A stretch of 64,000 nucleotides of DNA, taken from the NCBI RefSeq assembly GCF_900444995.1, contig NZ_UAPQ01000009.1, positions 62,001 to 126,000 on the forward strand, given 5' to 3'. The notes under the pieces are model-generated. The model was not told the origin of the DNA. It ran no database searches and saw only the letters and a list, made by a program, of their open reading frames with translations. Shown here piece after piece: positions 1 through 64,000 of the stretch. Source of the stretch: Actinomyces bovis. GTDB lineage: Bacteria; Actinomycetota; Actinomycetes; Actinomycetales; Actinomycetaceae. The position numbers were made by a program, and so were the translations under genes. Position 1 is the stretch's first letter; every line of letters begins with the position of its first letter.

Positions 1-116
1 ACCAGCTCGCGCAGAGTCTGCCGCCAGGGGGTGGCCTGGCCGCCGAAGGCGAGCACGTAGGGCTCTCCGGCGGTCAGGCGCGCGAAGGTCGTCTTGGGGG
101 TGGGGGTGGCGGTCAT
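1..116 (-). CDS. fas: Type I fatty acid synthase, N-terminal fragment (gene runs off the left edge)
   Basis: Only the first 38 codons are in the window. The residues AGEPYVLAFGGQATPW match the opening block of the large multidomain actinobacterial FAS I (mycobacterial Fas has the same AGEPYxxAFGGQ block). FAS I builds acyl-CoAs from acetyl-CoA and malonyl-CoA in the cytosol. The ATG at 116-114 has a GGAG ribosome binding site 6 nt upstream. It begins 67 bp after accD on the same strand, so malonyl-CoA production and use are probably co-transcribed. The family call rests on this short N-terminus plus the neighbourhood. Confidence 0.8.
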   Translation of the reverse strand, partial: MTATPTPKTTFARLTAGEPYVLAFGGQATPWRQTLREL

Positions 117-183
117 CTGCTTCTCCGTCTGGGCTTGTTAGTTCTTCAGGAAGGTATTTGCTTGGGTGGCGGCTCAGGGCCGC

Positions 184-1818
184 TCACAGGGGAACGTTGT
201 CGTGCTTCTTACTTGGTGCAGGGCCACTGGAGCGTTTAGCTGCCAGGGCGGCCAGGGAATCGACAATCACCTGGCGGGTTTCCTCCGGGGCGATGACGGC
301 GTCGATCTCCCCGATACCCACGGCTTTGTCTGGGTTTATGACGGCCTGCTCGTACTCGGCTACTAGCCGTTCTTGCTCAGCGCTTGCCGCTGCCTCTCCC
401 TGGGCCTCCCGGACCTGCGCGAGTTCGCGGCGATGAATGATGCTGACTGCTCCAGCTGCACCGAGCACGGCGATTTCTGCGCCTGGCCAGCAGAAGTTCA
501 GGTCTGCACCAATGGCCTTGGAGCCCATAACGATGTATGCGCCCCCATAGGCTTTGCGCAGCACCACGGTGACCAGGGGCACGGTGGCGGTGGCGTAGGC
601 GTTGATGACTTTGGCGCCGCGGCGGATGATGCCGGCGTGTTCCTGCTCAGCGCCCGGCCGGTATCCAGGCACGTCTACGAAGGTCACCACTGGCAGTCCA
701 AAGGCATCACAGAAGCGGACGAAGCGGGCTAGCTTCTCGGAGGCGTCCACGTCCAGGGTGCCGGCGTCCACTAGCGGCTGGTTGGCCACGATCCCGACGG
801 GGCGTCCCTCCATGCAGGCGAAGCCCACCACGACATTGGCCGCAAAGTCCTCCTGGATCTGTACTAGCTCGCCGTGGTCCACCAGTGCGGAGACCACCTG
901 CACGACGTCGTAGGGTTGGCGAGTGGAAGCTGGAACTAAGTCGCCCACCGCCGCAGCAGAGGCTTCATCTTGTGCGCGAGTGGCTGCGTCGTAGGCGTAG
1001 CGTGGCGCGGACTGTTGGGCGCAGGATGGCAGGTAGGCGAGCAGTGTGCGCACCTGGGCCAGGGCGTCCTCCTCATCCTCGGCTACATAGTGGACCACGC
1101 CGGAAACTGAGCCGTGGATTTCCGCACCGCCTAGGTCTTCAGCGCTGATGCGCTCCCCGGTGACGGCGCGGACGACGTCAGGTCCGGTGACGAACATATG
1201 GGAGGCCTCACGAGTCGCAATCACGAAGTCGGTCAAGGCCGGGGAGTAGACGGCGCCGCCAGCGCAGGGTCCCAAGATCACGCTGATCTGAGGCACCAGG
1301 CCAGAAGCGGCGCAGGTGCGGTTGAAGATGCGCCCGTATTGGCGCAGCGCTCCCACACCCTCCTGGATCTTGGCGCCGCCGGAATCGATCAGCCCGATAA
1401 CCGGGATGCGCAAGCGCAGAGCGTCGTCCAGCAGGCGCACAATTTTGTCTCCTTCGACGCTGCCTAGGGCGCCGCCAGAGACGGAGAAGTCCTGGGAGTA
1501 GACGGCCACTTGCCGTCCATCGATCTGGCCAAAACCAGTCACTACGCCAGAGGGGCGGGCCTGCTCCCCCGCGCCGGAGCCGGTGTAGCGGCCAATCTCC
1601 AGGAAGGTGGAGTCGTCCAGGAGCATGTCAATGCGTTCCCGGGCGGTCTGCTTGCCTTTGGCATGCTGGCGCGCGATCGCTTTCTCTTCAGCAGCGCGGC
1701 CTACACGTTCGGCGCGTTCCCGGAAGGCACGAGTAGCCGGAGAGGCCGCCATGGTGGTGTCAGGGCCGGCGTCTGGCCGGGCATATGCGTCGGCTGTGGG
1801 CGCAGCGTTAGTGGTCAT
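184..1818 (-). CDS. accD: Acyl-CoA carboxylase, carboxyltransferase (beta) subunit
   Basis: A 544-residue biotin-dependent carboxyltransferase of the crotonase fold, which moves CO2 from carboxybiotin to acetyl- or propionyl-CoA and so makes malonyl-CoA for FAS I. The two oxyanion-hole glycine motifs of the N-terminal half (GGAK near 147, GGAV near 187) and the C-terminal GGAY (about 425-428) are present. The C-terminus ends in KHDNVPL, typical of actinobacterial AccD. The ATG has an AGGAGG site 8 nt upstream, inside the end of accA, 3 bp away. Substrate preference (acetyl versus propionyl) cannot be fixed from sequence alone. Confidence 0.93.
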   Translation of the reverse strand: MTTNAAPTADAYARPDAGPDTTMAASPATRAFRERAERVGRAAEEKAIARQHAKGKQTARERIDMLLDDSTFLEIGRYTGSGAGEQARPSGVVTGFGQIDGRQVAVYSQDFSVSGGALGSVEGDKIVRLLDDALRLRIPVIGLIDSGGAKIQEGVGALRQYGRIFNRTCAASGLVPQISVILGPCAGGAVYSPALTDFVIATREASHMFVTGPDVVRAVTGERISAEDLGGAEIHGSVSGVVHYVAEDEEDALAQVRTLLAYLPSCAQQSAPRYAYDAATRAQDEASAAAVGDLVPASTRQPYDVVQVVSALVDHGELVQIQEDFAANVVVGFACMEGRPVGIVANQPLVDAGTLDVDASEKLARFVRFCDAFGLPVVTFVDVPGYRPGAEQEHAGIIRRGAKVINAYATATVPLVTVVLRKAYGGAYIVMGSKAIGADLNFCWPGAEIAVLGAAGAVSIIHRRELAQVREAQGEAAASAEQERLVAEYEQAVINPDKAVGIGEIDAVIAPEETRQVIVDSLAALAAKRSSGPAPSKKHDNVPL

Positions 1819-1821
1819 CTC

Positions 1822-3678
1822 TCAGGCCTCCTGCTGGTCGGGACTGGTGGCCGGGGTGATAGTCAGGAGAACCTCCCCAGCGCAGACGGTCTGCCCGGCG
1901 GTAACCGGGATAGTGCTGACGACGCCGTCGTGGGGGGCGTGCACGTAGTTCTCCATCTTCATGGATTCCAGCACCACTAGGAGATCTCCCTCCCGTACCT
2001 GGCTGGCTTCGGTGACACAGATGCGGGTGACGATGGCCTGCATGGGTGAGGAGATAGTGCCGTTAGCGGCGTTTAGAGCCTCTGGCACTCCCCTACTGGC
2101 GCGGGCGGAGCGGCCCCGTAGGGGCTGGGGCACGCGGTGTGGTCTGGCACCAATGTTGTTTCGAGCACCGGGGCCGCCCAGGATTCCGTCAGGCAGAGTC
2201 AAGGACAGGCGACGGCCATTGAGTTCGATGACGTAGGTGGAGCGGGTGCGTTGCCCGGCCCCAGACTCCGGCAGCGGCGGGGTGGGCATATTGCCGAGGC
2301 CGGGTACCTCATCGTCAGCTACAGGTGCGGCGATGGCTGGCAGTACTTCGGCCTCGATCCAGCGAGTGGTGACTCCCAGGCCACCGCGTGAGTCCACGGC
2401 GGTGAATTCGGGGCGGGTGAGCACATGCTCGTGCAGGGCAGTGCAGACGGTAACGCCCTCGACGAGGGTCTCTGTCAAGGCGCGACGACAGCGAGCTAAG
2501 GCCTGCTCGCGGGTGGCTCCGGTGACCACGATCTTTGCAAGCATCGGGTCGAATAGGGGCGTGACGACGTCGCCCTCCATGACGCCAGACTCGATGCGAA
2601 TGCCGGGTCCGGCAGGCCAGCGCAGGCGAGTGATGGCGCCAGTGGAGGGGGCCAGGCCGCGTGCGGGGTCCTCGCAGGTGATGCGCAGTTCGATGGAGTG
2701 GCCACGTGGGGTGGGCACCTCCCCTAGGTGCCCACCGGCAGCAATGCGCAACTGGGCCTCTACCAGGTCTATGCCGGTTACCTCCTCAGAGACGCAGTGC
2801 TCCACCTGCAGGCGAGGATTGACCTCTAGGAACCACAGTTCGCCTTCAGGGGTGAGGAGGAATTCGCAGGTCGCTACCCCCACATAGCCGACGCTTTCCA
2901 ATAGGCGGCGAGAGGCCTCTGCCAGCTGCGTGTCTAGGTCTGCGGGCAGGAAGGGGGCGGGAGCTTCTTCCAGGAGCTTCTGGTTGCGTCGCTGCAGGGT
3001 GCAGTCACGGGTGGAGACCACCGCGAAGGCCTCGTGTGAGTCTCGGGCGCATTGGGTTTCAATGTGCCGGGCAGCAGTCACGAATTTTTCCAGGATGAGG
3101 GTGCAGCCAGCTGCCTGAGCGGAGTCAAAGGCCGGGGTGGTGCGTACCTCGTCGTCGTTGTGCAGCACGGTGATGCCGCGCCCACCTCCGCCGTCGGTGC
3201 GCTTGAGAGCTACGGGGTAGCCATGCTCTGCGGCGAAGGCTATTACGGTCTCTGGGCTGGTTACGGAGTCGGTGATGCCGGGAACCGGGGCGACGCCGGC
3301 GCGGTGGGCGGTGGCACGAGCGGAGAGCTTGTCCCCCAAGGCTTCCATGGCTACCGGTGAGGGACCGACCCAGGCTATGCCGGCAGCGGTGACAGCGCGG
3401 GCAAAGGCGGCGTCCTCGGAGAGGAAGCCGTAGCCGGGGTGGATGGCGTCAACCGCTTGCTCCTGAGCTAGCTTAAGGATGGCGTCAGCGTCGGTGTAGC
3501 CCGATCCCTCTGGCAAGGCGTAAGCCTCGTCGGCTAGCTCTGCGGCAGGGCTGAGGAGGTCCTCTGGAGTGTAGGGAAGGATTGAGGTGGCGCCGAGGTC
3601 GCGGACAGTGCGCAAGATGCGCAGTGCAATCTCACCGCGGTTGGCGATGAGGATGCGGTTGAGCTGGCGGGTGGTCAA
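1822..3678 (-). CDS. accA: Acyl-CoA carboxylase alpha subunit (biotin carboxylase plus BCCP)
   Basis: A 618-residue fusion. The N-terminal biotin carboxylase ATP-grasp region starts with ILIANRGEIALRI and includes the glycine-rich loop GGGGRG and the EVNPRLQVEH motif. A linker leads to a C-terminal biotinyl carrier domain with ESMKMEN, whose central lysine (about K574) carries biotin. It carboxylates biotin using ATP and bicarbonate and works with AccD. The start is a TTG at 3678, chosen because GAGGAG lies 7 nt upstream and the protein opens as expected for the family. First gene of an accA-accD-fas unit. Confidence 0.93.
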   Translation of the reverse strand: MTTRQLNRILIANRGEIALRILRTVRDLGATSILPYTPEDLLSPAAELADEAYALPEGSGYTDADAILKLAQEQAVDAIHPGYGFLSEDAAFARAVTAAGIAWVGPSPVAMEALGDKLSARATAHRAGVAPVPGITDSVTSPETVIAFAAEHGYPVALKRTDGGGGRGITVLHNDDEVRTTPAFDSAQAAGCTLILEKFVTAARHIETQCARDSHEAFAVVSTRDCTLQRRNQKLLEEAPAPFLPADLDTQLAEASRRLLESVGYVGVATCEFLLTPEGELWFLEVNPRLQVEHCVSEEVTGIDLVEAQLRIAAGGHLGEVPTPRGHSIELRITCEDPARGLAPSTGAITRLRWPAGPGIRIESGVMEGDVVTPLFDPMLAKIVVTGATREQALARCRRALTETLVEGVTVCTALHEHVLTRPEFTAVDSRGGLGVTTRWIEAEVLPAIAAPVADDEVPGLGNMPTPPLPESGAGQRTRSTYVIELNGRRLSLTLPDGILGGPGARNNIGARPHRVPQPLRGRSARASRGVPEALNAANGTISSPMQAIVTRICVTEASQVREGDLLVVLESMKMENYVHAPHDGVVSTIPVTAGQTVCAGEVLLTITPATSPDQQEA

Positions 3679-3733
3679 CGGCGTACTCCTCAGGTTGGTC
3701 GCTTTGAAGTCCGACGCCGTAGCCCTCGCCTGG

Positions 3734-3796
3734 ATTGTGGGTTTGCACTAGCCCAGGTTCAAGCGGACGCCGGTGCGGAGCGATCTGGTAGATCGC
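3734..3796 (-). promoter_or_regulatory. Candidate accA promoter with upstream palindrome
   Basis: On the minus strand TTGAAC (3762-3757) and CACAAT (3739-3734) are separated by 17 nt, a fair sigma-70 type match (4 of 6 at each box), about 55 nt before the accA TTG. A perfect 7-bp inverted repeat, GCGATCT-GGT-AGATCGC (3780-3796), lies 17 bp upstream of the -35 and could be an operator for the acc-fas unit. Both are pattern matches only. Confidence 0.35.
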
Positions 3797-4110
3797 CTAG
3801 GACTGGTTACGCCTCGCTAACCTGCCCATCCGGCACCCGGGTTCATACAAAGGAGGTCCAGGGTTCCAGCCGCAAAACCAAGATATTCCAGGCCACCACA
3901 ACCTGCACCTTGTGGAATCCTCACAAAGTCTTTAGGTGACATTGAAAGGTGGCGCCCAGCTGCTGGCGCGTTCCAAACTGGCACCGCCTTCGTCCACTCA
4001 ACTTATAGAAATCACACAAGGCTTCCGGCAGGCAATCATTTAACATCGCCTACCCGGGCTATCAAGGTGGCCAGGTACACGGCCTGGAGCCTTACCTAAA
4101 GTCCGACTTA
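3797..4110. other. Non-coding region between accA and rpe
   Basis: With the promoter area this forms the longest gap without a gene in the window (3679-4149). No tRNA, no convincing ORF and no mobile-element remnant is visible. A strong Shine-Dalgarno-like AAAGGAGGT occurs at 3849-3857 on the plus strand but has no start codon at a usable distance. A short imperfect palindrome, GCGCCCAGCTGCTGGCGC, sits around 3952-3969. Local AT content is slightly higher than in the flanking genes. Confidence 0.5.
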
Positions 4111-4133
4111 CGGCGCCCGGCCCGCCAGCGCCG
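4111..4133 (-). terminator. Possible terminator after rpe
   Basis: CGGCGC (4111-4116) and GCGCCG (4128-4133) form a 6-bp GC stem with an 11-nt loop, 16 bp past the rpe stop codon. There is no U-run, which is common in high-GC actinobacteria. Weak evidence. Confidence 0.35.
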
Positions 4134-4149
4134 GTGCGAAAACTCAGCT

Positions 4150-4818
4150 TCAGTGCTGGTGTGCTTGAGCCAGCTCCCGCAAGACTGCGATCTCCGCAAT
4201 CGCATCATCGGCCCGGTACACCGCTGAGCCCGCCACAAAGGTGTCCGCCCCGGCCTCGGCAGCACGCTCTATGGTGGCGCGAGAGATTCCACCGTCGACC
4301 TGTAGGCGCAAGGACAGGTTCTGCTCACTGATCAGCGCTCGGGCGCGCTTGATCTTGGGCAGCATGGCATCAATGAAGGACTGTCCCCCAAATCCTGGCT
4401 CCACCGTCATCACCAGCAACAGATCCAGTTCACCCAGCACCGAGTCGACCGCCTCCAGCGGGGTTGCGGGGCGCAAGGCCAGTCCGGCTTGGGCCCCGAG
4501 TCGGTGGATCTCGCGGGCTAGGCGGATGGGAGCCTGGGTAGCTTCCACATGCGGTGTGACTATTTGGCAGCCGGCCTCTGCGTAGGCGGGGGCCCAGTGA
4601 TCAGCGGCCTCGATCATCAGATGCGCATCAACGGGCAGCTCAGTAGAACGAGTTACCGCCTCTGCCACCGGCAGCCCCCAAGACAGATTGGGCACAAAAT
4701 GGTTGTCCATCACATCCACATGCACGCCGTCTGCATTAGCGATGCGCCCCAGCTCGGCAGCCAGATGGGCAATATCGCAGTTGAGGATTGAAGGAGTGAT
4801 GGTTGGCTGCGGGGTCAT
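4150..4818 (-). CDS. rpe: Ribulose-phosphate 3-epimerase
   Basis: A 222-residue TIM-barrel epimerase that interconverts ribulose 5-phosphate and xylulose 5-phosphate in the pentose phosphate pathway. Family motifs are present: ITPSILNCD at the start, [20 protein letters not shown] and [21 protein letters not shown]. The ATG at 4818 was chosen over an upstream extension because it gives the normal family length and has a GAGGAG site 6 nt upstream. It lies 74 bp after rsmB, as in many actinobacterial fmt-rsmB-rpe clusters. Confidence 0.95.
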
Positions 4819-4892
4819 GGCTCTCCTCAGGTGGTCCGTCGGGCACTCGGGCGGCTGCTGTGTAGTTGATCGTGAATTGGCTCCGGTGGGGC

Positions 4893-6512
4893 TTAATGAG
4901 TGCGGCGCAGCAACGCACAAAACATGGCGTCTGTGCCGTCCAGATGTGGCCATAGCTGCAGCAGTTCGCGGTCTGCGCCGGCGGGCGGGCGGGGAGCTAC
5001 CCGGGTGGCGACATTGCCAGCATGCAGTCGCTCGGTGGTGATGCCTTCACGTGCAAGCGCCCGAATGACGTCCTCAACCACCAGGCGAGTCTCTTGAAGA
5101 TGCGGTGAGCAAGTCACGTAAGCCACTAGACCTCCCCGGCGCACCGTCTTAAGAGCTGAGCTCAGCAGCTCCTGCTGCAAGCTTGTGAGCTCCTTTACGT
5201 CTTGGGGGCTGCGGCGCCAGCGGGACTCAGGGCGACGGCGCAGCGAGCCCAGGCCGGTGCAAGGCACATCCACCAGTACACGGTCATAGCAACCTGGTTC
5301 TTGACTGCCATAGCTGCGGCCATCAGCACAGCGCACCTCCACAGCTGCTTCCGACAGGGCGCGCACGGCGGCATCTACCAGGTCGGCGCGGTGAGGCGCC
5401 ACTTCGCTGGCCACCAGGTGCACGCCGCGCTGGGCTGCACGCGCCCCAAGCAGTGCGGCCTTGCCGCCCGGACCGGCGCACATATCCAGCCAAAGCTTGT
5501 CCCGCCCTTCCAGCGGGGCTTCGGAGAGCACCAGGGCCACCAGCTGACTGCCCTCATCCTCCACTCCCGCGCGAGAGGAGCGCACAGATGCGATGCGTCC
5601 GGGGTCTCCTCCGGCCAGTACCACGGCGTAGGGGCTACTGTCCCCCAGATGGGGGCGACGCCCGGTAGCAGCGGCTGCCTCCTTGGCCAGGACCTCAGGC
5701 GCCACCAGGCCGGGGCGGGCACAGAGGGTTACCTCGGGGTCGGCGTTATTGGCCTCCAGCAGGGCTTCCAACTCTGTGGCGTCTCGGCCGTTATCGATTA
5801 GGGCCTGACGCAGGGCTTTGGCCACCCACAGGGGGTGGGAGTTACGGGCTGCCAGTGCGGTGAGTTCATCCGGATTGTCTTCGCTGAGGCGTTCCAGCCA
5901 AGCATCGGCATCGTGCTCACCAAGGCGGCGCAGAATGGCGTTGACGAAGCTGGCGGCGCCGGATCCGGCCACATGCCGGCTGAGATCCACGGTGGCGGAA
6001 ACCGCAGCATGGCTGGGCACGCGCATACTGAGCAGTTGATGGGCGCCTAGCCGTAACAGGTCCAGCACCCGCGGGTCCACATCCTTGAGGGGACGGTCCA
6101 CGCACTGGGCGATAATCGCGTCGTAGCGGCCCTGTAGGCGCAGAGTCCCGTAGGTCAGGGCGGTGGTGAATGCAGCGTCGCGTTTGTCTAGGCGGTAGGC
6201 GTCCAGGAGCGGCGGCAGGGCTAGGTTTGCAAAGGCGCCGTCTTCACGGACTGCCAGCAGCGCCTCGAAGGCACAGAGGCGCGCAGGGTCTTGGTACTCG
6301 CGCGGTTGACGGCGGGCGTCAGCCCTTTCGGCTGGGCGGCGGATAGGATTGCGGCGGCCATCGTTATTGCCTTTGCCGCGCTGCCGACCCTGGCCTCGAC
6401 GTTGGGCGCCTACCTGGCTATGCCGCCCCGACTGACCGTGCCCCCGGGGGCGCTGCCCATCGCCGCCTCGGCCTGCGCCTCCGGCGTGTCCACCTCCTCT
6501 AGGCGCACCCAT
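4893..6512 (-). CDS. rsmB: 16S rRNA (cytosine-5) methyltransferase, RsmB/NOP family
   Basis: A 539-residue SAM-dependent methyltransferase expected to modify C967 of 16S rRNA. After the N-terminal tail comes a NusB-like RNA-binding region (about 85-230), then the methyltransferase domain with the SAM motif [13 protein letters not shown] and the two cysteine motifs [15 protein letters not shown] and [10 protein letters not shown]. The first ~75 residues are a Gly/Arg-rich, low-complexity extension that the family normally lacks. The start overlaps the fmt stop codon by 1 nt (TGATG), which supports the long form. Translational coupling to fmt is likely. Confidence 0.93.
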
Positions 6513-7474
6513 CAGGCCACCCCACCCTGGTTAGTGCCAGGCACTGCGCCCAGGGTAGCTCCGTCCAATCCGTGTGCCCCGCGGGCCCAGGCATCAGCGT
6601 CCATCCACTGCTTGCCTGCAGGTGCGACTTGGCCCAGGCGGACGGCGTGGGATGCTGTGCCCACTAGGACTTCATGTTTGCTGGCTCGCACCTGTCCAGG
6701 AGCCAGGTCATTGACCTCAGGAGCCAGGGTGACCGGACCAAGGCGCAGGCGTGCCCCCTGGTAGGTGGTGTGGGCGCCGGGGGCTGGGGTGACGCCGCGT
6801 ATGCGCCGGTCTATGGCTAGGGCCGGGTCGTTCCAGCGCAGGAGTCCGTCCTCGCTGCTCAATGTGGGGGCCTTGGTGGCTTGGGTGTGATCCTGCTGCT
6901 CAGGGTGGGCTTGGCCGGAAGCCAGGTCAGTGAGGGCACGCTTAACCAGCTCAGCACCGGCTTGTGCGAGGCTCTGCAGCAGTTCACCGGCAGTGGTGGT
7001 AGGACCGATGGCTTGGGTCATCCGCGCGTAGATTGGCCCGGTGTCCAGCCCCTCTTCTAGGCGGAAGACGCAGGCGCCAGTGACCTCGTCGCCGTTGATG
7101 ACGGCCCACTGCACCGGAGCAGCACCACGCCAGGCAGGCAGGAGGGAGAAGTGCAGGTTGAGCCAGCCGTGCCTAGGCACGTCAAGCAGCGCCGGTGGGA
7201 CTAGTCGCCCGTAAGCGACTACTACTGCAACATCGGCTTCCAGTGAACGCACCCAGTCTTGAATCTCAGCATCACGGAGGGTTTTGGGGGTGCGCACATC
7301 CAGACCAACCTCACGGGCGACAGCCGCCACTGGTGAAGGACGTAGGGCATGACCTCGACCGCTGCGCGCGTCTGCGCGGGTAAGGACACCGACTACTTCA
7401 TGCTCACTGTTGGCCATGAGCGCCTGTAGGACGGGCAGGGCGACGTCGGGGGTTCCGGCGAAGAGGATTCGCAT
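6512..7474 (-). CDS. fmt: Methionyl-tRNA formyltransferase
   Basis: A 320-residue enzyme that formylates initiator Met-tRNA with 10-formyl-tetrahydrofolate. It opens with ILFAGTPDVALPVLQAL. It has the catalytic block LNLHFSLLPAWRGAAPVQWA, with Asn, His and the SLLP loop, and a C-terminal tRNA-binding OB-like domain. It starts 4 bp after the HAD gene stop and overlaps rsmB by one base, so the three genes look like one transcript. Confidence 0.95.
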   Translation of the reverse strand: MRILFAGTPDVALPVLQALMANSEHEVVGVLTRADARSGRGHALRPSPVAAVAREVGLDVRTPKTLRDAEIQDWVRSLEADVAVVVAYGRLVPPALLDVPRHGWLNLHFSLLPAWRGAAPVQWAVINGDEVTGACVFRLEEGLDTGPIYARMTQAIGPTTTAGELLQSLAQAGAELVKRALTDLASGQAHPEQQDHTQATKAPTLSSEDGLLRWNDPALAIDRRIRGVTPAPGAHTTYQGARLRLGPVTLAPEVNDLAPGQVRASKHEVLVGTASHAVRLGQVAPAGKQWMDADAWARGAHGLDGATLGAVPGTNQGGVA

Positions 7475-7478
7475 AGGC

Positions 7479-8162
7479 TCAGTTTACGGGCGTGCTTGGG
7501 GGCTGCTTCGCAGGGCCCGAGATGAGGCCGAGTTCTGTCAGCTCAGCGCGCAAGCGTCCTGCGCCGGTAAATCTGAGTGCTTGCATGCCAACCGCGCGGG
7601 CAGCAGCGACATTGGCGGCAGTGTCGTCGATGAACAAGGTGGTGGCCGGGTCTAAGTGGTAGCGCTCCAGGGTTATCCGGTAGATCTGTGGATCTGGCTT
7701 GGCTAGATGCTCCGCAGCAGAAATGACCAGGCCTTGGAAGTGCTCCAGTTCCGGGACTAGGCCGCGGGCGTACTCAAAAGGCTCTACGTCGAAGTTGGAC
7801 AGCAGGTACAGGGGCACCCCAGCGTCCAGCAGCTCGCGGACAATGGCGACGGTTCCGGGCACATGCCCAAGGATGGAGTGTTCAAAGTTTTCCCGGTAGG
7901 TGCGCATCATTGCGGGCCATTCAGGGTGCTCGGGGTGGGCGAGTGCGAGGTCTGCAATTACGTCTTCAAAGTCATCGCCCGCGTCTGAGCGCAGGTTCAA
8001 CGCGTGAAAGTCTGCATCCTCCACAAAGGCGTCCCACTGGTCCAGGGGGATGCGTCCGGAGACCGCACCGGCGGGGTCCCAGGAGATCATCACGTTGCCG
8101 TAGTCAAAAACGATTGCCTTGATGGGAGCCTGCGGACGGAGGCTGGGTGCTGTGCTGCTCAT
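7479..8162 (-). CDS. HAD-superfamily hydrolase (YihX-like phosphatase)
   Basis: A 227-residue haloacid dehalogenase-fold protein. Motif I is VFDYGNVMISWDP with the likely nucleophile Asp near residue 20; motif II is YLLSNFD; the lysine motif is AKPDPQIY; the acidic motif is FIDDTAANV. The DxGNV form of motif I points to the YihX / sugar-phosphatase subgroup rather than to dehalogenases. Substrate unknown. Start ATG at 8162; 4 bp upstream of fmt in the same orientation. Confidence 0.8.
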   Translation of the reverse strand: MSSTAPSLRPQAPIKAIVFDYGNVMISWDPAGAVSGRIPLDQWDAFVEDADFHALNLRSDAGDDFEDVIADLALAHPEHPEWPAMMRTYRENFEHSILGHVPGTVAIVRELLDAGVPLYLLSNFDVEPFEYARGLVPELEHFQGLVISAAEHLAKPDPQIYRITLERYHLDPATTLFIDDTAANVAAARAVGMQALRFTGAGRLRAELTELGLISGPAKQPPSTPVN

Positions 8163-8269
8163 GGGGCGACCCTAGTTGTTCCAAGCCGCTGCGGCAGCGT
8201 GTCGCCACTGCCAGCTGGCGGCAAAACAAGCCGATCTAGCCGTACCGATGTCTTATGACCGTGAGCGAA

Positions 8270-8312
8270 CTGGGCCCGGTGGGCTCCCCAGGTGGGAGCC
8301 GACCGGGCCCAG
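8270..8312 (-). terminator. Strong hairpin after the GH101 gene
   Basis: CTGGGCCCGGTGGGCTCCC (8270-8288) faces GGGAGCC-GA-CCGGGCCCAG (8294-8312), giving a long near-perfect GC stem with a 5-nt loop, 41 bp beyond the GH101 stop codon. There is no U-run. Its size and place argue for a terminator isolating this gene from the HAD/fmt unit. Confidence 0.7.
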
Positions 8313-8353
8313 CAGTTGCCAAGGATCAGAGCTCGTTAGCTCGTGCACTCAGC

Positions 8354-11300
8354 TCATTTGACGACGACGATCACATCCGCCTTGCCTTGCTCCTGCTTTA
8401 CCCGAAGCTTGGAGTCGGCAGTGATGCCGTCGACAACTACCTTGGTGGTGGTCGTGCCGGTTAGACGGTTCTGAGTCAGTACCGTCGTCCCGCGACGCAG
8501 AGCCAGCGTGTCCTTGCCGTCGTTGTCCCAGTCACCCACCAACACTTCATCGGTGCTGCGGCCAATGGAGATCGAGGCGTAGACCGGGGCATCAACGCGG
8601 TTCTCGTTGTAGAAAACCACGCGGGTACCTACGCGCACGGCGTAGGTCAAAGACCCGTTGCCGTCCCAGTCACCCCAGATGACGCGGCCCTTGCTTTCTC
8701 CGGCAGCCTCCACGCTGGCCACATAGGCGGGCTTAGCACCCTGCGGCGTCGGCGGGTCACTCGGGTCAGGCTCGGGGTTGGGCGGGGTTACTGCTACCTT
8801 GGCCGGGGTGGATAGGCCCACTCGGGCGTTGGCCGTCACTGAACCGCAGGGCTCGGGCGTGGGGCTGGCGGTGCAGTCCACGCCCAGGAGGTCGTTGCTG
8901 GTGGCCTTGTCGATCTTGACTAGGCGCAGGTCGTCAACCAGCACTGGCGTACTACCGGCTGCCGCAGCCACCTTGAAGGTGACCTCGGTGCTCTCAGCTC
9001 CCACCTTGAAACGCACCGGCACGCGCTGGAAATAGCTGCCGTGCTTCTGGTCAGCGGCAACGTAGTTCTTTGCGAAGGTCGAGTTAATGACCGTGCTGAC
9101 GCTGCCGGTGGCTTCGGCAGAGTCGGCCGCCGTAGCTACATCCAGGTAGTTCTGGCCCACGACCCCGGCGGCATTGGTGTTCACCTTGACGTCAGTGGGG
9201 TCGTCCGCCGGGTCTGCGGGAGTGCCGGGCTGATCCGGCTGGGCCGGGTCGGCGGGGTTGATCTCACCGGTGAGGGCGTTGATCTCCGCGATGGCTAGCA
9301 GACCGTCCGGCTCGGTGGGCTTGGTCTTGTAGGAGGAGGTCACCTCCAACTTGATGAGTTTGGCGTCCACCGGGTGGGAGAACACGATGCGCTGCTCCGA
9401 ACCCGTGTTGGCTAGCTTGCCCTCAGCCACCAGGGTGCCGACATTAGCGGCGTCCTGGCCCACGTAGACCTTGTAGCTTTCGATCCGTCCATTGGCTTGG
9501 CCGACGCGCCCGGTGATGGACAGACCAGAGACCTTGGTGGGAGCCACCGCCGTCACATCAGTGCCTTCGTAGAGGCCAAGAAGCACGGTGGAGGGGTGCG
9601 GCTGGAGCTTGACCCAGTCCTTGTCGTAGAAGGTTGCCGTCTTCTTGTCCAGCATGTAGGACACAGGGTTGGCTGAGTAGGCGGCCGGTGCTTCGACCAC
9701 CTGTAGCGCGCCGGTGTAGGGCTTTAACTCAGCTCCAGGAGCCGGAGTGCCCGGACCAGCCTGGTCGATCGTGGCGGTGCCGCAAGCTACACGCGCATTG
9801 CCCCAGTCAGCGTGGTCGTTGCCGTTGCTGTCCCCGCCGTCGCCAGAGATGAGGCGGATAGTGCGCATGCCGGTGACGTCACCGGTGATGGTCTTGGCAC
9901 TAGACGTGGCTCGTAGCACCTCAGTCTGGGGTACCACAGTCTGCCAGGTCGCACCGTCACGGGTGCCCTTCACCTCGAAGGTCACTGAGCCGCGCGAGCT
10001 CTGGGCGTCATCAACGCCAACCACCGCCGCAAAGGTGTGGCACTTGCCGTTGAGGTCGAAGCCGACGTCGGAAGGCGCGTGGGCGCCGATGCCCTTGGCG
10101 TACTCGGTGCCGTCGATGCTCATAGTCGGCCCGTCGCCCTGTTCCTGCTCACCGTTGCCTTGATCCCGCTCAACTGGTCCCCAACCGTTCTGGTTGTAGG
10201 CCGGGTTGAAGGGCAGGTCGGACAGGTAGGTGATGCCATCGGTGGCGACTCCCCCAAGCACCGCCGTGGTGGTGGTGCCCTTGGCGGTGCGCGCGGCACC
10301 GTCAACCTTGTAGCTAGCCCTGTGGACCAGCGGGAAGGCCTTGCCGCCGGCGGCTTCCGGCACGGTTACATCCCAGGTGACGGTGAAGACTTCCCCGGGC
10401 GCCACCGAGGCGGCGGTGGCGGAACCACGTGGAGTAGCGGTCCAACCTTCGGGCACGGTCAAAGCGGAACTCACCTCGGTGATGGCCACAGCCTCAGCAT
10501 TGCTGACGGTGGTGGTCACCGTGGCGGTGGTGCCGGCTTGAGCCTCACCGGTGACAGCGACCGAGGCAGCCGCACAGGCGGGCGCGGTGTCACTAGCGCC
10601 AAGGTCTTCCACCCGGAAGTTGTCCATGGTGAAGTCAGCAGCGTCTACGCCTCCGCGGAGGTTTTGCAGCCCCACCCAGTAGCTGCCACAGGCTCCGGCC
10701 ACGAAGTCCGCGGTGAAATGCGTGGGGCTATTGGCTGCGGGCATATCGGTGCTGTTGAGCGTGGTGGTGCGAATTGCGTCAGTTCCCACGCTGTCATAGG
10801 CGGTGACCCACTGATAGACGCCGGGGAAGGCGTTTTCGTAGTCGAAGGAAACGCGGTAACGGTGACCCGCCTGGAAGTCCACAGTCTGTGGCACTGTGCG
10901 GTAAACCAGGCCGCCGTTCTCTGAGTGAGACTTCAGAGACCAGTGCCCGCCGATGACGTCGTCGGTGGTCTTGACGCGTCCGTTAGGCGTGGTCCAGCCC
11001 TTCTGGGTGTAGGGCGCGTTGAGTGGCGCCAAAACGGTGCGCGGATCGGTGGAGCCACCGGCGTCACCTTTAACAAATGGACCCCAGCCCTGCGTGACAT
11101 GCTCGAAGTCCTCGAAGGTCACGGTGACGGGCTTGTCAGCGGTGGCGGAGGCGGTGTCCTGTCCGGTCTGGGAGCCTGCTGCGCCCACACCCTTGCCGCT
11201 GGCAGAAACGGTGACCTCACGCTTGGCGCTACCCTCGCCGATTTCTACCCAGGCCGAGCCCTCGTAGGTGCCCTGATTCAGGGTGAAACTCTGGGCCAGC

Positions 11301-13696
11301 GAGCCTGAGGCGTCTCCGATCTGCGCGATCGGATCGTTTTGGGCGTCGTGGGTGGCGGTGACGCTGCCGGTGGTGGTGTAAGCCTTCAGGTCTCCAGCGT
11401 TGAAGCCGGGGTCGGTGAAGACGGTGCCTGCGCCCCACTGCGGTTCCGCAGCTGTGGCCGGGGTGGTGGAGGGGTACAGCACGAAGGCGGTGGAGGCGCG
11501 GTCAACCTCGGCAACGCCCTCGTAGGCGCTGGCGGGAATGGTCACGGAGCCACCGGATACGGGCAGGTCAGCAACCTTGGTCTTGCCTTGGTCAGTCAGC
11601 CGGTAGAGCGTAAGTGAGCTCTGCCCGGCGAAAGCCCGAGTCAACTGCCACGTGCTCTCACTAGCAGCGGGGTTGTAGTAGTAGAGGCGAGGCGCGCCAG
11701 CTTTGGTGCCGTTGTCGGTCCAGGGCAGCAGATAGCTGTCACCGCGCAGAACGGTGGCGCCGTCGTAGCTGATCTCACGGCTGGCAGCCATATCTGCCCG
11801 AATCTGCCCGCCCACGGAATCGCCGTTGGTCCGGTTGGTAACTGCGGTGGTGCCGCTGGCTACGGTACCGTTGGCGGTGGTCCAGATGTGCTTGGTGCCA
11901 GAGCCTGCGGCCTGGGTCTCGTGGCGCATCAGGCGTGAGGCTTGGATGAACTTGCTAGGCAGGTTGTTGGACCACACATTGGCGTAGAAAGCGCGCTGGT
12001 TCTGGTGACCAGTCCAGCCCTCAAACTCCTTTACCTGGGGGTAGCCCAGCGCCACATCCGGGTTCCAGGTGTCCTTGTTGGAGTTGTCAATGAAGCGGAT
12101 GATCTCAGAGTTCAGGCCCTTAGAGGAGCTGCCGCCGTATTTCTCATCATTGGCCCAGTGGGACCAGGTGGAGAAACGCTCAAACTTGTCCGACCATTCA
12201 GAGCCGACCTCCCAGCCCTGCTGGTTGAGTTCACGACCGAGCCGGTCAGAGGTCCAGCCCGAGCCGTAGTACACGTCAATGTAAAGCCAGCGGAATGCCG
12301 GGTAGCTGGCCAGGGGGAACTCGTCGCGCAGCGTCTGGAAGCGGCTGGTGACCTTGCCCTTGCCAAGGTCTTGGCGCTGGTCAATGTAGTAGGACTTGCC
12401 TAGCCAGTCCCAGCCAGCCACTCCGGTGAAGTCCAAGGTGCCGAAGGTTTGGGCATCCGGGTAGGCCTCGGTGGTGTTCACGTGGATGCCGTAGATGGCG
12501 TTGACGTCTTTGGTGGCGTTAAAGAGGGTCTTAAGGTCGGCGGCGCCACCGGCTCGGTTGTTGACATTGGAGGCATAGTCCGGGTGGGCGGAGTCGTGGC
12601 CCTCAGACTCGTAGCCCTTCAGCATTACGCGTTGGCCTAAGCCATCGGTTGCCAGACCGACGCGCTTGACGTCGTCAGCGGTGCGCAGGAAGGGGTGGGT
12701 GGCCTGGGAGGCGAAGTTGAAGGGGATGTGGGTGACGACGCGCTTGGCGTTATCTGCCGCGCCACGCACGGCTTCAGCGATGTCGGCGTAGGCAATCGCG
12801 GCATCCTGCCAGTCGACGCTGCCAGAGGAGTTCGCGTCGGAGGCGAAGACCAGCGTGGCGTAGGGCCGCTCTTCGTCTCCAATGGCGTCGGTGGCGGCAG
12901 CAGAGCGGTAGGTCCAGGCCCCCGCTCCGGCAGTCAGGGTAGGAGCGCCGTCAGCACCGGTGACGACCTGGCGGGCCCAGCGGCTGTTGTTGTTAGCGGT
13001 CTGGTGATCTGTTGTGTCCGGGGTCGCGTTGGTCTCCATGCCGACGGCGACCTGCGCGGTGTTAACCAACAGGTAGGCGGAACCAATATCTCTTGCATCC
13101 ACCGGGGTTTCGGCGGTGATCTGCCCGAAGGTGTCCTGCACTCCCGCCAGGGGATCTTTGGCACTGGCACCCCGAGCTGTGCCGGTGGTGGCGGCGGCGA
13201 AGGCGGCCCCGGCGTCGTTGGCAGAGACAGATACCAGGCTTTGACCGGGGATCTTGATTGTGTGACCACCACTGAGCTTGGTGATCCGGAATGTCAGAGT
13301 TGGGCGAGTGACATTGGCGGTGCCGTCCGCGTGGGAGGCAACGGTGTCCACCAGGATCTCCGCATCAAATGACGCGCCGCCGCTCAGGCTGACCTGATAG
13401 GTGACTTTCGTGTCAGAGCTGCGGGTGGCGGTAACCGACTGCACGGCTTGAGCTTTGCCGTCGATCAGGACCTCACGGACTGTGGCGGCGCGCCCACCCA
13501 GGTGGCTGGCGCCCACTTGGTAGCTGACCACCTGCGGGAAGTCTGCAGCCACGGTGGCACTGAGGCCGGGCACCGCAATGGTGGTGGGGGCGTTTAGTGC
13601 TGGAGCAGCTTCGGCCGCAGCACTGGCGGCTAGGGGGATGGATAGTGTGAGCGCGCCCAAGATTGCTATTGAGCGGGATAGCGGTAGTCGTCTCAT
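8354..13696 (-). CDS. Secreted endo-alpha-N-acetylgalactosaminidase, GH101
   Basis: A 1780-residue secreted glycosidase that should release the core-1 disaccharide Gal-beta-1,3-GalNAc from Ser/Thr of mucin-type glycoproteins. A Sec signal peptide (about 1-31, ending ASAAAEAAPA) precedes the GH101 core. Asp474 in WLYIDVYYGSGW is the expected nucleophile; the acid/base is probably Glu496 or Glu500 in GWEVGSEW. Next are a NEW3-type beta domain (about 1045-1125), an NPCBM-like domain (about 1150-1305), a discoidin-like domain (about 1318-1478) and a C-terminal pair of DWDGNG/DWDNDG repeats (1658-1780). I see no LPXTG signal, so it is probably released or held by sugar binding. It stands alone between priA and the HAD gene. 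Confidence 0.9.
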   Translation of the reverse strand: MRRLPLSRSIAILGALTLSIPLAASAAAEAAPALNAPTTIAVPGLSATVAADFPQVVSYQVGASHLGGRAATVREVLIDGKAQAVQSVTATRSSDTKVTYQVSLSGGASFDAEILVDTVASHADGTANVTRPTLTFRITKLSGGHTIKIPGQSLVSVSANDAGAAFAAATTGTARGASAKDPLAGVQDTFGQITAETPVDARDIGSAYLLVNTAQVAVGMETNATPDTTDHQTANNNSRWARQVVTGADGAPTLTAGAGAWTYRSAAATDAIGDEERPYATLVFASDANSSGSVDWQDAAIAYADIAEAVRGAADNAKRVVTHIPFNFASQATHPFLRTADDVKRVGLATDGLGQRVMLKGYESEGHDSAHPDYASNVNNRAGGAADLKTLFNATKDVNAIYGIHVNTTEAYPDAQTFGTLDFTGVAGWDWLGKSYYIDQRQDLGKGKVTSRFQTLRDEFPLASYPAFRWLYIDVYYGSGWTSDRLGRELNQQGWEVGSEWSDKFERFSTWSHWANDEKYGGSSSKGLNSEIIRFIDNSNKDTWNPDVALGYPQVKEFEGWTGHQNQRAFYANVWSNNLPSKFIQASRLMRHETQAAGSGTKHIWTTANGTVASGTTAVTNRTNGDSVGGQIRADMAASREISYDGATVLRGDSYLLPWTDNGTKAGAPRLYYYNPAASESTWQLTRAFAGQSSLTLYRLTDQGKTKVADLPVSGGSVTIPASAYEGVAEVDRASTAFVLYPSTTPATAAEPQWGAGTVFTDPGFNAGDLKAYTTTGSVTATHDAQNDPIAQIGDASGSLAQSFTLNQGTYEGSAWVEIGEGSAKREVTVSASGKGVGAAGSQTGQDTASATADKPVTVTFEDFEHVTQGWGPFVKGDAGGSTDPRTVLAPLNAPYTQKGWTTPNGRVKTTDDVIGGHWSLKSHSENGGLVYRTVPQTVDFQAGHRYRVSFDYENAFPGVYQWVTAYDSVGTDAIRTTTLNSTDMPAANSPTHFTADFVAGACGSYWVGLQNLRGGVDAADFTMDNFRVEDLGASDTAPACAAASVAVTGEAQAGTTATVTTTVSNAEAVAITEVSSALTVPEGWTATPRGSATAASVAPGEVFTVTWDVTVPEAAGGKAFPLVHRASYKVDGAARTAKGTTTTAVLGGVATDGITYLSDLPFNPAYNQNGWGPVERDQGNGEQEQGDGPTMSIDGTEYAKGIGAHAPSDVGFDLNGKCHTFAAVVGVDDAQSSRGSVTFEVKGTRDGATWQTVVPQTEVLRATSSAKTITGDVTGMRTIRLISGDGGDSNGNDHADWGNARVACGTATIDQAGPGTPAPGAELKPYTGALQVVEAPAAYSANPVSYMLDKKTATFYDKDWVKLQPHPSTVLLGLYEGTDVTAVAPTKVSGLSITGRVGQANGRIESYKVYVGQDAANVGTLVAEGKLANTGSEQRIVFSHPVDAKLIKLEVTSSYKTKPTEPDGLLAIAEINALTGEINPADPAQPDQPGTPADPADDPTDVKVNTNAAGVVGQNYLDVATAADSAEATGSVSTVINSTFAKNYVAADQKHGSYFQRVPVRFKVGAESTEVTFKVAAAAGSTPVLVDDLRLVKIDKATSNDLLGVDCTASPTPEPCGSVTANARVGLSTPAKVAVTPPNPEPDPSDPPTPQGAKPAYVASVEAAGESKGRVIWGDWDGNGSLTYAVRVGTRVVFYNENRVDAPVYASISIGRSTDEVLVGDWDNDGKDTLALRRGTTVLTQNRLTGTTTTKVVVDGITADSKLRVKQEQGKADVIVVVK

Positions 13697-13743
13697 CGGG
13701 GCTCCTTTGCCTGATGTGGGGATTGACGTACCTCGTCTCGCTG

Positions 13744-13772
13744 ATCATCGGTGGAATAGCCCCAAATGTCAA
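13744..13772 (-). promoter_or_regulatory. Promoter of the GH101 gene
   Basis: On the minus strand a perfect TTGACA (-35, 13772-13767) is followed after exactly 17 nt by GATGAT (-10, 13749-13744). The ATG is about 50 nt downstream of the -10 and has an AAAGGAG site 5 nt before it. The 50 bp upstream of the -35 is AT-rich and holds TGATT twice at a 10-bp step, a possible regulator site. Confidence 0.6.
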
Positions 13773-13826
13773 GATTTAACTGAAACGCGCATTAACTAAT
13801 CAATTTCAATCATTTAGATGTTGTGT

Positions 13827-15863
13827 TCACCACAGCACTGTCGGGTCCAGCTCCACCCTCACCGGAGGCAAATTCTCCAGCGCGCGCCGCACTGTCACCC
13901 TCCGCAGCAAACTGGCTAGCTCACGCCCCTGTGCAACTGGCACGCGCACGAGGGCGCGGCGCAAGCCCTCCGCCCCCAAGTCAGCGCTCACCTCCATAGG
14001 TGACGGCCCAAGTGTCTCAAAACCCGCACCTCTGGCTTCCTCCAGCACTGCCTCCACCGCTGCACGCGCTCCATCCAACCGGGCGGTGCGCCAGGCCGGT
14101 GGCAGATGTAGCTGGTCGCGTTCCAGCAGCTGGGCCCGTGCAAAACCAGGCTGATCCCAGCGCAGGAGCGCCTGGGCGGTATCCGGCTCAGGCCGCCCCA
14201 AAAGCAGCACGCGGGCATCCGGAGCAGCTAGTGCGGCTGCGTTAGACCAGCGGCGTAAGGCCTCCGCCTGAGCTCCCAACTCAGGGCGAGAGGAGAGTAC
14301 GGCCCCGTCTAGCAGCAGCACTGCCCGATAACCGCCCTCCGCAACCGGTTCAGCACCAGGGGTTGCCACCACCAGACGCGGGGCTGCATCTACTTCATGG
14401 ATCACCCCATGAGAGGCCTTAGTACCAGAGACCACAACTTTTGCCCCGGAGAAAGCCCGGGCGAGCTCCTCGGCGGTGCGAGCCGTGCCCACCGCCACCA
14501 TGCGCAGTCTCTGCCCACCACAGTGAGCACAACGCCAGTGCCCCACCGGACGGGAACACCAACGGCATGCCGCCGCCCGGTCGGATTGCAGGGCTACCGG
14601 CCCACCGCAAAGCTTGCACTTTGCGGCCTGACGGCAGTCTTCACAGGCAACTACCGGCGCATATCCCCCGCGTGGTACCTGTACCAGTACCGGGCCAGCT
14701 TCAAGCGCTGCCCGCACGGCGCGATGCGCCAGGGAAGGAATGCGTGCCCCACCGGAAGCACCTTCAGCAGAGAGTTCCGCTGTGCCAGGTACCTCCACGC
14801 GCGGACGGTGAGTCAGCACAGTATCCCTTGCCGGCGCTAGGACCGTAGCCCAGCCGCGTTCTACCAATGCCTGTGCTTCTGGAGTCACGGTGTGCCCGGC
14901 TATCAACAAACCAGTGCCCTCAATGCTGGAGCGCAGAGCTAGCACCTGCCGCGCATGGGTGTAGGGCGCCCGGCGCTCATCCAGGCGATCATCGCCGTCA
15001 TCCCAGATCACGGCCAGCCCCAAGTGTTTGACCGGGGCATAGGCGGCAGCGCGCGTGCCGACGACCACACGAGCGTGCCCCAACAGCAGCCGCGTAAAGC
15101 TGCGGTAGCGGGCCGCCGGTCCAACCTCGGCTCCCAGTTGCACCACGGCTTCACCTGGGAGCAGCTCACTGAGGCGCTGGCTGATCTCCACCACCTGCTG
15201 GTTGGTGGCGAGCAACAGCAACACTCCCCTGCCCGAGCACAGGGTGGCTCGCGCAGCGCGGGCCACGAGTCCCAGCCATGACTGACCGCTAGGCGGGTGG
15301 GGTAGGACGTGCCAAATGGCGCGAGGACTGCCGCCGTTAGCGAGCTGGTGCAGCAGCTCCGTTCCACCCATATAGTCAGCCCAGCCTGAAACCTTAGGCT
15401 CAGTCCAAGCTGGTGGCCTGGGGGCTGGCTTATCCCGTTCGGAGTTCTCCGCGCCGCGGTGGCGTGGAGGAACAGCTAGGCGGACGACGTCGGCGCGACT
15501 GCCGGCGGCACGGGTGGCCACTGCTTCTACTAAGGCGCGGGTGGCTTCGGTTAGCACTGGCATATCCGAGACGACGCGGCGCAGTGGGGCCAGTCGCCCC
15601 CGGTGGCTGGTGGAGTCGCTGCGCCCCCAGATCCAGCCGTAGCTTTCCTGCCCTCCAAAGCGCACTACTACCCGGGTGCCTACCTGAGCGGCAGCGTCCA
15701 GGGCTGGAGGTACCAGGTAGTCGAAAAGTCGGTCTAGCTGTGGCAGAGGGGTGTCCAGCAACACCTGAGCGACCGGCAGGAGTACGCCGTCTGCTTGAAC
15801 CCGCCGGGTCACGGGCGCAGGGACGGCGAGCAGTGTCCCCTGCTCACCGACCTCCGCGCTCAT
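13827..15863 (-). CDS. priA: Primosomal protein N' (PriA), helicase-motif-deficient actinobacterial type
   Basis: A 678-residue replication-restart protein. The N-terminal DNA-binding part begins at VAQVLLDTPLPQLDRLFDYLVP. The zinc-binding cysteines are seen in CEDCRQAAKCKLCGG and CRWCSRPVGHWRCAHCGG. The Walker A lysine motif of classical PriA is absent (PHPPSGQSW stands there) and the DEAH box reads DDGDDRLDE. Actinobacterial PriA proteins are known to lack these motifs, so I do not treat it as broken. It starts 1 bp after the metK stop codon. Confidence 0.9.
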   Translation of the reverse strand: MSAEVGEQGTLLAVPAPVTRRVQADGVLLPVAQVLLDTPLPQLDRLFDYLVPPALDAAAQVGTRVVVRFGGQESYGWIWGRSDSTSHRGRLAPLRRVVSDMPVLTEATRALVEAVATRAAGSRADVVRLAVPPRHRGAENSERDKPAPRPPAWTEPKVSGWADYMGGTELLHQLANGGSPRAIWHVLPHPPSGQSWLGLVARAARATLCSGRGVLLLLATNQQVVEISQRLSELLPGEAVVQLGAEVGPAARYRSFTRLLLGHARVVVGTRAAAYAPVKHLGLAVIWDDGDDRLDERRAPYTHARQVLALRSSIEGTGLLIAGHTVTPEAQALVERGWATVLAPARDTVLTHRPRVEVPGTAELSAEGASGGARIPSLAHRAVRAALEAGPVLVQVPRGGYAPVVACEDCRQAAKCKLCGGPVALQSDRAAACRWCSRPVGHWRCAHCGGQRLRMVAVGTARTAEELARAFSGAKVVVSGTKASHGVIHEVDAAPRLVVATPGAEPVAEGGYRAVLLLDGAVLSSRPELGAQAEALRRWSNAAALAAPDARVLLLGRPEPDTAQALLRWDQPGFARAQLLERDQLHLPPAWRTARLDGARAAVEAVLEEARGAGFETLGPSPMEVSADLGAEGLRRALVRVPVAQGRELASLLRRVTVRRALENLPPVRVELDPTVLW

Positions 15864-15864
15864 C

Positions 15865-17070
15865 TCAGATCACGGCGCGCAGGGCGTCTACCCGATCGGT
15901 GGCCTCCCAGGTGAAACCTGGACGACCAAAATGCCCGTAGGCGCTGGTGTTGCGGTAAATCGGCCGCAACAGGTCCAGGTCACGGATGATTGCGGCCGGG
16001 CGCAGATCAAATACTTCCTGCACGGCGGCGACGATCTGCCCCACAGGCACAGTGTTGGTACCAAAGGTCTCCACATACAGGCCCACTGGATGCGCGGCGC
16101 CGATGGCGTAAGCCACCTGGATTTCGCAGCGCTGGGCTAGGCCTGCAGCCACCACGTTTTTAGCCACCCAGCGCATCGCATAGGAGGCAGAGCGGTCCAC
16201 CTTCGAAGGGTCTTTGCCGCTAAAGGCACCACCGCCGTGGCGGGCCATGCCGCCGTAAGTGTCCACGATGATCTTGCGTCCGGTCAGGCCCGCGTCACCA
16301 GCTGGCCCGCCGATAATGAACTGGCCAGAGGGATTGACCAGCAAGTCCATCGCCTTGGTGTCCAGTTCCAGGCCGGACTCGGCCTCAGCGACCAGAACCG
16401 GAGCCACCACCTCTGCTGCTAGCGCGTCACGCAACCAGGCCTGGCTGCGGTCCGGGTCGTGCTGGGTGGAGACCACCAGGCTGGCCAAGGACACCGGCTT
16501 GTCGCCGTCGTAGCCGATGGTTACCTGCGTCTTGCCGTCGGGACGCAGTCCTTCCACGATTCCCTGGCGGCGCACGGCGGTCAGACGCTCGGCTAGGCGG
16601 TGGGCTAGATGGATCGGCAGTGGCATGAGTTCAGCGGTGTCAGTGCAGGCGTAACCAAACATAAGGCCCTGGTCGCCTGCGCCCTGCAGATCGAGCTCAT
16701 CCACTGCGCCTGAATCGGAGCGGGCTTCTAAGGCTTTGTCCACTCCAGCGGCGATATCTGGGGACTGTTGACCAATGGACACCGAGACGCCGCAAGAGCG
16801 TCCGTCAAAGCAGACATCCGAGGAGGTGTAGCCGATGCGGGTGATCTCATCGCGGACGATCTGTGGGATTTCCACGTAGGCGCGCTCAGTGGTCACCTCA
16901 CCAGCCACATGCACCAGGCCGGTGGTGACCATAGTCTCTACCGCCACCCGGGCGGCTGGATCTTGCTCAAGGATGGCATCGAGGATGGCGTCTGAGATGC
17001 GGTCACAGACCTTGTCCGGGTGGCCCTCGGTGACCGACTCGGAGGTGAAAAGGCGCAGTGTGGAAGTCAC
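15865..17070 (-). CDS. metK: S-adenosylmethionine synthetase
   Basis: Makes S-adenosylmethionine from methionine and ATP. Three-repeat MetK fold; the N-terminus [19 protein letters not shown], the loop [31 protein letters not shown] and the P-loop-like [16 protein letters not shown] are all present. The start is the GTG at 17070 (401 residues), because the protein then opens as the family does. An in-frame TTG at 17103 would add 11 residues and cannot be excluded, since neither has a strong ribosome binding site. Close to coaBC upstream and priA downstream. Confidence 0.94.
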
Positions 17071-17139
17071 GTGCTGATCGTACCCATGCACCACTGACAA
17101 CAATGCATGCGCATGGTGGCCTTGCCAACAACCGGGTGC

Positions 17140-18465
17140 TCAGGAACTGAGGCGCTGGGCCAGCAACTCCACCAAAAGCCGCGCCACGTCGGCCTTAGTG
17201 CCGGAGGTACGGGCAACTTCCTGGCCCTGCCGGTCAAGCACCACGACGGCGTTGGGCACATCACCAAAGCCTAAGTGCTCCCCCACGGCGTTCACGGCCA
17301 ACAGGTCAGCCCCCTTGCGGCGAGCCTTGGCCACGCCGTGCGCCAGCACGTCACCCGTCTCATCGCCGGTCTCAGCAGCAAAACCGACCACAATTTGCCC
17401 AGGGTGCAAGGGGTTTCGCACCAGTCCCGCAAGGATGTCAGGGTTCTCCACCAGTTCTAGCCGCAGCGGCTCAGCGGCTTGGTCATCGGCGCCCAAGGGG
17501 TGCTTTTTGAGCTTGGTACTGCTGGCCTGCGCCGGCCGGAAGTCGGCCACGGCGGCGGTCATGACCACGGCGTCTGCGCTTGCCCCCTCGCGGTGTACCG
17601 CAGCCTCTAGCTCGCGGGCGGTGCCTACCGGCACCACGCGCACGGTGGCCGGCAGGCTTGTGAGCACCTCGGATTCGATATTGGCTGCTACCAGAATCGC
17701 CTTGCCACCGGCTTGGGTGACGGCCGCGGCAATCGCGCAGCCCTGACGTCCAGTTGAGCGGTTGCCCAAGTAGCGTACGGGATCCAGGGGTTCGCGGGTG
17801 CCTCCGGCAGATACCAGCACGGTGCGCCCGGCAAGCACTCCCCCTTGGCCCAGGACCTCCCGGGGATCTGCAGCGGCCACAGCTTGCCTGCAATCGTGTT
17901 GCTCCAAACTGGCCAGGGCCTGCGCCACCACTCGCTCTGGCTCCGGGAAACGTCCTTTTCCGGAATCAGCACCGGTAAGGCGCCCGGTATCTGGCTCAAT
18001 CACCACCAGCCCACGGCGTCGCAGGGTGGCCACGTTCTCGCGAGTAACGGCCGCCTCCCACATCTGCGTGTGCATGGCGGGCGCCAGGACCACTGGTGCT
18101 GACGCGGTCAAGATAGTGGCAGTGAGCAGGTCGTCAGAGCGACCAGCGGTCACGCGAGCCAGCAGGTCCGCGGAGGCCGGAGCCACGAGCACCAGCTCAG
18201 CCCATTCGGCGATGGCCACATGTTCAACGGCCGCCGGGTCGTCAAAGACGCCGGTAGCCACTGGTCTGCCGCTGATGGCAGCCAAAGTGGGGGCGCCGAT
18301 GAAGCGCAGGGCTGCTTCGGTTGGCACCACCTTGACCTCATGTCCTTGAGCGCGCAGGGCCCGGATCACGAATGGTGCTTTGTAGGCGGCTATGGAGCCT
18401 GAGACGCCGACGACGACGCGCCGCGACCTAGGTAGGTGCGCGGCGCGTGTGGGCTGTTCAGCCAC
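17140..18465 (-). CDS. coaBC: Bifunctional phosphopantothenoylcysteine decarboxylase / phosphopantothenate-cysteine ligase
   Basis: A 441-residue coenzyme A biosynthesis enzyme. The N-terminal flavoprotein (CoaC) shows VGVSGSIAAYKAP, the histidine in AVEHVAIAEW and the substrate-clamp motif APAMHTQMW. The C-terminal ligase (CoaB) shows SAGGTREPLDPVRYLGNRST, AAVADFRPA and KLKKH. It couples 4'-phosphopantothenate to cysteine and decarboxylates the product. It lies between rpoZ and metK, the standard actinobacterial order, 17 bp after the rpoZ stop. Confidence 0.95.
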   Translation of the reverse strand: MAEQPTRAAHLPRSRRVVVGVSGSIAAYKAPFVIRALRAQGHEVKVVPTEAALRFIGAPTLAAISGRPVATGVFDDPAAVEHVAIAEWAELVLVAPASADLLARVTAGRSDDLLTATILTASAPVVLAPAMHTQMWEAAVTRENVATLRRRGLVVIEPDTGRLTGADSGKGRFPEPERVVAQALASLEQHDCRQAVAAADPREVLGQGGVLAGRTVLVSAGGTREPLDPVRYLGNRSTGRQGCAIAAAVTQAGGKAILVAANIESEVLTSLPATVRVVPVGTARELEAAVHREGASADAVVMTAAVADFRPAQASSTKLKKHPLGADDQAAEPLRLELVENPDILAGLVRNPLHPGQIVVGFAAETGDETGDVLAHGVAKARRKGADLLAVNAVGEHLGFGDVPNAVVVLDRQGQEVARTSGTKADVARLLVELLAQRLSS

Positions 18466-18482
18466 GCTGGGGTCCTGTGGGC

Positions 18483-18884
18483 TCAGAACTGGATGTCGCC
18501 TAGGTCGACGGCGGGGGCCGCTTCCTCGGCGCCACTAAGGGGCAGGTCCACGTTGATGTCAGCGAACATATCGGCTTCGGCGGCGCGGCGCGCCTCCTCC
18601 AGCTCGGCGCGACGAGCCCGCGCCTCCTCACCGGAGATGACTTGCAGCTTCTCGTCCGCGATCTCGCGCAGGGCGATGCCCAGGGGCTTCTCCTCTACCT
18701 CGATCTCCACCAGGGGGCCGAAGAACTCGAGCTGGTTGTCTTCAAGCTGCTGGTTGTAGGTGTTGATCTGGCGGGCGCGCTTGGCGGCCTCCACCACCAG
18801 CCCGTACTTCGAGTCGACCTTGTCGAGCAGCTCGTCGATCGGGGGGTTGGTGATGCCCTCGGGCTGGGGCGAGGTTCCAAGCAT
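18483..18884 (-). CDS. rpoZ: RNA polymerase omega subunit
   Basis: A 133-residue omega subunit that helps assemble RNA polymerase. The core reads [29 protein letters not shown] and [15 protein letters not shown]. The ~45-residue acidic, Ala/Glu-rich C-terminal extension is longer than in most relatives. The ATG at 18884 ([10 protein letters not shown]) was preferred to an upstream extension because it fits the family start and has GGAG about 9 nt upstream. Between gmk and coaBC as usual. Confidence 0.93.
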
Positions 18885-18958
18885 GTGTTTGGCTCCGCTT
18901 CTGAGTGGATACTGCACGGGCCAGGTTATTGGCTCGCGGCGCTATACGTCGTCAGATT

Positions 18959-19534
18959 TTAGCGCGTCAGGCCTATCAGGCACTCGAGCTCATCCGTGGC
19001 ACGCGACACGGTGTCATTGACGACGACGTGGTCGAACTCGCTTTCAGCAGCCAGTTCTGTGCGGGCGGTGGCCAACCGACGCTGTTGTTCTGCCGCGTTC
19101 TCCGTGCCTCGCCCTTGTAGACGCTTGACGAGTTCCTCCCAGCTGGGTGGGGCAATGAAGATCAACTGGGCCGCAGGCATGGAACGGCGGACCTGGCGAG
19201 CCCCGTCCAAATCGATCTCCAGCACCGCGGGTTTGCCGGCGGCCAGGCATTCCTCCACCGGGCGGCGAGGCGTGCCGTAGCGGTGGGAACCGTGCACTAG
19301 AGCCCCCTCGAGCATCTGCCCCTCAGCCACCAGCTGGTCGAACTGCTGCTCTGTGACAAAGTGGTAGTGCACGCCGTCTACCTCACCCGGACGCGGTGCC
19401 CGGGTGGTGGCGGAGATAGAAACAAAGAGACCGGGGTGGCGGCGCCGCAGCTCTGCAACGAGTGTGCCCTTGCCGACGGCGGTCGGGCCAGCAATAACGG
19501 TCAGACGGGGGCAGGGATGGACTGGGGAGGTCAT
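18959..19534 (-). CDS. gmk: Guanylate kinase
   Basis: Phosphorylates GMP to GDP. P-loop AGPTAVGKGTL, the GMP-binding segment SATTRAPRPGEVDGVHYHFV and the lid region are present, about 191 residues from the ATG at 19534. A GTG at 19588, overlapping the stop codon of the upstream lipoprotein gene, would add 18 residues; the shorter form fits the family better. In most actinobacteria the gene before gmk is mihF; here it is a rhodanese lipoprotein. Confidence 0.93.
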   Translation of the reverse strand: MTSPVHPCPRLTVIAGPTAVGKGTLVAELRRRHPGLFVSISATTRAPRPGEVDGVHYHFVTEQQFDQLVAEGQMLEGALVHGSHRYGTPRRPVEECLAAGKPAVLEIDLDGARQVRRSMPAAQLIFIAPPSWEELVKRLQGRGTENAAEQQRRLATARTELAAESEFDHVVVNDTVSRATDELECLIGLTR

Positions 19535-19587
19535 GGTGGCATGATGCCGTACCTGCGTCAGTGCTTCATTACCCTTCACTGAAACCA

Positions 19588-20004
19588 CTACTTAACCACC
19601 GAAAGACCGAGCTTTTTGGCTGCTTCCTGCATGCCGCCAGCGTCTTGCACGTCTGTGAAGCCTAGGGCCTGCATGCGCTCCACGGCCTTGGCCGAGCGGT
19701 TGCCAGAGCGGCAGTACACGGTGTAGCGCTTGGACTTGTCCAGGCTGCCGATCTGCTGGTCAAAGTCACTGCTTTTGACGTCGTAATTCTGCGCCCCTTC
19801 CAGGTGACCTCCCCCAAACTCCGCCTCCGTGCGCACATCCAGCACGATGCCGTGGTCTGCAGGGGTACTTCCCTTCGGGGTGGAGGCTTCACTGCTCTTC
19901 GCTCCCTTGCTGTCACTGCCGCTGCCACAGGCGCTTAGCGCCAATAGCGGCAAGGCGGGCAGGGCAAAGTTAAGCAAGGTGCGGCGACTGGGAGTGGCTG
20001 GCAT
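19588..20004 (-). CDS. Rhodanese-domain lipoprotein
   Basis: A 138-residue exported protein. The N-terminus has a twin-arginine-like SRRTLLNFALPAL and a lipobox LSAC, with Cys26 as the lipid anchor. After a short Ser/Lys-rich linker comes a single rhodanese domain with DVRTEAEFGGGHLEGA and the active-site loop YCRSGNRS (Cys98). Extracellular single-domain rhodaneses may act in sulfur transfer or thiol redox; the substrate is unknown. It lies between pyrF and gmk and its stop abuts a possible gmk GTG start. Confidence 0.85.
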   Translation of the reverse strand: MPATPSRRTLLNFALPALPLLALSACGSGSDSKGAKSSEASTPKGSTPADHGIVLDVRTEAEFGGGHLEGAQNYDVKSSDFDQQIGSLDKSKRYTVYCRSGNRSAKAVERMQALGFTDVQDAGGMQEAAKKLGLSVVK

Positions 20005-20059
20005 GCTTCGGCTCCTAGGTGTCTGGGTTTGGGGTTGTGCGGGTGGCTATGGCCTGAGG

Positions 20060-20944
20060 TTAGTCCCGCAATGCGGCAGTTGCTTCCAAGGTGGCCTGGT
20101 CTGCCGCAGCGCGTAGTTCGGCTAGCTGTGGTCCGGCACGCAGGACACCTCGGGAGGTGGAGGCCAATACATTGCGGCGGGCGGCACCAAAGACCGCTTG
20201 TAGCTCAGCGGCGCCAGCTCCCTGGGCGCCGACGCCGGGAGCCAGCAAAGGCGCATTCGCCTCAGCCAGATCAATACCTAGGCGCGCTACGGCGTCGCCT
20301 GTGGTGGCCCCCACCACCAGCCCAACGCTGCCTAGCACCCCGGAAGCACGGGCGGCAGAGTTGAGTTCCGCCACGCCCTCCACAATATTGCGGGCCACAG
20401 CCTCACCGTTTACAGCAGCGGCATGTTGAACCTGTGGTCCCTCAGGATTTGAGGTTAGAGCCAGTACAAAGACGCCACGTTGCTGAGCGGCAGCTAGCTC
20501 CAAGGCAGGACTGAGTGAGCCCAGGCCCAGGTAGGGCGAAACCGTAATGGCATCTGCTGCCAGCAAGGAGGTGTCATCCAGATAAGCTTGGGCGTAGCCA
20601 CCCATGGTGGAGCCGATGTCACCCCGCTTAACATCCAGCACGCTCAAGGTGCCGGCTTCGCGCAACGCTGCCAGTGTCTCTTCCAACACCGCTACCCCGG
20701 CGCTGCCGTGGCGTTCGAAGAAAGCCGACTGTGGTTTCACGGCAGCTACATGCCCAGTCACGGCCTCCACTACCCGCAGTGAAAAGTCTCGCAGTCCCCG
20801 AGGCGTATCCGGCAGACCCCAGGCCGCCAGCAGAGCGGCATGCGGGTCTATGCCCACGCACAGTGGCCCGCACTCGTCCATTGCCGCAGCCAAACGGGCC
20901 CCGAATGGCAGGCGCCCAGGGAAGTCTTGGTCCAATGAGTTCAT
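20060..20944 (-). CDS. pyrF: Orotidine 5'-phosphate decarboxylase (type 2)
   Basis: Last step of UMP synthesis. 294 residues; motifs [12 protein letters not shown] and [19 protein letters not shown] identify the type 2 (mycobacterial) subfamily. The ATG at 20944 overlaps the carB stop as ATGA and is preferred to a TTG two codons upstream. Translational coupling to carB means the upstream carB frameshift could also lower PyrF output if ribosomes stop early. Confidence 0.94.
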
Positions 20945-23900
20945 GCCCAAACCTCCTCGCGTCGCTCGGCAGAGCGCCGGGCACTGCGCTCAGCATCGTG
21001 CTCCTGCAGGCTTTTCACAGTGAAAGGACCTCGCAGCTGTGCTTCCAGCGCCTGCACCGCGGCTTGCAACTGCTGCACGGTGGTGATGATGGGCCGGTTG
21101 GCGCTGGTGGTGGCAGCCCGGATGGAGTAGCCGTCTGCGCGAGCCCCCTGGCCCTTGGGGGTGTTGATCACCATGTCGATCATGCCTGACTCAATGAGCT
21201 GCACAATCGTGGGCTCTCCTGCGGCGCCCTGCCCCTGAGAAACCTTGCGGACAACCGTGGCGGGGATGCCGTTACGGCGTAGCACCTGGGCGGTGCCGGT
21301 GGTGGCCAAGACCTGGAAACCCAACTCGGCCAAACGAGCCACCGGCATGATGACCTGCCGCTTGTCGCGGTCAGCCACAGAAACGAACACCGTCCCCTCA
21401 GGCGGCAGTCCTCCGTAAGCTCCAGTTTGGGATTTGGCGAAGGCACGCGGGAAGTCGATGTCGTAGCCCATGACCTCGCCGGTAGAGCGCATCTCGGGGC
21501 CGAGCACAGTGTCCACCACCTTGCCCTCAGGGGTGCGGAAGCGTCTAAAGGGCAGCACTGCCTCTTTGACCGCGATGGCGTCAAGCGGGTCAGTGAGCCC
21601 GGCATCGTAGGCAGGTAGATGCCCTGAGGCGCGCAGCGAAGCGATACTTTCCCCTGCCATGAGCAAGGCCGCGGTCTTGGCCAGCTGTACACCGGTGGCT
21701 TTTGACACGAAGGGCACGGTGCGACTGGCGCGGGGATTAGCTTCGATGACGTAGAGCGTGTCGCTCATCAGGGCGAACTGGATATTGAGCAGCCCCCGTA
21801 CACCTACGCCCTTTGCGATGGCTTCGGTAGAACGGCGAATGCGAGCTATCTCCGCGTCGGAGAGAGTCATGGGAGGCAGCACGCAGGCGGAGTCGCCGGA
21901 GTGGATGCCGGCCTCTTCAATATGCTCCATGACGCCGCCGAGGAAGAGCTCAGTGCCGTCGTAGAGGGCGTCGACGTCGATCTCAATGGCGTCATCCAGG
22001 AAGCGATCCACGAGCAGTGGGCCGTTGGCGTAGGCTCCGCCCGCCTCCTGCCCAGCACGGCGCAGGTAGTCAACCAGACCGGCCTCGTCGTAGACGATCT
22101 CCATACCGCGCCCACCCAACACGTAGCTGGGACGCACCAACACGGGGAAGCCGATATCGCCAGCCACAGCGAGCGCCTGTTCATCGCTGCGGGCGGTGCC
22201 ATGAGCTGGGGCGGGCAGGCCCGCGTGTTCCAGCACCACGCCGAAGGCCTGACGGTCCTCTGCAGCGTCGATGGCTTCTGGAGTGGTGCCTAAAATCGGC
22301 ACGCCCGCGGCTTTTAGTCGGGCGGCAAGACTCAAGGGGGTCTGCCCACCTAGCTGGATCACCAAGCCAGCCACGGGACCAGCTGCTTTCTCCGCCTCGT
22401 AGACCTCCATGACGTCCTCGAAGGTGAGGGGCTCGAAGTAGAGGCGGTCAGAGACGTCATAGTCGGTGGAGACAGTCTCCGGGTTGCAGTTGACCATGAC
22501 GGTCTCGTAGCGCTCCGCCAGGGCCATGGTGGCGTGCACACAGGAGTAGTCGAACTCAATGCCTTGGCCGATGCGATTGGGCCCAGAACCCAGGATTATC
22601 ACGGCCTCGCGCTGCCGTGGCGCTACCTCGGTTTCCAGGTCGTAGGTGGAATACAGGTAGGGGGTTCTGGCGGCAAACTCGGCGGCGCAGGTGTCTACGG
22701 TCTTGTAGACCGGCCGAAGCCCGTAAGCGTGACGGAGCTCGCGCACAGTGTCCTCACTCAGGCCACGCAGAGCGGCAAGCTGCTGGTCAGAGAAGCCGTG
22801 GCGCTTGGCTTCCACCAGCACGCTGGCAGTTAATGCCGGGGCATTTCTGACAGCCTGAGAGGTCTCCTCCAACAGCAGCATCTGGTCCAAAAACCAGGGG
22901 TCAATTTGCGTGGCCATGAAGAGCTGTTCCACGGTGGCTCCGCCTCGTATGGCCTGCTGGAGGTCCAACAGGCGGTGCTCTGTGGGCACCTGCAAAGACT
23001 CGATTAGTTCAGGCAGTTCCTTAGCTGTGGGAGCCGGACCATCCCAGTGGAATCCGGTGCCCTGCTTGTCGATGGAGCGCAGGGCTTTCTGCAAGGCCTC
23101 AGTGAAATTGCGGCCGATCGCCATGGCCTCCCCCACGGACTTCATGGTGGTGGTCAGCTTTGGATCAGCGCCACGGAACTTCTCAAAGGCAAAGCGTGGA
23201 ACCTTAACCACCACGTAGTCCAAAGTGGGTTCGAAGGAGGCTGGGGTGGATCCGGTGATGTCATTGGGGATCTCATCCAAGGTGTAGCCAACGGCCAGGC
23301 GGGCGGCAATCTTGGCGATTGGGAAACCCGTGGCCTTGGAGGCTAGGGCGGAAGAACGCGAGACGCGCGGGTTCATCTCGATGACGATCACGCGGCCTGT
23401 GCTGGGGTCTACCGCGAACTGAATATTGCAGCCACCAGTATCCACACCGACCTCACGGATAACAGCAATGCCAATGTCTCGCAGGCGCTGCAGCTCACGG
23501 TCGGTCAAGGTCAGGGCGGGGGCCACCGTGATGGAGTCGCCGGTGTGCACGCCCACGGGGTCCAGGTTCTCAATTGAGCAGACGACGACGCAGTTGTCCG
23601 CCTGGTCTCGCATGAGTTCGAGTTCGTATTCTTTCCACCTCTAGGAGGACCTCGGTGCTGCGGGAGGCCGCCAAACCTTGCCCAGCGATGCGCTCTAGGT
23701 CCTCGGCGTTATAGGCGACCCCGGAGCCCAGGCCACCCATGGTGAAGGAGGGACGCACGACGACGGGATACCCGCCCAGGGCTTCCACTCCAGCGTGACA
23801 CTCAGCCATAGTGTGGGCGATGACGCTGCGGGCCACTTCAGCGCCACAGCGTTCGACTACCCGTTTGAACTCGTCACGATCCTCTCCAGCATTGATGGCC

Positions 23901-24262
23901 TGAGCACTGGCCCCAATGAGCTCCACACCGTACTTTTTCAGCACACCGGACTCGGACAGGCTCATGGCGGCATTGAGCGCCGTCTGCCCGCCCAGGGTGG
24001 GCAGGAGGGCGTCAGGCCGTTCCTTGGCGATAATGGAGGTGAGCACTTCGGTGCTGATGGGCTCCACGTAGGTGGCATCAGCTATGCCGGGGTCGGTCAT
24101 GATGGTGGCCGGGTTGGAATTGACCAGGATGACGCGGATTCCCTCCGCCTTTAGGACACGGCAGGCCTGGGTGCCGGAGTAATCGAATTCGCAGGCTTGG
24201 CCGATGACTATGGGGCCGGAGCCAATTACCAGAACAGAGGAGATGTCGGTGCGGCGTGGCAT
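20941..24262 (-). pseudogene. carB: Carbamoyl-phosphate synthase large subunit, frameshifted by a net 14-nt deletion
   Basis: The two halves of one ~1110-residue carB lie in different frames. The N-terminal part (24262 to about 23639) reads normally up to STEVLLE (codon 208) with [19 protein letters not shown] and the ATP-grasp loop [11 protein letters not shown]. The expected continuation, roughly ESxxGWKEYELE, is missing 14 of 15 nt: after GAG (23641-23639) comes one G (23638) and then TGG AAA GAA TAC GAA CTC, with [18 protein letters not shown] following in the other frame to the normal C-terminus (second ATP-grasp and MGS-like allosteric domain). In frame the first half runs into a nonsense tail and stops near 23570. 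Either a real inactivating deletion or an assembly error. Overlaps carA (TGATG) and pyrF (ATGA). Confidence 0.9.
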
Positions 24263-25560
24263 CAGGCGGGCTCCTCACTGCTTGATTTGGTAGCAGAGGT
24301 ATTGACGTCGTGGGGTATTTGACTATTGCTGGCTCGCGCCCGCTCATGCATAAGCCGGATGAAGCGATCGAAGAGGTGCTCGGCGTCGTGAGGACCGGCG
24401 GAAGCCTCCGGGTGGTATTGGACCGAGAAGGCAGGCAGGTCCAGGGCCTCTAGGCCTTCCACAACCTGGTCATTCAGACCCACATGGCTTACGCGCACAC
24501 GCCCGTAGCGGCCGTTGTCGTAGGGGGCGGTGGAGTCCTCCCCCACGGGCGCATCCACAGCGAAGCCGTGGTTGTGGGCGGTTATCTCCACCTTGCCGGA
24601 GCGCCGATCCAGAACGGGCTGGTTGACGCCACGGTGCCCGTAGGCCAGCTTGTAGGTGCCGTAGCCCAGGGCCCGCCCGAAGAGCTGATTTCCCAGGCAG
24701 ATCCCAAAGAAGGGCAGCCCTGCGTCCAAGATGCCGCGCAGCAGTGCCACCTCGGCGTCCGCGGTGCCGGGGTCTCCCGGGCCGTTGGAGAAAAGCACGC
24801 CGTCGGGCCTAAGAGCCAGCAGTTCAGGCAGGGTGGTGGACTGCGGCAGAACGTGCACGCGCACACCGCGTTCCGCTAGCTGCCAGGGAGTGCGTGACTT
24901 AATGCCCAGGTCAATTGCGGCCACCACCGCCACGGGCTCCTTACCAGCGTGCTCACCGGAGGGCTCCACCACATAGGCGGCGGAGGTGGTGACCTCGGCA
25001 GCTAGGGCCTGTCCAGCCATCTTGGGCGCGGAGCGCACAGCGTCCAGGCAGATATCGATAGCTGCCTGACTGGGAGCTTGGCGGGGTTCGGTGGACACCC
25101 CTGCGGGCAGGGCATCACCGGAGAAGATGCCTGCACGCATGGCGCCGCGCTCACGTAGGTGGCGGGTTAGGGCGCGCGTGTCTACTCCGCAGATGCCCAC
25201 CACGCCAGCCTCACGCAGCTCGTCTTCCAATTCGCGGCGGGCACGCCAGTTGGAGGCGCGGCGGGCCGGGTCACGGACCACATATCCGGCCACCCAGATG
25301 CGTTCGGACTCGGGGTCCTCATCATTCACGCCAGTGTTGCCGATATGTGGCGCCGTCATGACCACGATCTGCCGGTGGTAGGAGGGATCTGTGAGGGTCT
25401 CCTGGTAGCCGGTCATGCCGGTGTTGAAGACGATTTCGGCTAAAGTCCGCCCGGTGGCCCCGTAGGCGCGTCCCACTAGGGTGTAGCCGTCTTCAAGGAC
25501 CAGCAGGGCGGGGGCGCGTTCCCCAGCGTTGGGCTGAGCGATGGGTATAGGAGTGCTCAT
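24262..25560 (-). CDS. carA: Carbamoyl-phosphate synthase small (glutaminase) subunit
   Basis: A 432-residue class I glutamine amidotransferase subunit that supplies ammonia to CarB for carbamoyl phosphate, used in pyrimidine and arginine synthesis. N-terminal CarA domain ([31 protein letters not shown]) and C-terminal glutaminase with the nucleophile in [12 protein letters not shown] and the His/Glu pair in [13 protein letters not shown]. It overlaps pyrC by 4 nt and carB by 1 nt. Intact, unlike its partner carB. Confidence 0.95.
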
Positions 25561-26879
25561 GCCTTCGCCCGCAGGCCGTCACTGACGGGCTGGCCGCCTA
25601 GCACGGTGGGGCGCCCGTGGAGGAAGGTCGCCATGACCTGTCCGGGCAGCTCCATCCCGGCGTACGGGGTGTTAGCGGAGCGAGTCCATTGGGCGCGCGG
25701 GTCCACGATCCGACGCACGGTGGGGTCAACGGCGGTGAGGTTGGCGGGTTCCCCAACGGCGATGGGGCGGCCTTGGTCGGTGATGCGGCCAATATGTGCG
25801 GGCGTCTCAGAGAGCACCCGCGCAACGCCGCGCCAGTCGAGGAGGCCAGGCTCCACCATGGTCTGGATGATTACGGATAGGGCGGTCTCCAGACCGGTCA
25901 TGCCGAAGGCCCCGGCCTGCCATTCACAGTCCTTGTCCTCCAAGGGGTGGGGGGCGTGGTCGGTGCCGACGACGTCGATAGTCCCATCGGCTAGGGCTGC
26001 GCGGAGAGCATCAACATCCGCCTGGGTGCGCAGGGGCGGGTTGACCTTGTAGATGGGCGAGTAGCTGCGGGCCAGCTCATCGGTCAGCAGCAGGTGATGG
26101 GGCGTGGCCTCAGCGGTGACGTTAATCCCGCGAGCTTTGGCCCAGCGGATGATGTCCACACTGCCGGCGGTGGACAGGTGGCATACGTGCAGGCGGGAAC
26201 CTACGTGCTCCGCTAGGAGCACGTCCCGAGCGATGATTGACTCCTCGGCTACGGCGGGCCAGCCGCGCAGACCCAATTCAGCAGAGACGCGGCCCTCATG
26301 CATCTGAGATCCCTCGGTGAGGCGCGGTTCCTGGGAGTGCTGGGCGATTACGCCGTCGAAGGCCTTGACGTACTCCAAGGCACGGCGCATGAGCACCGGG
26401 TCGGAGACGCATTTGCCGTCGTCGGAGAAGACGCGCACCTGAGCTGCCGAGTCCGCCATAGCGCCCATTTGGGACAGATGCTTACCTTCAAGGTTCTCGG
26501 AGACGGCCCCGATGGGGTGCACATCCACCCAGCCGGCTTCGCGGCCCAGGCGTAGAACCTGCTCCACGACTCCAGCATTGTCCTGCACCGGAGTGGTGTT
26601 AGCCATGGCAAAGACGGCGGTGTAGCCACCAACGGCGGCTGCGCGCGTGCCGGTGTAGACGGTCTCCGCACTCTCCTGACCGGGCTGGCGCAGATGGGTG
26701 TGAATGTCCACCAGGCCTGGCAGCAGCACGAGACCAGCGAGCTCATCGTGGCGAATGGTGTCTGCGGGGGCCTGGGCGGCTGCATCTGTGCCCAGGGCAG
26801 CAATCTTGCCGTCTACGACGAGCACATCGGTGGGTTCTTCCCCGTAGGGGCGGACGGCGGGCAAGAGGTGAGAGGTCAT
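25557..26879 (-). CDS. pyrC: Dihydroorotase
   Basis: A 440-residue type I amidohydrolase that cyclises carbamoyl aspartate to dihydroorotate. Metal-binding [22 protein letters not shown], the HxCH motif LHVCHLSTA and GTDHAPHP are present. Overlaps pyrB upstream and carA downstream by 4 nt each (ATGA), so the operon is translated as a coupled chain. Confidence 0.95.
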
Positions 26880-27880
26880 AGCTGGTTTCCTTCGTCAGCG
26901 AGGAGGAGGTAGAGGGCGGCCATGCGCACGGAGACTCCGTTGCCGACCTGCTCGACAATGCGGGAGCGTGGGTCGTCAGCGGCTGCGGCGCTGATTTCTA
27001 GACCGCGGTTCATGGGTCCGGGGTGCATGACAATGGCATGCTCGGGGATGGCAGCGCGGCGCACTGCACCTAGGCCATAGCGGCGGCTGTACTCGCCAGG
27101 GCTGGGGAAATAGCCGCCTCCTGCGGCACTCATGCGCTCACGCTGGACTCGCAGCATCATGACTGCGTCTGGCTCTACTTCTTTAAGAGCACGGTCCAGG
27201 TCGTAGGACACGGAGCAGGGCCAGTCCTCCATGCCGACGGGCAGGAGGGTGGGTGGGGCTACCAGCGTGACTTGGGCGCCGAGAGTAGTTAATAGGTCCA
27301 CATTTGAGCGGGCGACGCGGGAGTGGAGGATATCTCCCACGATTACCACGCGTGCACCGGCCAGGTCCTGGCCCTGGGCGGCGGGGCTACCATCGCCGCC
27401 GCGTTTGCTGCCGGTTTCGGGCCCGCCGGGGGTGTACCAGCGGCGCAGAGTCATGGCGTCTAAAAGGGACTGAGTGGGGTGTTGGTGAGTGCCATCACCG
27501 GCGTTGAGGACTGGCACGTCAATCCAGCCAGCGTGGGCCAAGAGGTGTGCTGCGCCATCAGCGCGGTGGCGGATGACGACGGCGTCGGCGCCCATGGCCA
27601 TGATGGTTTGGGCGGTGTCCTTGAGAGATTCACCTTTGGACACTGAGGAGCCCTTGGCGGAGAAGTTGATGACGTCGGCGCTCAGGCGCTTGGCCGCTGC
27701 CTCGAAAGACAGGCGGGTGCGAGTGGAGTCCTCAAAGAAGAGGTTTACGACGGTTTTGCCGCGCAGGGTGGGGAGTTTCTTGACGGCGTGGCGCTGAGTG
27801 GCGGCCATGGCCTCAGCGGTGTCCAGCACCATGACGGCCTCGTCGTGGCTCAGGTCTTTGGCAGAAAGCAGGTGTCTCAT
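26876..27880 (-). CDS. pyrB: Aspartate carbamoyltransferase catalytic subunit
   Basis: 334 residues. Carbamoyl-phosphate site [19 protein letters not shown], the loop [11 protein letters not shown] and HPTQSLLDA are seen; [12 protein letters not shown] is near the C-terminus. It joins carbamoyl phosphate and aspartate. No pyrI regulatory subunit gene is present, so control should be through PyrR. Overlaps pyrR by 4 nt. Confidence 0.95.
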
Positions 27881-28503
27881 CGGGTGGCCTCCTCGCTGCT
27901 GGCCTGGGTGGTGGGCGCCTCCACGATGCTGACGGAGTCGTCGGCAGCGCCTAATTCGGTTAGTGAGACAACGACTTTCTCACTGCGGGAGGTAGGCAGG
28001 TTCTTGCCTACGTAGTCGGCACGGATAGGCAACTCGCGGTGCCCCCGGTCTACCAGCACGGCCAGTTGGACGGTGGCGGCGCGGCCGATGGTGCCTAGGG
28101 CGTCCAGGGCAGCGCGGATGGTGCGCCCGGAGTACAGGACGTCGTCTACGAGCACCACGTTGCGGCCCTCAATGCTGCCTCCGGGAATCTGGGTGGGCTG
28201 GGGGACGCGGATGGGGTGGCGGCCCAGGTCATCGCGGAACATAGTGATGTCCAGCGTGCCGACTGGTACGTCTGGGGCTGGGATATTGGGGGCTCCAGCG
28301 GCACGAGCGTCATCTGCGGCGGCGATTGCCAGGGCCTTGGCTAGGCGTTGGGCTAGAGGGGCGCCAGCTGAGGGGATTCCGAGGAGGATGAGGTTATCGA
28401 CTCCTCGGTTGCGCTCGACGATCTCGTGCGCGATACGGAAGAGGGAGCGTGCAATCTCGGGTGCCCCGAGGATCCGCTTCCCAGTGGACTCTAATTTGGC
28501 CAC
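27877..28503 (-). CDS. pyrR: Pyrimidine operon regulator PyrR / uracil phosphoribosyltransferase
   Basis: A 208-residue phosphoribosyltransferase-fold RNA-binding regulator. The PRPP motif [19 protein letters not shown] and the conserved [12 protein letters not shown] and [19 protein letters not shown] blocks are present. In the presence of UMP it should bind the leader RNA and repress the operon. The start is GTG at 28503, preceded by a strong AAGGAGGT site. First gene of pyrR-pyrB-pyrC-carA-carB-pyrF. Confidence 0.94.
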
Positions 28504-28512
28504 AGTAAGTGG

Positions 28513-28540
28513 ACCTCCTTCCCCGCCTCACAGGACGGGC
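28513..28540 (-). promoter_or_regulatory. PyrR-binding RNA hairpin next to the pyrR ribosome binding site
   Basis: In the transcript, GTCCTGTGAGGC (28536-28525) matches the known PyrR-binding consensus (ARUCCNGNGAGGYU) at nearly all positions and lies in the loop of a hairpin closed by CCCG/CGGG. The Shine-Dalgarno AAGGAGGT (28520-28513) follows at once. In Mycobacterium smegmatis this layout is known to give PyrR-dependent translational repression rather than attenuation; the same is inferred here. Confidence 0.75.
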
Positions 28541-28841
28541 TTCAAGGATGTCTGACGGCCTGATAGTAGCGCATGCAAGGTGGTGCTTTGGCATCTGGCA
28601 GAGCTTCGGTCGGCTGACCTCGGGGATCCATGGCTAAGCGGCCAAGCTAAAAGCTGGGTCACCACCAGGCATATGGGGACTTGTGCCTGATCAGAAATCT
28701 ATCGCCGGTCGCAAAGCTCTGACATGATCGTTTTGGTCCTCTGCTGAAACTAGGGGCCGCAATCCCTGCGCAGGCATATTTCCGTGCCGCTCACTCTAGG
28801 GGCCGGCATGCCACTGTGCTTACACCAAGGAAGGCGAGAAT
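28541..28841. other. Divergent intergenic region between pyrR and the GH16 gene
   Basis: About 300 bp expected to hold the promoters of the pyr operon (minus) and of the GH16 gene (plus). I see no convincing paired -35/-10 boxes. A 10-bp direct repeat, CTAGGGGCCG, occurs at 28750-28759 and 28796-28805, upstream of the GH16 start. No tRNA or ORF is visible. Confidence 0.4.
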
Positions 28842-30218
28842 ATGAGAGCTATCTCTAGACGAAGCGCGTTGGCTGGAGCGAGCGTCGGGGTGGGAGTGGC
28901 TGCTGCCAGTATCCTCTCCCCCACCTCTGCGTTCGCGGACGGCTACAAGTACGTGTGGAAACGCTCGATCAATCCCGGCGAGACGATTGAGGAGACGATT
29001 GGCGAATGTGGCCCTGACCAGGTGGTCCAAGCCAAGTGGCTCTACGACTACAGTCAGGCACCCGCCACCATCTACATCTCTACTGCTGTGCGTCAGGAGG
29101 GAAAGACCTGCTACCGCGCCTTGGTGCACAACACCAAGGGGAATATTTGCCTGCGCTTAGAGCGCTGCGATGAGAAGGGCGCAAAGGTCCTGGCTGAAGG
29201 CCCTTCAGTACCGGTTGCTTCGTACACCGGTAGGCGTGAGTGGATTCTGCGCACCACCATCACAGGCAACAAGCTTGAGGCCACGGTCGACGGCGTCGCC
29301 GCACTGAAGCTCTCCGCGACTGACAGCACCATCGCACAGGGAACCAACGTCAGCCAGACCTATTACCTGTCCAAGCAGGCTAAGACGGCCACAGACATCC
29401 GCGGCAACTCACTTAAAGTGACCTCAACTGGCAGTACGGCCCCCAAGGGTTTCTCCAAGCTGATTTTTGAGGACACCTTCTCCACCGGAACCGACTTTGA
29501 TCCCACCAAGTGGGCCGAGAAGTACCCCGATTGGGACCCCGCCTACGTCAAGTATGACTGGGGGGTTAACACCCACGATGCTCACCGGGTTCGAGATGGC
29601 CTGGGGCAGATTCTGTGGCGCAAGCGTGCTGTGCCAATCACCAAGTGGCCAAACCCTGCTGACGTGCGGGCTGGGGTGCAAACGGTTCGCGATGTAGACA
29701 CCGCCAATCTGGTCACCCTGGGCAAGTTTGCCTTCACCTACGGACGCATGGAGGTTCGGGTGCGCTTCCCGCAGTCCCATGTGGGTCTATGGGGAGGCAT
29801 TTGGATGCGTCCTACTAAGGGTGATGACGGCGAGATTGACCTAGCTGAGTCCTGGGGCGGCGGTGTCAACACCGGCAAAGTCTCCGCGGACGTCCACTAC
29901 TCATATGACTCCAATATGAAGAACCGGCATAACCCCAAGCTGGTTGAGCCGAAGCCGGACCTCACGCAGTTCCACGTCTTTGCCGTGGAGAAGACGCCAG
30001 ATCGCATCACCTTCTACTTCGATGGCAAGAAGTTCCATGAGGTGCTGAGCACGGAGTACCCGGACCGTTGGGCGCGCGCCTTCGGCCCAGACACCCCCTA
30101 CTACCTGCGGCTGTGTTCCCAAGCAGGTGACACTCCCCAGACGAAGATCGACACCAAGACCTTTACCGAAGCGTCTATGGACATCGACTACATCCGCGTC
30201 TGGGAGATGGACAAGTAG
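28842..30218 (+). CDS. Tat-exported glycoside hydrolase, GH16 family
   Basis: A 458-residue secreted enzyme. The N-terminus carries a twin-arginine motif (SRRSALAG) and an Ala-rich signal ending near SAFADG. Residues ~35-200 form an N-terminal beta-rich region I cannot name; residues ~205-458 are a GH16 jelly-roll domain with the signature EIDLAE, in which Glu331, Asp333 and Glu336 are the catalytic set. GH16 enzymes cut beta-1,3/1,4-glucans, galactans and related polymers; the substrate here is unknown. AAGGAAGG precedes the ATG. It is the only plus-strand gene between 1 and 44 kb and breaks the usual nusB-pyrR neighbourhood, so it is probably an insertion. Confidence 0.85.
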   Translation: MRAISRRSALAGASVGVGVAAASILSPTSAFADGYKYVWKRSINPGETIEETIGECGPDQVVQAKWLYDYSQAPATIYISTAVRQEGKTCYRALVHNTKGNICLRLERCDEKGAKVLAEGPSVPVASYTGRREWILRTTITGNKLEATVDGVAALKLSATDSTIAQGTNVSQTYYLSKQAKTATDIRGNSLKVTSTGSTAPKGFSKLIFEDTFSTGTDFDPTKWAEKYPDWDPAYVKYDWGVNTHDAHRVRDGLGQILWRKRAVPITKWPNPADVRAGVQTVRDVDTANLVTLGKFAFTYGRMEVRVRFPQSHVGLWGGIWMRPTKGDDGEIDLAESWGGGVNTGKVSADVHYSYDSNMKNRHNPKLVEPKPDLTQFHVFAVEKTPDRITFYFDGKKFHEVLSTEYPDRWARAFGPDTPYYLRLCSQAGDTPQTKIDTKTFTEASMDIDYIRVWEMDK

Positions 30219-30227
30219 TCCAAGCCT

Positions 30228-30251
30228 GCTGAAGCTGGAGTGTCCTTCAGC
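30228..30251. terminator. Hairpin between convergent GH16 and nusB
   Basis: GCTGAAG (30228-30234) pairs with CTTCAGC (30245-30251) around a 10-nt loop; further C/G pairs extend it. It lies in the 28-bp gap between the two convergent genes and overlaps the nusB stop codon, so it may serve both. Confidence 0.5.
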
Positions 30252-30828
30252 GCAGGGTGTCTGCTAGGTCGCCAAGGCGGCCTAGCAGTCCGCCCAAGAA
30301 CCGTGGTGAGTCGTCAGTGGAGAGCATTTTGGCCAGGGTGAGCGCCTCATCAACCGCTACGGGGGCGTCGACGTCGTCGTTCCAGATGATTTCCCAGGTG
30401 GCCACACGAGCAATCGCCCGGTCCACTGCGGGCATGCGGCTAACGGACCAGTCCTTGGCGTGCGTGTCCAAGGCCTCGTCGATCTCCGCTAGGTGATCAG
30501 CTACTCCGGCAAGAATCTCCCGCGTATATGCGGGTGCCTCCGTGTGGTTGGCAGAATTAACGGCGCGTTCTGCAGCTAGTTTACGGAGTCTGGTTGCTGC
30601 CGCATTAGAGCCGGTAAGAGCCTCGTCAAAGCGGTCGGCCTCGTTGTGTGAGGCCTTCAGCAGGCCGCGTTGGTCTGCTTCAAACAGAATCTCGACGGCG
30701 CGACGGCGAGCCTTGGTGCGGGCAGTAACCGCGTGCTTGGTGCTGCGGCCACGCGCGCCGGAGGGCGCGGTGCTGGCCGCGCCCTCCGGCACTGAGGCCT
30801 GGGCCTCGTGATTTGCGTCGGAACTCAT
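30247..30828 (-). CDS. nusB: Transcription antitermination factor NusB
   Basis: A 193-residue protein that with NusE (S10) binds boxA RNA for rRNA antitermination. The all-helical core begins at TKARRRAVEILFEADQRGL and includes SVSRMPAVDRAIARVATWEI and VAVDEALTLAKMLSTDDSPRF. The ~40-residue N-terminal Ala/Ser-rich extension is extra. It starts 2 bp after the efp stop, forming an efp-nusB pair as in many actinobacteria. Confidence 0.94.
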   Translation of the reverse strand: MSSDANHEAQASVPEGAASTAPSGARGRSTKHAVTARTKARRRAVEILFEADQRGLLKASHNEADRFDEALTGSNAAATRLRKLAAERAVNSANHTEAPAYTREILAGVADHLAEIDEALDTHAKDWSVSRMPAVDRAIARVATWEIIWNDDVDAPVAVDEALTLAKMLSTDDSPRFLGGLLGRLGDLADTLR

Positions 30829-30830
30829 GC

Positions 30831-31394
30831 TCAGTCGGTGATGCGTGAGATGTAGGAGTTGTTGCGGGTGTCCACCTTGACCTTGTCACCCGTGTTGAGG
30901 AACAGCGGCACCTGGATCTCGGCGCCGGTCTCTAAGGTGGCGGGCTTGGTGCCGGCGGAGGAGCGGTCTCCCTGGAGGCCCGGCTCAGTGTGGGAGATGG
31001 TCAGGACCACGGCAGCGGGCAGCTCTACGAAGAGCACATTGTCCTCGTGGAAGGCAATAATCACATCCTGGCCTTCGAGCATGAGCTTGGCGGCGTCGCC
31101 GACGGTGGCTGCGGGAACGTAGGTCTGCTCGTAGGATTTGACGTCCATGAAGACGAAGTCTTCGCCGTCCTTGTAGGAGTACTGCATGTCGCGGCGGTCC
31201 ACGGTGGCGGTTTCCACTTTGAGTCCAGCGTTGAAGGTCTTGTCAACGGTCTTGCCGGACAGGACGTTCTTGATCTTGGTGCGCACGAAGGCGGGGCCCT
31301 TGCCGGGCTTGACGTGCTGGAACTCGACAACCTGCCACAGCTGGCCTTCAAGGTTGAGCACGAGGCCGTTCTTCAGGTCGTTCGTCGTTGCCAC
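30831..31394 (-). CDS. efp: Elongation factor P
   Basis: A 187-residue three-domain factor that rescues ribosomes stalled at polyproline. It has [16 protein letters not shown], the tip loop with lysine in [10 protein letters not shown], and the C-terminal signature of OB domain III ([11 protein letters not shown]). The GTG at 31394 is chosen because it gives the exact family length and has GAGGAAAA 5-6 nt before it; a GTG five codons upstream would place that site inside the gene. The leader carries repeats and alternative hairpins described separately. Confidence 0.94.
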
Positions 31395-31419
31395 GAGCGT
31401 TTTCCTCACTGTAGGTGAA

Positions 31420-31458
31420 AGTCTTGACCGCGCAAGACTACCGTGCCCACGGTCTTGC
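31420..31458 (-). promoter_or_regulatory. efp leader with two mutually exclusive hairpins
   Basis: In the efp transcript three segments occur in order: GCAAGAC (31458-31452), AGTCTTGC (31439-31432) and CAAGACT (31426-31420). The middle one can pair with either neighbour over 7 bp, as in attenuators. The last segment ends 25 nt before the GTG; the ribosome binding site itself is not in the stems. Function is inferred. Confidence 0.4.
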
Positions 31459-31493
31459 CTGCGGGGACGCCGGTGTCAGGCCCGTCACGCCCC

Positions 31494-31590
31494 TTTCGGA
31501 CAACCTTCTGCCCTCCGGACAACCATTGCAGCGTTCGCAGGTTGTTCGAACGGCGCTACGTTGTCCGAACGGCGTTTGGTTGTCCGAAAC
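31494..31590. repeat. Five-copy GTTGTCCGAA-type repeat array with 19-bp phasing
   Basis: Two inverted copies (TTTCGGACAACC at 31494-31505, CCGGACAACC at 31515-31524) are followed by three forward copies (GGTTGTTCGAACGGCG at 31540-31555, GTTGTCCGAACGGCG at 31560-31574, GGTTGTCCGAAAC at 31578-31590). The cores repeat every 19 bp within each arm. The outermost copies form a perfect 12-bp inverted repeat, and the inner pairs stay in register. The array starts just past the paiB-like stop codon, upstream of efp. Confidence 0.8.
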
Positions 31591-31592
31591 TG

Positions 31593-32273
31593 TTACTGCG
31601 CTCGGGTGGCAGCGACGGCGCGGCCCCGCTCGGTGCGCCCCAACTCAGCCAACTTGCGGAAGCGAGCCTCGGCGTAGGGCAGCGACACCGTGCGCAAGAA
31701 CTCAGCCATGGCCGTCTGCCCCTGTTGCTCCAGCTCATGGGCCAGGCTCTTGAGGTCTTCAGGGTGACGGTTCTGACTCATCTTGGCCTTACCTCGCACC
31801 TCCTCCAGGCTCACCTCCACGGCCACGATCGCCCGCGCCATACGTTGCAGGGCCGCATCACCCACTGGCTCGAGCACGTCCGTCTGCTCGTACAGCGCGG
31901 TCAACCGCCGGGCGACCCGCAGCGCCGCCTGCGGGTCGGGGTCCACGCGCACCTGCCCGCGCACGTGCACCGTCACATAGTCCCAGGTGGGCACATTCGC
32001 TTTGCTGTTGTTGGTGGCGTACCACAGTGGGGAGATGTAGGCGTCGACGTCGTCGAGGATGACCAGGCCGGGGCCGATCACTGGCTCACGGACCTGCGGG
32101 TTGTTGCGCACCAGGTGGGTGACCAGGGTGCCGCGTTCCTCATCGAGGTAGAAGGGCACCAGGGAGGCCTCGGGGCCGAAGGCATGGACCGTCACCAGGT
32201 TCCCGCGCCGGGGCCGGGTCAGGATCTTGTGGATGTGCTCCTCGGAGAGCGTGAAGTGACCGGGGATGTACAT
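31593..32273 (-). CDS. FMN-binding protein of the PaiB / negative transcriptional regulator family
   Basis: A 226-residue split-barrel protein. It has the family start MYIPGHFTL, the segment THLVRNNPQ, the aromatic/Tyr motif YISPLWYATNNSKANVPTWDY and the C-terminal KMSQNRHPEDLKSL. In Bacillus PaiB was linked to repression of sporulation and protease genes, but most members are uncharacterised FMN- or haem-binding proteins. It sits 10 bp after the degenerate shikimate kinase gene, between aroB and efp, a place not usual for the family. Role here unknown. Confidence 0.85.
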   Translation of the reverse strand: MYIPGHFTLSEEHIHKILTRPRRGNLVTVHAFGPEASLVPFYLDEERGTLVTHLVRNNPQVREPVIGPGLVILDDVDAYISPLWYATNNSKANVPTWDYVTVHVRGQVRVDPDPQAALRVARRLTALYEQTDVLEPVGDAALQRMARAIVAVEVSLEEVRGKAKMSQNRHPEDLKSLAHELEQQGQTAMAEFLRTVSLPYAEARFRKLAELGRTERGRAVAATRAQ

Positions 32274-32283
32274 GTGGGTGACC

Positions 32284-32796
32284 CTAGCTCAGCGCCAGGG
32301 TCGCAGCCCGCTGCCGGGTGGTGTCGGTGGTGTCGACGACGGCGTCGGCCAACTCGCGGCAGATGGCTTCACGAGCCTTCAGCAACTGCGTAAAACTATG
32401 GTGGACAGTGCCCAAAGCGATCGACCGAGGGGCATCCAAGCCGTTTCGGCTCGCCAGCCGCCGCACCGAGCACACCAAAGCCACCACCCGACCACCAGCT
32501 TCACGCAGAGCACCCAGTGCCACCCGCAGACCCTCATCCTGCAAACAGCCTGAGCCCAGAGCCAGCACCCCGCCGTCGGATCTCAGCCGCGCAAGCAAGC
32601 GAAGGCCCACCCGAGCCTCAACCTCGCGGTAGCGCTGCTCCCCCACGGCCACTAAGGCGAACTCCTGCGAAACTCCAAGCTCCCTAGCCACCTCATGGGC
32701 CAGATCCCAGACCACCGCACCCGTGCGCGCGCCGATCTCCTGCGCCACACTGGTGCAACCTGCTCCGGGTGGGCCCAGCAGCACCAGCGCTTTCAC
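32284..32796 (-). CDS. Degenerate shikimate kinase-like protein
   Basis: 170 residues with AroK fold and length but altered active-site motifs. The Walker A reads GPPGAGCTS, with Cys14 in place of the invariant lysine. The GGG shikimate-binding motif reads ALGSGCLQDEG and the lid arginine region is changed, while the C-terminal LLKAREAICRELADAVVD still aligns with the end of AroK. It overlaps the aroKB fusion by 4 nt (GTGA). It may be a regulator, a partner or a decaying duplicate; kinase activity is unlikely. Confidence 0.75.
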   Translation of the reverse strand: MKALVLLGPPGAGCTSVAQEIGARTGAVVWDLAHEVARELGVSQEFALVAVGEQRYREVEARVGLRLLARLRSDGGVLALGSGCLQDEGLRVALGALREAGGRVVALVCSVRRLASRNGLDAPRSIALGTVHHSFTQLLKAREAICRELADAVVDTTDTTRQRAATLALS

Positions 32797-34607
32797 GCGG
32801 TGACCTGCTTGGTCACACCGGTCACAGCCTCGTGGGCGGCTTGCAGCACTTCAGGCTCGGGCGTGATTCCTAGCAGGGGCATGCCCACCCCCTCCAAGAG
32901 CACCAGGCGTATAACCCCACCGCGTACCTTCTTGTCAGAAAGCATGATCTGCGACAGTTCCTCCCAGCGGCCCGCACCCTGAGAGAAACTAATGGGCAGG
33001 CCCGCGGCAAGGAAGGCTTCCCGGTGCAGGCGCAGCGTGTCAGCGTCGAGCAGGCCCTGGCGCCTGGCCACCTCGGCCGCAAAGACGCAGCCCACGGCCA
33101 CGGCTTCACCGTGACGCCATTGGTATCCGGTAGCCTTCTCGACGGCGTGAGCATAGGTGTGCCCATAGTTCAGGACCTCACGCAGGCCCGCCTCCCGCAA
33201 GTCCTGGCCCACGACGCGGGCCTTAACCTGGATGGAACGCTCCACCAACTCAGCTAACAATGGGGAGTCCCACTGCTGGCAGTCCGCCGGATCTGCCAGG
33301 ACGCGATCCAAAATAACCGGATCCGCGACTAAGCCACATTTGACTACTTCTCCCAGCCCGGCGCGCAACTCATCAGCCGGTAGGCCTTTGAGATTGTCCA
33401 GGTCACAGAGCACTGTTGCAGGTGGGTGGAAGGCGCCGACCAGATTCTTGCCAGCGCTGGTGTCGATACCTGTCTTTCCGCCCACGGCAGCGTCAACCAT
33501 AGAGAGCAGACTGGTGGGCACCTGAATCACCGGCACGCCACGCAACCAGGTGGCGCCGGCGAATCCGGCCAAGTCAGTGGTGGCTCCCCCGCCTAGGCCG
33601 ACGACGACGCCGTCACGTCCCAGATGGAAGGCCCCCAGGCCTTCCCAAAGGGTTTCCAGCGCCCGGGTGCATTTAGAGCTTTCATCCCCAGCTACTTCAA
33701 GCGGCACCACCCGCAGGCCTTCCTCAAGCAGTTCCTGCTCGAGGCGCCGGGCCGCAGCTGCCAAGGGCGCCGCATAGACGATCGCCACTCCCCCGGCACC
33801 GCCGCCAGGCGCACGCTTGACTGCTTTGGCAACGGCAGCGTCAAGCCCGTGACCAATCAAAACCTCATAAGGCGCCTCACCCTGGACCAGGACACTACGC
33901 GGGTTACCGGGCCAGGTGCGAGCCATCCCCGTTGCCCCCTGCCCATCTGCTGCCGGGCATTTGTGGCGCTGCAGTGTGGCCAGGCTGCGAGATACCGGGG
34001 CTACCTGCCCGCCCAAGCCGACAAGCACCAGCGCTGCCACCTGTTCCGGGCTCAAGCCGTCAGTGGGCACTGTGAGGGTGGCGACCTCCTGGTACAGGGG
34101 GCGTCTGCGGGCGTCCAGGGCCTGCATGCGCGCCAGCACACCTTCGGCTGTGCCCAACTCCTCACCCCCGGCAGCCTCATCGGAGTCGGCGTCGGGGCGC
34201 ATAAGTGGCCGCCCTTCCCCTGCCCCAATGTGTTGCGCCGCGGTCTCCGGCTGGGCATCCAGGAAGACGACCGTCCGCCCGTCCAGCAGCACCCGGTTGG
34301 CTTCCCGCTCAACCGCCCCGCCGCCAAGGGCCACAACCCCCTGGGCATGGTCCTGGCCGAGTAGCACGTAGCGCAGGGCGCGAGTTTCTCGCTCACGGAA
34401 GCCGTCCTCGCCTTCCGCATGGAAGATCTGAGGCACGGTCATGCGAGCTCGGCGTCTGATCTCCGCATCGGTGTCCGTGACCTGCACGCCCAAAGCGGTG
34501 GCCAGCAGGCGGGCCACCGTGGTTTTGCCCGCCCCCGGTAAGCCCACCAGGACGATCGGCAGGCGGTTGGGGTCAAGATGCAGGTGTTGGTTGGTGGTGG
34601 CGCTCAC
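32793..34607 (-). CDS. aroKB: Fused shikimate kinase and 3-dehydroquinate synthase
   Basis: A 604-residue fusion covering two shikimate-pathway steps. The N-terminal kinase (about 15-200) has an intact Walker [10 protein letters not shown], the acid pair TDTDAEI and VALGGGAV. After an Ala/Gly-rich linker, the AroB domain (about 235-600) has [22 protein letters not shown], the Zn/substrate segment [11 protein letters not shown] and [16 protein letters not shown] start overlapping the aroC stop (GTGA). Such fusions are known in Actinomycetaceae and bifidobacteria. Confidence 0.94.
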
Positions 34608-35824
34608 CAGCTTGTCCTTTCCTCAATCCGGGCCAGGTAGGACTTCAGGTTGCGTCGTGCCTCGGCCACGCTGTCCCCACCGGTTTTCTCCAGCAGGGCA
34701 TGGGCCAGCACCAGGGCGACCTCCGCTTGCGCGACTACCGCGCCAGGTACCACGGCGCAGACGTCGGAGCGTTGGTGTAAGGCAGAGGCTTCCTCGCCGG
34801 TGCGCAGATCGATGGTGCGCAGGGCGCGAGGGACGGTGGAGATGGGTTTGAAGGCGGCCCGCACGCGCAGGGGTGAGCCGTTGGAGATGCCGCCTTCTAC
34901 CCCGCCGGCGCGATTGGTAACGCGGGTAACTTTGCCGCCGGTGACCTGGAGGATCTCGTCGTGGGCAGCGCTGCCGCGTCGGCTGGCGGAGCTAAAGCCG
35001 TCACCGAGCTCCACGCCTTTGACTGACTGAATGCTCATCACAGCCGCAGCCAGCCGAGCGTCAAGCCTGCGAGCAGCGCTGGTGTGGGAGCCCAGGCCCA
35101 CAGGAACTCCGTAGGCAATTACCTCCACGATGCCGCCGAGGGTATCGCCGTCTTTCCGCGCGGCATCAATCTCCGCGACCATGAGTGCGGAGATCGCGGG
35201 ATCGGTGCAGCGGACGGGGTCGGCGTCAAGGCGGGCGGTGTCCTGCGCCAACGGCAGCTCGGTATCTATGGGCAGCTCCACGCCACCTATGCGCAGCACG
35301 TGACTGACCAGCTCCACGCCGGCTATCTGCCGCAGTATCGCTTCTGCAACAGCTCCCAAGGCCACGCGGGAAGCAGTCTCACGGGCCGAGGCCCGCTCAA
35401 GAACCGGGCGCGCATCGTCCAGATCGTATTTGAGCATGCCGGGAAGGTCAGCATGGCCTGGCCGAGGACGGGTCAGGGGCCGGTTGCGGGCCACCTCTCG
35501 CTCGTCACCCGTGCCTGCGTCAACCAGCAGACTCTCGGGCGGAACCGGGTCGGCACTCATAACGGTCTGCCACTTAGGCCACTCAGAATTGCCGATCTCT
35601 ACGGCCACCGGGCCGCCCATGGTGCGTCCGTGCCGCACTCCACCTAGGAGCCTGAGCTCGTCACGCTCAAATGCTTGGCGGGCGCCCCGACCATGTCCCA
35701 GGCGACGACGTGCCAAGGCCGCTTGCAGGTCCTGGCTGCTGAGCTCAAGGCCAGCCGGTACGCCGTCGATCACCGCCGTGAGTGCTTGACCATGTGACTC
35801 GCCCGCAGTGATCCAATTGAGCAT
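34604..35824 (-). CDS. aroC: Chorismate synthase
   Basis: A 406-residue FMN-dependent enzyme that makes chorismate from EPSP. Signatures [34 protein letters not shown], the RPGHADL block and [15 protein letters not shown] are present. ATG at 35824 (MLNWITAGE) is chosen by family start; a GTG at 35845 would add seven residues. Middle gene of aroE-aroC-aroKB. Confidence 0.94.
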
Positions 35825-35881
35825 GAGTAGATCATCCCACACCACCTGTGCGCTTGGGTGGAGTATCCGGGTGGCCGAGAC

Positions 35882-36853
35882 TCAAACCCGGTCTGCGAGC
35901 TCCTCAAGCAGGGCTGCGCGCATGGCCTCCACCGGCGCTTCCAGGCCAGTCATCAGCCGCACCTGTGCCGCCGCCTGGTGTAGCAGCATCAGCCAGCCGG
36001 GGGCACAACGCCCACCCTGCTCTTGCCAAGCTGCGGCTAGCTCCGTGGGCCAGGGTGCATAGACCACGTCTAGCAGCACGGCTCCGGGTTTGATGGTCCC
36101 TCCTGCCCCGGCCGCTAGTTGCACGGCGGCTGCATCGGCTACGTGTGCCGGCAGGGTGGAGACAACTAGGTCTGCCTGACCCAGTGCCTGAGCCACCACG
36201 GCGTCAGCTGCCGCTTCTCCCGGCTGCCAAGTGATGGTGTCTAGTTCCAATCCCATGTGGTGGGCGGCCGTCAGCACCCGCCCTGGTCCAGCTAGGCGCC
36301 GCGCTGCCACGGTGATGCTGGAGGCACCTAATTCCGTGAGTGCGGCTAATGCAGAGCAGGCGGTTGCGCCGGCCCCCAGAACTAGCGCACGGCTGCCAGG
36401 AGCCAGTGCTCCGGCCGTCTCCCGCAAAGCATGGCTAATACCAGCTACATCCGTGTTGAAGCCGGTTAGCAGGGCGGGCCCGTGCCCGGAGCGCTGTGCC
36501 ACCACAGTGTTTACGGCACCAACCACTGTGGCCAGTTGCTCTACGGCGTCTAACAGCGGAATCACCCGCTGTTTGTGCGGCATGGTTACTGACAGGCCAA
36601 CCGGTATAGCACCACCGGGCGCCACCGCAGCCGCCAACTCCGCCAGCACCACCGGCAACTGCGCGGCCGTGACCTCAGCCAATCCGTAGCCCCAGCCCGT
36701 CAGGCCGAGAGCCTGGTAGGCGGCGCGGTGTAGGACCGGTGATAAGGAGTGGGCCACCGGCGCCCCGATCACTGCACAGAAGCGCTCTGCACCTTCAACT
36801 CCTGCTGGTACCCAGGGCCTTGGAAACCCGCCAGCAGCATCGCTAGTGGTCAC
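35882..36853 (-). CDS. aroE: Shikimate dehydrogenase
   Basis: A 323-residue NADP-dependent reductase of 3-dehydroshikimate. Substrate loop GAPVAHSLSPVLHRAAYQALGL, catalytic lysine in MPHKQRVIPLLD, NADP-binding VLGAGATACSALAAL. The GTG at 36853 overlaps the mltG stop (GTGA) and matches the operon habit here; an ATG at 36886 would add 11 residues inside mltG. Confidence 0.92.
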   Translation of the reverse strand: MTTSDAAGGFPRPWVPAGVEGAERFCAVIGAPVAHSLSPVLHRAAYQALGLTGWGYGLAEVTAAQLPVVLAELAAAVAPGGAIPVGLSVTMPHKQRVIPLLDAVEQLATVVGAVNTVVAQRSGHGPALLTGFNTDVAGISHALRETAGALAPGSRALVLGAGATACSALAALTELGASSITVAARRLAGPGRVLTAAHHMGLELDTITWQPGEAAADAVVAQALGQADLVVSTLPAHVADAAAVQLAAGAGGTIKPGAVLLDVVYAPWPTELAAAWQEQGGRCAPGWLMLLHQAAAQVRLMTGLEAPVEAMRAALLEELADRV

Positions 36854-38076
36854 GACCCTGAAGAGGAGCTGGAAGTTCCGCTGCACTGGTCCTTATGAGT
36901 GTCGCAATAGGTCTTGAGCTTCTGCACATTGGCTTCGTGCTCTGAGGCCTTGGAAGCAAAGAGAGTCTCACCGGTGGTCAGATCCACCGTCACGAAGTAC
37001 AGCCAAGAGCCCTCTGCCGGACTCTTTGCCGCTGCCAGCGCCTCCTTGGAGGGACTACCAATGGGGGTTGGCGGCAGGCCCTTGTGCACGTAGGTGTTGT
37101 AGGCGTTGTTGCTGTCCTTGGTCTCCGTCTCTGACGGGATACCACCGGAGCGACCGAGCCCATAGAGAACTGTTGAGTCCATTTGCAGTAGACCGTTGGT
37201 CTCCCCGGAGGTGTCTGCCAGGCGGTTCTCAATGACGCGGGCCACCTTCGGGTAGTACTGAGCGCTATTCGCTTCGCGTTCAATGATGGAGGCCTTGATC
37301 AAGGCGGACTCGTAGTCGGCCTCAGCGATGCCCGCCTCCTCGAGGTGCTTGATAGTGGTGGAGACCATGGTGGCGATGACGTCCTTGGCAGTCGCGTTCT
37401 CCTGCAGGTCGTAGGTCTTTGGTGCCAGCCAGCCTTCCACATCACCGTTGGCGACAGCCGGCAGACCAATGCCCTGGGCGTCAGCGAAGGCAGCGTCAAT
37501 ATCGGCTTCAGAGAAGTGGCCGACGGTCTTAAGCCGTTCACGTACCTGGGCCTTGGTGAAGCCCTCAGGAATAGTGAGAGTGTGGTCTGACTTGGAGGCC
37601 GGGTCCAGCAAGCCCGCCACCGCCTGCGCGGCGGACATCTTGGTCTTAAGCGTGTAGGTGCCCGGCTGGATGCTGCCGGAGTGGGCGTTGGCGTCAAATG
37701 CCTCCACAAAACCCTTTACTGAGGCCACTACGTCGTTCTTCTGCAGGATCTCTCCGATCTGCATGCCAGTAGAGCCTTCGGGGATCGTGATGATCACCTG
37801 GGTCTCACCCGGGCCTGGGTAATCGGTTACTGCAGTTGAGCTGGAATTGGCGGCCTTGATCTCGGTTATGGCTTCCCGTCCGATGAAGAACACGCCACTG
37901 CCTAACACTGCCAAAACCAAAGCCGTAATGATGGCGCGACGACGACGACGACGTTTGCGGAGCGCACGCTCGGCACGTCGTTCGCTGCGACGACGGCGAG
38001 AGCCGTCCGGCGCTGTTGAGCTGCTGCTGTCAGTCAGTCCAACTGCATCCAGAAGGTCCTGGTCGTGGTCAGTCAC
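36850..38076 (-). CDS. mltG: Endolytic murein transglycosylase MltG (YceG-like)
   Basis: A 408-residue membrane enzyme that cleaves nascent peptidoglycan. It has a long basic cytoplasmic N-terminus (RRRRSERR..., KRRRRRR), one membrane segment (ITALVLAVLGSGVFFIG, about 50-66) and an extracytoplasmic YceG domain with the catalytic ASIIEREAN and LLQMDSTVLYGLG, NAYNTYVHKGLPPTPIGSP. GTG start overlapping ruvX. Ser-rich C-terminal tail. Confidence 0.93.
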   Translation of the reverse strand: MTDHDQDLLDAVGLTDSSSSTAPDGSRRRRSERRAERALRKRRRRRRAIITALVLAVLGSGVFFIGREAITEIKAANSSSTAVTDYPGPGETQVIITIPEGSTGMQIGEILQKNDVVASVKGFVEAFDANAHSGSIQPGTYTLKTKMSAAQAVAGLLDPASKSDHTLTIPEGFTKAQVRERLKTVGHFSEADIDAAFADAQGIGLPAVANGDVEGWLAPKTYDLQENATAKDVIATMVSTTIKHLEEAGIAEADYESALIKASIIEREANSAQYYPKVARVIENRLADTSGETNGLLQMDSTVLYGLGRSGGIPSETETKDSNNAYNTYVHKGLPPTPIGSPSKEALAAAKSPAEGSWLYFVTVDLTTGETLFASKASEHEANVQKLKTYCDTHKDQCSGTSSSSSGS

Positions 38077-38564
38077 GCTTTGCCTCTCGTTGTCGGGTTA
38101 ACGGGCACTCCGGCAGGGACCCCGCTGTGTCGCTCGGCGTCAAGCGCCTGGTTGAGGATCACCACCGCCGCGGCCTGGTCTACGACTGAGCGGAATGAAC
38201 GCTCATTAAGGCCTGCGCCGTGAAGCGCCTGGTGGGCGCTCACTGTGCTCAGACGCTCGTCGACTAGCCTGACCGTGACGGGAGCCACGATGTCAGCCAG
38301 GGCTTGGGCCCAGCCTCGCGCATCCTTGGTAGAGGCTGTGCTTCGGCCCTGGAGGTTGGTTGGCAGCCCAACGACTGCCTCAACCGCACGGTACTCCTCA
38401 ATTAAAGCAGCTGCCTCATCAATGTCGGCCCCGTAGCGGTCCCGCTTAAGAGTCCGCACAGGCACCGCGAGGATGGCCTCAGCGTCACAGCGAGCGACGC
38501 CGACGCGAGCCTTTCCGACGTCGAAAGCAAGCCGTACCCCAGGGCGCAGGCCAACTTGGCTCAC
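38073..38564 (-). CDS. ruvX: Holliday junction resolvase-like RuvX/YqgF
   Basis: A 163-residue RNase H-fold nuclease linked to pre-16S rRNA processing and recombination. AFDVGKARVGVA at the start, VVGLPTNLQGR and VRLVDERLSTVSA, and the late Asp in SVVDQAAAVVIL fit the family. GTG start in a 4-nt overlap with alaS; part of alaS-ruvX-mltG. Confidence 0.92.
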   Translation of the reverse strand: MSQVGLRPGVRLAFDVGKARVGVARCDAEAILAVPVRTLKRDRYGADIDEAAALIEEYRAVEAVVGLPTNLQGRSTASTKDARGWAQALADIVAPVTVRLVDERLSTVSAHQALHGAGLNERSFRSVVDQAAAVVILNQALDAERHSGVPAGVPVNPTTRGKA

Positions 38565-41266
38565 GCGGAGAGCTCCTGGCTCACTGCGGCCAGTGCTTCA
38601 CCAATCTTGCTGACATCCTGGCCGCCGCCCTGAGCTAGATCCGGCTTGCCGCCGCCTCCACCTCCGAGCACTTTGGCAGCCACACGCACCAAGTCGCCTG
38701 CCTTGGCACCGGACTTTCGCGCGGCATCGTTCGTCGCAATTACCACCAGTGGCCGACCATTGCTAGCAGCAGCCACAGCAACCACAGTGGGCTCTGCCTC
38801 CCCCATGCGGGCGCGAGCATCCAGCACTAGGGAGCGGATGGCGTCAGCACCGGAGACCTCACCAAGGTCGGCACTGGCCAAAAGGTAGGTGCCAAGGTGC
38901 TGGGCCTGGGAGACGAACTCTGCGGTGCGGGCACCCAGAGCTGCCTGCTCAGCGGCAGCGAGCTTCTTCTCCGCCTCTTTGAGGCGTCCCAGGAGGTTCT
39001 CTACGCGCTCGGGAAGCTCCTCTGGGCGGGCCCCCACCATGGTGGAAAGCTGCGAGACCAGCGCGTGCTCCTTGTGCTGGAAACTATAGGCCGAGTCCGC
39101 CACTAGGGCGTCGATGCGTCGCACGCCGGAGCCAATAGATCCCTCACCTAAGACAGCAATGCGGCCGATATGCCCTGTGGAGGGCACGTGGGTGCCACCG
39201 CACAGCTCCTTGTCAAAGTTCTCACCGATGGTGACCACTCGTACCTCGGTGCCGTACTTCTCCCCGAATAGGGCAATCGCACCGGCTTTGCGGGCCTCGT
39301 CAAGGCCCATGACCTCTGTGGTGACCGGGAGGTTCTCAGCCAGCTTCTCGTTGACCAGAGACTCGATGCCGTCCATCTGTGAGCTGCTCAGCGCCGCTCC
39401 GTGGCGGAAGTCAAAGCGCAGCCGGGCCGGGGAGTTTTCAGAACCGGCCTGGGTGGCCTCAGCAGAGACCACCTTGCGCAGTCCGGCGTAGACCATGTGG
39501 GTGCCGGTGTGGGCGCGCGCGATAGCCAGACGGCGTACGGAGTCGATCTCCGCGTAGGCGCGGGCACCCACGGTTGCGGTGCCCTCTGTGAGGGTGCCTC
39601 GGTGCACCGACAGCCCCTTAATGGGGGCTTGCACGTCGTGCACCTCGATCACGGCGCCATCAGCCAGGCGGATGGTCCCGTGGTCGGCTAGCTGGCCACC
39701 CATCTCCGCGTAGAAGGGGGTGCGGTCCAAGATGACCTCAACCTGCGCGGGAGCGGTCACCGCCGGCACCGAGGCGCCGTCTACTAGCAAAGCAGCAACC
39801 TTGGCGTCATCTACCGCCAGCTCCGTGTAGCCCAGGAACTCGGAGCCACCTCCCAGCGTCTTGGCTACTTCTTGGAAGACGCGCACATCGGTATGCCCGG
39901 TCTTCTTGGCGCGGGCATCGGCGCGAGCGCGCTCCTTCTGCTCGTTCATGAGCGTGATGAAGCCCTGCTCATCCACCTCGACGCCCTGTTCAGCGGCCAT
40001 CTCCAGGGTCAGATCAATCGGGAAGCCGTATGTGTCATGCAGGGTGAAGGCGTCCTTGCCGGAGACCTGCCCGGCTCCCCCAGCCTGTTTAGCGGCGGCG
40101 ACGGCGGTGTCCAGGATGGTGGTTCCGGCGGTCAGCGTCTTGCGGAAGGCCTCTTCCTCCCCGTAGGCGACGTCGGAGATCTGGCTCCAGCGCTCTTCGA
40201 GCTCCGGGTAGGAGGCCTTCATGGCGTCTTTAGAGACTGTGAGCAGGGTGGGCAGGGCAGCGCCCTCCACGCCGAGCAGGCGCATGGAGCGCACGGCGCG
40301 GCGAATGAGGCGGCGCAGCACATAGCCACGGCCGTCGTTGCCAGGGCGCACGCCGTCGCCAATGAGCATGAGGGCACTGCGCACGTGATCGGCCACCACG
40401 CGCATGCGCACGTCGTCTAGGTAGGCGGGGCCTGCGGAGGGACCTGCAATACCTAGGCCATAGGTCTTGCCGCTCATCTCCTGGGCGGCGGCGATGACGG
40501 GGAAGACCTCGTCTATCTCGTACATATTGGGCTTGTCCTGCAGCAGGAAGGCGATGCGTTCCAGGCCTGCGCCCGTGTCGATGGCGGTCTGGTCGAGCTT
40601 GCCTACCAGTTCAAAGTCGTGTCCCTCGCCCTCACCCCGGATGAACTCGTCGAAGACAAGGTTCCAGATCTCCAGGAAGCGGTCCCCCTGAGTGTCAACC
40701 GCAGGGCCGCCCTCCGGGCCATAGCCGGGGCCACGGTCGTAGTGGATCTCGCAGCAGGAGCCGGCAGGGCCGGGCTGGCCGGTGGACCAGGAGATCTCCT
40801 CGAAGGGGAGCTTCTGAACGTGGGTGGGATCCATGCCAATGGTATTGGTGAGGTAGTCCCAGGAGACCTGGTCCTGCTCCCAGATGGTCATCCACAGGCG
40901 GTCGCCGTCCAGACCATAACCACCCTGGGACTGAGGCGTGGTGAGCAGCTCCCAGGCGTACTGGATGGCCCCCTCTTTGAAATAGTCACCAAAGGAGAAG
41001 TTCCCGTTCATCTGGAAGAAGGTGCCGTGACGGGTGGTCTTGCCGACGTTGTCGATGTCATTGGTGCGGATGCACTTCTGCACGCTGGCGGCGCGGGGCC
41101 AGGGAGCGGGCTCGGTGCCCAGGATGTAGGGAATGAAGGGCACCATCCCGGCCACGGTGAACAGGATGGAAGGCTCCGGGGAGATCAGAGACACGGAAGG
41201 GCGAATCTCGTGGTCCTTCGCGGCGAAGAAGTCGAGCCAGCGGGAGCGGATCTCAGAGGTGCGCAT
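38561..41266 (-). CDS. alaS: Alanyl-tRNA synthetase
   Basis: 901 residues, full length. Class II catalytic core at the N-terminus (SEIRSRWLDFFAAKDHEI, RHGTFFQMNGNFSFGDYFKEGA). The editing domain has HTGTHMVYAGL and the CGGTHVPSTGHIG zinc motif. A coiled-coil and C-Ala region ends with GGGGGKPDLAQGGG. It charges tRNA-Ala and hydrolyses mischarged Ser/Gly-tRNA. First gene of the long alaS-to-mltG chain. Confidence 0.96.
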   Translation of the reverse strand: MRTSEIRSRWLDFFAAKDHEIRPSVSLISPEPSILFTVAGMVPFIPYILGTEPAPWPRAASVQKCIRTNDIDNVGKTTRHGTFFQMNGNFSFGDYFKEGAIQYAWELLTTPQSQGGYGLDGDRLWMTIWEQDQVSWDYLTNTIGMDPTHVQKLPFEEISWSTGQPGPAGSCCEIHYDRGPGYGPEGGPAVDTQGDRFLEIWNLVFDEFIRGEGEGHDFELVGKLDQTAIDTGAGLERIAFLLQDKPNMYEIDEVFPVIAAAQEMSGKTYGLGIAGPSAGPAYLDDVRMRVVADHVRSALMLIGDGVRPGNDGRGYVLRRLIRRAVRSMRLLGVEGAALPTLLTVSKDAMKASYPELEERWSQISDVAYGEEEAFRKTLTAGTTILDTAVAAAKQAGGAGQVSGKDAFTLHDTYGFPIDLTLEMAAEQGVEVDEQGFITLMNEQKERARADARAKKTGHTDVRVFQEVAKTLGGGSEFLGYTELAVDDAKVAALLVDGASVPAVTAPAQVEVILDRTPFYAEMGGQLADHGTIRLADGAVIEVHDVQAPIKGLSVHRGTLTEGTATVGARAYAEIDSVRRLAIARAHTGTHMVYAGLRKVVSAEATQAGSENSPARLRFDFRHGAALSSSQMDGIESLVNEKLAENLPVTTEVMGLDEARKAGAIALFGEKYGTEVRVVTIGENFDKELCGGTHVPSTGHIGRIAVLGEGSIGSGVRRIDALVADSAYSFQHKEHALVSQLSTMVGARPEELPERVENLLGRLKEAEKKLAAAEQAALGARTAEFVSQAQHLGTYLLASADLGEVSGADAIRSLVLDARARMGEAEPTVVAVAAASNGRPLVVIATNDAARKSGAKAGDLVRVAAKVLGGGGGGKPDLAQGGGQDVSKIGEALAAVSQELSA

Positions 41267-41379
41267 TGATGTCCTCGGCTTGGGGCCCGCAGTGGGCGGT
41301 GGTGTCTTTGGGATGCCGCGGGGCGGCGTGACGGTTGTACCAAGGGCGAGGCTACTCGCTCTTGGCGCTGTAACGCGCA

Positions 41380-41410
41380 GCGCCCCGAGCCGGTGACCGG
41401 TCGGGGCGCC
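41380..41410 (-). terminator. Terminator after rpsD
   Basis: GCGCCCCGA and TCGGGGCGC flank CCGG-TGA-CCGG, giving a long two-part GC stem 16 bp past the rpsD stop and before alaS. No U-run. Strong by stability and place. Confidence 0.65.
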
Positions 41411-41425
41411 GCGGCGCAGTCAAGA

Positions 41426-42049
41426 TCAGCGCGAGTAGTACTCGACGACCATCTGGACGTCACAGATGACGGGAACTTCGTTGCGCTTGGGGCGACGCAC
41501 CAAAGTGGCGGTGAGCTTCTCAAGCTCGACCTTCAGGTACTCGGGTACGGGGGGCAGCACATCGCGGTGCGCACCGGCGGCAGCAACCTGGAAGGGAACC
41601 ATCACCTGGGAGCGGGGACGGACCTGGATGGTCTGGCCGGGCTTGACGCGGAAGGAGGGGCGGTCCACAACCTTGCCGTCAACCATGATGTGGCGGTGCA
41701 CGACGTCCTGGCGGGCCTGGGCGATGGTGCGCGCGAAGCCGGAGCGCAGGACGAGGGCGTCTAGGCGCATCTCGAGCAGCTCGACCAGGGACTCACCGGT
41801 CAGGCCCTTCTCGCGGCGGGCCTCCTCGAAGACGCGCTGGAGCTGAGCTTCGCGGACGCCGTACTGGGCGCGCAGGCGCTGCTTCTCCTTGAGTCGGACG
41901 GCGTAGTCGGACTCGGTGCGACGGCGGGCGCGGCCGTGCTCACCGGGGCCGTAAGGGCGCTTCTCAAAGTAACGGACGGCCTTGGGGGTAAGCGGGATGC
42001 CGAGGGCGCGGGAGAGGCGGACCGTGCGGCGGGCGCGGGCGTTTGCCAT
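41426..42049 (-). CDS. rpsD: 30S ribosomal protein S4
   Basis: 207 residues; MANARARRTVRLSRALGIPL, the S4 RNA-binding domain LEMRLDALVLRSGFARTIAQARQ and VDGKVVDRPSFRVKPGQ. No N-terminal zinc-cysteine cluster. The ATG at 42049 is chosen because it opens as the family does and has AAAGAAGAA upstream; the 11-codon upstream extension is not conserved. Stand-alone rpsD before alaS is common in actinobacteria. Confidence 0.95.
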   Translation of the reverse strand: MANARARRTVRLSRALGIPLTPKAVRYFEKRPYGPGEHGRARRRTESDYAVRLKEKQRLRAQYGVREAQLQRVFEEARREKGLTGESLVELLEMRLDALVLRSGFARTIAQARQDVVHRHIMVDGKVVDRPSFRVKPGQTIQVRPRSQVMVPFQVAAAGAHRDVLPPVPEYLKVELEKLTATLVRRPKRNEVPVICDVQMVVEYYSR

Positions 42050-42234
42050 GTGTTCTTCTTTCCTGTCGGAGTGGTCGCACACCGTGAGCTTGGTGCTCGC
42101 GGCGCGGGGTCAGCCTGCTTGGGCCTGGACCCCAGGAGTCGCCTGCTCCGCACTAACGGCCGCAGGCAACTCGGGCACTCTACCGGCCGGTCAGGTCAGG
42201 AGGCGAGTCGCGACGCCCGGTTGTGAGCCGATAC

Positions 42235-43080
42235 TCATGATTTCAGCTTCTGCTCCTGCTGCCCCAGCTGGGCGGGAGAAGTTTGGCGACGGCCCTGACG
42301 GCGGGCGCGCAGCAAAGTGGTAGTGGCGACCCAGATTAGGAAGAGACTGAAAAGGATACTGCCCTGCTTGGGAGTCACATAAGCCGCCAGCCAGGTCCCA
42401 AATGGCGCGGTCACGGCAGCGGCTGTCCCCACGATCACGCCTGCTTTCAGGTCGGCCAGTCCGTGGCGGAGATTGGTCCAGGTGCCGGTGATGGCGGTGG
42501 GAAGCATAACGAGCAGGGAGGTGCCCCGAGCTAGCAGGTCGCCCAACCCCACGGCCAGCTCCAGGCCCGGGACGATCACACTGCCGCCACCTACGCCAAT
42601 CAGCCCAGCCATAATGCCGGAGAGCAAACCCACTCCCACGAGTGCCAGGCCCCGCCAGAGGTCTAGGGACAGGGTGGCTTCACGCACCGGGACGTGCAGC
42701 TGTTGCAGCACCACCACCAGGCCCACGAAGCCAATCAGCACCCAGGGCAAGGTGCGGGAAGGCAGTCGGCGCAGCAGCCAGGCCCCCAGCTGGGTGCCCA
42801 CTAAAGCACCTGGCACTAGGAAGCAGGTAGCCACCAGGGATACCTCACCACGCAGGCCGTAACTGCAGGCACCTACTGCGGCTGTCACCACGATGGCGGC
42901 CAGGGAGGTGGCCGAAGCGCGTCTTTGCTCCATGCCCACCACTGCGATTAGAGCAGGCACGATTACTAGGCCACCGCCCACACCGAACAGTCCTGAAAGG
43001 AGGCCAGCAGCCACGCCGGTAAGCGCCACCAGGGTGGTGCGACGCCAGCTAGGTGCGGTGGTGCTTAGGTCCTTGCTCAA
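42235..43080 (-). CDS. TauE/SafE family membrane permease
   Basis: A 281-residue integral membrane protein with about eight hydrophobic segments and two glycine-rich repeats typical of the family ([16 protein letters not shown] near the start and [15 protein letters not shown] near the middle). Members export sulfite, sulfoacetate or related small anions; the substrate is unknown. The TTG start overlaps the rarA stop (TTGA). The 150 bp after rpsD's start likely carries the rpsD promoter rather than anything of this gene. Confidence 0.85.
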
Positions 43081-44516
43081 GCGGACTCCTTGGGTGCGTC
43101 ACTGCCGCTCTTGCCAGCGGCTCCAGTCGCCTCGGGGTCCTTGGCAGGCGTGGGGCGCAGAATCGCTTGTACGGCTTGCATGCGCTCGCTTAGTCGCCGC
43201 TCATTGCCATTGGCGGAAGGGCGCCAGTAACGCACGCCGCGCAGTGTCTCTGGCAGATACTCCTGGGCGACCACGCCGTGTGGATAGTCATGAGGGTAAA
43301 GGTAGCCGACACCGTGCCCTTGTTCCTTGGCACCCGGGTAGTGGGCGTCGCGCAGGTGCGGCGGCACGACGCCGGACTTGCCCGCGTGCACATCAGCAAG
43401 TGCCGACTCAATGCCTGCAATAACCGAGTTCGACTTGGGGGCTGTGGCCACGGCCAGGGCAGCCTCCGCGAGCACGATGCGTGCTTCCGGCATGCCGATA
43501 AGCGCCACCGCCTGTTGTGCGGCCACCGCAGTGGACAGCACGCTGGGGTCAGCCAAACCCACATCTTCAGCCGCATGGATGGTGATGCGACGAGCCACAA
43601 AGCGCGGGTCCTCCCCCGCTGCCAGCATGCGGGCTAGGTAGTGCAAGGTGGCGTCGGGGTCCGAGCCGCGCATGGATTTTATGAAGGCACTGATCACGTC
43701 GTAGTGCTGGTCTCCGGCGCGGTCATAGCGAACGGCCGCTACATCCGCAGCCCGCTCAACGTCGCCCAGGCTAATCTCCGCGATGACACCGGAGGCTTGA
43801 CCTACAGCGGTCTGCACAGCTCCCGCAGCGGCTTCTAGAATGGTCAGGGCTTTGCGGGCATCTGAGCCAGCCATGCGGACAATCTGCTCGCGAGCCTTCT
43901 CCCCCAGGCGCACGGCCCTATCCAGACCGCGCGGATCCGTAACGGCGCGGTCTAGGAGCGCACGGATAGCGTCAGCTTCCAATGGGTGCAGGGTTAGCAG
44001 GAGGGAGCGAGACAGCAGCGGGGAGACCACAGAGAAGCTGGGATTCTCCGTGGTGGCAGCCACTAAAGTCACCCAACGGTTTTCTACCCCTGGCAGTAGG
44101 GAGTCCTGTTGAGTGCGAGTGAAGCGGTGGACCTCATCCACAAAGAGCACCGTCTCCTCCCCGGAGGACACGAGTCGACGGCGTGCCTCAGAGACCACTT
44201 GGCGAATGTCCTTGACTCCTGCGGTGACGGCGGAGAGTTCCACGAAACGACGTCCGCTGGCACGGGCCACCAGGTAGGCCAAGGTGGTTTTGCCGGTTCC
44301 GGGCGGGCCCCAGAGCATCACTGAGGAAACGCCGGCGCCCCGTTGGAAGTCATCTGCCGGCTCAACCAGGCGACGCAGGGGCGAGCCCGCGCCCAGGAGA
44401 TGGTCTTGACCAAGCACCTCGTCTAGGTTCTTGGGCCGCATGCGCACTGCCAACGGGGCGTGGGCGTTGTTAGGGACGCCGTCGTCGTCAGTACCGAGCG
44501 CCTCGAACAAATCCAT
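43077..44516 (-). CDS. rarA: Replication-associated recombination protein RarA (MgsA), AAA+ ATPase
   Basis: 479 residues. [21 protein letters not shown], Walker [11 protein letters not shown], Walker [19 protein letters not shown] and sensor [10 protein letters not shown] are present, followed by the tetramerisation domain. It acts at stalled forks with SSB and the clamp. Lies between rpsD/alaS and ruvX-type genes as often in actinobacteria, with a divergent transporter upstream. Confidence 0.93.
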
Positions 44517-44578
44517 GTATCCGAGCCTACCTGCCCGGCTTCAACGATCTTGTGCCCTAAAGATGAGACAATACCGCC

Positions 44579-46858
44579 ATGCTCTCCTGGCTATCGCGTC
44601 GAATTGTTAAAGACGCCTGGTACATCGTCGGGGTGTGGGCAGCTGTCGCCGCGATACTGGCCACGCTCTCGCTAGTGGGCCTGGGAGGCGGAAGCCTCTT
44701 TGACCGCCTTAAGGCTGGTGATGGTCTAGTGACCGGGTCTTCAAGTGCTGAAGGCCAGCAGGTCCTGGACTCACTGTCGGGTGACGGCGTACCTGTCACC
44801 CTGCTGGTAACCGGCGTCGATATCAAGAGTGAGGAGCAGCAAAAGCAGGTTGCACAAGCGCTCACCCAAGCTCATGCCGATCTGCGCGAACTCGTGGGCG
44901 AGACCAATGTGGTGGACCCCTTTGTGGTCCCGGGCATGCTAAGTGAGCATGCCGCGCAAGCCCTAGCCTCGTCCAAGCTCGATGGCTTCCTGATTGTGGC
45001 GAAGGTGGATCCAAACGGCCCAGAAGTAGCCAAGGCGGAAGACGCTAAGCACGCTAAGGAAGTTGAGCGCCTGGTTGCCAAAGTGACCGAGCGGATGCGT
45101 CAGGTGCCTGGTGAGCTTGCGGCGGTCGCTCCGCAAGCCAAGGGCATCGTCTCCCACGCGGATCTGATGACTGCTGCCCTGAACAATCAGGTGCAGCAAG
45201 ACCTCGTGCACGGTGAAGTGGTTTCCTTGCCACTGGCACTGGTGGTGATGGTGCTGGTTTTTGGTGGTTTCCTGCTGGCAGGGATGCCGTTGGCCGGTGC
45301 GCTGGTCTCGATCGGTTGCTCACTTGGAGCCTTGTTCCTACTCAGCCACGCCATGGACTTGCAGTCCTTCGTGGTCAATATCGTCTCCGTGATTGGCCTG
45401 GGCCTGTCCATCGACTACGGCCTGCTCATTACCTCCCGCTTCCGTGAAGAGCTCAAACGCGCCCAGGAGGGAGCTTCTAAGGCGGGGCAGCAGCAAAGCC
45501 GACGGCGCCACGGCCCTGTGCCTGACGCGCTGGAAGTTACTTTGGCGACGGCGGGACGGACGGTGCTGTTCTCAGCCTTGACAGTGGCTATCTGCCTGCT
45601 CGGCCTGTTGCTGTTGCGCCCGGCGGTGCTCCGGCTGATTGGCCTGGCTGGGGTCGCGGTGGTGTTGGCCGCCGTGGTGGTTTCCCTAACGCTCGTTCCG
45701 GCTCTGCTCAGCATTGCAGGCACGCGTTTGCTGCAGCCCTCTCCCCTGGCACGGATTCCCGGCCTGGGTGCGCTGCAGGCCCGGCTAGGTGATGTGAGTC
45801 GCGAGGAGGGAGTCTTCTCCGCGATTGCGCGTCGCGTGCACCAGCACCCCTGGGTGGTGCTGGTTTCCTGCCTGGTGCTGTTGGTGCTGATGGCCGCACC
45901 CGTCAGTCACCTACACATGCTCTCCTCCAAGGAGGAACTGCTGCCACCAAACTCCGACCAAAGGGCATATTTGAACACCTTGGCGGAGAACTACCCGGCA
46001 GCCCAGGCACCTGATGCCACGGTAGTGCTAGCTGGCTCTGGTGAGAGCGTCCTGGGCTTTGTAAACGACTCTGTGTCCAAAGCTGAGGGCGTGAATGCGG
46101 TGCTCCAGACGGCCACCGCCGGGCGATACACCGTGCTCTACCTAGACTTACAGGGAGACCCGGGTTCAACAACGGCGGAGCAGGCTGTGCAGGCCTTGCG
46201 CGCCACCACCCCGCCGGTGCCGATGTGGGTCACCGGTCAGGCTGCCAGCCAGGTGGATTTCCATGACGCAGTGCTAAGAGGCGCGCCGGTAGCCGGCCTA
46301 GTGATAGTCCTGGCAACCTTTGTACTGCTTTTCCTAATGACCGGATCGCTCTTGGTGCCGGTGAAGGCGCTGATCATCAACGTCATCTCCCTGCTGGCCT
46401 CGCTAGGACTGCTGACTTGGGTGTTCCAGGACGGCTATGGCTCCGGCTTGCTGGGATTCACGCCGATTGGCGGCTTGGAGACCTATGTGGTGATCACGGC
46501 TGTGGCTGTCGGTTTTGGCCTGGCGATGGACTACGAAGTCTTCCTGCTGTCCCGCATCAAGGAGTTTTGGGACCTTGGGGAGGACAATGACACTGCTGTA
46601 GAGCGTGGCTTGCAACGCTCCGGGAGGATCGTCACCTCAGCTGCCCTAATCATGGTGTTGGTCTTCGTGGGCTTCGTCTCTGGTCAGTTGCTGGTGGTCA
46701 AGCAGATCGGCTTGGCCATGGCGATCATTGTGGCTCTGGACGCCACACTCGTACGCATGCTGCTGGTGCCTGCCACTATGACGCTGCTGGGCGAGTGGAA
46801 CTGGTGGGCCCCTGCTCCCCTGCGCAAACTCCACGCACGGATTGCACTAGCGCACTGA
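44579..46858 (+). CDS. MmpL-type RND transporter
   Basis: A 759-residue membrane protein of the MMPL family. The first membrane helix is at about 16-38, followed by an external loop, a helix bundle at about 213-380, a helix near 425-445, a second external loop and a C-terminal bundle from about 569. Both halves keep the Asp-Tyr pair of the proton relay (Asp279-Tyr280 in LSIDYG, Asp651-Tyr652 in AMDYE). MmpL proteins export lipids or drugs; the substrate is unknown. Divergent from rarA, with 62 bp between starts. Confidence 0.88.
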   Translation: MLSWLSRRIVKDAWYIVGVWAAVAAILATLSLVGLGGGSLFDRLKAGDGLVTGSSSAEGQQVLDSLSGDGVPVTLLVTGVDIKSEEQQKQVAQALTQAHADLRELVGETNVVDPFVVPGMLSEHAAQALASSKLDGFLIVAKVDPNGPEVAKAEDAKHAKEVERLVAKVTERMRQVPGELAAVAPQAKGIVSHADLMTAALNNQVQQDLVHGEVVSLPLALVVMVLVFGGFLLAGMPLAGALVSIGCSLGALFLLSHAMDLQSFVVNIVSVIGLGLSIDYGLLITSRFREELKRAQEGASKAGQQQSRRRHGPVPDALEVTLATAGRTVLFSALTVAICLLGLLLLRPAVLRLIGLAGVAVVLAAVVVSLTLVPALLSIAGTRLLQPSPLARIPGLGALQARLGDVSREEGVFSAIARRVHQHPWVVLVSCLVLLVLMAAPVSHLHMLSSKEELLPPNSDQRAYLNTLAENYPAAQAPDATVVLAGSGESVLGFVNDSVSKAEGVNAVLQTATAGRYTVLYLDLQGDPGSTTAEQAVQALRATTPPVPMWVTGQAASQVDFHDAVLRGAPVAGLVIVLATFVLLFLMTGSLLVPVKALIINVISLLASLGLLTWVFQDGYGSGLLGFTPIGGLETYVVITAVAVGFGLAMDYEVFLLSRIKEFWDLGEDNDTAVERGLQRSGRIVTSAALIMVLVFVGFVSGQLLVVKQIGLAMAIIVALDATLVRMLLVPATMTLLGEWNWWAPAPLRKLHARIALAH

Positions 46859-46864
46859 GTATTC

Positions 46865-46889
46865 AGGCCGAGGTTTGAGCACTCGGCCT
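46865..46889. terminator. Bidirectional hairpin between the MmpL gene and the YciO gene
   Basis: AGGCCGAG (46865-46872) and CTCGGCCT (46882-46889) form an 8-bp stem with a 9-nt loop in the 39-bp gap between two convergent genes. Confidence 0.6.
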
Positions 46890-46897
46890 AAGGCTTC

Positions 46898-47515
46898 TCA
46901 GAGCAAGCTGATATCTCCGGCGCCGGCGCGCACGACCTCTGGCATATCTGCCGTGAGGTCGACGACGGTGGTCGGCTCAGTGGAGCTCACTGGCCCTTCA
47001 ATCACGACGTCGATCAGGTGTCCCAGGGAGTCCTCGATCTCCCAGCCACTGGTTTCAGGCTGCTCCTGCCCGGGGCGGATGAAGGTTGAGGACAGGATTG
47101 GTGCACCGAAGCCCGCTACTAGCGCTTGAGTGATGGCGTGCTTGGGAATGCGCACCCCCAGTGTGTGCTTCTTGGCGTTCAGGCTCATGCGTGGCACTTC
47201 TTTGGTGCCCTTGAGGATGAAGGTCCAGGGCCCCGGGGTGAGCCGTTTGATGAGTCGGAAAGCATTGTTGCCGACGATGGCGATGGGGCCCACCTGTCCG
47301 AAGTCTGCGCACACGTAGGTGAAATCATGCTTGTCCGAGAGTTGCCGGATGGCGCGGATTCGGTCCAAGCCCTCCTTGTTACCAGGGGCCGAGGCCAGAG
47401 CGTAGCCAGAGTCTGTGGGGTAGGCGATCAGGCCGCCGTCGCGCAGCACACTGACGACCTTGTCAACGAGCCGAGCTTGCGGATTGTCCGGGTGAATCTC
47501 CAGGTAGCGTGACAT
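46898..47515 (-). CDS. YciO/Sua5/YrdC-family protein (threonylcarbamoyl-AMP synthase-like)
   Basis: 205 residues with the YrdC fold. GGLIAYPTDSGYALA, TPGPWTFILKGTKEVP, HTLGVRIPKH and ILSSTFIRPG place it nearer to the YciO branch than to the tRNA-modifying Sua5 proper, so a role in t6A synthesis is not certain. The ATG at 47515 (MSRYLEIHPDNPQ) is the conserved family start. It diverges from the His/Cys-rich protein gene; the Zur-like boxes lie 80-160 bp upstream of it. Confidence 0.85.
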   Translation of the reverse strand: MSRYLEIHPDNPQARLVDKVVSVLRDGGLIAYPTDSGYALASAPGNKEGLDRIRAIRQLSDKHDFTYVCADFGQVGPIAIVGNNAFRLIKRLTPGPWTFILKGTKEVPRMSLNAKKHTLGVRIPKHAITQALVAGFGAPILSSTFIRPGQEQPETSGWEIEDSLGHLIDVVIEGPVSSTEPTTVVDLTADMPEVVRAGAGDISLL

Positions 47516-47595
47516 GCCCCTATTGTGCGCCAGGATCACTGCTTGCGGCAGGGTTCAGCACCGGCCAAGCGCACCAGCCCGGCGATTCACCAGAA

Positions 47596-47610
47596 TGGAA
47601 ATGACTCTCA
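47596..47610. promoter_or_regulatory. Zur-box-like site 1
   Basis: TGGAAATGACTCTCA matches the actinobacterial Zur palindrome TGAAAATGATTTTCA at 12 of 15 positions. First of three sites in an AT-rich stretch upstream of the His/Cys-rich gene. Confidence 0.55.
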
Positions 47611-47629
47611 ATTCGCGTGGACAACATTC

Positions 47630-47644
47630 CGAGAATGATTTTCA
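47630..47644. promoter_or_regulatory. Zur-box-like site 2 (best match)
   Basis: CGAGAATGATTTTCA matches TGAAAATGATTTTCA at 13 of 15 positions. Its centre is 34 bp from that of site 1, about three helical turns. Confidence 0.7.
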
Positions 47645-47661
47645 TGCATTGTTTTCGTTCA

Positions 47662-47676
47662 TGAGAGACATTTTCA
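47662..47676. promoter_or_regulatory. Zur-box-like site 3
   Basis: TGAGAGACATTTTCA matches the consensus at 11 of 15 positions. Its centre is 32 bp from that of site 2, and it ends 3 bp before the candidate -35 box. Confidence 0.5.
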
Positions 47677-47679
47677 TGT

Positions 47680-47709
47680 TTGGCATTCGGCAATTCTTGC
47701 GTTTATTCT
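47680..47709 (+). promoter_or_regulatory. Candidate promoter of the His/Cys-rich protein
   Basis: TTGGCA (47680-47685, 5 of 6 to TTGACA) and TATTCT (47704-47709, 4 of 6) are 18 nt apart. Transcription would begin near 47716. All three Zur-like boxes then lie upstream of the -35, a layout seen for Zur-activated as well as for repressed genes. Confidence 0.5.
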
Positions 47710-47724
47710 TTTCAGGAAGGAACT

Positions 47725-47785
47725 GCTGCTCCTCAATGTGATCACCACAGCTCATCTCTTGGGAGCAGCCTAACAATGAGGAGCA
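47725..47785 (+). promoter_or_regulatory. Leader with a possible ribosome-site switch
   Basis: GCTGCTCC (47725-47732) can pair perfectly with GGAGCAGC (47762-47769). The overlapping TGCTCCTC (47727-47734) can instead pair perfectly with GAGGAGCA (47778-47785), which is the Shine-Dalgarno itself. The two pairings exclude each other: one hides, the other frees the ribosome site of the His/Cys-rich gene. Confidence 0.45.
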
Positions 47786-47789
47786 CGCC

Positions 47790-48110
47790 ATGAGCACCAC
47801 CACCCACCGTCCTGCCGAGGCCCACCACCACACCCACGGACCTGACTGTGGCCACTTGGCCGTCATCCACGGCGACCACGTCGACTACATCCACGACGGG
47901 CACGCCCACCACGAGGACAACGGCCACTACGACGAGTGCGACACCTGCCAGTGCCCCGAGTGCTCCGGCGTCTGCGCCACCTGCACCTGCGAGGACTGCT
48001 CCTGCCCCACCTGCAACCACAACACCTGCTCCTGTGAGCACTGCGATGACGCCTGCTCCTCTTGCACCTGCGAAGACTGCAGCTGCGAGACCTGCACCCA
48101 CGCCGCCTAA
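47790..48110 (+). CDS. His/Cys-rich metallothionein-like metal-binding protein
   Basis: A 106-residue soluble protein with 20 Cys and 16 His. Residues 1-49 are His-rich, with HGPDCGH, IHGDHVDYIHDGH and HHEDNGHYDE, resembling small zinc-linked His-rich proteins of other bacteria. Residues 50-103 are two tandem 27-residue repeats with identical cysteine spacing: Cys 53, 55, 58, 62, 65, 67, 70, 72, 75 recur at 80, 82, 85, 89, 92, 94, 97, 99, 102, and Cys50 corresponds to His77. The TCEDCSC block is in both. No signal peptide, so cytosolic zinc (or copper/cadmium) storage is the best guess. GAGGAG precedes the ATG by 6 nt. Zur-like boxes lie upstream. I know of no named family with this two-part layout. 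Confidence 0.8.
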   Translation: MSTTTHRPAEAHHHTHGPDCGHLAVIHGDHVDYIHDGHAHHEDNGHYDECDTCQCPECSGVCATCTCEDCSCPTCNHNTCSCEHCDDACSSCTCEDCSCETCTHAA

Positions 48111-48130
48111 GGCACGCTTCCTCAAGTAAG

Positions 48131-48169
48131 GGCTAGGGCCCAGGACCTCAACGGTCCTGGGCCCTAGCC
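48131..48169. terminator. Perfect 17-bp bidirectional terminator
   Basis: GGCTAGGGCCCAGGACC (48131-48147) is the exact reverse complement of 48153-48169, with a 5-nt loop. It lies between the convergent His/Cys-rich gene and aspS and can serve both. Confidence 0.85.
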
Positions 48170-48200
48170 TCGCTTCGGAACACCAGTTGCCAAGGCCTTC

Positions 48201-49991
48201 TCAAGCCTTAGTGGAAGCCTTAAGCTCCTCAGCTTTGGCGTCCACACCTGCTTCCTTGCGCTGCTCGGCAGTGATCGGAGCAGGCGCATCGGTTAGCGGG
48301 TCGTAACCGCCACCGGACTTCGGGAAGGCGATCACGTCACGAATGGACTCGGCATGCGTAAGCAGAGAAACGATCCGGTCCCAGCCGAAGGCAATGCCAC
48401 CATGCGGCGGAGCGCCGAATTTAAAGGCGTCGAGCAGGAAGCCGAACTTCTCCTGCGCCTCAGCCTCACCGATGCCCATAACCTTGAAGACTCGCTCCTG
48501 CACGTCTCGGCGGTGGATACGGATAGAGCCGCCACCGATCTCGTTGCCATTGCAGACGATGTCGTAGGCGTATGCCAGGGCGCTGCCCGGATCGGTATCA
48601 AAGGTGTCCAGGCACTCGGGCTTGGGCGAGGTGAAGGCGTGATGCACTGCGGTCCAGGCGGACTTGCCCAACGCAACGTCGCCGTCAGCACTGGCTTGTG
48701 CCGAGGGCTTAAACAGGGGCGCGTCCACCACCCACACAAAGGACCAGGCATCTTCATCGATCAGGCCGCAGCGCTTGCCGATCTCCAGGCGCGCTGCGCC
48801 TAGCAGTGCCCGGGAGGCATCGACACCACCGGCAGCGAAGAAGACGCAGTCGCCGGGCTTAGCCCCCACGGCCTCAGCCAGCCCAGCCCGCTCGGCGTCG
48901 GTGATGTTTTTGGCCACCGGGCCGCCAAGCTCGCCGGTCTCCGAGATGGTGACATAGGCTAGGCCCTTGGCGCCGCGCTGCTTAGCCCACTCCTGCCAGG
49001 CGTCAAAAGTCCGGCGGGACTGCGCGGCGCCACCGGGCATAACCACTGCCCCCACATAGGGGTTCTGGAAGACCCGGAAGGTGGTGTCTTTGAAAAACTC
49101 AGTTAGCTCCACCAGCTCCAGGCCGAAGCGCAGATCGGGCTTGTCCGAGCCGTACTTTTCCATGGCGTCTTTGAAAGTCATGTGCGGGATCGGGGTGGGC
49201 AGCTCATATCCGATCAGCGCCCAAATCTCTTTAAGGACGTCTTCAGCTACCTTGATGACGTCCTCCTGTTCCACAAAGCTCATCTCCATGTCGAGCTGCG
49301 TGAACTCTGGCTGACGGTCCGCACGGAAGTCCTCGTCACGATAGCAGCGGGCGATCTGGTAGTAGCGCTCCATGCCGGCGACCATTAACAACTGCTTAAA
49401 CAGCTGCGGGCTCTGGGGCAGGGCGTACCAGGAACCGGGTGCCAGCCGGGCAGGGACCAGGAAGTCGCGGGCCCCCTCTGGGGTGGAGCGAGTCAGGGTG
49501 GGGGTTTCAATCTCTACGAAGTCATATTCGCCCAGTACCTTGCGGGCAGCCTGGGAGACCTTAGAGCGCAGGCGAATAGCGTGCTGCATCTTGGAGCGGC
49601 GCAAGTCTAGGTAGCGGTACTTGAGGCGGACTTCTTCACCAACCTGGCCAGCGTCCTCCGCGTGGTCAGAGACCTGGAAAGGCAGCGCGGCAGCGGGGTT
49701 GAGGATTTCTACGTCGGAGACAACCACCTCAATGTCACCGGTCGGCAGGTTGGGGTTGGCATTGCCCTCAGGGCGTGCGGAGACCTCGCCGACGACCTTT
49801 AGGACGTACTCAGCGCGCAGGTCATGGGCGACCTCTTCGCGGATAACCACCTGGGCAATGCCAGAGGCATCACGCAAATCGATGAAGGCGACGCCACCGT
49901 GGTCACGCCGGCGGTCCACCCAGCCGGTGAGAGTGACTTCTTGGCCGATGTCTCTGGCGCGCAGTGAGCCAGCGGTACGGGTTCGCAGCAT
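48201..49991 (-). CDS. aspS: Aspartyl-tRNA synthetase
   Basis: 596 residues, bacterial type. An N-terminal OB anticodon-binding domain ([21 protein letters not shown]) is followed by the class II core with motif 2 [19 protein letters not shown], the GAD insertion domain and motif 3 [10 protein letters not shown]. The ATG at 49991 ([10 protein letters not shown]) is chosen over an upstream start because it fits the family and has GGAAGGA before it. Whether it also charges tRNA-Asn cannot be told here. Confidence 0.95.
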
Positions 49992-50109
49992 GGTGCTGGG
50001 TCCTTCCCTTGGGGACACTGAGCCGGTGCCCGGCGGGGCGCACCGCGAGACGGGCGGGCGCCGCAGGCGAGTTTAGCCCGCCCGCTGCGACCGCTCGCCC
50101 TCGCCGCCG

Positions 50110-50820
50110 CTACAAACCCTGCTCACCAAAGCTGAGGGCAAGACGCCGACGTCGGTTAAGCACTATGCCCACCGCCAGTGCCGTCACCACACCGGCCGTT
50201 GCCAGCACCGCTCCCGACAGGGGCGAGAATTCTCTCCTGTGCTGCTCGGCTGTGCCTGAGTCATTCGGCATTCCCGTTTCTCCGCCACCTGCGGCTGCCG
50301 GTGGCCGATGGGCTGGTGCCGCTCCGATAATCGTTACTTCCCCTACACTAAAGAAGGGGCTTTTGTTTTTCACTGCCGGGCTCGGCGCAGCTGTGGCCTG
50401 AGCCGCTCCGCTCGTGAGGCTTGGGCTTGCACCCTGCGTTTGGGCGGCACTGCTAGAGCTTGAAGACGCGGTGGGCAAGGGCGCCGGTTTGCTACGGAAA
50501 CGCAACCAATGTGGGCCCATACCTATGAGCTTAGGAAGTTCAACCGTGCCTGAGGAGGTGCCGTCTCCCCCAACTGTCACCGTGCCAAGCACCTGGGTCT
50601 CGACGTCGTCGAGCAGGATTTCCACCTGAGCTCTCGCTGGAAAGCCACTCAAAGTGTAGCTAAGGGTGCCACCAGCGGCCACGGTCGATGGGCTGACCGT
50701 TGACGCCGTGCCAAGGGTCGAATCGGAGTCTTCCACTCCCCAAGCTAATGGCGCCGCCAACGGTGCAGCTAATTGCAACCCCAGCAGGCCTACTGCTGCC
50801 AGCACTTGCACTAGCCGCAT
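50110..50820 (-). CDS. Membrane-anchored surface protein, unknown function (1)
   Basis: 236 residues from the ATG at 50820, chosen because a clean signal peptide (MRLVQVLAAVGLLGLQLAAP) then starts the protein. It has a short beta-rich domain (about 28-110, STVAAGGTLSYTLSGFPARAQVEILLDD) resembling Ig-like surface modules, a Ser/Ala/Pro-rich linker, one C-terminal membrane helix (LSGAVLATAGVVTALAVGIVL) and a basic tail. No LPXTG motif seen. Downstream of, and built like, the next gene. Confidence 0.7.
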   Translation of the reverse strand: MRLVQVLAAVGLLGLQLAAPLAAPLAWGVEDSDSTLGTASTVSPSTVAAGGTLSYTLSGFPARAQVEILLDDVETQVLGTVTVGGDGTSSGTVELPKLIGMGPHWLRFRSKPAPLPTASSSSSSAAQTQGASPSLTSGAAQATAAPSPAVKNKSPFFSVGEVTIIGAAPAHRPPAAAGGGETGMPNDSGTAEQHRREFSPLSGAVLATAGVVTALAVGIVLNRRRRLALSFGEQGL

Positions 50821-50912
50821 GCAACAGGCCTCAGCCAACCGGGCGCACACCCCGCTAGAGAAGGAGAAAATAGGCCCCAGGCAGTGCCCTACTCGCATGC
50901 TTGAGGATGCCC

Positions 50913-51968
50913 TCAGATGCCGCGCAGGGTCCTGGGGCGGGTCAGGAAAATGAATCCAGCGGCACCGGCGACGAGCACACCAGCTGCGCCGAGAAGCAAC
51001 CAGTCGCCTCCCCCCATGCCGCTGTCAGAATCAGCGGCGCCAACAGCTGGGGCCAGGGCATTCCGGCCGTCAGTCTGGTTCTCTTCGGAGATCTCCAGCT
51101 GCGCCCAGCCAATTAGCTTTCCGGTGCTGTTAGCCACGGCCAGCTTGTAGGAGCCCGACTTCATACTTGCAATGTTCATGACTATGGAGCGCTCGTTAGA
51201 CACTTCCAACCAGTCAGTTGCCTGCGCGCCGGGATAGGTGAACACGGAAACCCATTCCTTGGGGCTTACCGCATCAGAAGGCAGGTAGAGGGTCACCTCA
51301 TTACCCTGGCGACCACCAGAGACGGAACCAGCGTTTTCCTTGGTGAGCTGGTCCGCTGAGCTAACAGGCGCCGTGGGCGCGGCGTCCGGTTTACTGCCAG
51401 GTTTGGCACTAGGAGACGAAGACGCTGGAGCCTCTGATGCGGCGGCTGTTGCTGGCTGCGCAGGGTAATGCGGCGCCGCAGTGGCAGCTGCGGGCGGCTG
51501 CCCGGCAGCGGGCTGATTCGCGCCGGTGGCAGGCGCCGCGGGGTTTCCCCCAGTGGATGGCGACCTGACCTCTGCCCCCGGGATGATCTGGATATTCCGC
51601 TTTGGCTCAGACGGTGCTGCAGGAGGCGCCGGGGCATCTTTTGGTTCTTCAGCGGGCGGGGCGGGCGGGGCCGGTAGCGGCGCAGGATCCTTGTCCGGCG
51701 CAGGCTGAGGCATAGGCACCTCTGACGGCGGCTCCGTATGCGGGGTGGAAGTGGGCGTCGGCGTGCTCTTTTCAGGTACCGCCACGCCTACCTGTGGGCC
51801 CGCCACTGGGGTTGTGGGCGCGTCAGAAGGGGCAGCGACAGCGCCTGAATCCACTCCGCCAACTGCAATTCCCACTGCCAACACGACGGCGCCAAGACCA
51901 CTGACCCAGCGGCACGCGAGCCTGCTGGCCCGGCGCCCCGAGGGCGTGAAGCTCAAACCGTCCGACAT
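50913..51968 (-). CDS. Membrane-anchored Pro-rich surface protein, unknown function (2)
   Basis: 351 residues. Signal peptide (about 1-45, GAVVLAVGIAVGGVDSGAVAA), a long Pro/Ala/Thr-rich low-complexity stalk (about 46-210), a globular domain (about 215-305, NEVTLYLPSDAVSPKEWVSV and SGSYKLAVANSTGKLIGWAQ), then a membrane helix (WLLLGAAGVLVAGAAGFIFL) and a short basic tail. No sortase motif. Likely in one transcript with the smaller protein 92 bp downstream. Role unknown; adhesin or cell-wall factor are possible. Confidence 0.75.
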   Translation of the reverse strand: MSDGLSFTPSGRRASRLACRWVSGLGAVVLAVGIAVGGVDSGAVAAPSDAPTTPVAGPQVGVAVPEKSTPTPTSTPHTEPPSEVPMPQPAPDKDPAPLPAPPAPPAEEPKDAPAPPAAPSEPKRNIQIIPGAEVRSPSTGGNPAAPATGANQPAAGQPPAAATAAPHYPAQPATAAASEAPASSSPSAKPGSKPDAAPTAPVSSADQLTKENAGSVSGGRQGNEVTLYLPSDAVSPKEWVSVFTYPGAQATDWLEVSNERSIVMNIASMKSGSYKLAVANSTGKLIGWAQLEISEENQTDGRNALAPAVGAADSDSGMGGGDWLLLGAAGVLVAGAAGFIFLTRPRTLRGI

Positions 51969-52149
51969 GAACCAACCATTTCGATAGCGAGGATGTTCTG
52001 CGTGTTGGTAGGCAATGGCTGTGCAAAGCTACCGGTCTCTGAACATAGTAGCGGTGGAATGCGGTTCTGCGGCATCCGTGACGAAATTGATGTCAAGGCT
52101 GCGGCTTGCTCAACGCCCGGGCCGCCAGGCCAGACCGCCAGCGCCTAGC

Positions 52150-52740
52150 TCAGGGACCAGGTTCCACATAGGGTTCAAGGGCTAGCCGTTCACGGAAGTC
52201 TGCGAAGGCTTGACCGCAAGTAGCAAGGCCGCATTCCAGGTGCTGGAGTAGCTGCTTATCTGTGGCGCCAGGCTCCCAGTCCACCGCTACAGCAGCACCG
52301 ATGGTAAAGGTCAGGCCGGCGTCATCATTCTCCCGCCAGAAGCACACTGGCCACAGGTGCTCACGGTGCCATTCGTCTATGGCAAAGCGTGCCTCGTCTA
52401 GCTTGCTCATGGGTACGTCTTCGAGCATCAGGCCCATAACGTTGAGCATTTCCTCCTGCTCGCCACGCAGCATGAAACTCACAAGGTCGTCATCCCAGCG
52501 GCCGGTCAGGTCGCCGTCGTCATCAATCTGGCACTTCCAGCCGCGCGACTCGATGAGCCGGGTCAAGCGGTCTTTGCTAAGCGGAGTGACCGGCGTGCCA
52601 GCAGAAATAGTCTGGCCCGGCGCTGGTGGGGTTGCCGCAGCTCCCGCTGCATTGGCAGCCACAGCGGATGTAGCCGGGGCAGCTGCGTAGGCGCTCGATG
52701 AGGTTGCCTCCGACTTACGACGGCGAGAGAACCAGGACAT
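52150..52740 (-). CDS. YbjN-domain protein (1)
   Basis: 196 residues. After a basic start (MSWFSRRRKSE) and an Ala-rich linker comes a YbjN fold (about 50-190) with LTRLIESRGWKCQIDDDGDL, RGEQEEMLNVMGLM and DEWHREHLWPVCFWREND. YbjN proteins resemble secretion chaperones; the function in actinobacteria is unknown. It starts 13 bp after a second YbjN gene. Confidence 0.8.
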   Translation of the reverse strand: MSWFSRRRKSEATSSSAYAAAPATSAVAANAAGAAATPPAPGQTISAGTPVTPLSKDRLTRLIESRGWKCQIDDDGDLTGRWDDDLVSFMLRGEQEEMLNVMGLMLEDVPMSKLDEARFAIDEWHREHLWPVCFWRENDDAGLTFTIGAAVAVDWEPGATDKQLLQHLECGLATCGQAFADFRERLALEPYVEPGP

Positions 52741-52753
52741 GGTCAGGCTCCTT

Positions 52754-53227
52754 TCAGCGGCCTAGGGACTCGTTAAGTGACTCGAACAAGCGCAAGATGG
52801 CGCTGATAGCGCAGTCGACGTGCTGCAGGATTTGGGCATCAGTCACCCCGTGCTCGTAGTCGACCGTGTGGGAGGCGTAGACGCGAATGTCACCCTCGTC
52901 GTCAATGCGATAGAAAGCCTTCGGCCATGGACGGCTACGGTGTGAGGTCTCCATAACCTCACGGACCTTCTCCAGGTAGGCGGCGTCAACCGTGCCAGGG
53001 TACTGCGCCCTAATGTGCAGAACCTCTTTGTTCTCTCCATGCAACAGGAAGTAGAAGGTAGCGTCCTCCCACGTTCCGCCCAGGTCGCCGTCAGAGTCGA
53101 TGAAGAAGACATAGCCGCGCTCCTTGAACAAGGCCGCGATGCGTTCCACCGTCAATGGTGTGGGGATCTCTGGCCGCGTGGCCCCGCTAACCTCAGTTGG
53201 ATCCTGGGGAGTTGGGAGCACGCCCAT
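52754..53227 (-). CDS. YbjN-domain protein (2)
   Basis: 157 residues from the ATG at 53227, which has AAAGGTGG about 6 nt upstream; a longer frame to 53377 lacks family support. YbjN fold with VERIAALFKERGYVFFIDSD, DGDLGGTWEDATFYFLLHGE and SHRSRPWPKAFYRIDDEGD. It shares the fold and several motifs with the downstream gene, so the two look like an old duplication working as a pair. Function unknown. Confidence 0.8.
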   Translation of the reverse strand: MGVLPTPQDPTEVSGATRPEIPTPLTVERIAALFKERGYVFFIDSDGDLGGTWEDATFYFLLHGENKEVLHIRAQYPGTVDAAYLEKVREVMETSHRSRPWPKAFYRIDDEGDIRVYASHTVDYEHGVTDAQILQHVDCAISAILRLFESLNESLGR

Positions 53228-53522
53228 TGATTCCACCTTTCGTCTGGAACGGCCAGCCCGCGTGGGCTGCTTGAGGCCCCATCGTATCGCCACCAAAGCA
53301 GTGGAGGTCCGGCTTGCGCCCGCATCAGTTATGGGTTGCGAGACCCATGTCACCTGTGATCCCTTGCGTTGCCGCATTTCCAGGCACGCCGGTCCCGTAG
53401 GCTCGGCACAGGAGCGAACCGCATCCTAGGAACCCCGTTCGGGCTCCGGACACCTTTGGTGACTGGTTGCCCGTGAGTCTGTGCGTATAGCCCCCAGTTT
53501 TAGCCCCTGAGCGGGCAGGGGC
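53228..53522. other. Intergenic region between YbjN (2) and the DEAD-box gene
   Basis: About 300 bp between divergent genes, expected to hold both promoters. No clear -35/-10 pair, tRNA or ORF with family support is visible. The part nearest the helicase gene is strongly structured and listed separately. Confidence 0.4.
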
Positions 53523-53607
53523 GAGTGTGGTGGGTCCGGTGCGGCAAGAGCGGAGGGCGAGTTGCCCTCCCCCACACTCCGCAAGAGTCCCAGCCCACTG
53601 CTGGGAC
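53523..53607 (+). promoter_or_regulatory. Structured 5' leader of the DEAD-box helicase
   Basis: An outer 8-bp stem GAGTGTGG (53523-53530) / CCACACTC (53572-53579) encloses GGAGGGC (53552-53558) / GCCCTCC (53564-53570). A second perfect hairpin GTCCCAG (53587-53593) / CTGGGAC (53601-53607) follows 20 nt before the ATG. Long structured leaders are typical of cold-shock helicase mRNAs; control by RNA folding is inferred. Confidence 0.5.
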
Positions 53608-53627
53608 CAGAACGGGAAAACCTGAAT

Positions 53628-56144
53628 ATGTCTAACTCCGTCAACGGCTCCGAGCCGACGGGGCGCTCCGGCGCCGCCCCCGAGACCGCCCCCCTAAGCC
53701 TAAACGACCTCTTCTCCGCGGCGGTCGACTCCACCTCTCCTGAGGACTTCAACAGCCCCGTCTCCGCTGACACTCCCGAGGATCCTGCAGACCTGGATCA
53801 CGAGGAGGAGGCCGACGACGTCGACACCAACGCCCCCGAGCTCGATCCTGAGGACGAGTCAGAGGAAGAGGAAACAGACGAGACTGACGACGATATTGAC
53901 GAAGACCAGGTAGACGGACACGCCGCCTTCCTGGAGGGCGACGATGAGGAGCCCGAGCCAGCCAAGTCGTCTGAAGAGATGACCTTCGCTGATCTAGGCC
54001 TGCCTGAAGACCTGCTGCGTGCAGTCACCGACATGGGCTTCCAAACCCCCACCCCCATCCAGCGGGAGGCCATTCCCGTGCTGCTCTCCGGCCGCGACGT
54101 CGTCGGCGTGGCCCAGACGGGAACCGGCAAGACTGCAGCCTTCGGGCTGCCCCTGCTGGATGCTGTAGACGCCCGCAACGGCGCTGTGCAGGCGCTAGTC
54201 CTGGCCCCCACCCGTGAGCTTGCGTTGCAAAGTGCCGAGGCCATTTCGGATATGGCTCACCGCTCCCGCGGCCTGGACGTGGTGGCTGTCTACGGCGGTG
54301 CCCCCTACGGCCCCCAGATCGGTGCTCTTAAGGCAGGCGCGCAGGTGGTTGTGGGTACGCCCGGCCGCATCATTGACTTGCTGGAGAAGGGCGCGCTGAC
54401 GCTGGAGGAGGTCAAGTTCTTCGTCCTCGATGAGGCCGATGAGATGCTCCGCATGGGTTTTGCTGAGGACGTGGAGACGATTGCCTCTGACATTCCTGGT
54501 GAGCGGCGCACAGCTCTGTTCTCCGCCACCATGCCTCCGGCGATCCAGGCCGTGGCCCGCCAGCACATGACCAACCCGGTGCATGTGGAGGTTTCCCGCC
54601 AGGCCTCCACCGTGGACACCGTGCATCAGACCTACGCGGTGGTGCCATTCCGCCACAAAATCGGCGCCGTAGCCCGCGTATTGGCAGTGACGGAGGCACA
54701 GGCCGCAATTGTCTTTGTGCGCACCAAGTCCACCGCTGAGGATGTAGCCATTGAGCTGGCTGGCCGCGGCATTCAGGCCGCAGCTATCTCCGGTGACGTG
54801 CCACAGCGCGAGCGCGAGCGGCTAGTGGAGCGCCTGCGGGCCGGCACGCTGGATGTCCTGGTAGCCACCGATGTTGCCGCCCGTGGTCTGGATGTTGACC
54901 GCATTGGCCTAGTGGTGAACTTTGATGTGCCACGCGAGGCCGAGGCCTACGTGCACCGTATCGGCCGCACTGGCCGCGCGGGCCGCCACGGTGAGGCTGT
55001 CACCTTCCTCACTCCCAAGGAGAAGGGCAAGCTCCGTCAGATCGAGCGCCTCACCGGCACCCGCCTGGAGGAAATCACCCTGCCTTCCCCTGCGGATGTT
55101 TCCGCGCATCGCGCCCGCAGACTGTTGGAGCGGGTGACTGCTCGTCTGGAGCGTGGTCGCCTGGAGATGTACTCGGAGCTAGTTGCCGCCAAGGCTGAGG
55201 AGCTGGAGGTGGAGGTCACTGACATTGCCGCCACCTTGCTGGCCCTGTCTGTAGGTGACGAGGGACCGCGTACCCGTGAAGAGCGCAAGGGTGAGCCGCG
55301 TCAGCGCGTGCGCCGCGAGGAGAATGTGGACTCTGAGGGCACCTTTGTCTCTGCTTCCTTTGAGGGCGGCCGGGAGCGCCGCGAACGTCCCGAAGGCAAG
55401 CCCGGGGCAGCTCGCGGCGGACGCCGTCATGAGGATGGCTTCGGCACCACCTACCGCTTGGAGGTTGGCCACCGTGACCGTGTCCTGCCCGGCGCGATTG
55501 TTGGTGCGATCGCCAATGAGGCGGGTATCTCTGGCTCTGATATTGGCCGGATCGACATCCTGCAGTCTTTCTCTCTGGTTGAGGTGCACACGCCGCTCAG
55601 CCAAGAGCAGTTGGATCGGCTCAAGCACGCGACCTTTGGTGGCCGCGAGTTGCGCATTCGTGTGGACCAGGGCCCTGGCCATGGTGGAGACAATGACGGC
55701 AATGCTCCCTCAGACTTCGCTGGTGAGCGCTCTGGGCGGCCTCGTGGCAAGGGCGGCTTTGGGGGCGAGCGTGGTCAGCGCGGTGGTTTCCGGGGAGACC
55801 GTGACGGCGGGCGCGGCTTCGGTGGCCGGGGCTTCGGTGGTCGCGGCGAGCGCGGCGGTGAGCGGCGTTGGGATGACCGTGGTGATCGCGGTGGTTTCCG
55901 GGGTAATCGTGACGGTGGCCGTAGCTTTGGTGGCGACCGTGGTGAGCGCGGCGGTTTCAACAACGACCGCGGTGGTTTCCGTGGTAACCGTGACGGTGGC
56001 CGTAGCTTTGGTGGCGACCGTGGTGAGCGCAGCGGCTTCAACAACGACCGCGGTGGTTTCCGGGGTAATCGCGACGGCGGCCGGGGTGGCAAGGGCTTTG
56101 GCAAGTCCGGTGGCCCGCGGCAGGGGCGCGGCGACCGCTGGTGA
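53628..56144 (+). CDS. deaD: DEAD-box RNA helicase, CsdA/DeaD type, with RGG tail
   Basis: 838 residues from the ATG at 53628, preferred because the alternative start at 53562 lies within leader hairpins. Acidic N-terminal extension (about 1-125), Q motif and helicase core (AQTGTGKTAAF, DEADEMLRMG, SATMPPA, ATDVAARGLDVDR, HRIGRTGRAGR), a DbpA/CsdA-type RNA-binding domain (about 600-680), then a ~150-residue Gly/Arg tail of RGGFRGNRDGG units. It should unwind rRNA and mRNA during cold growth and ribosome assembly. Terminator follows at 56179. Confidence 0.93.
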   Translation: MSNSVNGSEPTGRSGAAPETAPLSLNDLFSAAVDSTSPEDFNSPVSADTPEDPADLDHEEEADDVDTNAPELDPEDESEEEETDETDDDIDEDQVDGHAAFLEGDDEEPEPAKSSEEMTFADLGLPEDLLRAVTDMGFQTPTPIQREAIPVLLSGRDVVGVAQTGTGKTAAFGLPLLDAVDARNGAVQALVLAPTRELALQSAEAISDMAHRSRGLDVVAVYGGAPYGPQIGALKAGAQVVVGTPGRIIDLLEKGALTLEEVKFFVLDEADEMLRMGFAEDVETIASDIPGERRTALFSATMPPAIQAVARQHMTNPVHVEVSRQASTVDTVHQTYAVVPFRHKIGAVARVLAVTEAQAAIVFVRTKSTAEDVAIELAGRGIQAAAISGDVPQRERERLVERLRAGTLDVLVATDVAARGLDVDRIGLVVNFDVPREAEAYVHRIGRTGRAGRHGEAVTFLTPKEKGKLRQIERLTGTRLEEITLPSPADVSAHRARRLLERVTARLERGRLEMYSELVAAKAEELEVEVTDIAATLLALSVGDEGPRTREERKGEPRQRVRREENVDSEGTFVSASFEGGRERRERPEGKPGAARGGRRHEDGFGTTYRLEVGHRDRVLPGAIVGAIANEAGISGSDIGRIDILQSFSLVEVHTPLSQEQLDRLKHATFGGRELRIRVDQGPGHGGDNDGNAPSDFAGERSGRPRGKGGFGGERGQRGGFRGDRDGGRGFGGRGFGGRGERGGERRWDDRGDRGGFRGNRDGGRSFGGDRGERGGFNNDRGGFRGNRDGGRSFGGDRGERSGFNNDRGGFRGNRDGGRGGKGFGKSGGPRQGRGDRW
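55884..56090 (+). repeat. 81-bp tandem repeat in the deaD RGG tail
   Basis: Two full copies (55884-55964, 55965-56045) and a partial third encode 27-residue units, DRGGFRGNRDGGRSFGG followed by DRGERxGFNN. Copies are nearly identical in DNA as well, so recent duplication or slippage is likely and the copy number may vary between strains. Confidence 0.85.
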
Positions 56145-56178
56145 ACTGCAAGCCTGTGTCTGAGACACTAATTTGAAG

Positions 56179-56218
56179 CTGGCGGGAGGCCTCACCGATA
56201 AGTGAGGCCTCCCGCCAG
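56179..56218. terminator. Perfect 17-bp bidirectional terminator
   Basis: CTGGCGGGAGGCCTCAC (56179-56195) is the exact reverse complement of 56202-56218, with a 6-nt loop, between convergent deaD and the GTPase gene. Confidence 0.85.
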
Positions 56219-56244
56219 ATCTAGCTGTTAGCACCGCTCTGGGC

Positions 56245-57960
56245 TTAGCTGCGCAATTCCAAAATGCTGCTGGTGAGCTCATCCCAGGAGTACAGTTCTT
56301 CATGCAGCGGAGCAATCACCTGCTCCTGCACGACGGCGTCGGCAGCTTTATATAAGCGCTTGTGCACCCGGGCCGCGACTCGGCGAGCACCAATACGTGC
56401 CAGCAAGGTCCCGAGCACGGCAAGTAGTAGGCCCGAAAGGAGCCCAATACCCAGCAAAACAGTGGGGTACGGGAGCCTTCCCAGCATTGGTGGAGAAACC
56501 TTAACTAACAGGTAGCTGCGCGCTAGGTGCAGACCAAGCAGCCAGGCGCCACCCACCAAAGCCGTCACCAGGCTGAGCCACTGGAAGGAATTGGCCAGCT
56601 TCCACCAGTTGGGGCCTTTGCCGCTCTCTAGGTCAGTACTTACGACGGCGCGGTCTAGCGCCTCGGGCAGCTTCAAGGCACGTTGGTCTGAGCGGGCCAG
56701 CACTTCGGCTGCCCAGTTTTCCGGCAGAGCGGCAAGGGCTGCAGCGGCGCAGTTATGTGCGCTGGTGCGCAGAGTTCCAGCGGCTGCGGCTGATGGTGCT
56801 GGCAGCGACGAGCGGCCCACGACGACGTCGCGCCCAGATTCCGCAGTTGCTGAACGCTTTGGCTGGTCTTTCAGCAAGTGCAGGACCCGGAGCGGATCTT
56901 TGCGGAGCCGGGCCAACCAGCGCAACGGAATCCAGCCGACCCGCAGCTGCGCGCTGCGGCGGTAAGAGCCGGAGACGGCCTGGCTGACCAGCTCCACTGA
57001 GGCAGCGGCCCGAGCCGCCTGGCGTAGCGCATCCCAGGGCTCAGTGGCGGCGCCCTCTGCTTGGCTCTGCCCGCTGCCACTGGTGGCCTTGATTCCAAGC
57101 TGGTCACTGAGTTGCGTAGCCCAGTGGCGCACATCAGCTGACAAACGCTCATCGCGGGCAGTGCGCGCCTGTGCGACCTGGGCGATCTGCTCGCGCAAAG
57201 CCTCCAGGCCCTCGCCGGTGCGGGCACTGACCGCCAGCAGTGCTGAACTACCCAGCCCCTCCTGGTTCAGGAGTCGCGCCAGATCCGCCAGCACGTCTTG
57301 GCGGTCGGCTGGCGCTAAGCGGTCCACCTGGTTAAGCACCACCAAGGTGACCCGGGCGTGCTCATACAGCTGGGAGAGGAAGTCACGGTGCACCAGTGCG
57401 TCGGCATACTTCTCCGGGTCCAAAACCCAAACGAGCACGTCGACCAGCTGGGACATGCCTTCGGTAATCACGCGGTGTTCGCGGGCGTCAGAGTCGATAT
57501 CCGGCAGGTCCAGCAGCACGGTGCCGGAACCCAGGGCGGCGGCCCCGGGGGCGGTAGTTACCTCAGCCCGCTCGTCTACGCCCAACCAATCCAGCAGTGC
57601 GGTAGCTTCCTTGGCCTGGGTGGCGGTAGCGGCAGGTACTGCAGCTAAGGGCTTGGTGGTGGTAGGGCGCGTGACGGCAGTGCGAGCCACCTCCTGGCCC
57701 AGCAGCGCGTTAAAGAGTGAAGACTTGCCAGAGCCGGTAGCTCCTAGCAGTGCCGCCACAGTCAGGCTGGGGGCCAGGCGACGCCGCTGTCCAGCTCGCT
57801 CATGCAGCTGTCTGGCGGCTTGCAGCTGCCGCTCATCCAGCAGCCCCTCCCCCAATTCAGTCACACGGGACAGCTGCCACAGGGCACGATCCAGCCCTTC
57901 TGTCTGCGATAAGGCAGTACCTGCACGGCCTAGGCGGGGCCCCATAGGCAACATGGTCAT
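56245..57960 (-). CDS. Membrane-associated dynamin-like GTPase (1)
   Basis: 571 residues. GTPase domain with P-loop LLGATGSGKSSLFNALLG (about 72-90), switch Thr-rich TRPTTTKPL, G3 DLPDIDS and G4 NQVDRL. A helical region follows, then two membrane segments near the C-terminus (LVTALVGGAWLLGLHLA and VLLGIGLLSGLLLAVLGTLL). Paired membrane GTPases of this kind in actinobacteria resemble bacterial dynamin pairs (DynA/DynB, IniA/IniC), so a role in membrane or division is inferred. Overlaps the next gene by 4 nt. Confidence 0.82.
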   Translation of the reverse strand: MTMLPMGPRLGRAGTALSQTEGLDRALWQLSRVTELGEGLLDERQLQAARQLHERAGQRRRLAPSLTVAALLGATGSGKSSLFNALLGQEVARTAVTRPTTTKPLAAVPAATATQAKEATALLDWLGVDERAEVTTAPGAAALGSGTVLLDLPDIDSDAREHRVITEGMSQLVDVLVWVLDPEKYADALVHRDFLSQLYEHARVTLVVLNQVDRLAPADRQDVLADLARLLNQEGLGSSALLAVSARTGEGLEALREQIAQVAQARTARDERLSADVRHWATQLSDQLGIKATSGSGQSQAEGAATEPWDALRQAARAAASVELVSQAVSGSYRRSAQLRVGWIPLRWLARLRKDPLRVLHLLKDQPKRSATAESGRDVVVGRSSLPAPSAAAAGTLRTSAHNCAAAALAALPENWAAEVLARSDQRALKLPEALDRAVVSTDLESGKGPNWWKLANSFQWLSLVTALVGGAWLLGLHLARSYLLVKVSPPMLGRLPYPTVLLGIGLLSGLLLAVLGTLLARIGARRVAARVHKRLYKAADAVVQEQVIAPLHEELYSWDELTSSILELRS

Positions 57961-59705
57961 GCCTTGGCCTCCTGACTCAGCGCCTGCAGGCCAGCTGCCG
58001 CAGCGTCTACAGCTTCCACAAGCTGTTGCCTGCTAGGAAGCACCGGAGGCAGAGCGGCAGTGAAAGCCTCCAGCTGCTGGTTCAGTACGGCGGTCCAGCG
58101 GTCGTGTAGATCTTGTCGGGCGCGCTGGGCGAGGCTGCGCATAGCTTGGTCTCCAAAGACGGCTTCCAGCACCTTCTGTGCCAGCACTGCTGTGCCGCCA
58201 ACGATGCCGACCTCACTGCCGGTTAGGCCGCCGGTATGAGCAAAGACCAAGACCATTAGCGCCAGCCCAATCCCGTTGACGCCGTAGGACAGGACGCGGG
58301 CGGTCAGACGACGATCCGCCCCCTCAGAACGGACCAAAGCCAGCACATCTCCCTGCCACTCACGCACCAGATCACCGGCTTGCTCGGTCAAACTAGCCGC
58401 TGTGGGCAGCTCAGAGAGCGCCACGCTCAGGGCGTAGGGAGCGGTTGCCTCCCGGCGCCAGACTCGCTCGGTCTCCAGCGCTGCACGCTGGCATTCGGCC
58501 ACCACCAGGGCGGCCAGCTGCTCCTCGATCGCAGCAGTCACGGTTTCCGAGGGGGCGGGCTTCCCGCGCAGGGCATTGCCCAGGCGGTCACGCAGCCAGC
58601 CCACCCGGCTCTCCAAGGCCCGCAGCAACTCTCCGGTGCCGATGTATTCCTGCCAGCGGGCCAAGACCTCGCCGCGCAGCATGGCCCCATCGGCTGTGGC
58701 CGCCTCCAGGCGGCGCACGGCTTCCATGTGATTCTCAGCGGCCAGGGCGGCTAAGCGCTCAGCGGTCTGGGCCTGCTCGCCGAGCTCTGTGGCCACCTCA
58801 CTGGAACGGGTTAGCGCAGCAGTCAAGGCCCCCTGAGCGGTGCGGCGGGCCACAGCGTGCCGGGCGACGGCGTCGGCAGCCAGTTGGGCGAGCCAACTGC
58901 GCAGTGGAGCTACCAGGGCATCAGGTAAAAAGCCCTGCGCATCAAGCTGACTCTCAGCAACCTGAAACACCGGAGCCTGCCCCATTCCCGCATCTACGAG
59001 GCGTTTTCGTAGGTCGGCCTCCACAGCTTCCCCAGCTCCCGGCGGCACCCGGTCCAGGACCACGGCTACCAAAATGTCACGGCTAGCAGCTTCACGTAGA
59101 TGATCCCAGGGAACAGCATCCGCGTAGCGGGCTGCGGTGGTGACGAATACCCAGAGGTCAGCTCCGGCCAGGAGGGTACCTGCCAGGGCCCGGTTCTCCT
59201 CCACCACCGAGTCAACGTCGGGGGCATCGAGCAGGGCTAGTCCAGCCGGCAGATTGGAGCAGGCGCGCAGCTCGACCTCTCGGGGCGTGACTTCTCCGGC
59301 GGGGGTGGGTGGGGACCCTTCAGGAACGCGCACGCGGGCCAAAGACGCCAAAACTCGGTCGGTGTTGAACCAGAGGGCATCCGCTGGGGCGTGCAGTAAC
59401 AGTGGGCGGCGGGTGGTGGGGCGGATGGCTGAGGAAGCGGCCACCTGGGCCCGTACCAGGGAGGAGACCAGGGTGGATTTTCCCGCACCGGTTGAGCCAC
59501 CAACTACGGCGAGCAGGGGCGCGTCCAGGCTGGCTAGTCGGGGCAGGACGTAGTCGGTGAGTTGGTCTACAACTGTCTTAGCACTGGCTTTGGCTTTGGG
59601 GGCACCGGGAAGCGTGTAGGGCAGTTTGGTGGTGGAAAGCAGATCGCGTAAGGCGGCGACCCGTTCCGCCGCCAGGGTGGCGGTTGGCAGTCCTGCGGGG
59701 CTCAC
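57957..59705 (-). CDS. Membrane-associated dynamin-like GTPase (2)
   Basis: 582 residues. P-loop VVGGSTGAGKSTLVSSLV (about 64-80), switch RPTTRRPLL and G3 DAPDVDS; the G4 motif is weak (VVLDRVPPG stands where NKxD is expected). Long helical middle and a membrane segment about 460-510 (VNGIGLALMVLVFAHTGGL). It starts upstream of, and is translationally coupled to, GTPase (1); the two probably act as a heteromer. Function not proven. Confidence 0.82.
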   Translation of the reverse strand: MSPAGLPTATLAAERVAALRDLLSTTKLPYTLPGAPKAKASAKTVVDQLTDYVLPRLASLDAPLLAVVGGSTGAGKSTLVSSLVRAQVAASSAIRPTTRRPLLLHAPADALWFNTDRVLASLARVRVPEGSPPTPAGEVTPREVELRACSNLPAGLALLDAPDVDSVVEENRALAGTLLAGADLWVFVTTAARYADAVPWDHLREAASRDILVAVVLDRVPPGAGEAVEADLRKRLVDAGMGQAPVFQVAESQLDAQGFLPDALVAPLRSWLAQLAADAVARHAVARRTAQGALTAALTRSSEVATELGEQAQTAERLAALAAENHMEAVRRLEAATADGAMLRGEVLARWQEYIGTGELLRALESRVGWLRDRLGNALRGKPAPSETVTAAIEEQLAALVVAECQRAALETERVWRREATAPYALSVALSELPTAASLTEQAGDLVREWQGDVLALVRSEGADRRLTARVLSYGVNGIGLALMVLVFAHTGGLTGSEVGIVGGTAVLAQKVLEAVFGDQAMRSLAQRARQDLHDRWTAVLNQQLEAFTAALPPVLPSRQQLVEAVDAAAAGLQALSQEAKA

Positions 59706-59719
59706 ATCTCCTCCGTGGC

Positions 59720-61117
59720 TCAGGGGTTAGGCGCGGTGGCCTGTAGTTTGGGGCTGAGATCTGCTGGGTCTGCAGGGGTCCAATTGGCGGCGTGTGCCTC
59801 CACCTGCTCCCCAGAGCGGATGTCCTTTACCGAGTCGGCTTGTCCCTCCGTGCCGGGGAACCAGACAAAGGGAATGCCGCGCTTATCTGCGAATTTGATC
59901 TGCTTGCCGAACTTTGCAGCGTTGGGTGCCACGTCCGCGCTGATGCCGCGTGCCCGCAGAGCGTCGGCGACGGCGTCGGAGGCGGCACGGTGCTCCTCGT
60001 CAGTGACCGCTACCAGCACAGCTGTGGGCACGGCCCGAGTGACTGCCACAGCGCCGTCGGCAATGATGCGGGAAAGCAGACGGGACAAGCCGATGGAAAT
60101 GCCAACTCCAGGGAAGGTGCGCTTGCCGTTAGTGGCTAGGTTGTCGTAGCGGCCGCCGGAACACACTGAACCGAGGTCTGCGGCGCCCTCCATAAAGGAC
60201 TCGTAGACGGTGCCGGTGTAGTAGTCCAGGCCACGGGCGATCTTAAGGTCGGCGATCACCGCACCGGGGCGGCGGCGCGCTGCCGTGGCAAGCAGGTCAG
60301 TGAGCTCGTCCAGGCCGGTGAGCAACAGTTCGCTGGGTTCGGCACCGTCTAGGGCGGCGATGACCGTGTCTCGGATCGCTTGGGGGTCGGCGCCTTGAAT
60401 GCTGGCCAGGCGCAGGGCAGCAGCAGCCTGCGCGGGGCTAGCGCCTACGGCGTCGGTGAGTTCACTGGTGACGGCCTCCGGGCCGATCTTGTCTAGCTTG
60501 TCCACCACTCGCAGGACCTCAGCGAGCTGCTCGTCTTTGATGCCGACGGACTGATAGAAGCCCTGGGCAACCTTGCGGTTGGAGACGTGGATGGTAACGC
60601 GCGGGATCGGCAGGGCGGAGAGCGCTTCGTGCATGATCAGGGGCGTCTCCACGTCGTAGTGGAGGGGCAGGTTGCCGTCGCCGACCACATCGATGTCAAC
60701 CTGGTAGAACTCGCGGAAGCGTCCTTCCTGTGGGCGCTCACCGCGCCAGACCTTCTGGATCTGGTAGCGCTTAAAGGGAAAGTGCAAAATGCCAGCGTTG
60801 TCGACGACGTAGCGGGTGAAAGGCACCGTCAAGTCGAAGTGCAAGCCCAGTTGCTTGGCCGGGTCGGCTTCCACAGGCTCATCGGGGTCAGCTTGCAGAC
60901 GCGAGAGCAGGTAGACCTCTTTGGAGGTCTCGCCCTTCTTGGTTAGCTGGCTCAGTGGCTCGACGGCGCGGGTCTCAATGCCGCTAAAGCCGTGCAACTC
61001 AAAGGTGCGGCGCAGGGTATCTATAAATGTCTGCTCCACGATGCGGGCGGCGGGAAGCCACTCGGGGAAGCCGGAGAGCGAAGACTGAGCCATTCGTGCC
61101 TGTGCCATAGGTGGCAT
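59720..61117 (-). CDS. hisS: Histidyl-tRNA synthetase
   Basis: About 457-465 residues, class II. SSLSGFPEWLPAARIVEQ at the start, motif 2 GERPQEGRFREFYQVDID, the histidine loop ARGLDYYTGTVYESF and a C-terminal anticodon domain (VAVTDEEHRAASDAVADALR). Three in-frame ATGs (61117, 61108, 61093) lie close together without a clear ribosome site; the last fits the family best. Between the MBL gene and the GTPases. Confidence 0.94.
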   Translation of the reverse strand: MPPMAQARMAQSSLSGFPEWLPAARIVEQTFIDTLRRTFELHGFSGIETRAVEPLSQLTKKGETSKEVYLLSRLQADPDEPVEADPAKQLGLHFDLTVPFTRYVVDNAGILHFPFKRYQIQKVWRGERPQEGRFREFYQVDIDVVGDGNLPLHYDVETPLIMHEALSALPIPRVTIHVSNRKVAQGFYQSVGIKDEQLAEVLRVVDKLDKIGPEAVTSELTDAVGASPAQAAAALRLASIQGADPQAIRDTVIAALDGAEPSELLLTGLDELTDLLATAARRRPGAVIADLKIARGLDYYTGTVYESFMEGAADLGSVCSGGRYDNLATNGKRTFPGVGISIGLSRLLSRIIADGAVAVTRAVPTAVLVAVTDEEHRAASDAVADALRARGISADVAPNAAKFGKQIKFADKRGIPFVWFPGTEGQADSVKDIRSGEQVEAHAANWTPADPADLSPKLQATAPNP

Positions 61118-61199
61118 TCTGTCACGCCGTCACGAGCCTTTCCCCGGCAGGCGCAGGCTTTGGCACGTGCCAAAGACCACGCCTGGGCGGCGCTGGCGC

Positions 61200-62006
61200 C
61201 TAAGCTCCCCGTTCGCCGCCGCGGACCTTAGCCTCGGCCAGGTACGGGTTTCCGTGGTGCTCGTGCTCCATGGTGGTTACAGCTCCGTGGCCGGGCAGCA
61301 GCACTGTGGCCGGGTTGACCACACTGGCCAGCAGCCGCAGGGTGGCCCACATTTGGTACTGGTCCCCGCCGGGCAGGTCAGTGCGCCCCACAGAGCCCTT
61401 AAAGATCACGTCCCCAGCCAGCGCCACCAAGTAGTCCTGCTGCGAGATGCTGCTGGGATCGTCCAAGACCTCCGCTTCCCACAGCAGTTGGTTATCCCCC
61501 AGTTGAGCGTTGAAGAAGAATACCGCCGAGCCTTCTGAGTGCCCCGGCGCGGGCACAGCCTGTAAGGCCACACCCTCCGCCAGTTCCACCGCCTGCCCGA
61601 AGCCTTCCGCAGGGAAGGGACGCACATCATTCGGGCATACCCACGGGGTGTCGGCCATATCCGCAAAGCCCATTCCAGCAGCACGGATGCCGGTGGTGCC
61701 ATCTGGATCATCCATGCGGTATAGGTCCGGCTCAGGGATGTAGACCGGCACCTTGGTGGCACCATCGGCGACGCGCCCATCGGTGACGGCGGCGTCAATC
61801 AGGCGCTGCGAGTCCCATACGTGGTCGGCGTGGCCGTGAGTCAGGAGCACCGCTCCAAGCGTCAGGTTGCTCGAACGCAGCAGCGCCAGGGCACCGCGCG
61901 CCGCCCCGGCACCGGGGTCCACCACCACGGCAGGCCTGCCCGGCCCAGCCGCCAAGACGTAGCAATTGGCTCCAAATACGGCTGCAACCGTGCGCTCAAG
62001 GATCAT
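61200..62006 (-). CDS. MBL-fold metallohydrolase (glyoxalase II-like)
   Basis: 268 residues. The metal motif LLTHGHADHVWDS (HxHxDH), the later His in VPAPGHSEGSAVFFF, Asp in FKGSVGRTDLPGGD and LLPGHGAVTTMEHE are present. Hydroxyacylglutathione hydrolase-like members lie next to hisS and relA throughout actinobacteria; the true substrate is unknown since these bacteria lack glutathione as a main thiol. Confidence 0.85.
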   Translation of the reverse strand: MILERTVAAVFGANCYVLAAGPGRPAVVVDPGAGAARGALALLRSSNLTLGAVLLTHGHADHVWDSQRLIDAAVTDGRVADGATKVPVYIPEPDLYRMDDPDGTTGIRAAGMGFADMADTPWVCPNDVRPFPAEGFGQAVELAEGVALQAVPAPGHSEGSAVFFFNAQLGDNQLLWEAEVLDDPSSISQQDYLVALAGDVIFKGSVGRTDLPGGDQYQMWATLRLLASVVNPATVLLPGHGAVTTMEHEHHGNPYLAEAKVRGGERGA

Positions 62007-62068
62007 GGCAGCAGCCTAGGTGCAGGATAGGCGCCACCCAAGTTCCAGGTGCCGGGTCAACCCGTTCA

Positions 62069-62743
62069 CTAACCCAGATGCTTTTGGAGCACCTGGAAGG
62101 CCACAGCCACCACCAAAGCGTTGCAAAAGAAGGCGACCACCGAGTGCACTAGCACCACGCGCCGCACCCGGCGCGAACGCACAGCGACATCGGAGGTCGC
62201 AAAAGAAGAACCTACGGTGAAGGAGAAGTAGAGGTAATCCGAAAGGAACGGCTCTGCGGTGCCGGGAAACTTTAAGAGGGGCTCGCTGGCAGTCAGGCAT
62301 ATCGCCCGGTAGATGCCCGCAAAACCGACCTGCAGCAGTAACCAGGAAAGGATCACCCCCAGGCTGGAAGAGATCGCCAGGAAACTCGCCACGACGCCCT
62401 GTACGCCGGACCGATCTACGCCCAGGGCGTGTATAGCGGTGACCACACCGGTTGCAGAGGCCAGCAGCGGCAGCACCCAACTCCGCCCCAGACCTTCCCG
62501 GACCTGTCTGCGTTCTATCCGACTTTCTAGCTCACGCCCGCCCCAAACCCTGTGGGCACCCACAGTCAGGTAGAGCACGCCGAGCAGTTCCCAAATCAGC
62601 AGCAGCAGGACAAAGCCGAAAAGGACAAAGGCCAGCGAGGTGGCCATGATGGCAAGCTCAAGCAGCCACTGTGCGAGTAGCCAGCCCTGCCGACGGCGTT
62701 GGGCGTTGCTGGTTGCTGACGACGGCACTGACTCCTTGCTCAC
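62069..62743 (-). CDS. DUF1345 membrane protein
   Basis: An integral membrane protein of about 224 residues with five to six helices. The conserved family block SDYLYFSFTVGSSFATSDVA is followed by a last helix HSVVAFFCNALVVAVAF. Function of DUF1345 is unknown. The start is uncertain: GTG at 62743 is used here; GTG codons at 62731 (AAGGAG only 3 nt before) and 62824 are alternatives. Confidence 0.7.
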   Translation of the reverse strand: MSKESVPSSATSNAQRRRQGWLLAQWLLELAIMATSLAFVLFGFVLLLLIWELLGVLYLTVGAHRVWGGRELESRIERRQVREGLGRSWVLPLLASATGVVTAIHALGVDRSGVQGVVASFLAISSSLGVILSWLLLQVGFAGIYRAICLTASEPLLKFPGTAEPFLSDYLYFSFTVGSSFATSDVAVRSRRVRRVVLVHSVVAFFCNALVVAVAFQVLQKHLG

Positions 62744-62911
62744 GCGCAGAGTATGCCCTAACCGGACGCTTGAACCCGCAGACGGCCAAACACTCAGGAG
62801 GCCCTGACAGAAGCTGCGACCCACCTCTAGACAGCAACGGTTTGGTCACAGGACCCAAACTTTGTGCTAACGCGCCTAGTGCGAACGAATGACTAACGTC
62901 ACGATTGCCAT

Positions 62912-63529
62912 ATGACCATTGCGATGTCCTCCACCGCTGGCCTTGAGCAACCCCGCCTCAGTCAGGCCCGGAAGCTCACCTTGCCATCCTTCCGCATGGG
63001 CCGTGGCCGCATGCAGCGGTGGGCCTTGGACCTCGCCCAAATTGCTCAGAGCGACCGAGTGCTCAATATGGGCTGCCAGAGCGGTGGACTGGTGCGTCAG
63101 ATTATGCATCTGACATCTGGCCAGGTCGCTGCCGTTGACTGCAGCCTAGATGCCACTGAGTTGGTGCGGACGCTAAACCGTGCTGCCGTCGAGTCCGGCC
63201 GTCTCCGAGTCTCCGTGGGCACCAGCGGCATGCTCCCCTTCCGTTCCAGCGACTTTGATGTGGTCACGGCCCTAAATGCCGTGTCTCACTGGCCGAACCT
63301 GGGAACCGGCCTGCGCGAGATCCGTCGGGTACTGCGCAAGGGTGGCCGCCTGGTAATCGTCAATGAATACGCCTCTCAGGCTGAAGCCGAAAGATGGCGC
63401 CAGACACCGAAGTACCACGTCCCAGACGCAGACGAGATCATCGCTATCTGTCAGCGCATCGGCTTCCGTCGGGTTACCGCTGAACGCCACGAATCCAAAG
63501 GTTGGCTTGGCGTTGTGGCCTCTGACTGA
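62912..63529 (+). CDS. Class I SAM-dependent methyltransferase
   Basis: 205 residues. Motif I VLNMGCQSGGLVRQI, motif II-like AAVDCSLDATELVR, motif IV FDVVTALNAVSHW and post-motif LREIRRVLRKGGRLVIVNE fit the methyltransferase 11 family. Substrate unknown. Alone, divergent from the DUF1345 gene. Confidence 0.8.
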   Translation: MTIAMSSTAGLEQPRLSQARKLTLPSFRMGRGRMQRWALDLAQIAQSDRVLNMGCQSGGLVRQIMHLTSGQVAAVDCSLDATELVRTLNRAAVESGRLRVSVGTSGMLPFRSSDFDVVTALNAVSHWPNLGTGLREIRRVLRKGGRLVIVNEYASQAEAERWRQTPKYHVPDADEIIAICQRIGFRRVTAERHESKGWLGVVASD

Positions 63530-63560
63530 GGCTGGAAGCTTGCCAGCATGACCTCCAGCC
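63530..63560 (+). terminator. Possible terminator after the methyltransferase
   Basis: GGCTGGA (63530-63536) and TCCAGCC (63554-63560) pair over 7 bp with a 17-nt loop directly after the stop codon. The large loop makes this uncertain. Confidence 0.3.
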
Positions 63561-63742
63561 ACTCAACCAGTCCAGAGGTCAGGCTTAGCGCCTCCTGGGA
63601 GTCCCGTCCTGCTGCGGTTTTAGGTAGGCTCTGAGGCACCGTCGTTGTTGCGACGGCCAACCATCACCCGGTACCGCACCGGGCGTGAACGGAACGGCGT
63701 GGCACTGCCTCGCCCACCCCGTCAGTCCTAAAGGAGCACATC

Positions 63743-64000
63743 GTGTCTGAGCAGTTGCAGCACCCCACTGAGCCCGCTGTCCCCAACGAGGTAGAGGCCA
63801 GCACCGTCGATCCCACCACCATGGCTGAGCCTCAGGCCCCTGAGGCGAGCACCGACGCCCCTACTTCGCAGGTTGCCGTTCCGGTGCCCCCCAGCTCGAA
63901 GTCGGCACCTTCTTCGCCCTCGTCTCCTTCAGCTAGCTCAGCTAAATCAGCTCCATCTGCAACTACTCCCGACGCCGCTGCTGCGCCTGCCGAGCCTGCA
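63743..64000 (+). CDS. Probable DUF349-domain protein, N-terminal fragment (runs off the right edge)
   Basis: A GTG at 63743 with AAAGGAG 6 nt upstream opens a frame that stays open for 86 codons to the window edge. The encoded stretch is disordered, rich in Pro, Ala, Ser and Glu. Actinobacterial DUF349 proteins have just such an N-terminal tail and lie near relA, the MBL gene and hisS, so this is the likeliest identity, but the diagnostic domain is outside the window. Confidence 0.5.
   Translation, partial: MSEQLQHPTEPAVPNEVEASTVDPTTMAEPQAPEASTDAPTSQVAVPVPPSSKSAPSSPSSPSASSAKSAPSATTPDAAAAPAEPA

What the first reader, a model, noticed from the sequence alone, without database searches (positions are those of the whole stretch)
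47790..48110. Two-part His-rich / double metallothionein-like protein
The sequence shows a 106-residue protein with 20 Cys and 16 His in which a His-rich N-terminal half (residues 1-49) is joined to two 27-residue repeats with identical cysteine spacing (Cys53-75 and Cys80-102, Cys50 aligned with His77). Known bacterial metallothioneins (SmtA/BmtA, MymT) do not have this layout. I infer a cytosolic zinc store or chaperone, possibly a new metallothionein class.
Basis: partly seen in the sequence, partly recalled or inferred. Interest (0 to 1): 0.85.

Follow-up and report, generated by a model that had tools for sequence, protein, structure and literature searches.

The report
Two-part zinc-storing metallothionein of Actinomyces
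A small bacterial protein joins a histidine-rich segment, also found on zinc importers, to a double cysteine-rich metal-binding segment, and related species appear to switch the same gene with two quite different zinc sensors, which makes it a promising new kind of zinc store to test.

Summary
The ORF is real: 106 aa, 20 Cys, 16 His, two 27-residue Cys repeats. It is present in 27 of 37 Actinomyces genomes of the first search and in 45 of the best 80 named loci; 18 of 20 Cys are invariant in 30 diverse rows. No Pfam or NCBIfam match at E<=10.

The His half is a portable module: in 23 of 35 other loci it ends a ZnuB-type zinc permease frame; in 11 it occurs twice in a small protein. I met the Cys half only behind it, in the copies read in full.

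Regulation points to zinc. In 17 of 27 genomes the gene overlaps an SmtB-type ArsR gene; in the other 10, this one included, no orthologue of that regulator was found and Zur-box words lie upstream. Seven further genomes fit. The boxes abut the -35, as in Zur-activated zitB; at znuA they lie at the start codon.

Best reading: a cytosolic metallothionein-like zinc store induced by surplus zinc, here through Zur. Metal binding and expression are untested. New variant of a known kind; a 2010 survey could not be read.

The parts
47790..48110 (+). 106-aa His-module/double-metallothionein-domain protein (stop included)
   Evidence: 27 of 27 full-length Actinomyces copies, own included, have 20 Cys
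47790..47936 (+). His-rich module, residues 1-49 (HxHTHGPxCGHxAVxHGDHVDYxHDGHxHxxxxxHYDE); shared with C-terminal ends of ZnuB-type permease frames and with tandem-His proteins
47937..48107 (+). Cys-rich domain, residues 50-106, two 27-residue repeats, 19 Cys plus His77 and His104 (both His invariant in 31 rows), no aromatic residue
47596..47610 (+). Zur-box-like word TGGAAATGACTCTCA (12 of 15)
47630..47644 (+). Zur-box-like word CGAGAATGATTTTCA (13 of 15), the only word in the 2.6-Mb genome with 2 or fewer mismatches to TGAAAATGATTTTCA
47662..47676 (-). Zur-box-like word TGAAAATGTCTCTCA (12 of 15), 32 bp from the preceding box and ending 3 nt before the -35
47680..47709 (+). Predicted promoter: TTGGCA, 18-nt spacer, TATTCT; the only sigma-70-like match in 47400-48260 (0.1 expected in shuffles)
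   Evidence: aligned position in relatives
47778..47783 (+). Shine-Dalgarno-like GAGGAG
   Evidence: read directly from the sequence
48130..48170 (.). 18-pair hairpin (17 Watson-Crick pairs and one G-U; -45.5 kcal/mol for 48120-48180, z -7.6) between the convergent metallothionein-like gene and aspS; possibly a shared terminator, though without a T-run
   Evidence: no T-tailed terminator found

Best explanation
The gene encodes a cytosolic metallothionein-like zinc store. The double Cys domain (19 Cys plus conserved His77 and His104) binds several Zn(II), by analogy with SmtA perhaps three to four per repeat (inferred; SmtA recalled). The His module acts as a lower-affinity capture or hand-off segment, as it presumably does at the end of ZnuB permeases (inferred). 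The gene is switched on by surplus zinc. In most Actinomyces that carry it, this would happen because an SmtB-type ArsR repressor, whose gene overlaps it, lets go of a dyad in the promoter (regulator gene and metal-site motif shown in 17 of 17, dyad in 12 of 17; behaviour inferred). In the window's species and its like, no orthologue of that regulator is found and Zn-loaded Zur, bound at one to three boxes upstream of the -35, activates the gene (boxes and their place shown; binding and activation inferred from S. coelicolor zitB and Synechococcus bmtA).
For: Family conservation and Cys invariance. An ArsR gene overlaps the gene by 17 nt in 17 of 27 genomes, and 17 of 17 of these regulators carry the alpha5 zinc-site signature DxHx10Hx2E (signature as given in PMC8790569, passages). 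The ArsR orthologue (62-100% identity) is found in exactly these 17 of 37 genomes. Zur-like word (>=11 of 15) upstream in 10 of 10 of the others, 0 of 17 of the ArsR-linked ones, and 2 of 571 control segments. Seven more genomes fit. Window boxes: 4 matches (3 sites) against 0.18 expected in shuffles. One Fur-family protein in the genome, beside znuB and znuA. The boxes lie upstream of the -35 at this gene, but at or near the start codon of znuA in 25 of 25 loci. In S. coelicolor the zitB box lies 8 nt upstream of the -35 and Zur activates (PMC5472717, passages); Zur activates bmtA in Synechococcus WH8102 (PMC9337993, passages). The His module ends ZnuB-type frames in 23 of 35 other loci (two tested with Pfam).
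Against: No metal-binding, expression or phenotype data. Zur usually represses, and no Zur-DNA contact is shown here. L019 and L025 have only weak (11 of 15) boxes, a level that 2 of 571 control segments also reach, and L019 lacks the promoter-proximal element. In PMC9337993 the authors saw no general correlation between two Zur boxes and activation (passage). No structure could be predicted with confidence (mean pLDDT 54.3, pTM 0.29), which tells nothing either way for a metal-free metallothionein. Ten of 37 or 15 of 49 Actinomyces genomes lack the gene, so it is dispensable in the genus. Among 33 fusion loci outside the genus, 9 show no ArsR gene and none of the 32 examined has a Zur word above 11 of 15, so some members have neither known switch.
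Confidence: 0.6

Rival explanations
1. Zur represses the gene in Zur-box species, so the protein is made in zinc starvation and serves as a scavenger or allocator that receives zinc from the importer and hands it to apo-proteins.
For: Repression is the usual mode of Zur (PMC6103462, passages). The His module elsewhere ends the importer permease, so a link with uptake is natural.
Against: The boxes lie upstream of the only predicted -35, unlike znuA, where the box is at or near the start codon. Sister species carry an SmtB-type regulator, which implies induction by surplus; this rival needs opposite logic for the same gene in the same genus.
Confidence: 0.25
2. A copper or cadmium/mercury detoxification metallothionein (MymT-like in role) rather than a zinc one.
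For: Cys-rich domains bind soft metals tightly; metal selectivity cannot be read from sequence. The SmtB-type AzuR also responds to cadmium and other metals (PMC8790569, passages).
Against: Both kinds of attached regulator are of zinc type: ArsR with the DxHx10Hx2E signature and Zur boxes; the His module goes with ZnuB.
Confidence: 0.12
3. Cys/His-rich low-complexity ORF or an artefact of GC-rich sequence.
For: Biased composition; no Pfam or NCBIfam match; overlapping frames on both strands are open.
Against: Orthologues at 70-88% identity in 26 other genomes with invariant Cys number, low pN/pS, linkage to a metalloregulator.
Confidence: 0.01

Closest known systems
SmtA/BmtA cyanobacterial-type metallothionein (Pfam PF02069) with its repressor SmtB
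   Same: Small Cys/His protein expected to hold zinc; in 17 of 27 genomes next to an SmtB-type regulator with the alpha5 signature.
   Different: No match to PF02069; two tandem Cys repeats instead of one zinc-finger-like domain (layout of SmtA recalled); added His module; no orthologue of the regulator found in the window's genome.
BmtA of Synechococcus WH8102, activated by Zur (PMC9337993, passages read)
   Same: A metallothionein gene with Zur boxes in its promoter, proposed to bank surplus zinc.
   Different: Distant phylum, and no PF02069 match here; activation is shown there, only inferred here.
zitB zinc exporter of Streptomyces coelicolor, activated by Zur (PMC5472717, passages read)
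   Same: Same phylum, same kind of box (tGaNNatSatNNtCa) just upstream of the -35.
   Different: The target is a CDF exporter; here it is a storage-type protein, with three box-like words in the window, two of them 32 bp apart.
C-terminal His segment of actinobacterial ZnuB-type permeases (ABC-3, PF00950)
   Same: Module 54-76% identical to the matched part of residues 1-56 in the permease-fused loci.
   Different: There it ends a membrane permease; here it precedes a metallothionein-like domain.
Predicted actinobacterial metallothioneins and 'metallohistins' (Schmidt et al. 2010, title seen only in a reference list)
   Same: Possibly the same or related proteins.
   Different: Could not be compared: the paper is not held.

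Membership tests
Metallothionein (general sense) | Small, Cys-rich, with CxC and CxxC motifs and few aromatics | tested here: met
   106 aa, 19 Cys in 57 residues, CxC/CxxC ladder, no aromatic in residues 50-106
Metallothionein (general sense) | Binds several metal ions through thiolates | not testable with these tools
   Needs purified protein; AlphaFold2 without metal was uninformative
Metallothionein (general sense) | Expression induced by metal | not testable with these tools
   Only sites and linked regulators were seen
Bacterial metallothionein family PF02069 (SmtA/BmtA) | Match to the family model | tested here: not met
   No match at E<=0.001 in the whole genome nor for the protein or its halves at E<=10
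MymT (mycobacterial Cu metallothionein) | Match to a MymT model or sequence | tested here: inconclusive
   No NCBIfam match, but I did not check that the library holds a MymT model; layout of MymT is recalled only
SmtB-type (alpha5) ArsR repressor, linked gene in 17 of 27 genomes | ArsR helix-turn-helix domain and DxHx10Hx2E signature | tested here: met
   Signature in 17 of 17; HTH_5 and HTH_metalloreg matched for the one tested, L037
Zur regulon | Zur box upstream, with a Zur in the genome | tested here: met
   Three box-like words 47596-47676; single Fur-family protein beside znuB and znuA
Zur regulon | Zn-dependent binding and control by Zur | not testable with these tools
   Needs DNA-binding assay and zur mutant

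The most novel reading that the evidence does not exclude
An actinobacterial metallothionein class, built from a zinc-permease His segment and a double Cys cluster, has exchanged its zinc sensor in place: a derepressing SmtB-type ArsR in most Actinomyces species that carry it, an activating Zur in others, near the same chromosomal neighbour. That would be a second, independent case of a Zur-activated metallothionein and a natural experiment in rewiring a zinc response while keeping its sign, with the His module passing zinc from import to store.
Probability: 0.45. Interest if true: 0.78.

Novelty: new variant of a known kind. Interest (0 to 1): 0.62.

Why it matters
Few families of bacterial metallothionein are characterised, and zinc storage in bacteria is little understood (both from my own knowledge). 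This family occurs in oral and other actinobacteria, has no match in Pfam or NCBIfam, and carries a His module also found on zinc importers, which suggests a route from uptake to storage. The apparent exchange of SmtB-type ArsR for Zur gives pairs of related species in which the direction of Zur control can be tested directly; Zur regulation of a metallothionein was called unprecedented in 2022 (PMC9337993, passage).

Tried and rejected
Structure prediction on a 30-row alignment gave mean pLDDT 54.3 and pTM 0.29; no fold search was made on it. The PDB sequence search gave one Cys-driven match at E 5.3, taken as chance. The plasmid search gave three records matching the His half only. The genome-wide pattern gave 15 matches with up to 3 mismatches, 4 of them at this gene, so 11 elsewhere against 8 for the reversed control pattern: the rest is background level. 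The one elsewhere with the highest matrix score, L120, lies inside a coding region whose product reads like PhoH (recalled name), and I treat it as chance. The aspS tree asks for 4 regulator changes (bootstrap 3-5), but its well-supported branches force only 1, so I do not claim several independent swaps; G016 is only partial there (396 aa). L019 was left out of the promoter consensus because its proximal element does not match (8 of 14). One search took the wrong strand for loci on minus strands; its alignments were discarded and redone. In one search several znuA starts were misplaced; redid the scan on all 25 loci. Literature: ten searches; I saw listings only, several cut to the best 8-20 of many more, and none of the titles listed is about this protein. 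The library is open-access only, so this is weak evidence of absence.

Considered and rejected: chance low-complexity ORF; membership in the SmtA family (no model match).

Full report
What is there. The ORF at 47790-48110 (+) encodes 106 residues with 20 Cys and 16 His. Residues 1-49 are His-rich; residues 50-106 hold 19 Cys in two copies of a 27-residue unit, each closed by a conserved His (His77, His104; invariant in 31 rows). At shift 27, 16 of 28 positions agree, 7 of them not Cys (29 of 20,000 shuffles of the non-Cys residues reach 7); Cys spacing alone fits shift 17 slightly better (10 Cys pairs against 9), so it would not prove the repeat. The N-terminus has no signal-like hydrophobic stretch, so the protein is taken to be cytosolic (by eye).

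It is a family. In 59 genomes of the first search, 34 matched: 27 of the 37 genomes of the window's genus, its own included, over nearly the whole length (relatives at 70-88% identity), and 7 of 22 genomes of other families, mainly in the first half. All 27 full-length copies have 20 Cys. A scan of named genomes shows that the genus is Actinomyces. It returned its best 80 loci: 45 full-length fusions (12 Actinomyces, 33 others such as Mobiluncus, Boudabousia, Rothia, Acidipropionibacterium, Nocardioides, Pseudonocardia, Kibdelosporangium, Lentzea, Nocardia and Alloscardovia) and 35 loci with the His half only. One of the 45 (L047) is cut at its contig end; L047 and L071 have 19 Cys and L050 has 21. 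In 30 diverse rows (29 chosen from the 45, plus the window) 18 of 20 Cys are invariant. The Cys domain is rare in the phylum at large: 2 of 396 genomes, the window's own included. In the window's family it is in 43 of 213 genomes, among them 34 of 49 Actinomyces (genus count from its listing). I saw no Cys domain without the His module among the copies read in full, but of the nine matches outside the genus, some of them short or weak, only two (G496, G607) were read. No Pfam or NCBIfam model matches at E<=10, and PF02069 finds nothing in the genome.

The His half is a portable zinc-linked module. A profile of it matches 45 of 396 phylum genomes. Among the 35 His-only loci it sits at the C-terminal end of an open frame holding a ZnuB-type permease in 23, is present twice in a small protein in 11, and stands otherwise in 1. 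Pfam confirms the ABC-3 domain in the two permease fusions tested. The window genome's own ZnuB has no such tail (sequence printed). The first module of the tandem-His proteins often ends in H(Y/W)DEC, which is where the Cys domain begins in the metallothionein-like proteins, so the Cys domain looks as if it stands in the place of the second His module (inference).

Regulation, ArsR type. In 17 of the 27 Actinomyces genomes the gene overlaps by 17 nt the 3' end of an ArsR-family gene. All 17 regulators carry DxHx10Hx2E, the signature of the SmtB-type alpha5 zinc site (PMC8790569, passages). An ATCAA-N6-(T/C)TGAT dyad lies ahead of 12 of these 17 regulators, by eye between a TTGACA-like -35 and a TATAAA-like -10 in most. 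Outside the genus, 14 of 33 fusion loci have an ArsR gene directly upstream, 10 have one elsewhere in the locus and 9 have none found, one of these (L047) cut off by its contig end (counted from its listing). In L053 an ArsR and a Fur-family gene (both matched by Pfam) follow within about 2 kb downstream; L056 has the ArsR gene at a similar place.

Regulation, Zur type. The other 10 genomes, the window's among them, have no such ArsR gene at the locus, and no orthologue was found elsewhere: the ArsR gene occurs at 62-100% identity in exactly 17 of 37 genomes, and the 20 others give only weak matches (at most 38% identity) or none; some of these genomes are drafts. In all 10 there is at least one word matching TGAAAATGATTTTCA at 11-15 of 15 positions within 400 bp upstream; in the 17 ArsR-linked ones the best is 10; among 571 control segments of 12 Actinomyces loci 2 reach 11 and none 12. 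Two of the ten (L019, L025) reach only 11. Where two words are seen, they are 29-33 bp apart in 5 loci (L001, L002, L005, L020, L026) and 47-64 bp in 3; L019 and L025 show one. In the window there are three sites, 47596-47610, 47630-47644 and 47662-47676; four pattern matches, counting both strands, against 0.18 expected. The 47630 site is the best match in the genome. Seven more Actinomyces genomes found later follow the rule: six with ArsR and no box, one without ArsR and with two boxes; some of these species had been seen before under their names. Three loci outside the genus read in the same call have ArsR and no box. Of the 33 non-Actinomyces fusion loci, 32 could be scanned and one, L066, reaches 11 of 15 (5% of its control segments do too), none more.

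Why these are taken as Zur sites. The genome has one Fur-family gene, next to a permease gene of the ZnuB kind with a ZnuA gene upstream (the ZnuC gene between them is named from recall). In the genus the same kind of word lies at or near the start codon of znuA: over 25 loci the best word scores 12-15 of 15 in 24 and 11 in one (L229, where another site also reaches 11), while the second best elsewhere in the same stretch scores 10-12. It overlaps an ATG or GTG in 24 of 25; in L224 one lies 32 nt downstream. Two of the three forms used there were read from these loci themselves, so the scores are partly circular; against the original word alone the scores were 10-12 in the 13 loci where one search found it close to the start that it had placed or, in L228, misplaced, and in G004. 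The boxes also fit the published S. coelicolor motif tGaNNatSatNNtCa in kind (PMC5472717, passages).

Direction of control. At the window gene the nearest box ends 3 nt before the only predicted promoter (TTGGCA-18-TATTCT), and the CATTTTCATGTTTG element leading into the -35 is found (12-14 of 14) in 9 of the 10 Zur-type loci. S. coelicolor zitB, which Zur activates, has its box 8 nt upstream of the -35. At znuA the box is at or near the start codon, a place suited to repression. Synechococcus WH8102 Zur activates a metallothionein, described in 2022 as unprecedented; the same paper saw no general link between two boxes and activation. Since the ArsR-linked sister species should also be induced by surplus zinc, activation keeps the sign of the response. 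This is inference; repression, with expression in starvation, remains the main rival.

Same place in the chromosome. In 26 of 27 genomes the gene and aspS are on one contig within 5.6 kb (18 of 26 within 1 kb); in G002 they are on different contigs. So the sensor seems to have been exchanged in place. Adjacent ArsR genes in several other genera suggest that the ArsR state is older. The aspS tree of the 27 needs 4 changes (bootstrap 3-5), but strongly supported branches force only 1.

What is shown and what is inferred. Shown: gene, conservation, module sharing with ZnuB frames, the mutually exclusive ArsR gene and Zur-box words in 34 Actinomyces genomes, box placement. Inferred: zinc binding, stoichiometry, cytosolic storage, hand-off by the His module, Zur binding and activation.

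Prior knowledge. None of the titles listed by ten literature searches is about this protein; the lists were often cut and the library is open-access only. A 2010 in silico survey of actinobacterial metallothioneins and metallohistins is cited in PMC4531530 (passages and part of the reference list seen) but is not held, so an earlier mention is possible. I rate the finding a new variant of a known kind.

Noticed in passing
L115:3560-3574 (own genome) and the 25 znuA loci scanned: A Zur-box word overlaps an ATG or GTG at the start of znuA in 24 of 25 Actinomyces loci, often ATGAGAATGATTC.CATG giving MRMI.M, which suggests leaderless transcripts blocked by Zur at the start.
   Followed up: partly
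L106:5293-5901: In Kibdelosporangium aridum an open frame matching the ArsR profile ends in two His modules and is followed by a separate tandem-His protein: a metal-sensing repressor apparently fused to a zinc-binding tail.
   Followed up: no
L097, L100, L101, L103, L105, L108, L110: Tandem-His proteins of 96-100 aa in Streptomyces, Nocardia, Corynebacterium and others; the one scanned (L110) has no Pfam or NCBIfam match. L105 has a 14-of-15 Zur-box word at -265; a control segment of the same locus also reached 14, perhaps the same site.
   Followed up: partly
window 48130-48170: An 18-pair hairpin (one G-U) between the convergent metallothionein-like gene and aspS, without a T-run; possibly a two-way terminator.
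   Followed up: partly
G000:C4:45620-46506: An ArsR-family gene of the window genome lies next to a CDF-type cation efflux gene, so the genome has a zinc-export candidate as well.
   Followed up: no
window 50110-51968 (-): Two adjacent open frames upstream of aspS that read like secreted proteins with a C-terminal hydrophobic stretch (by eye); not examined.
   Followed up: no
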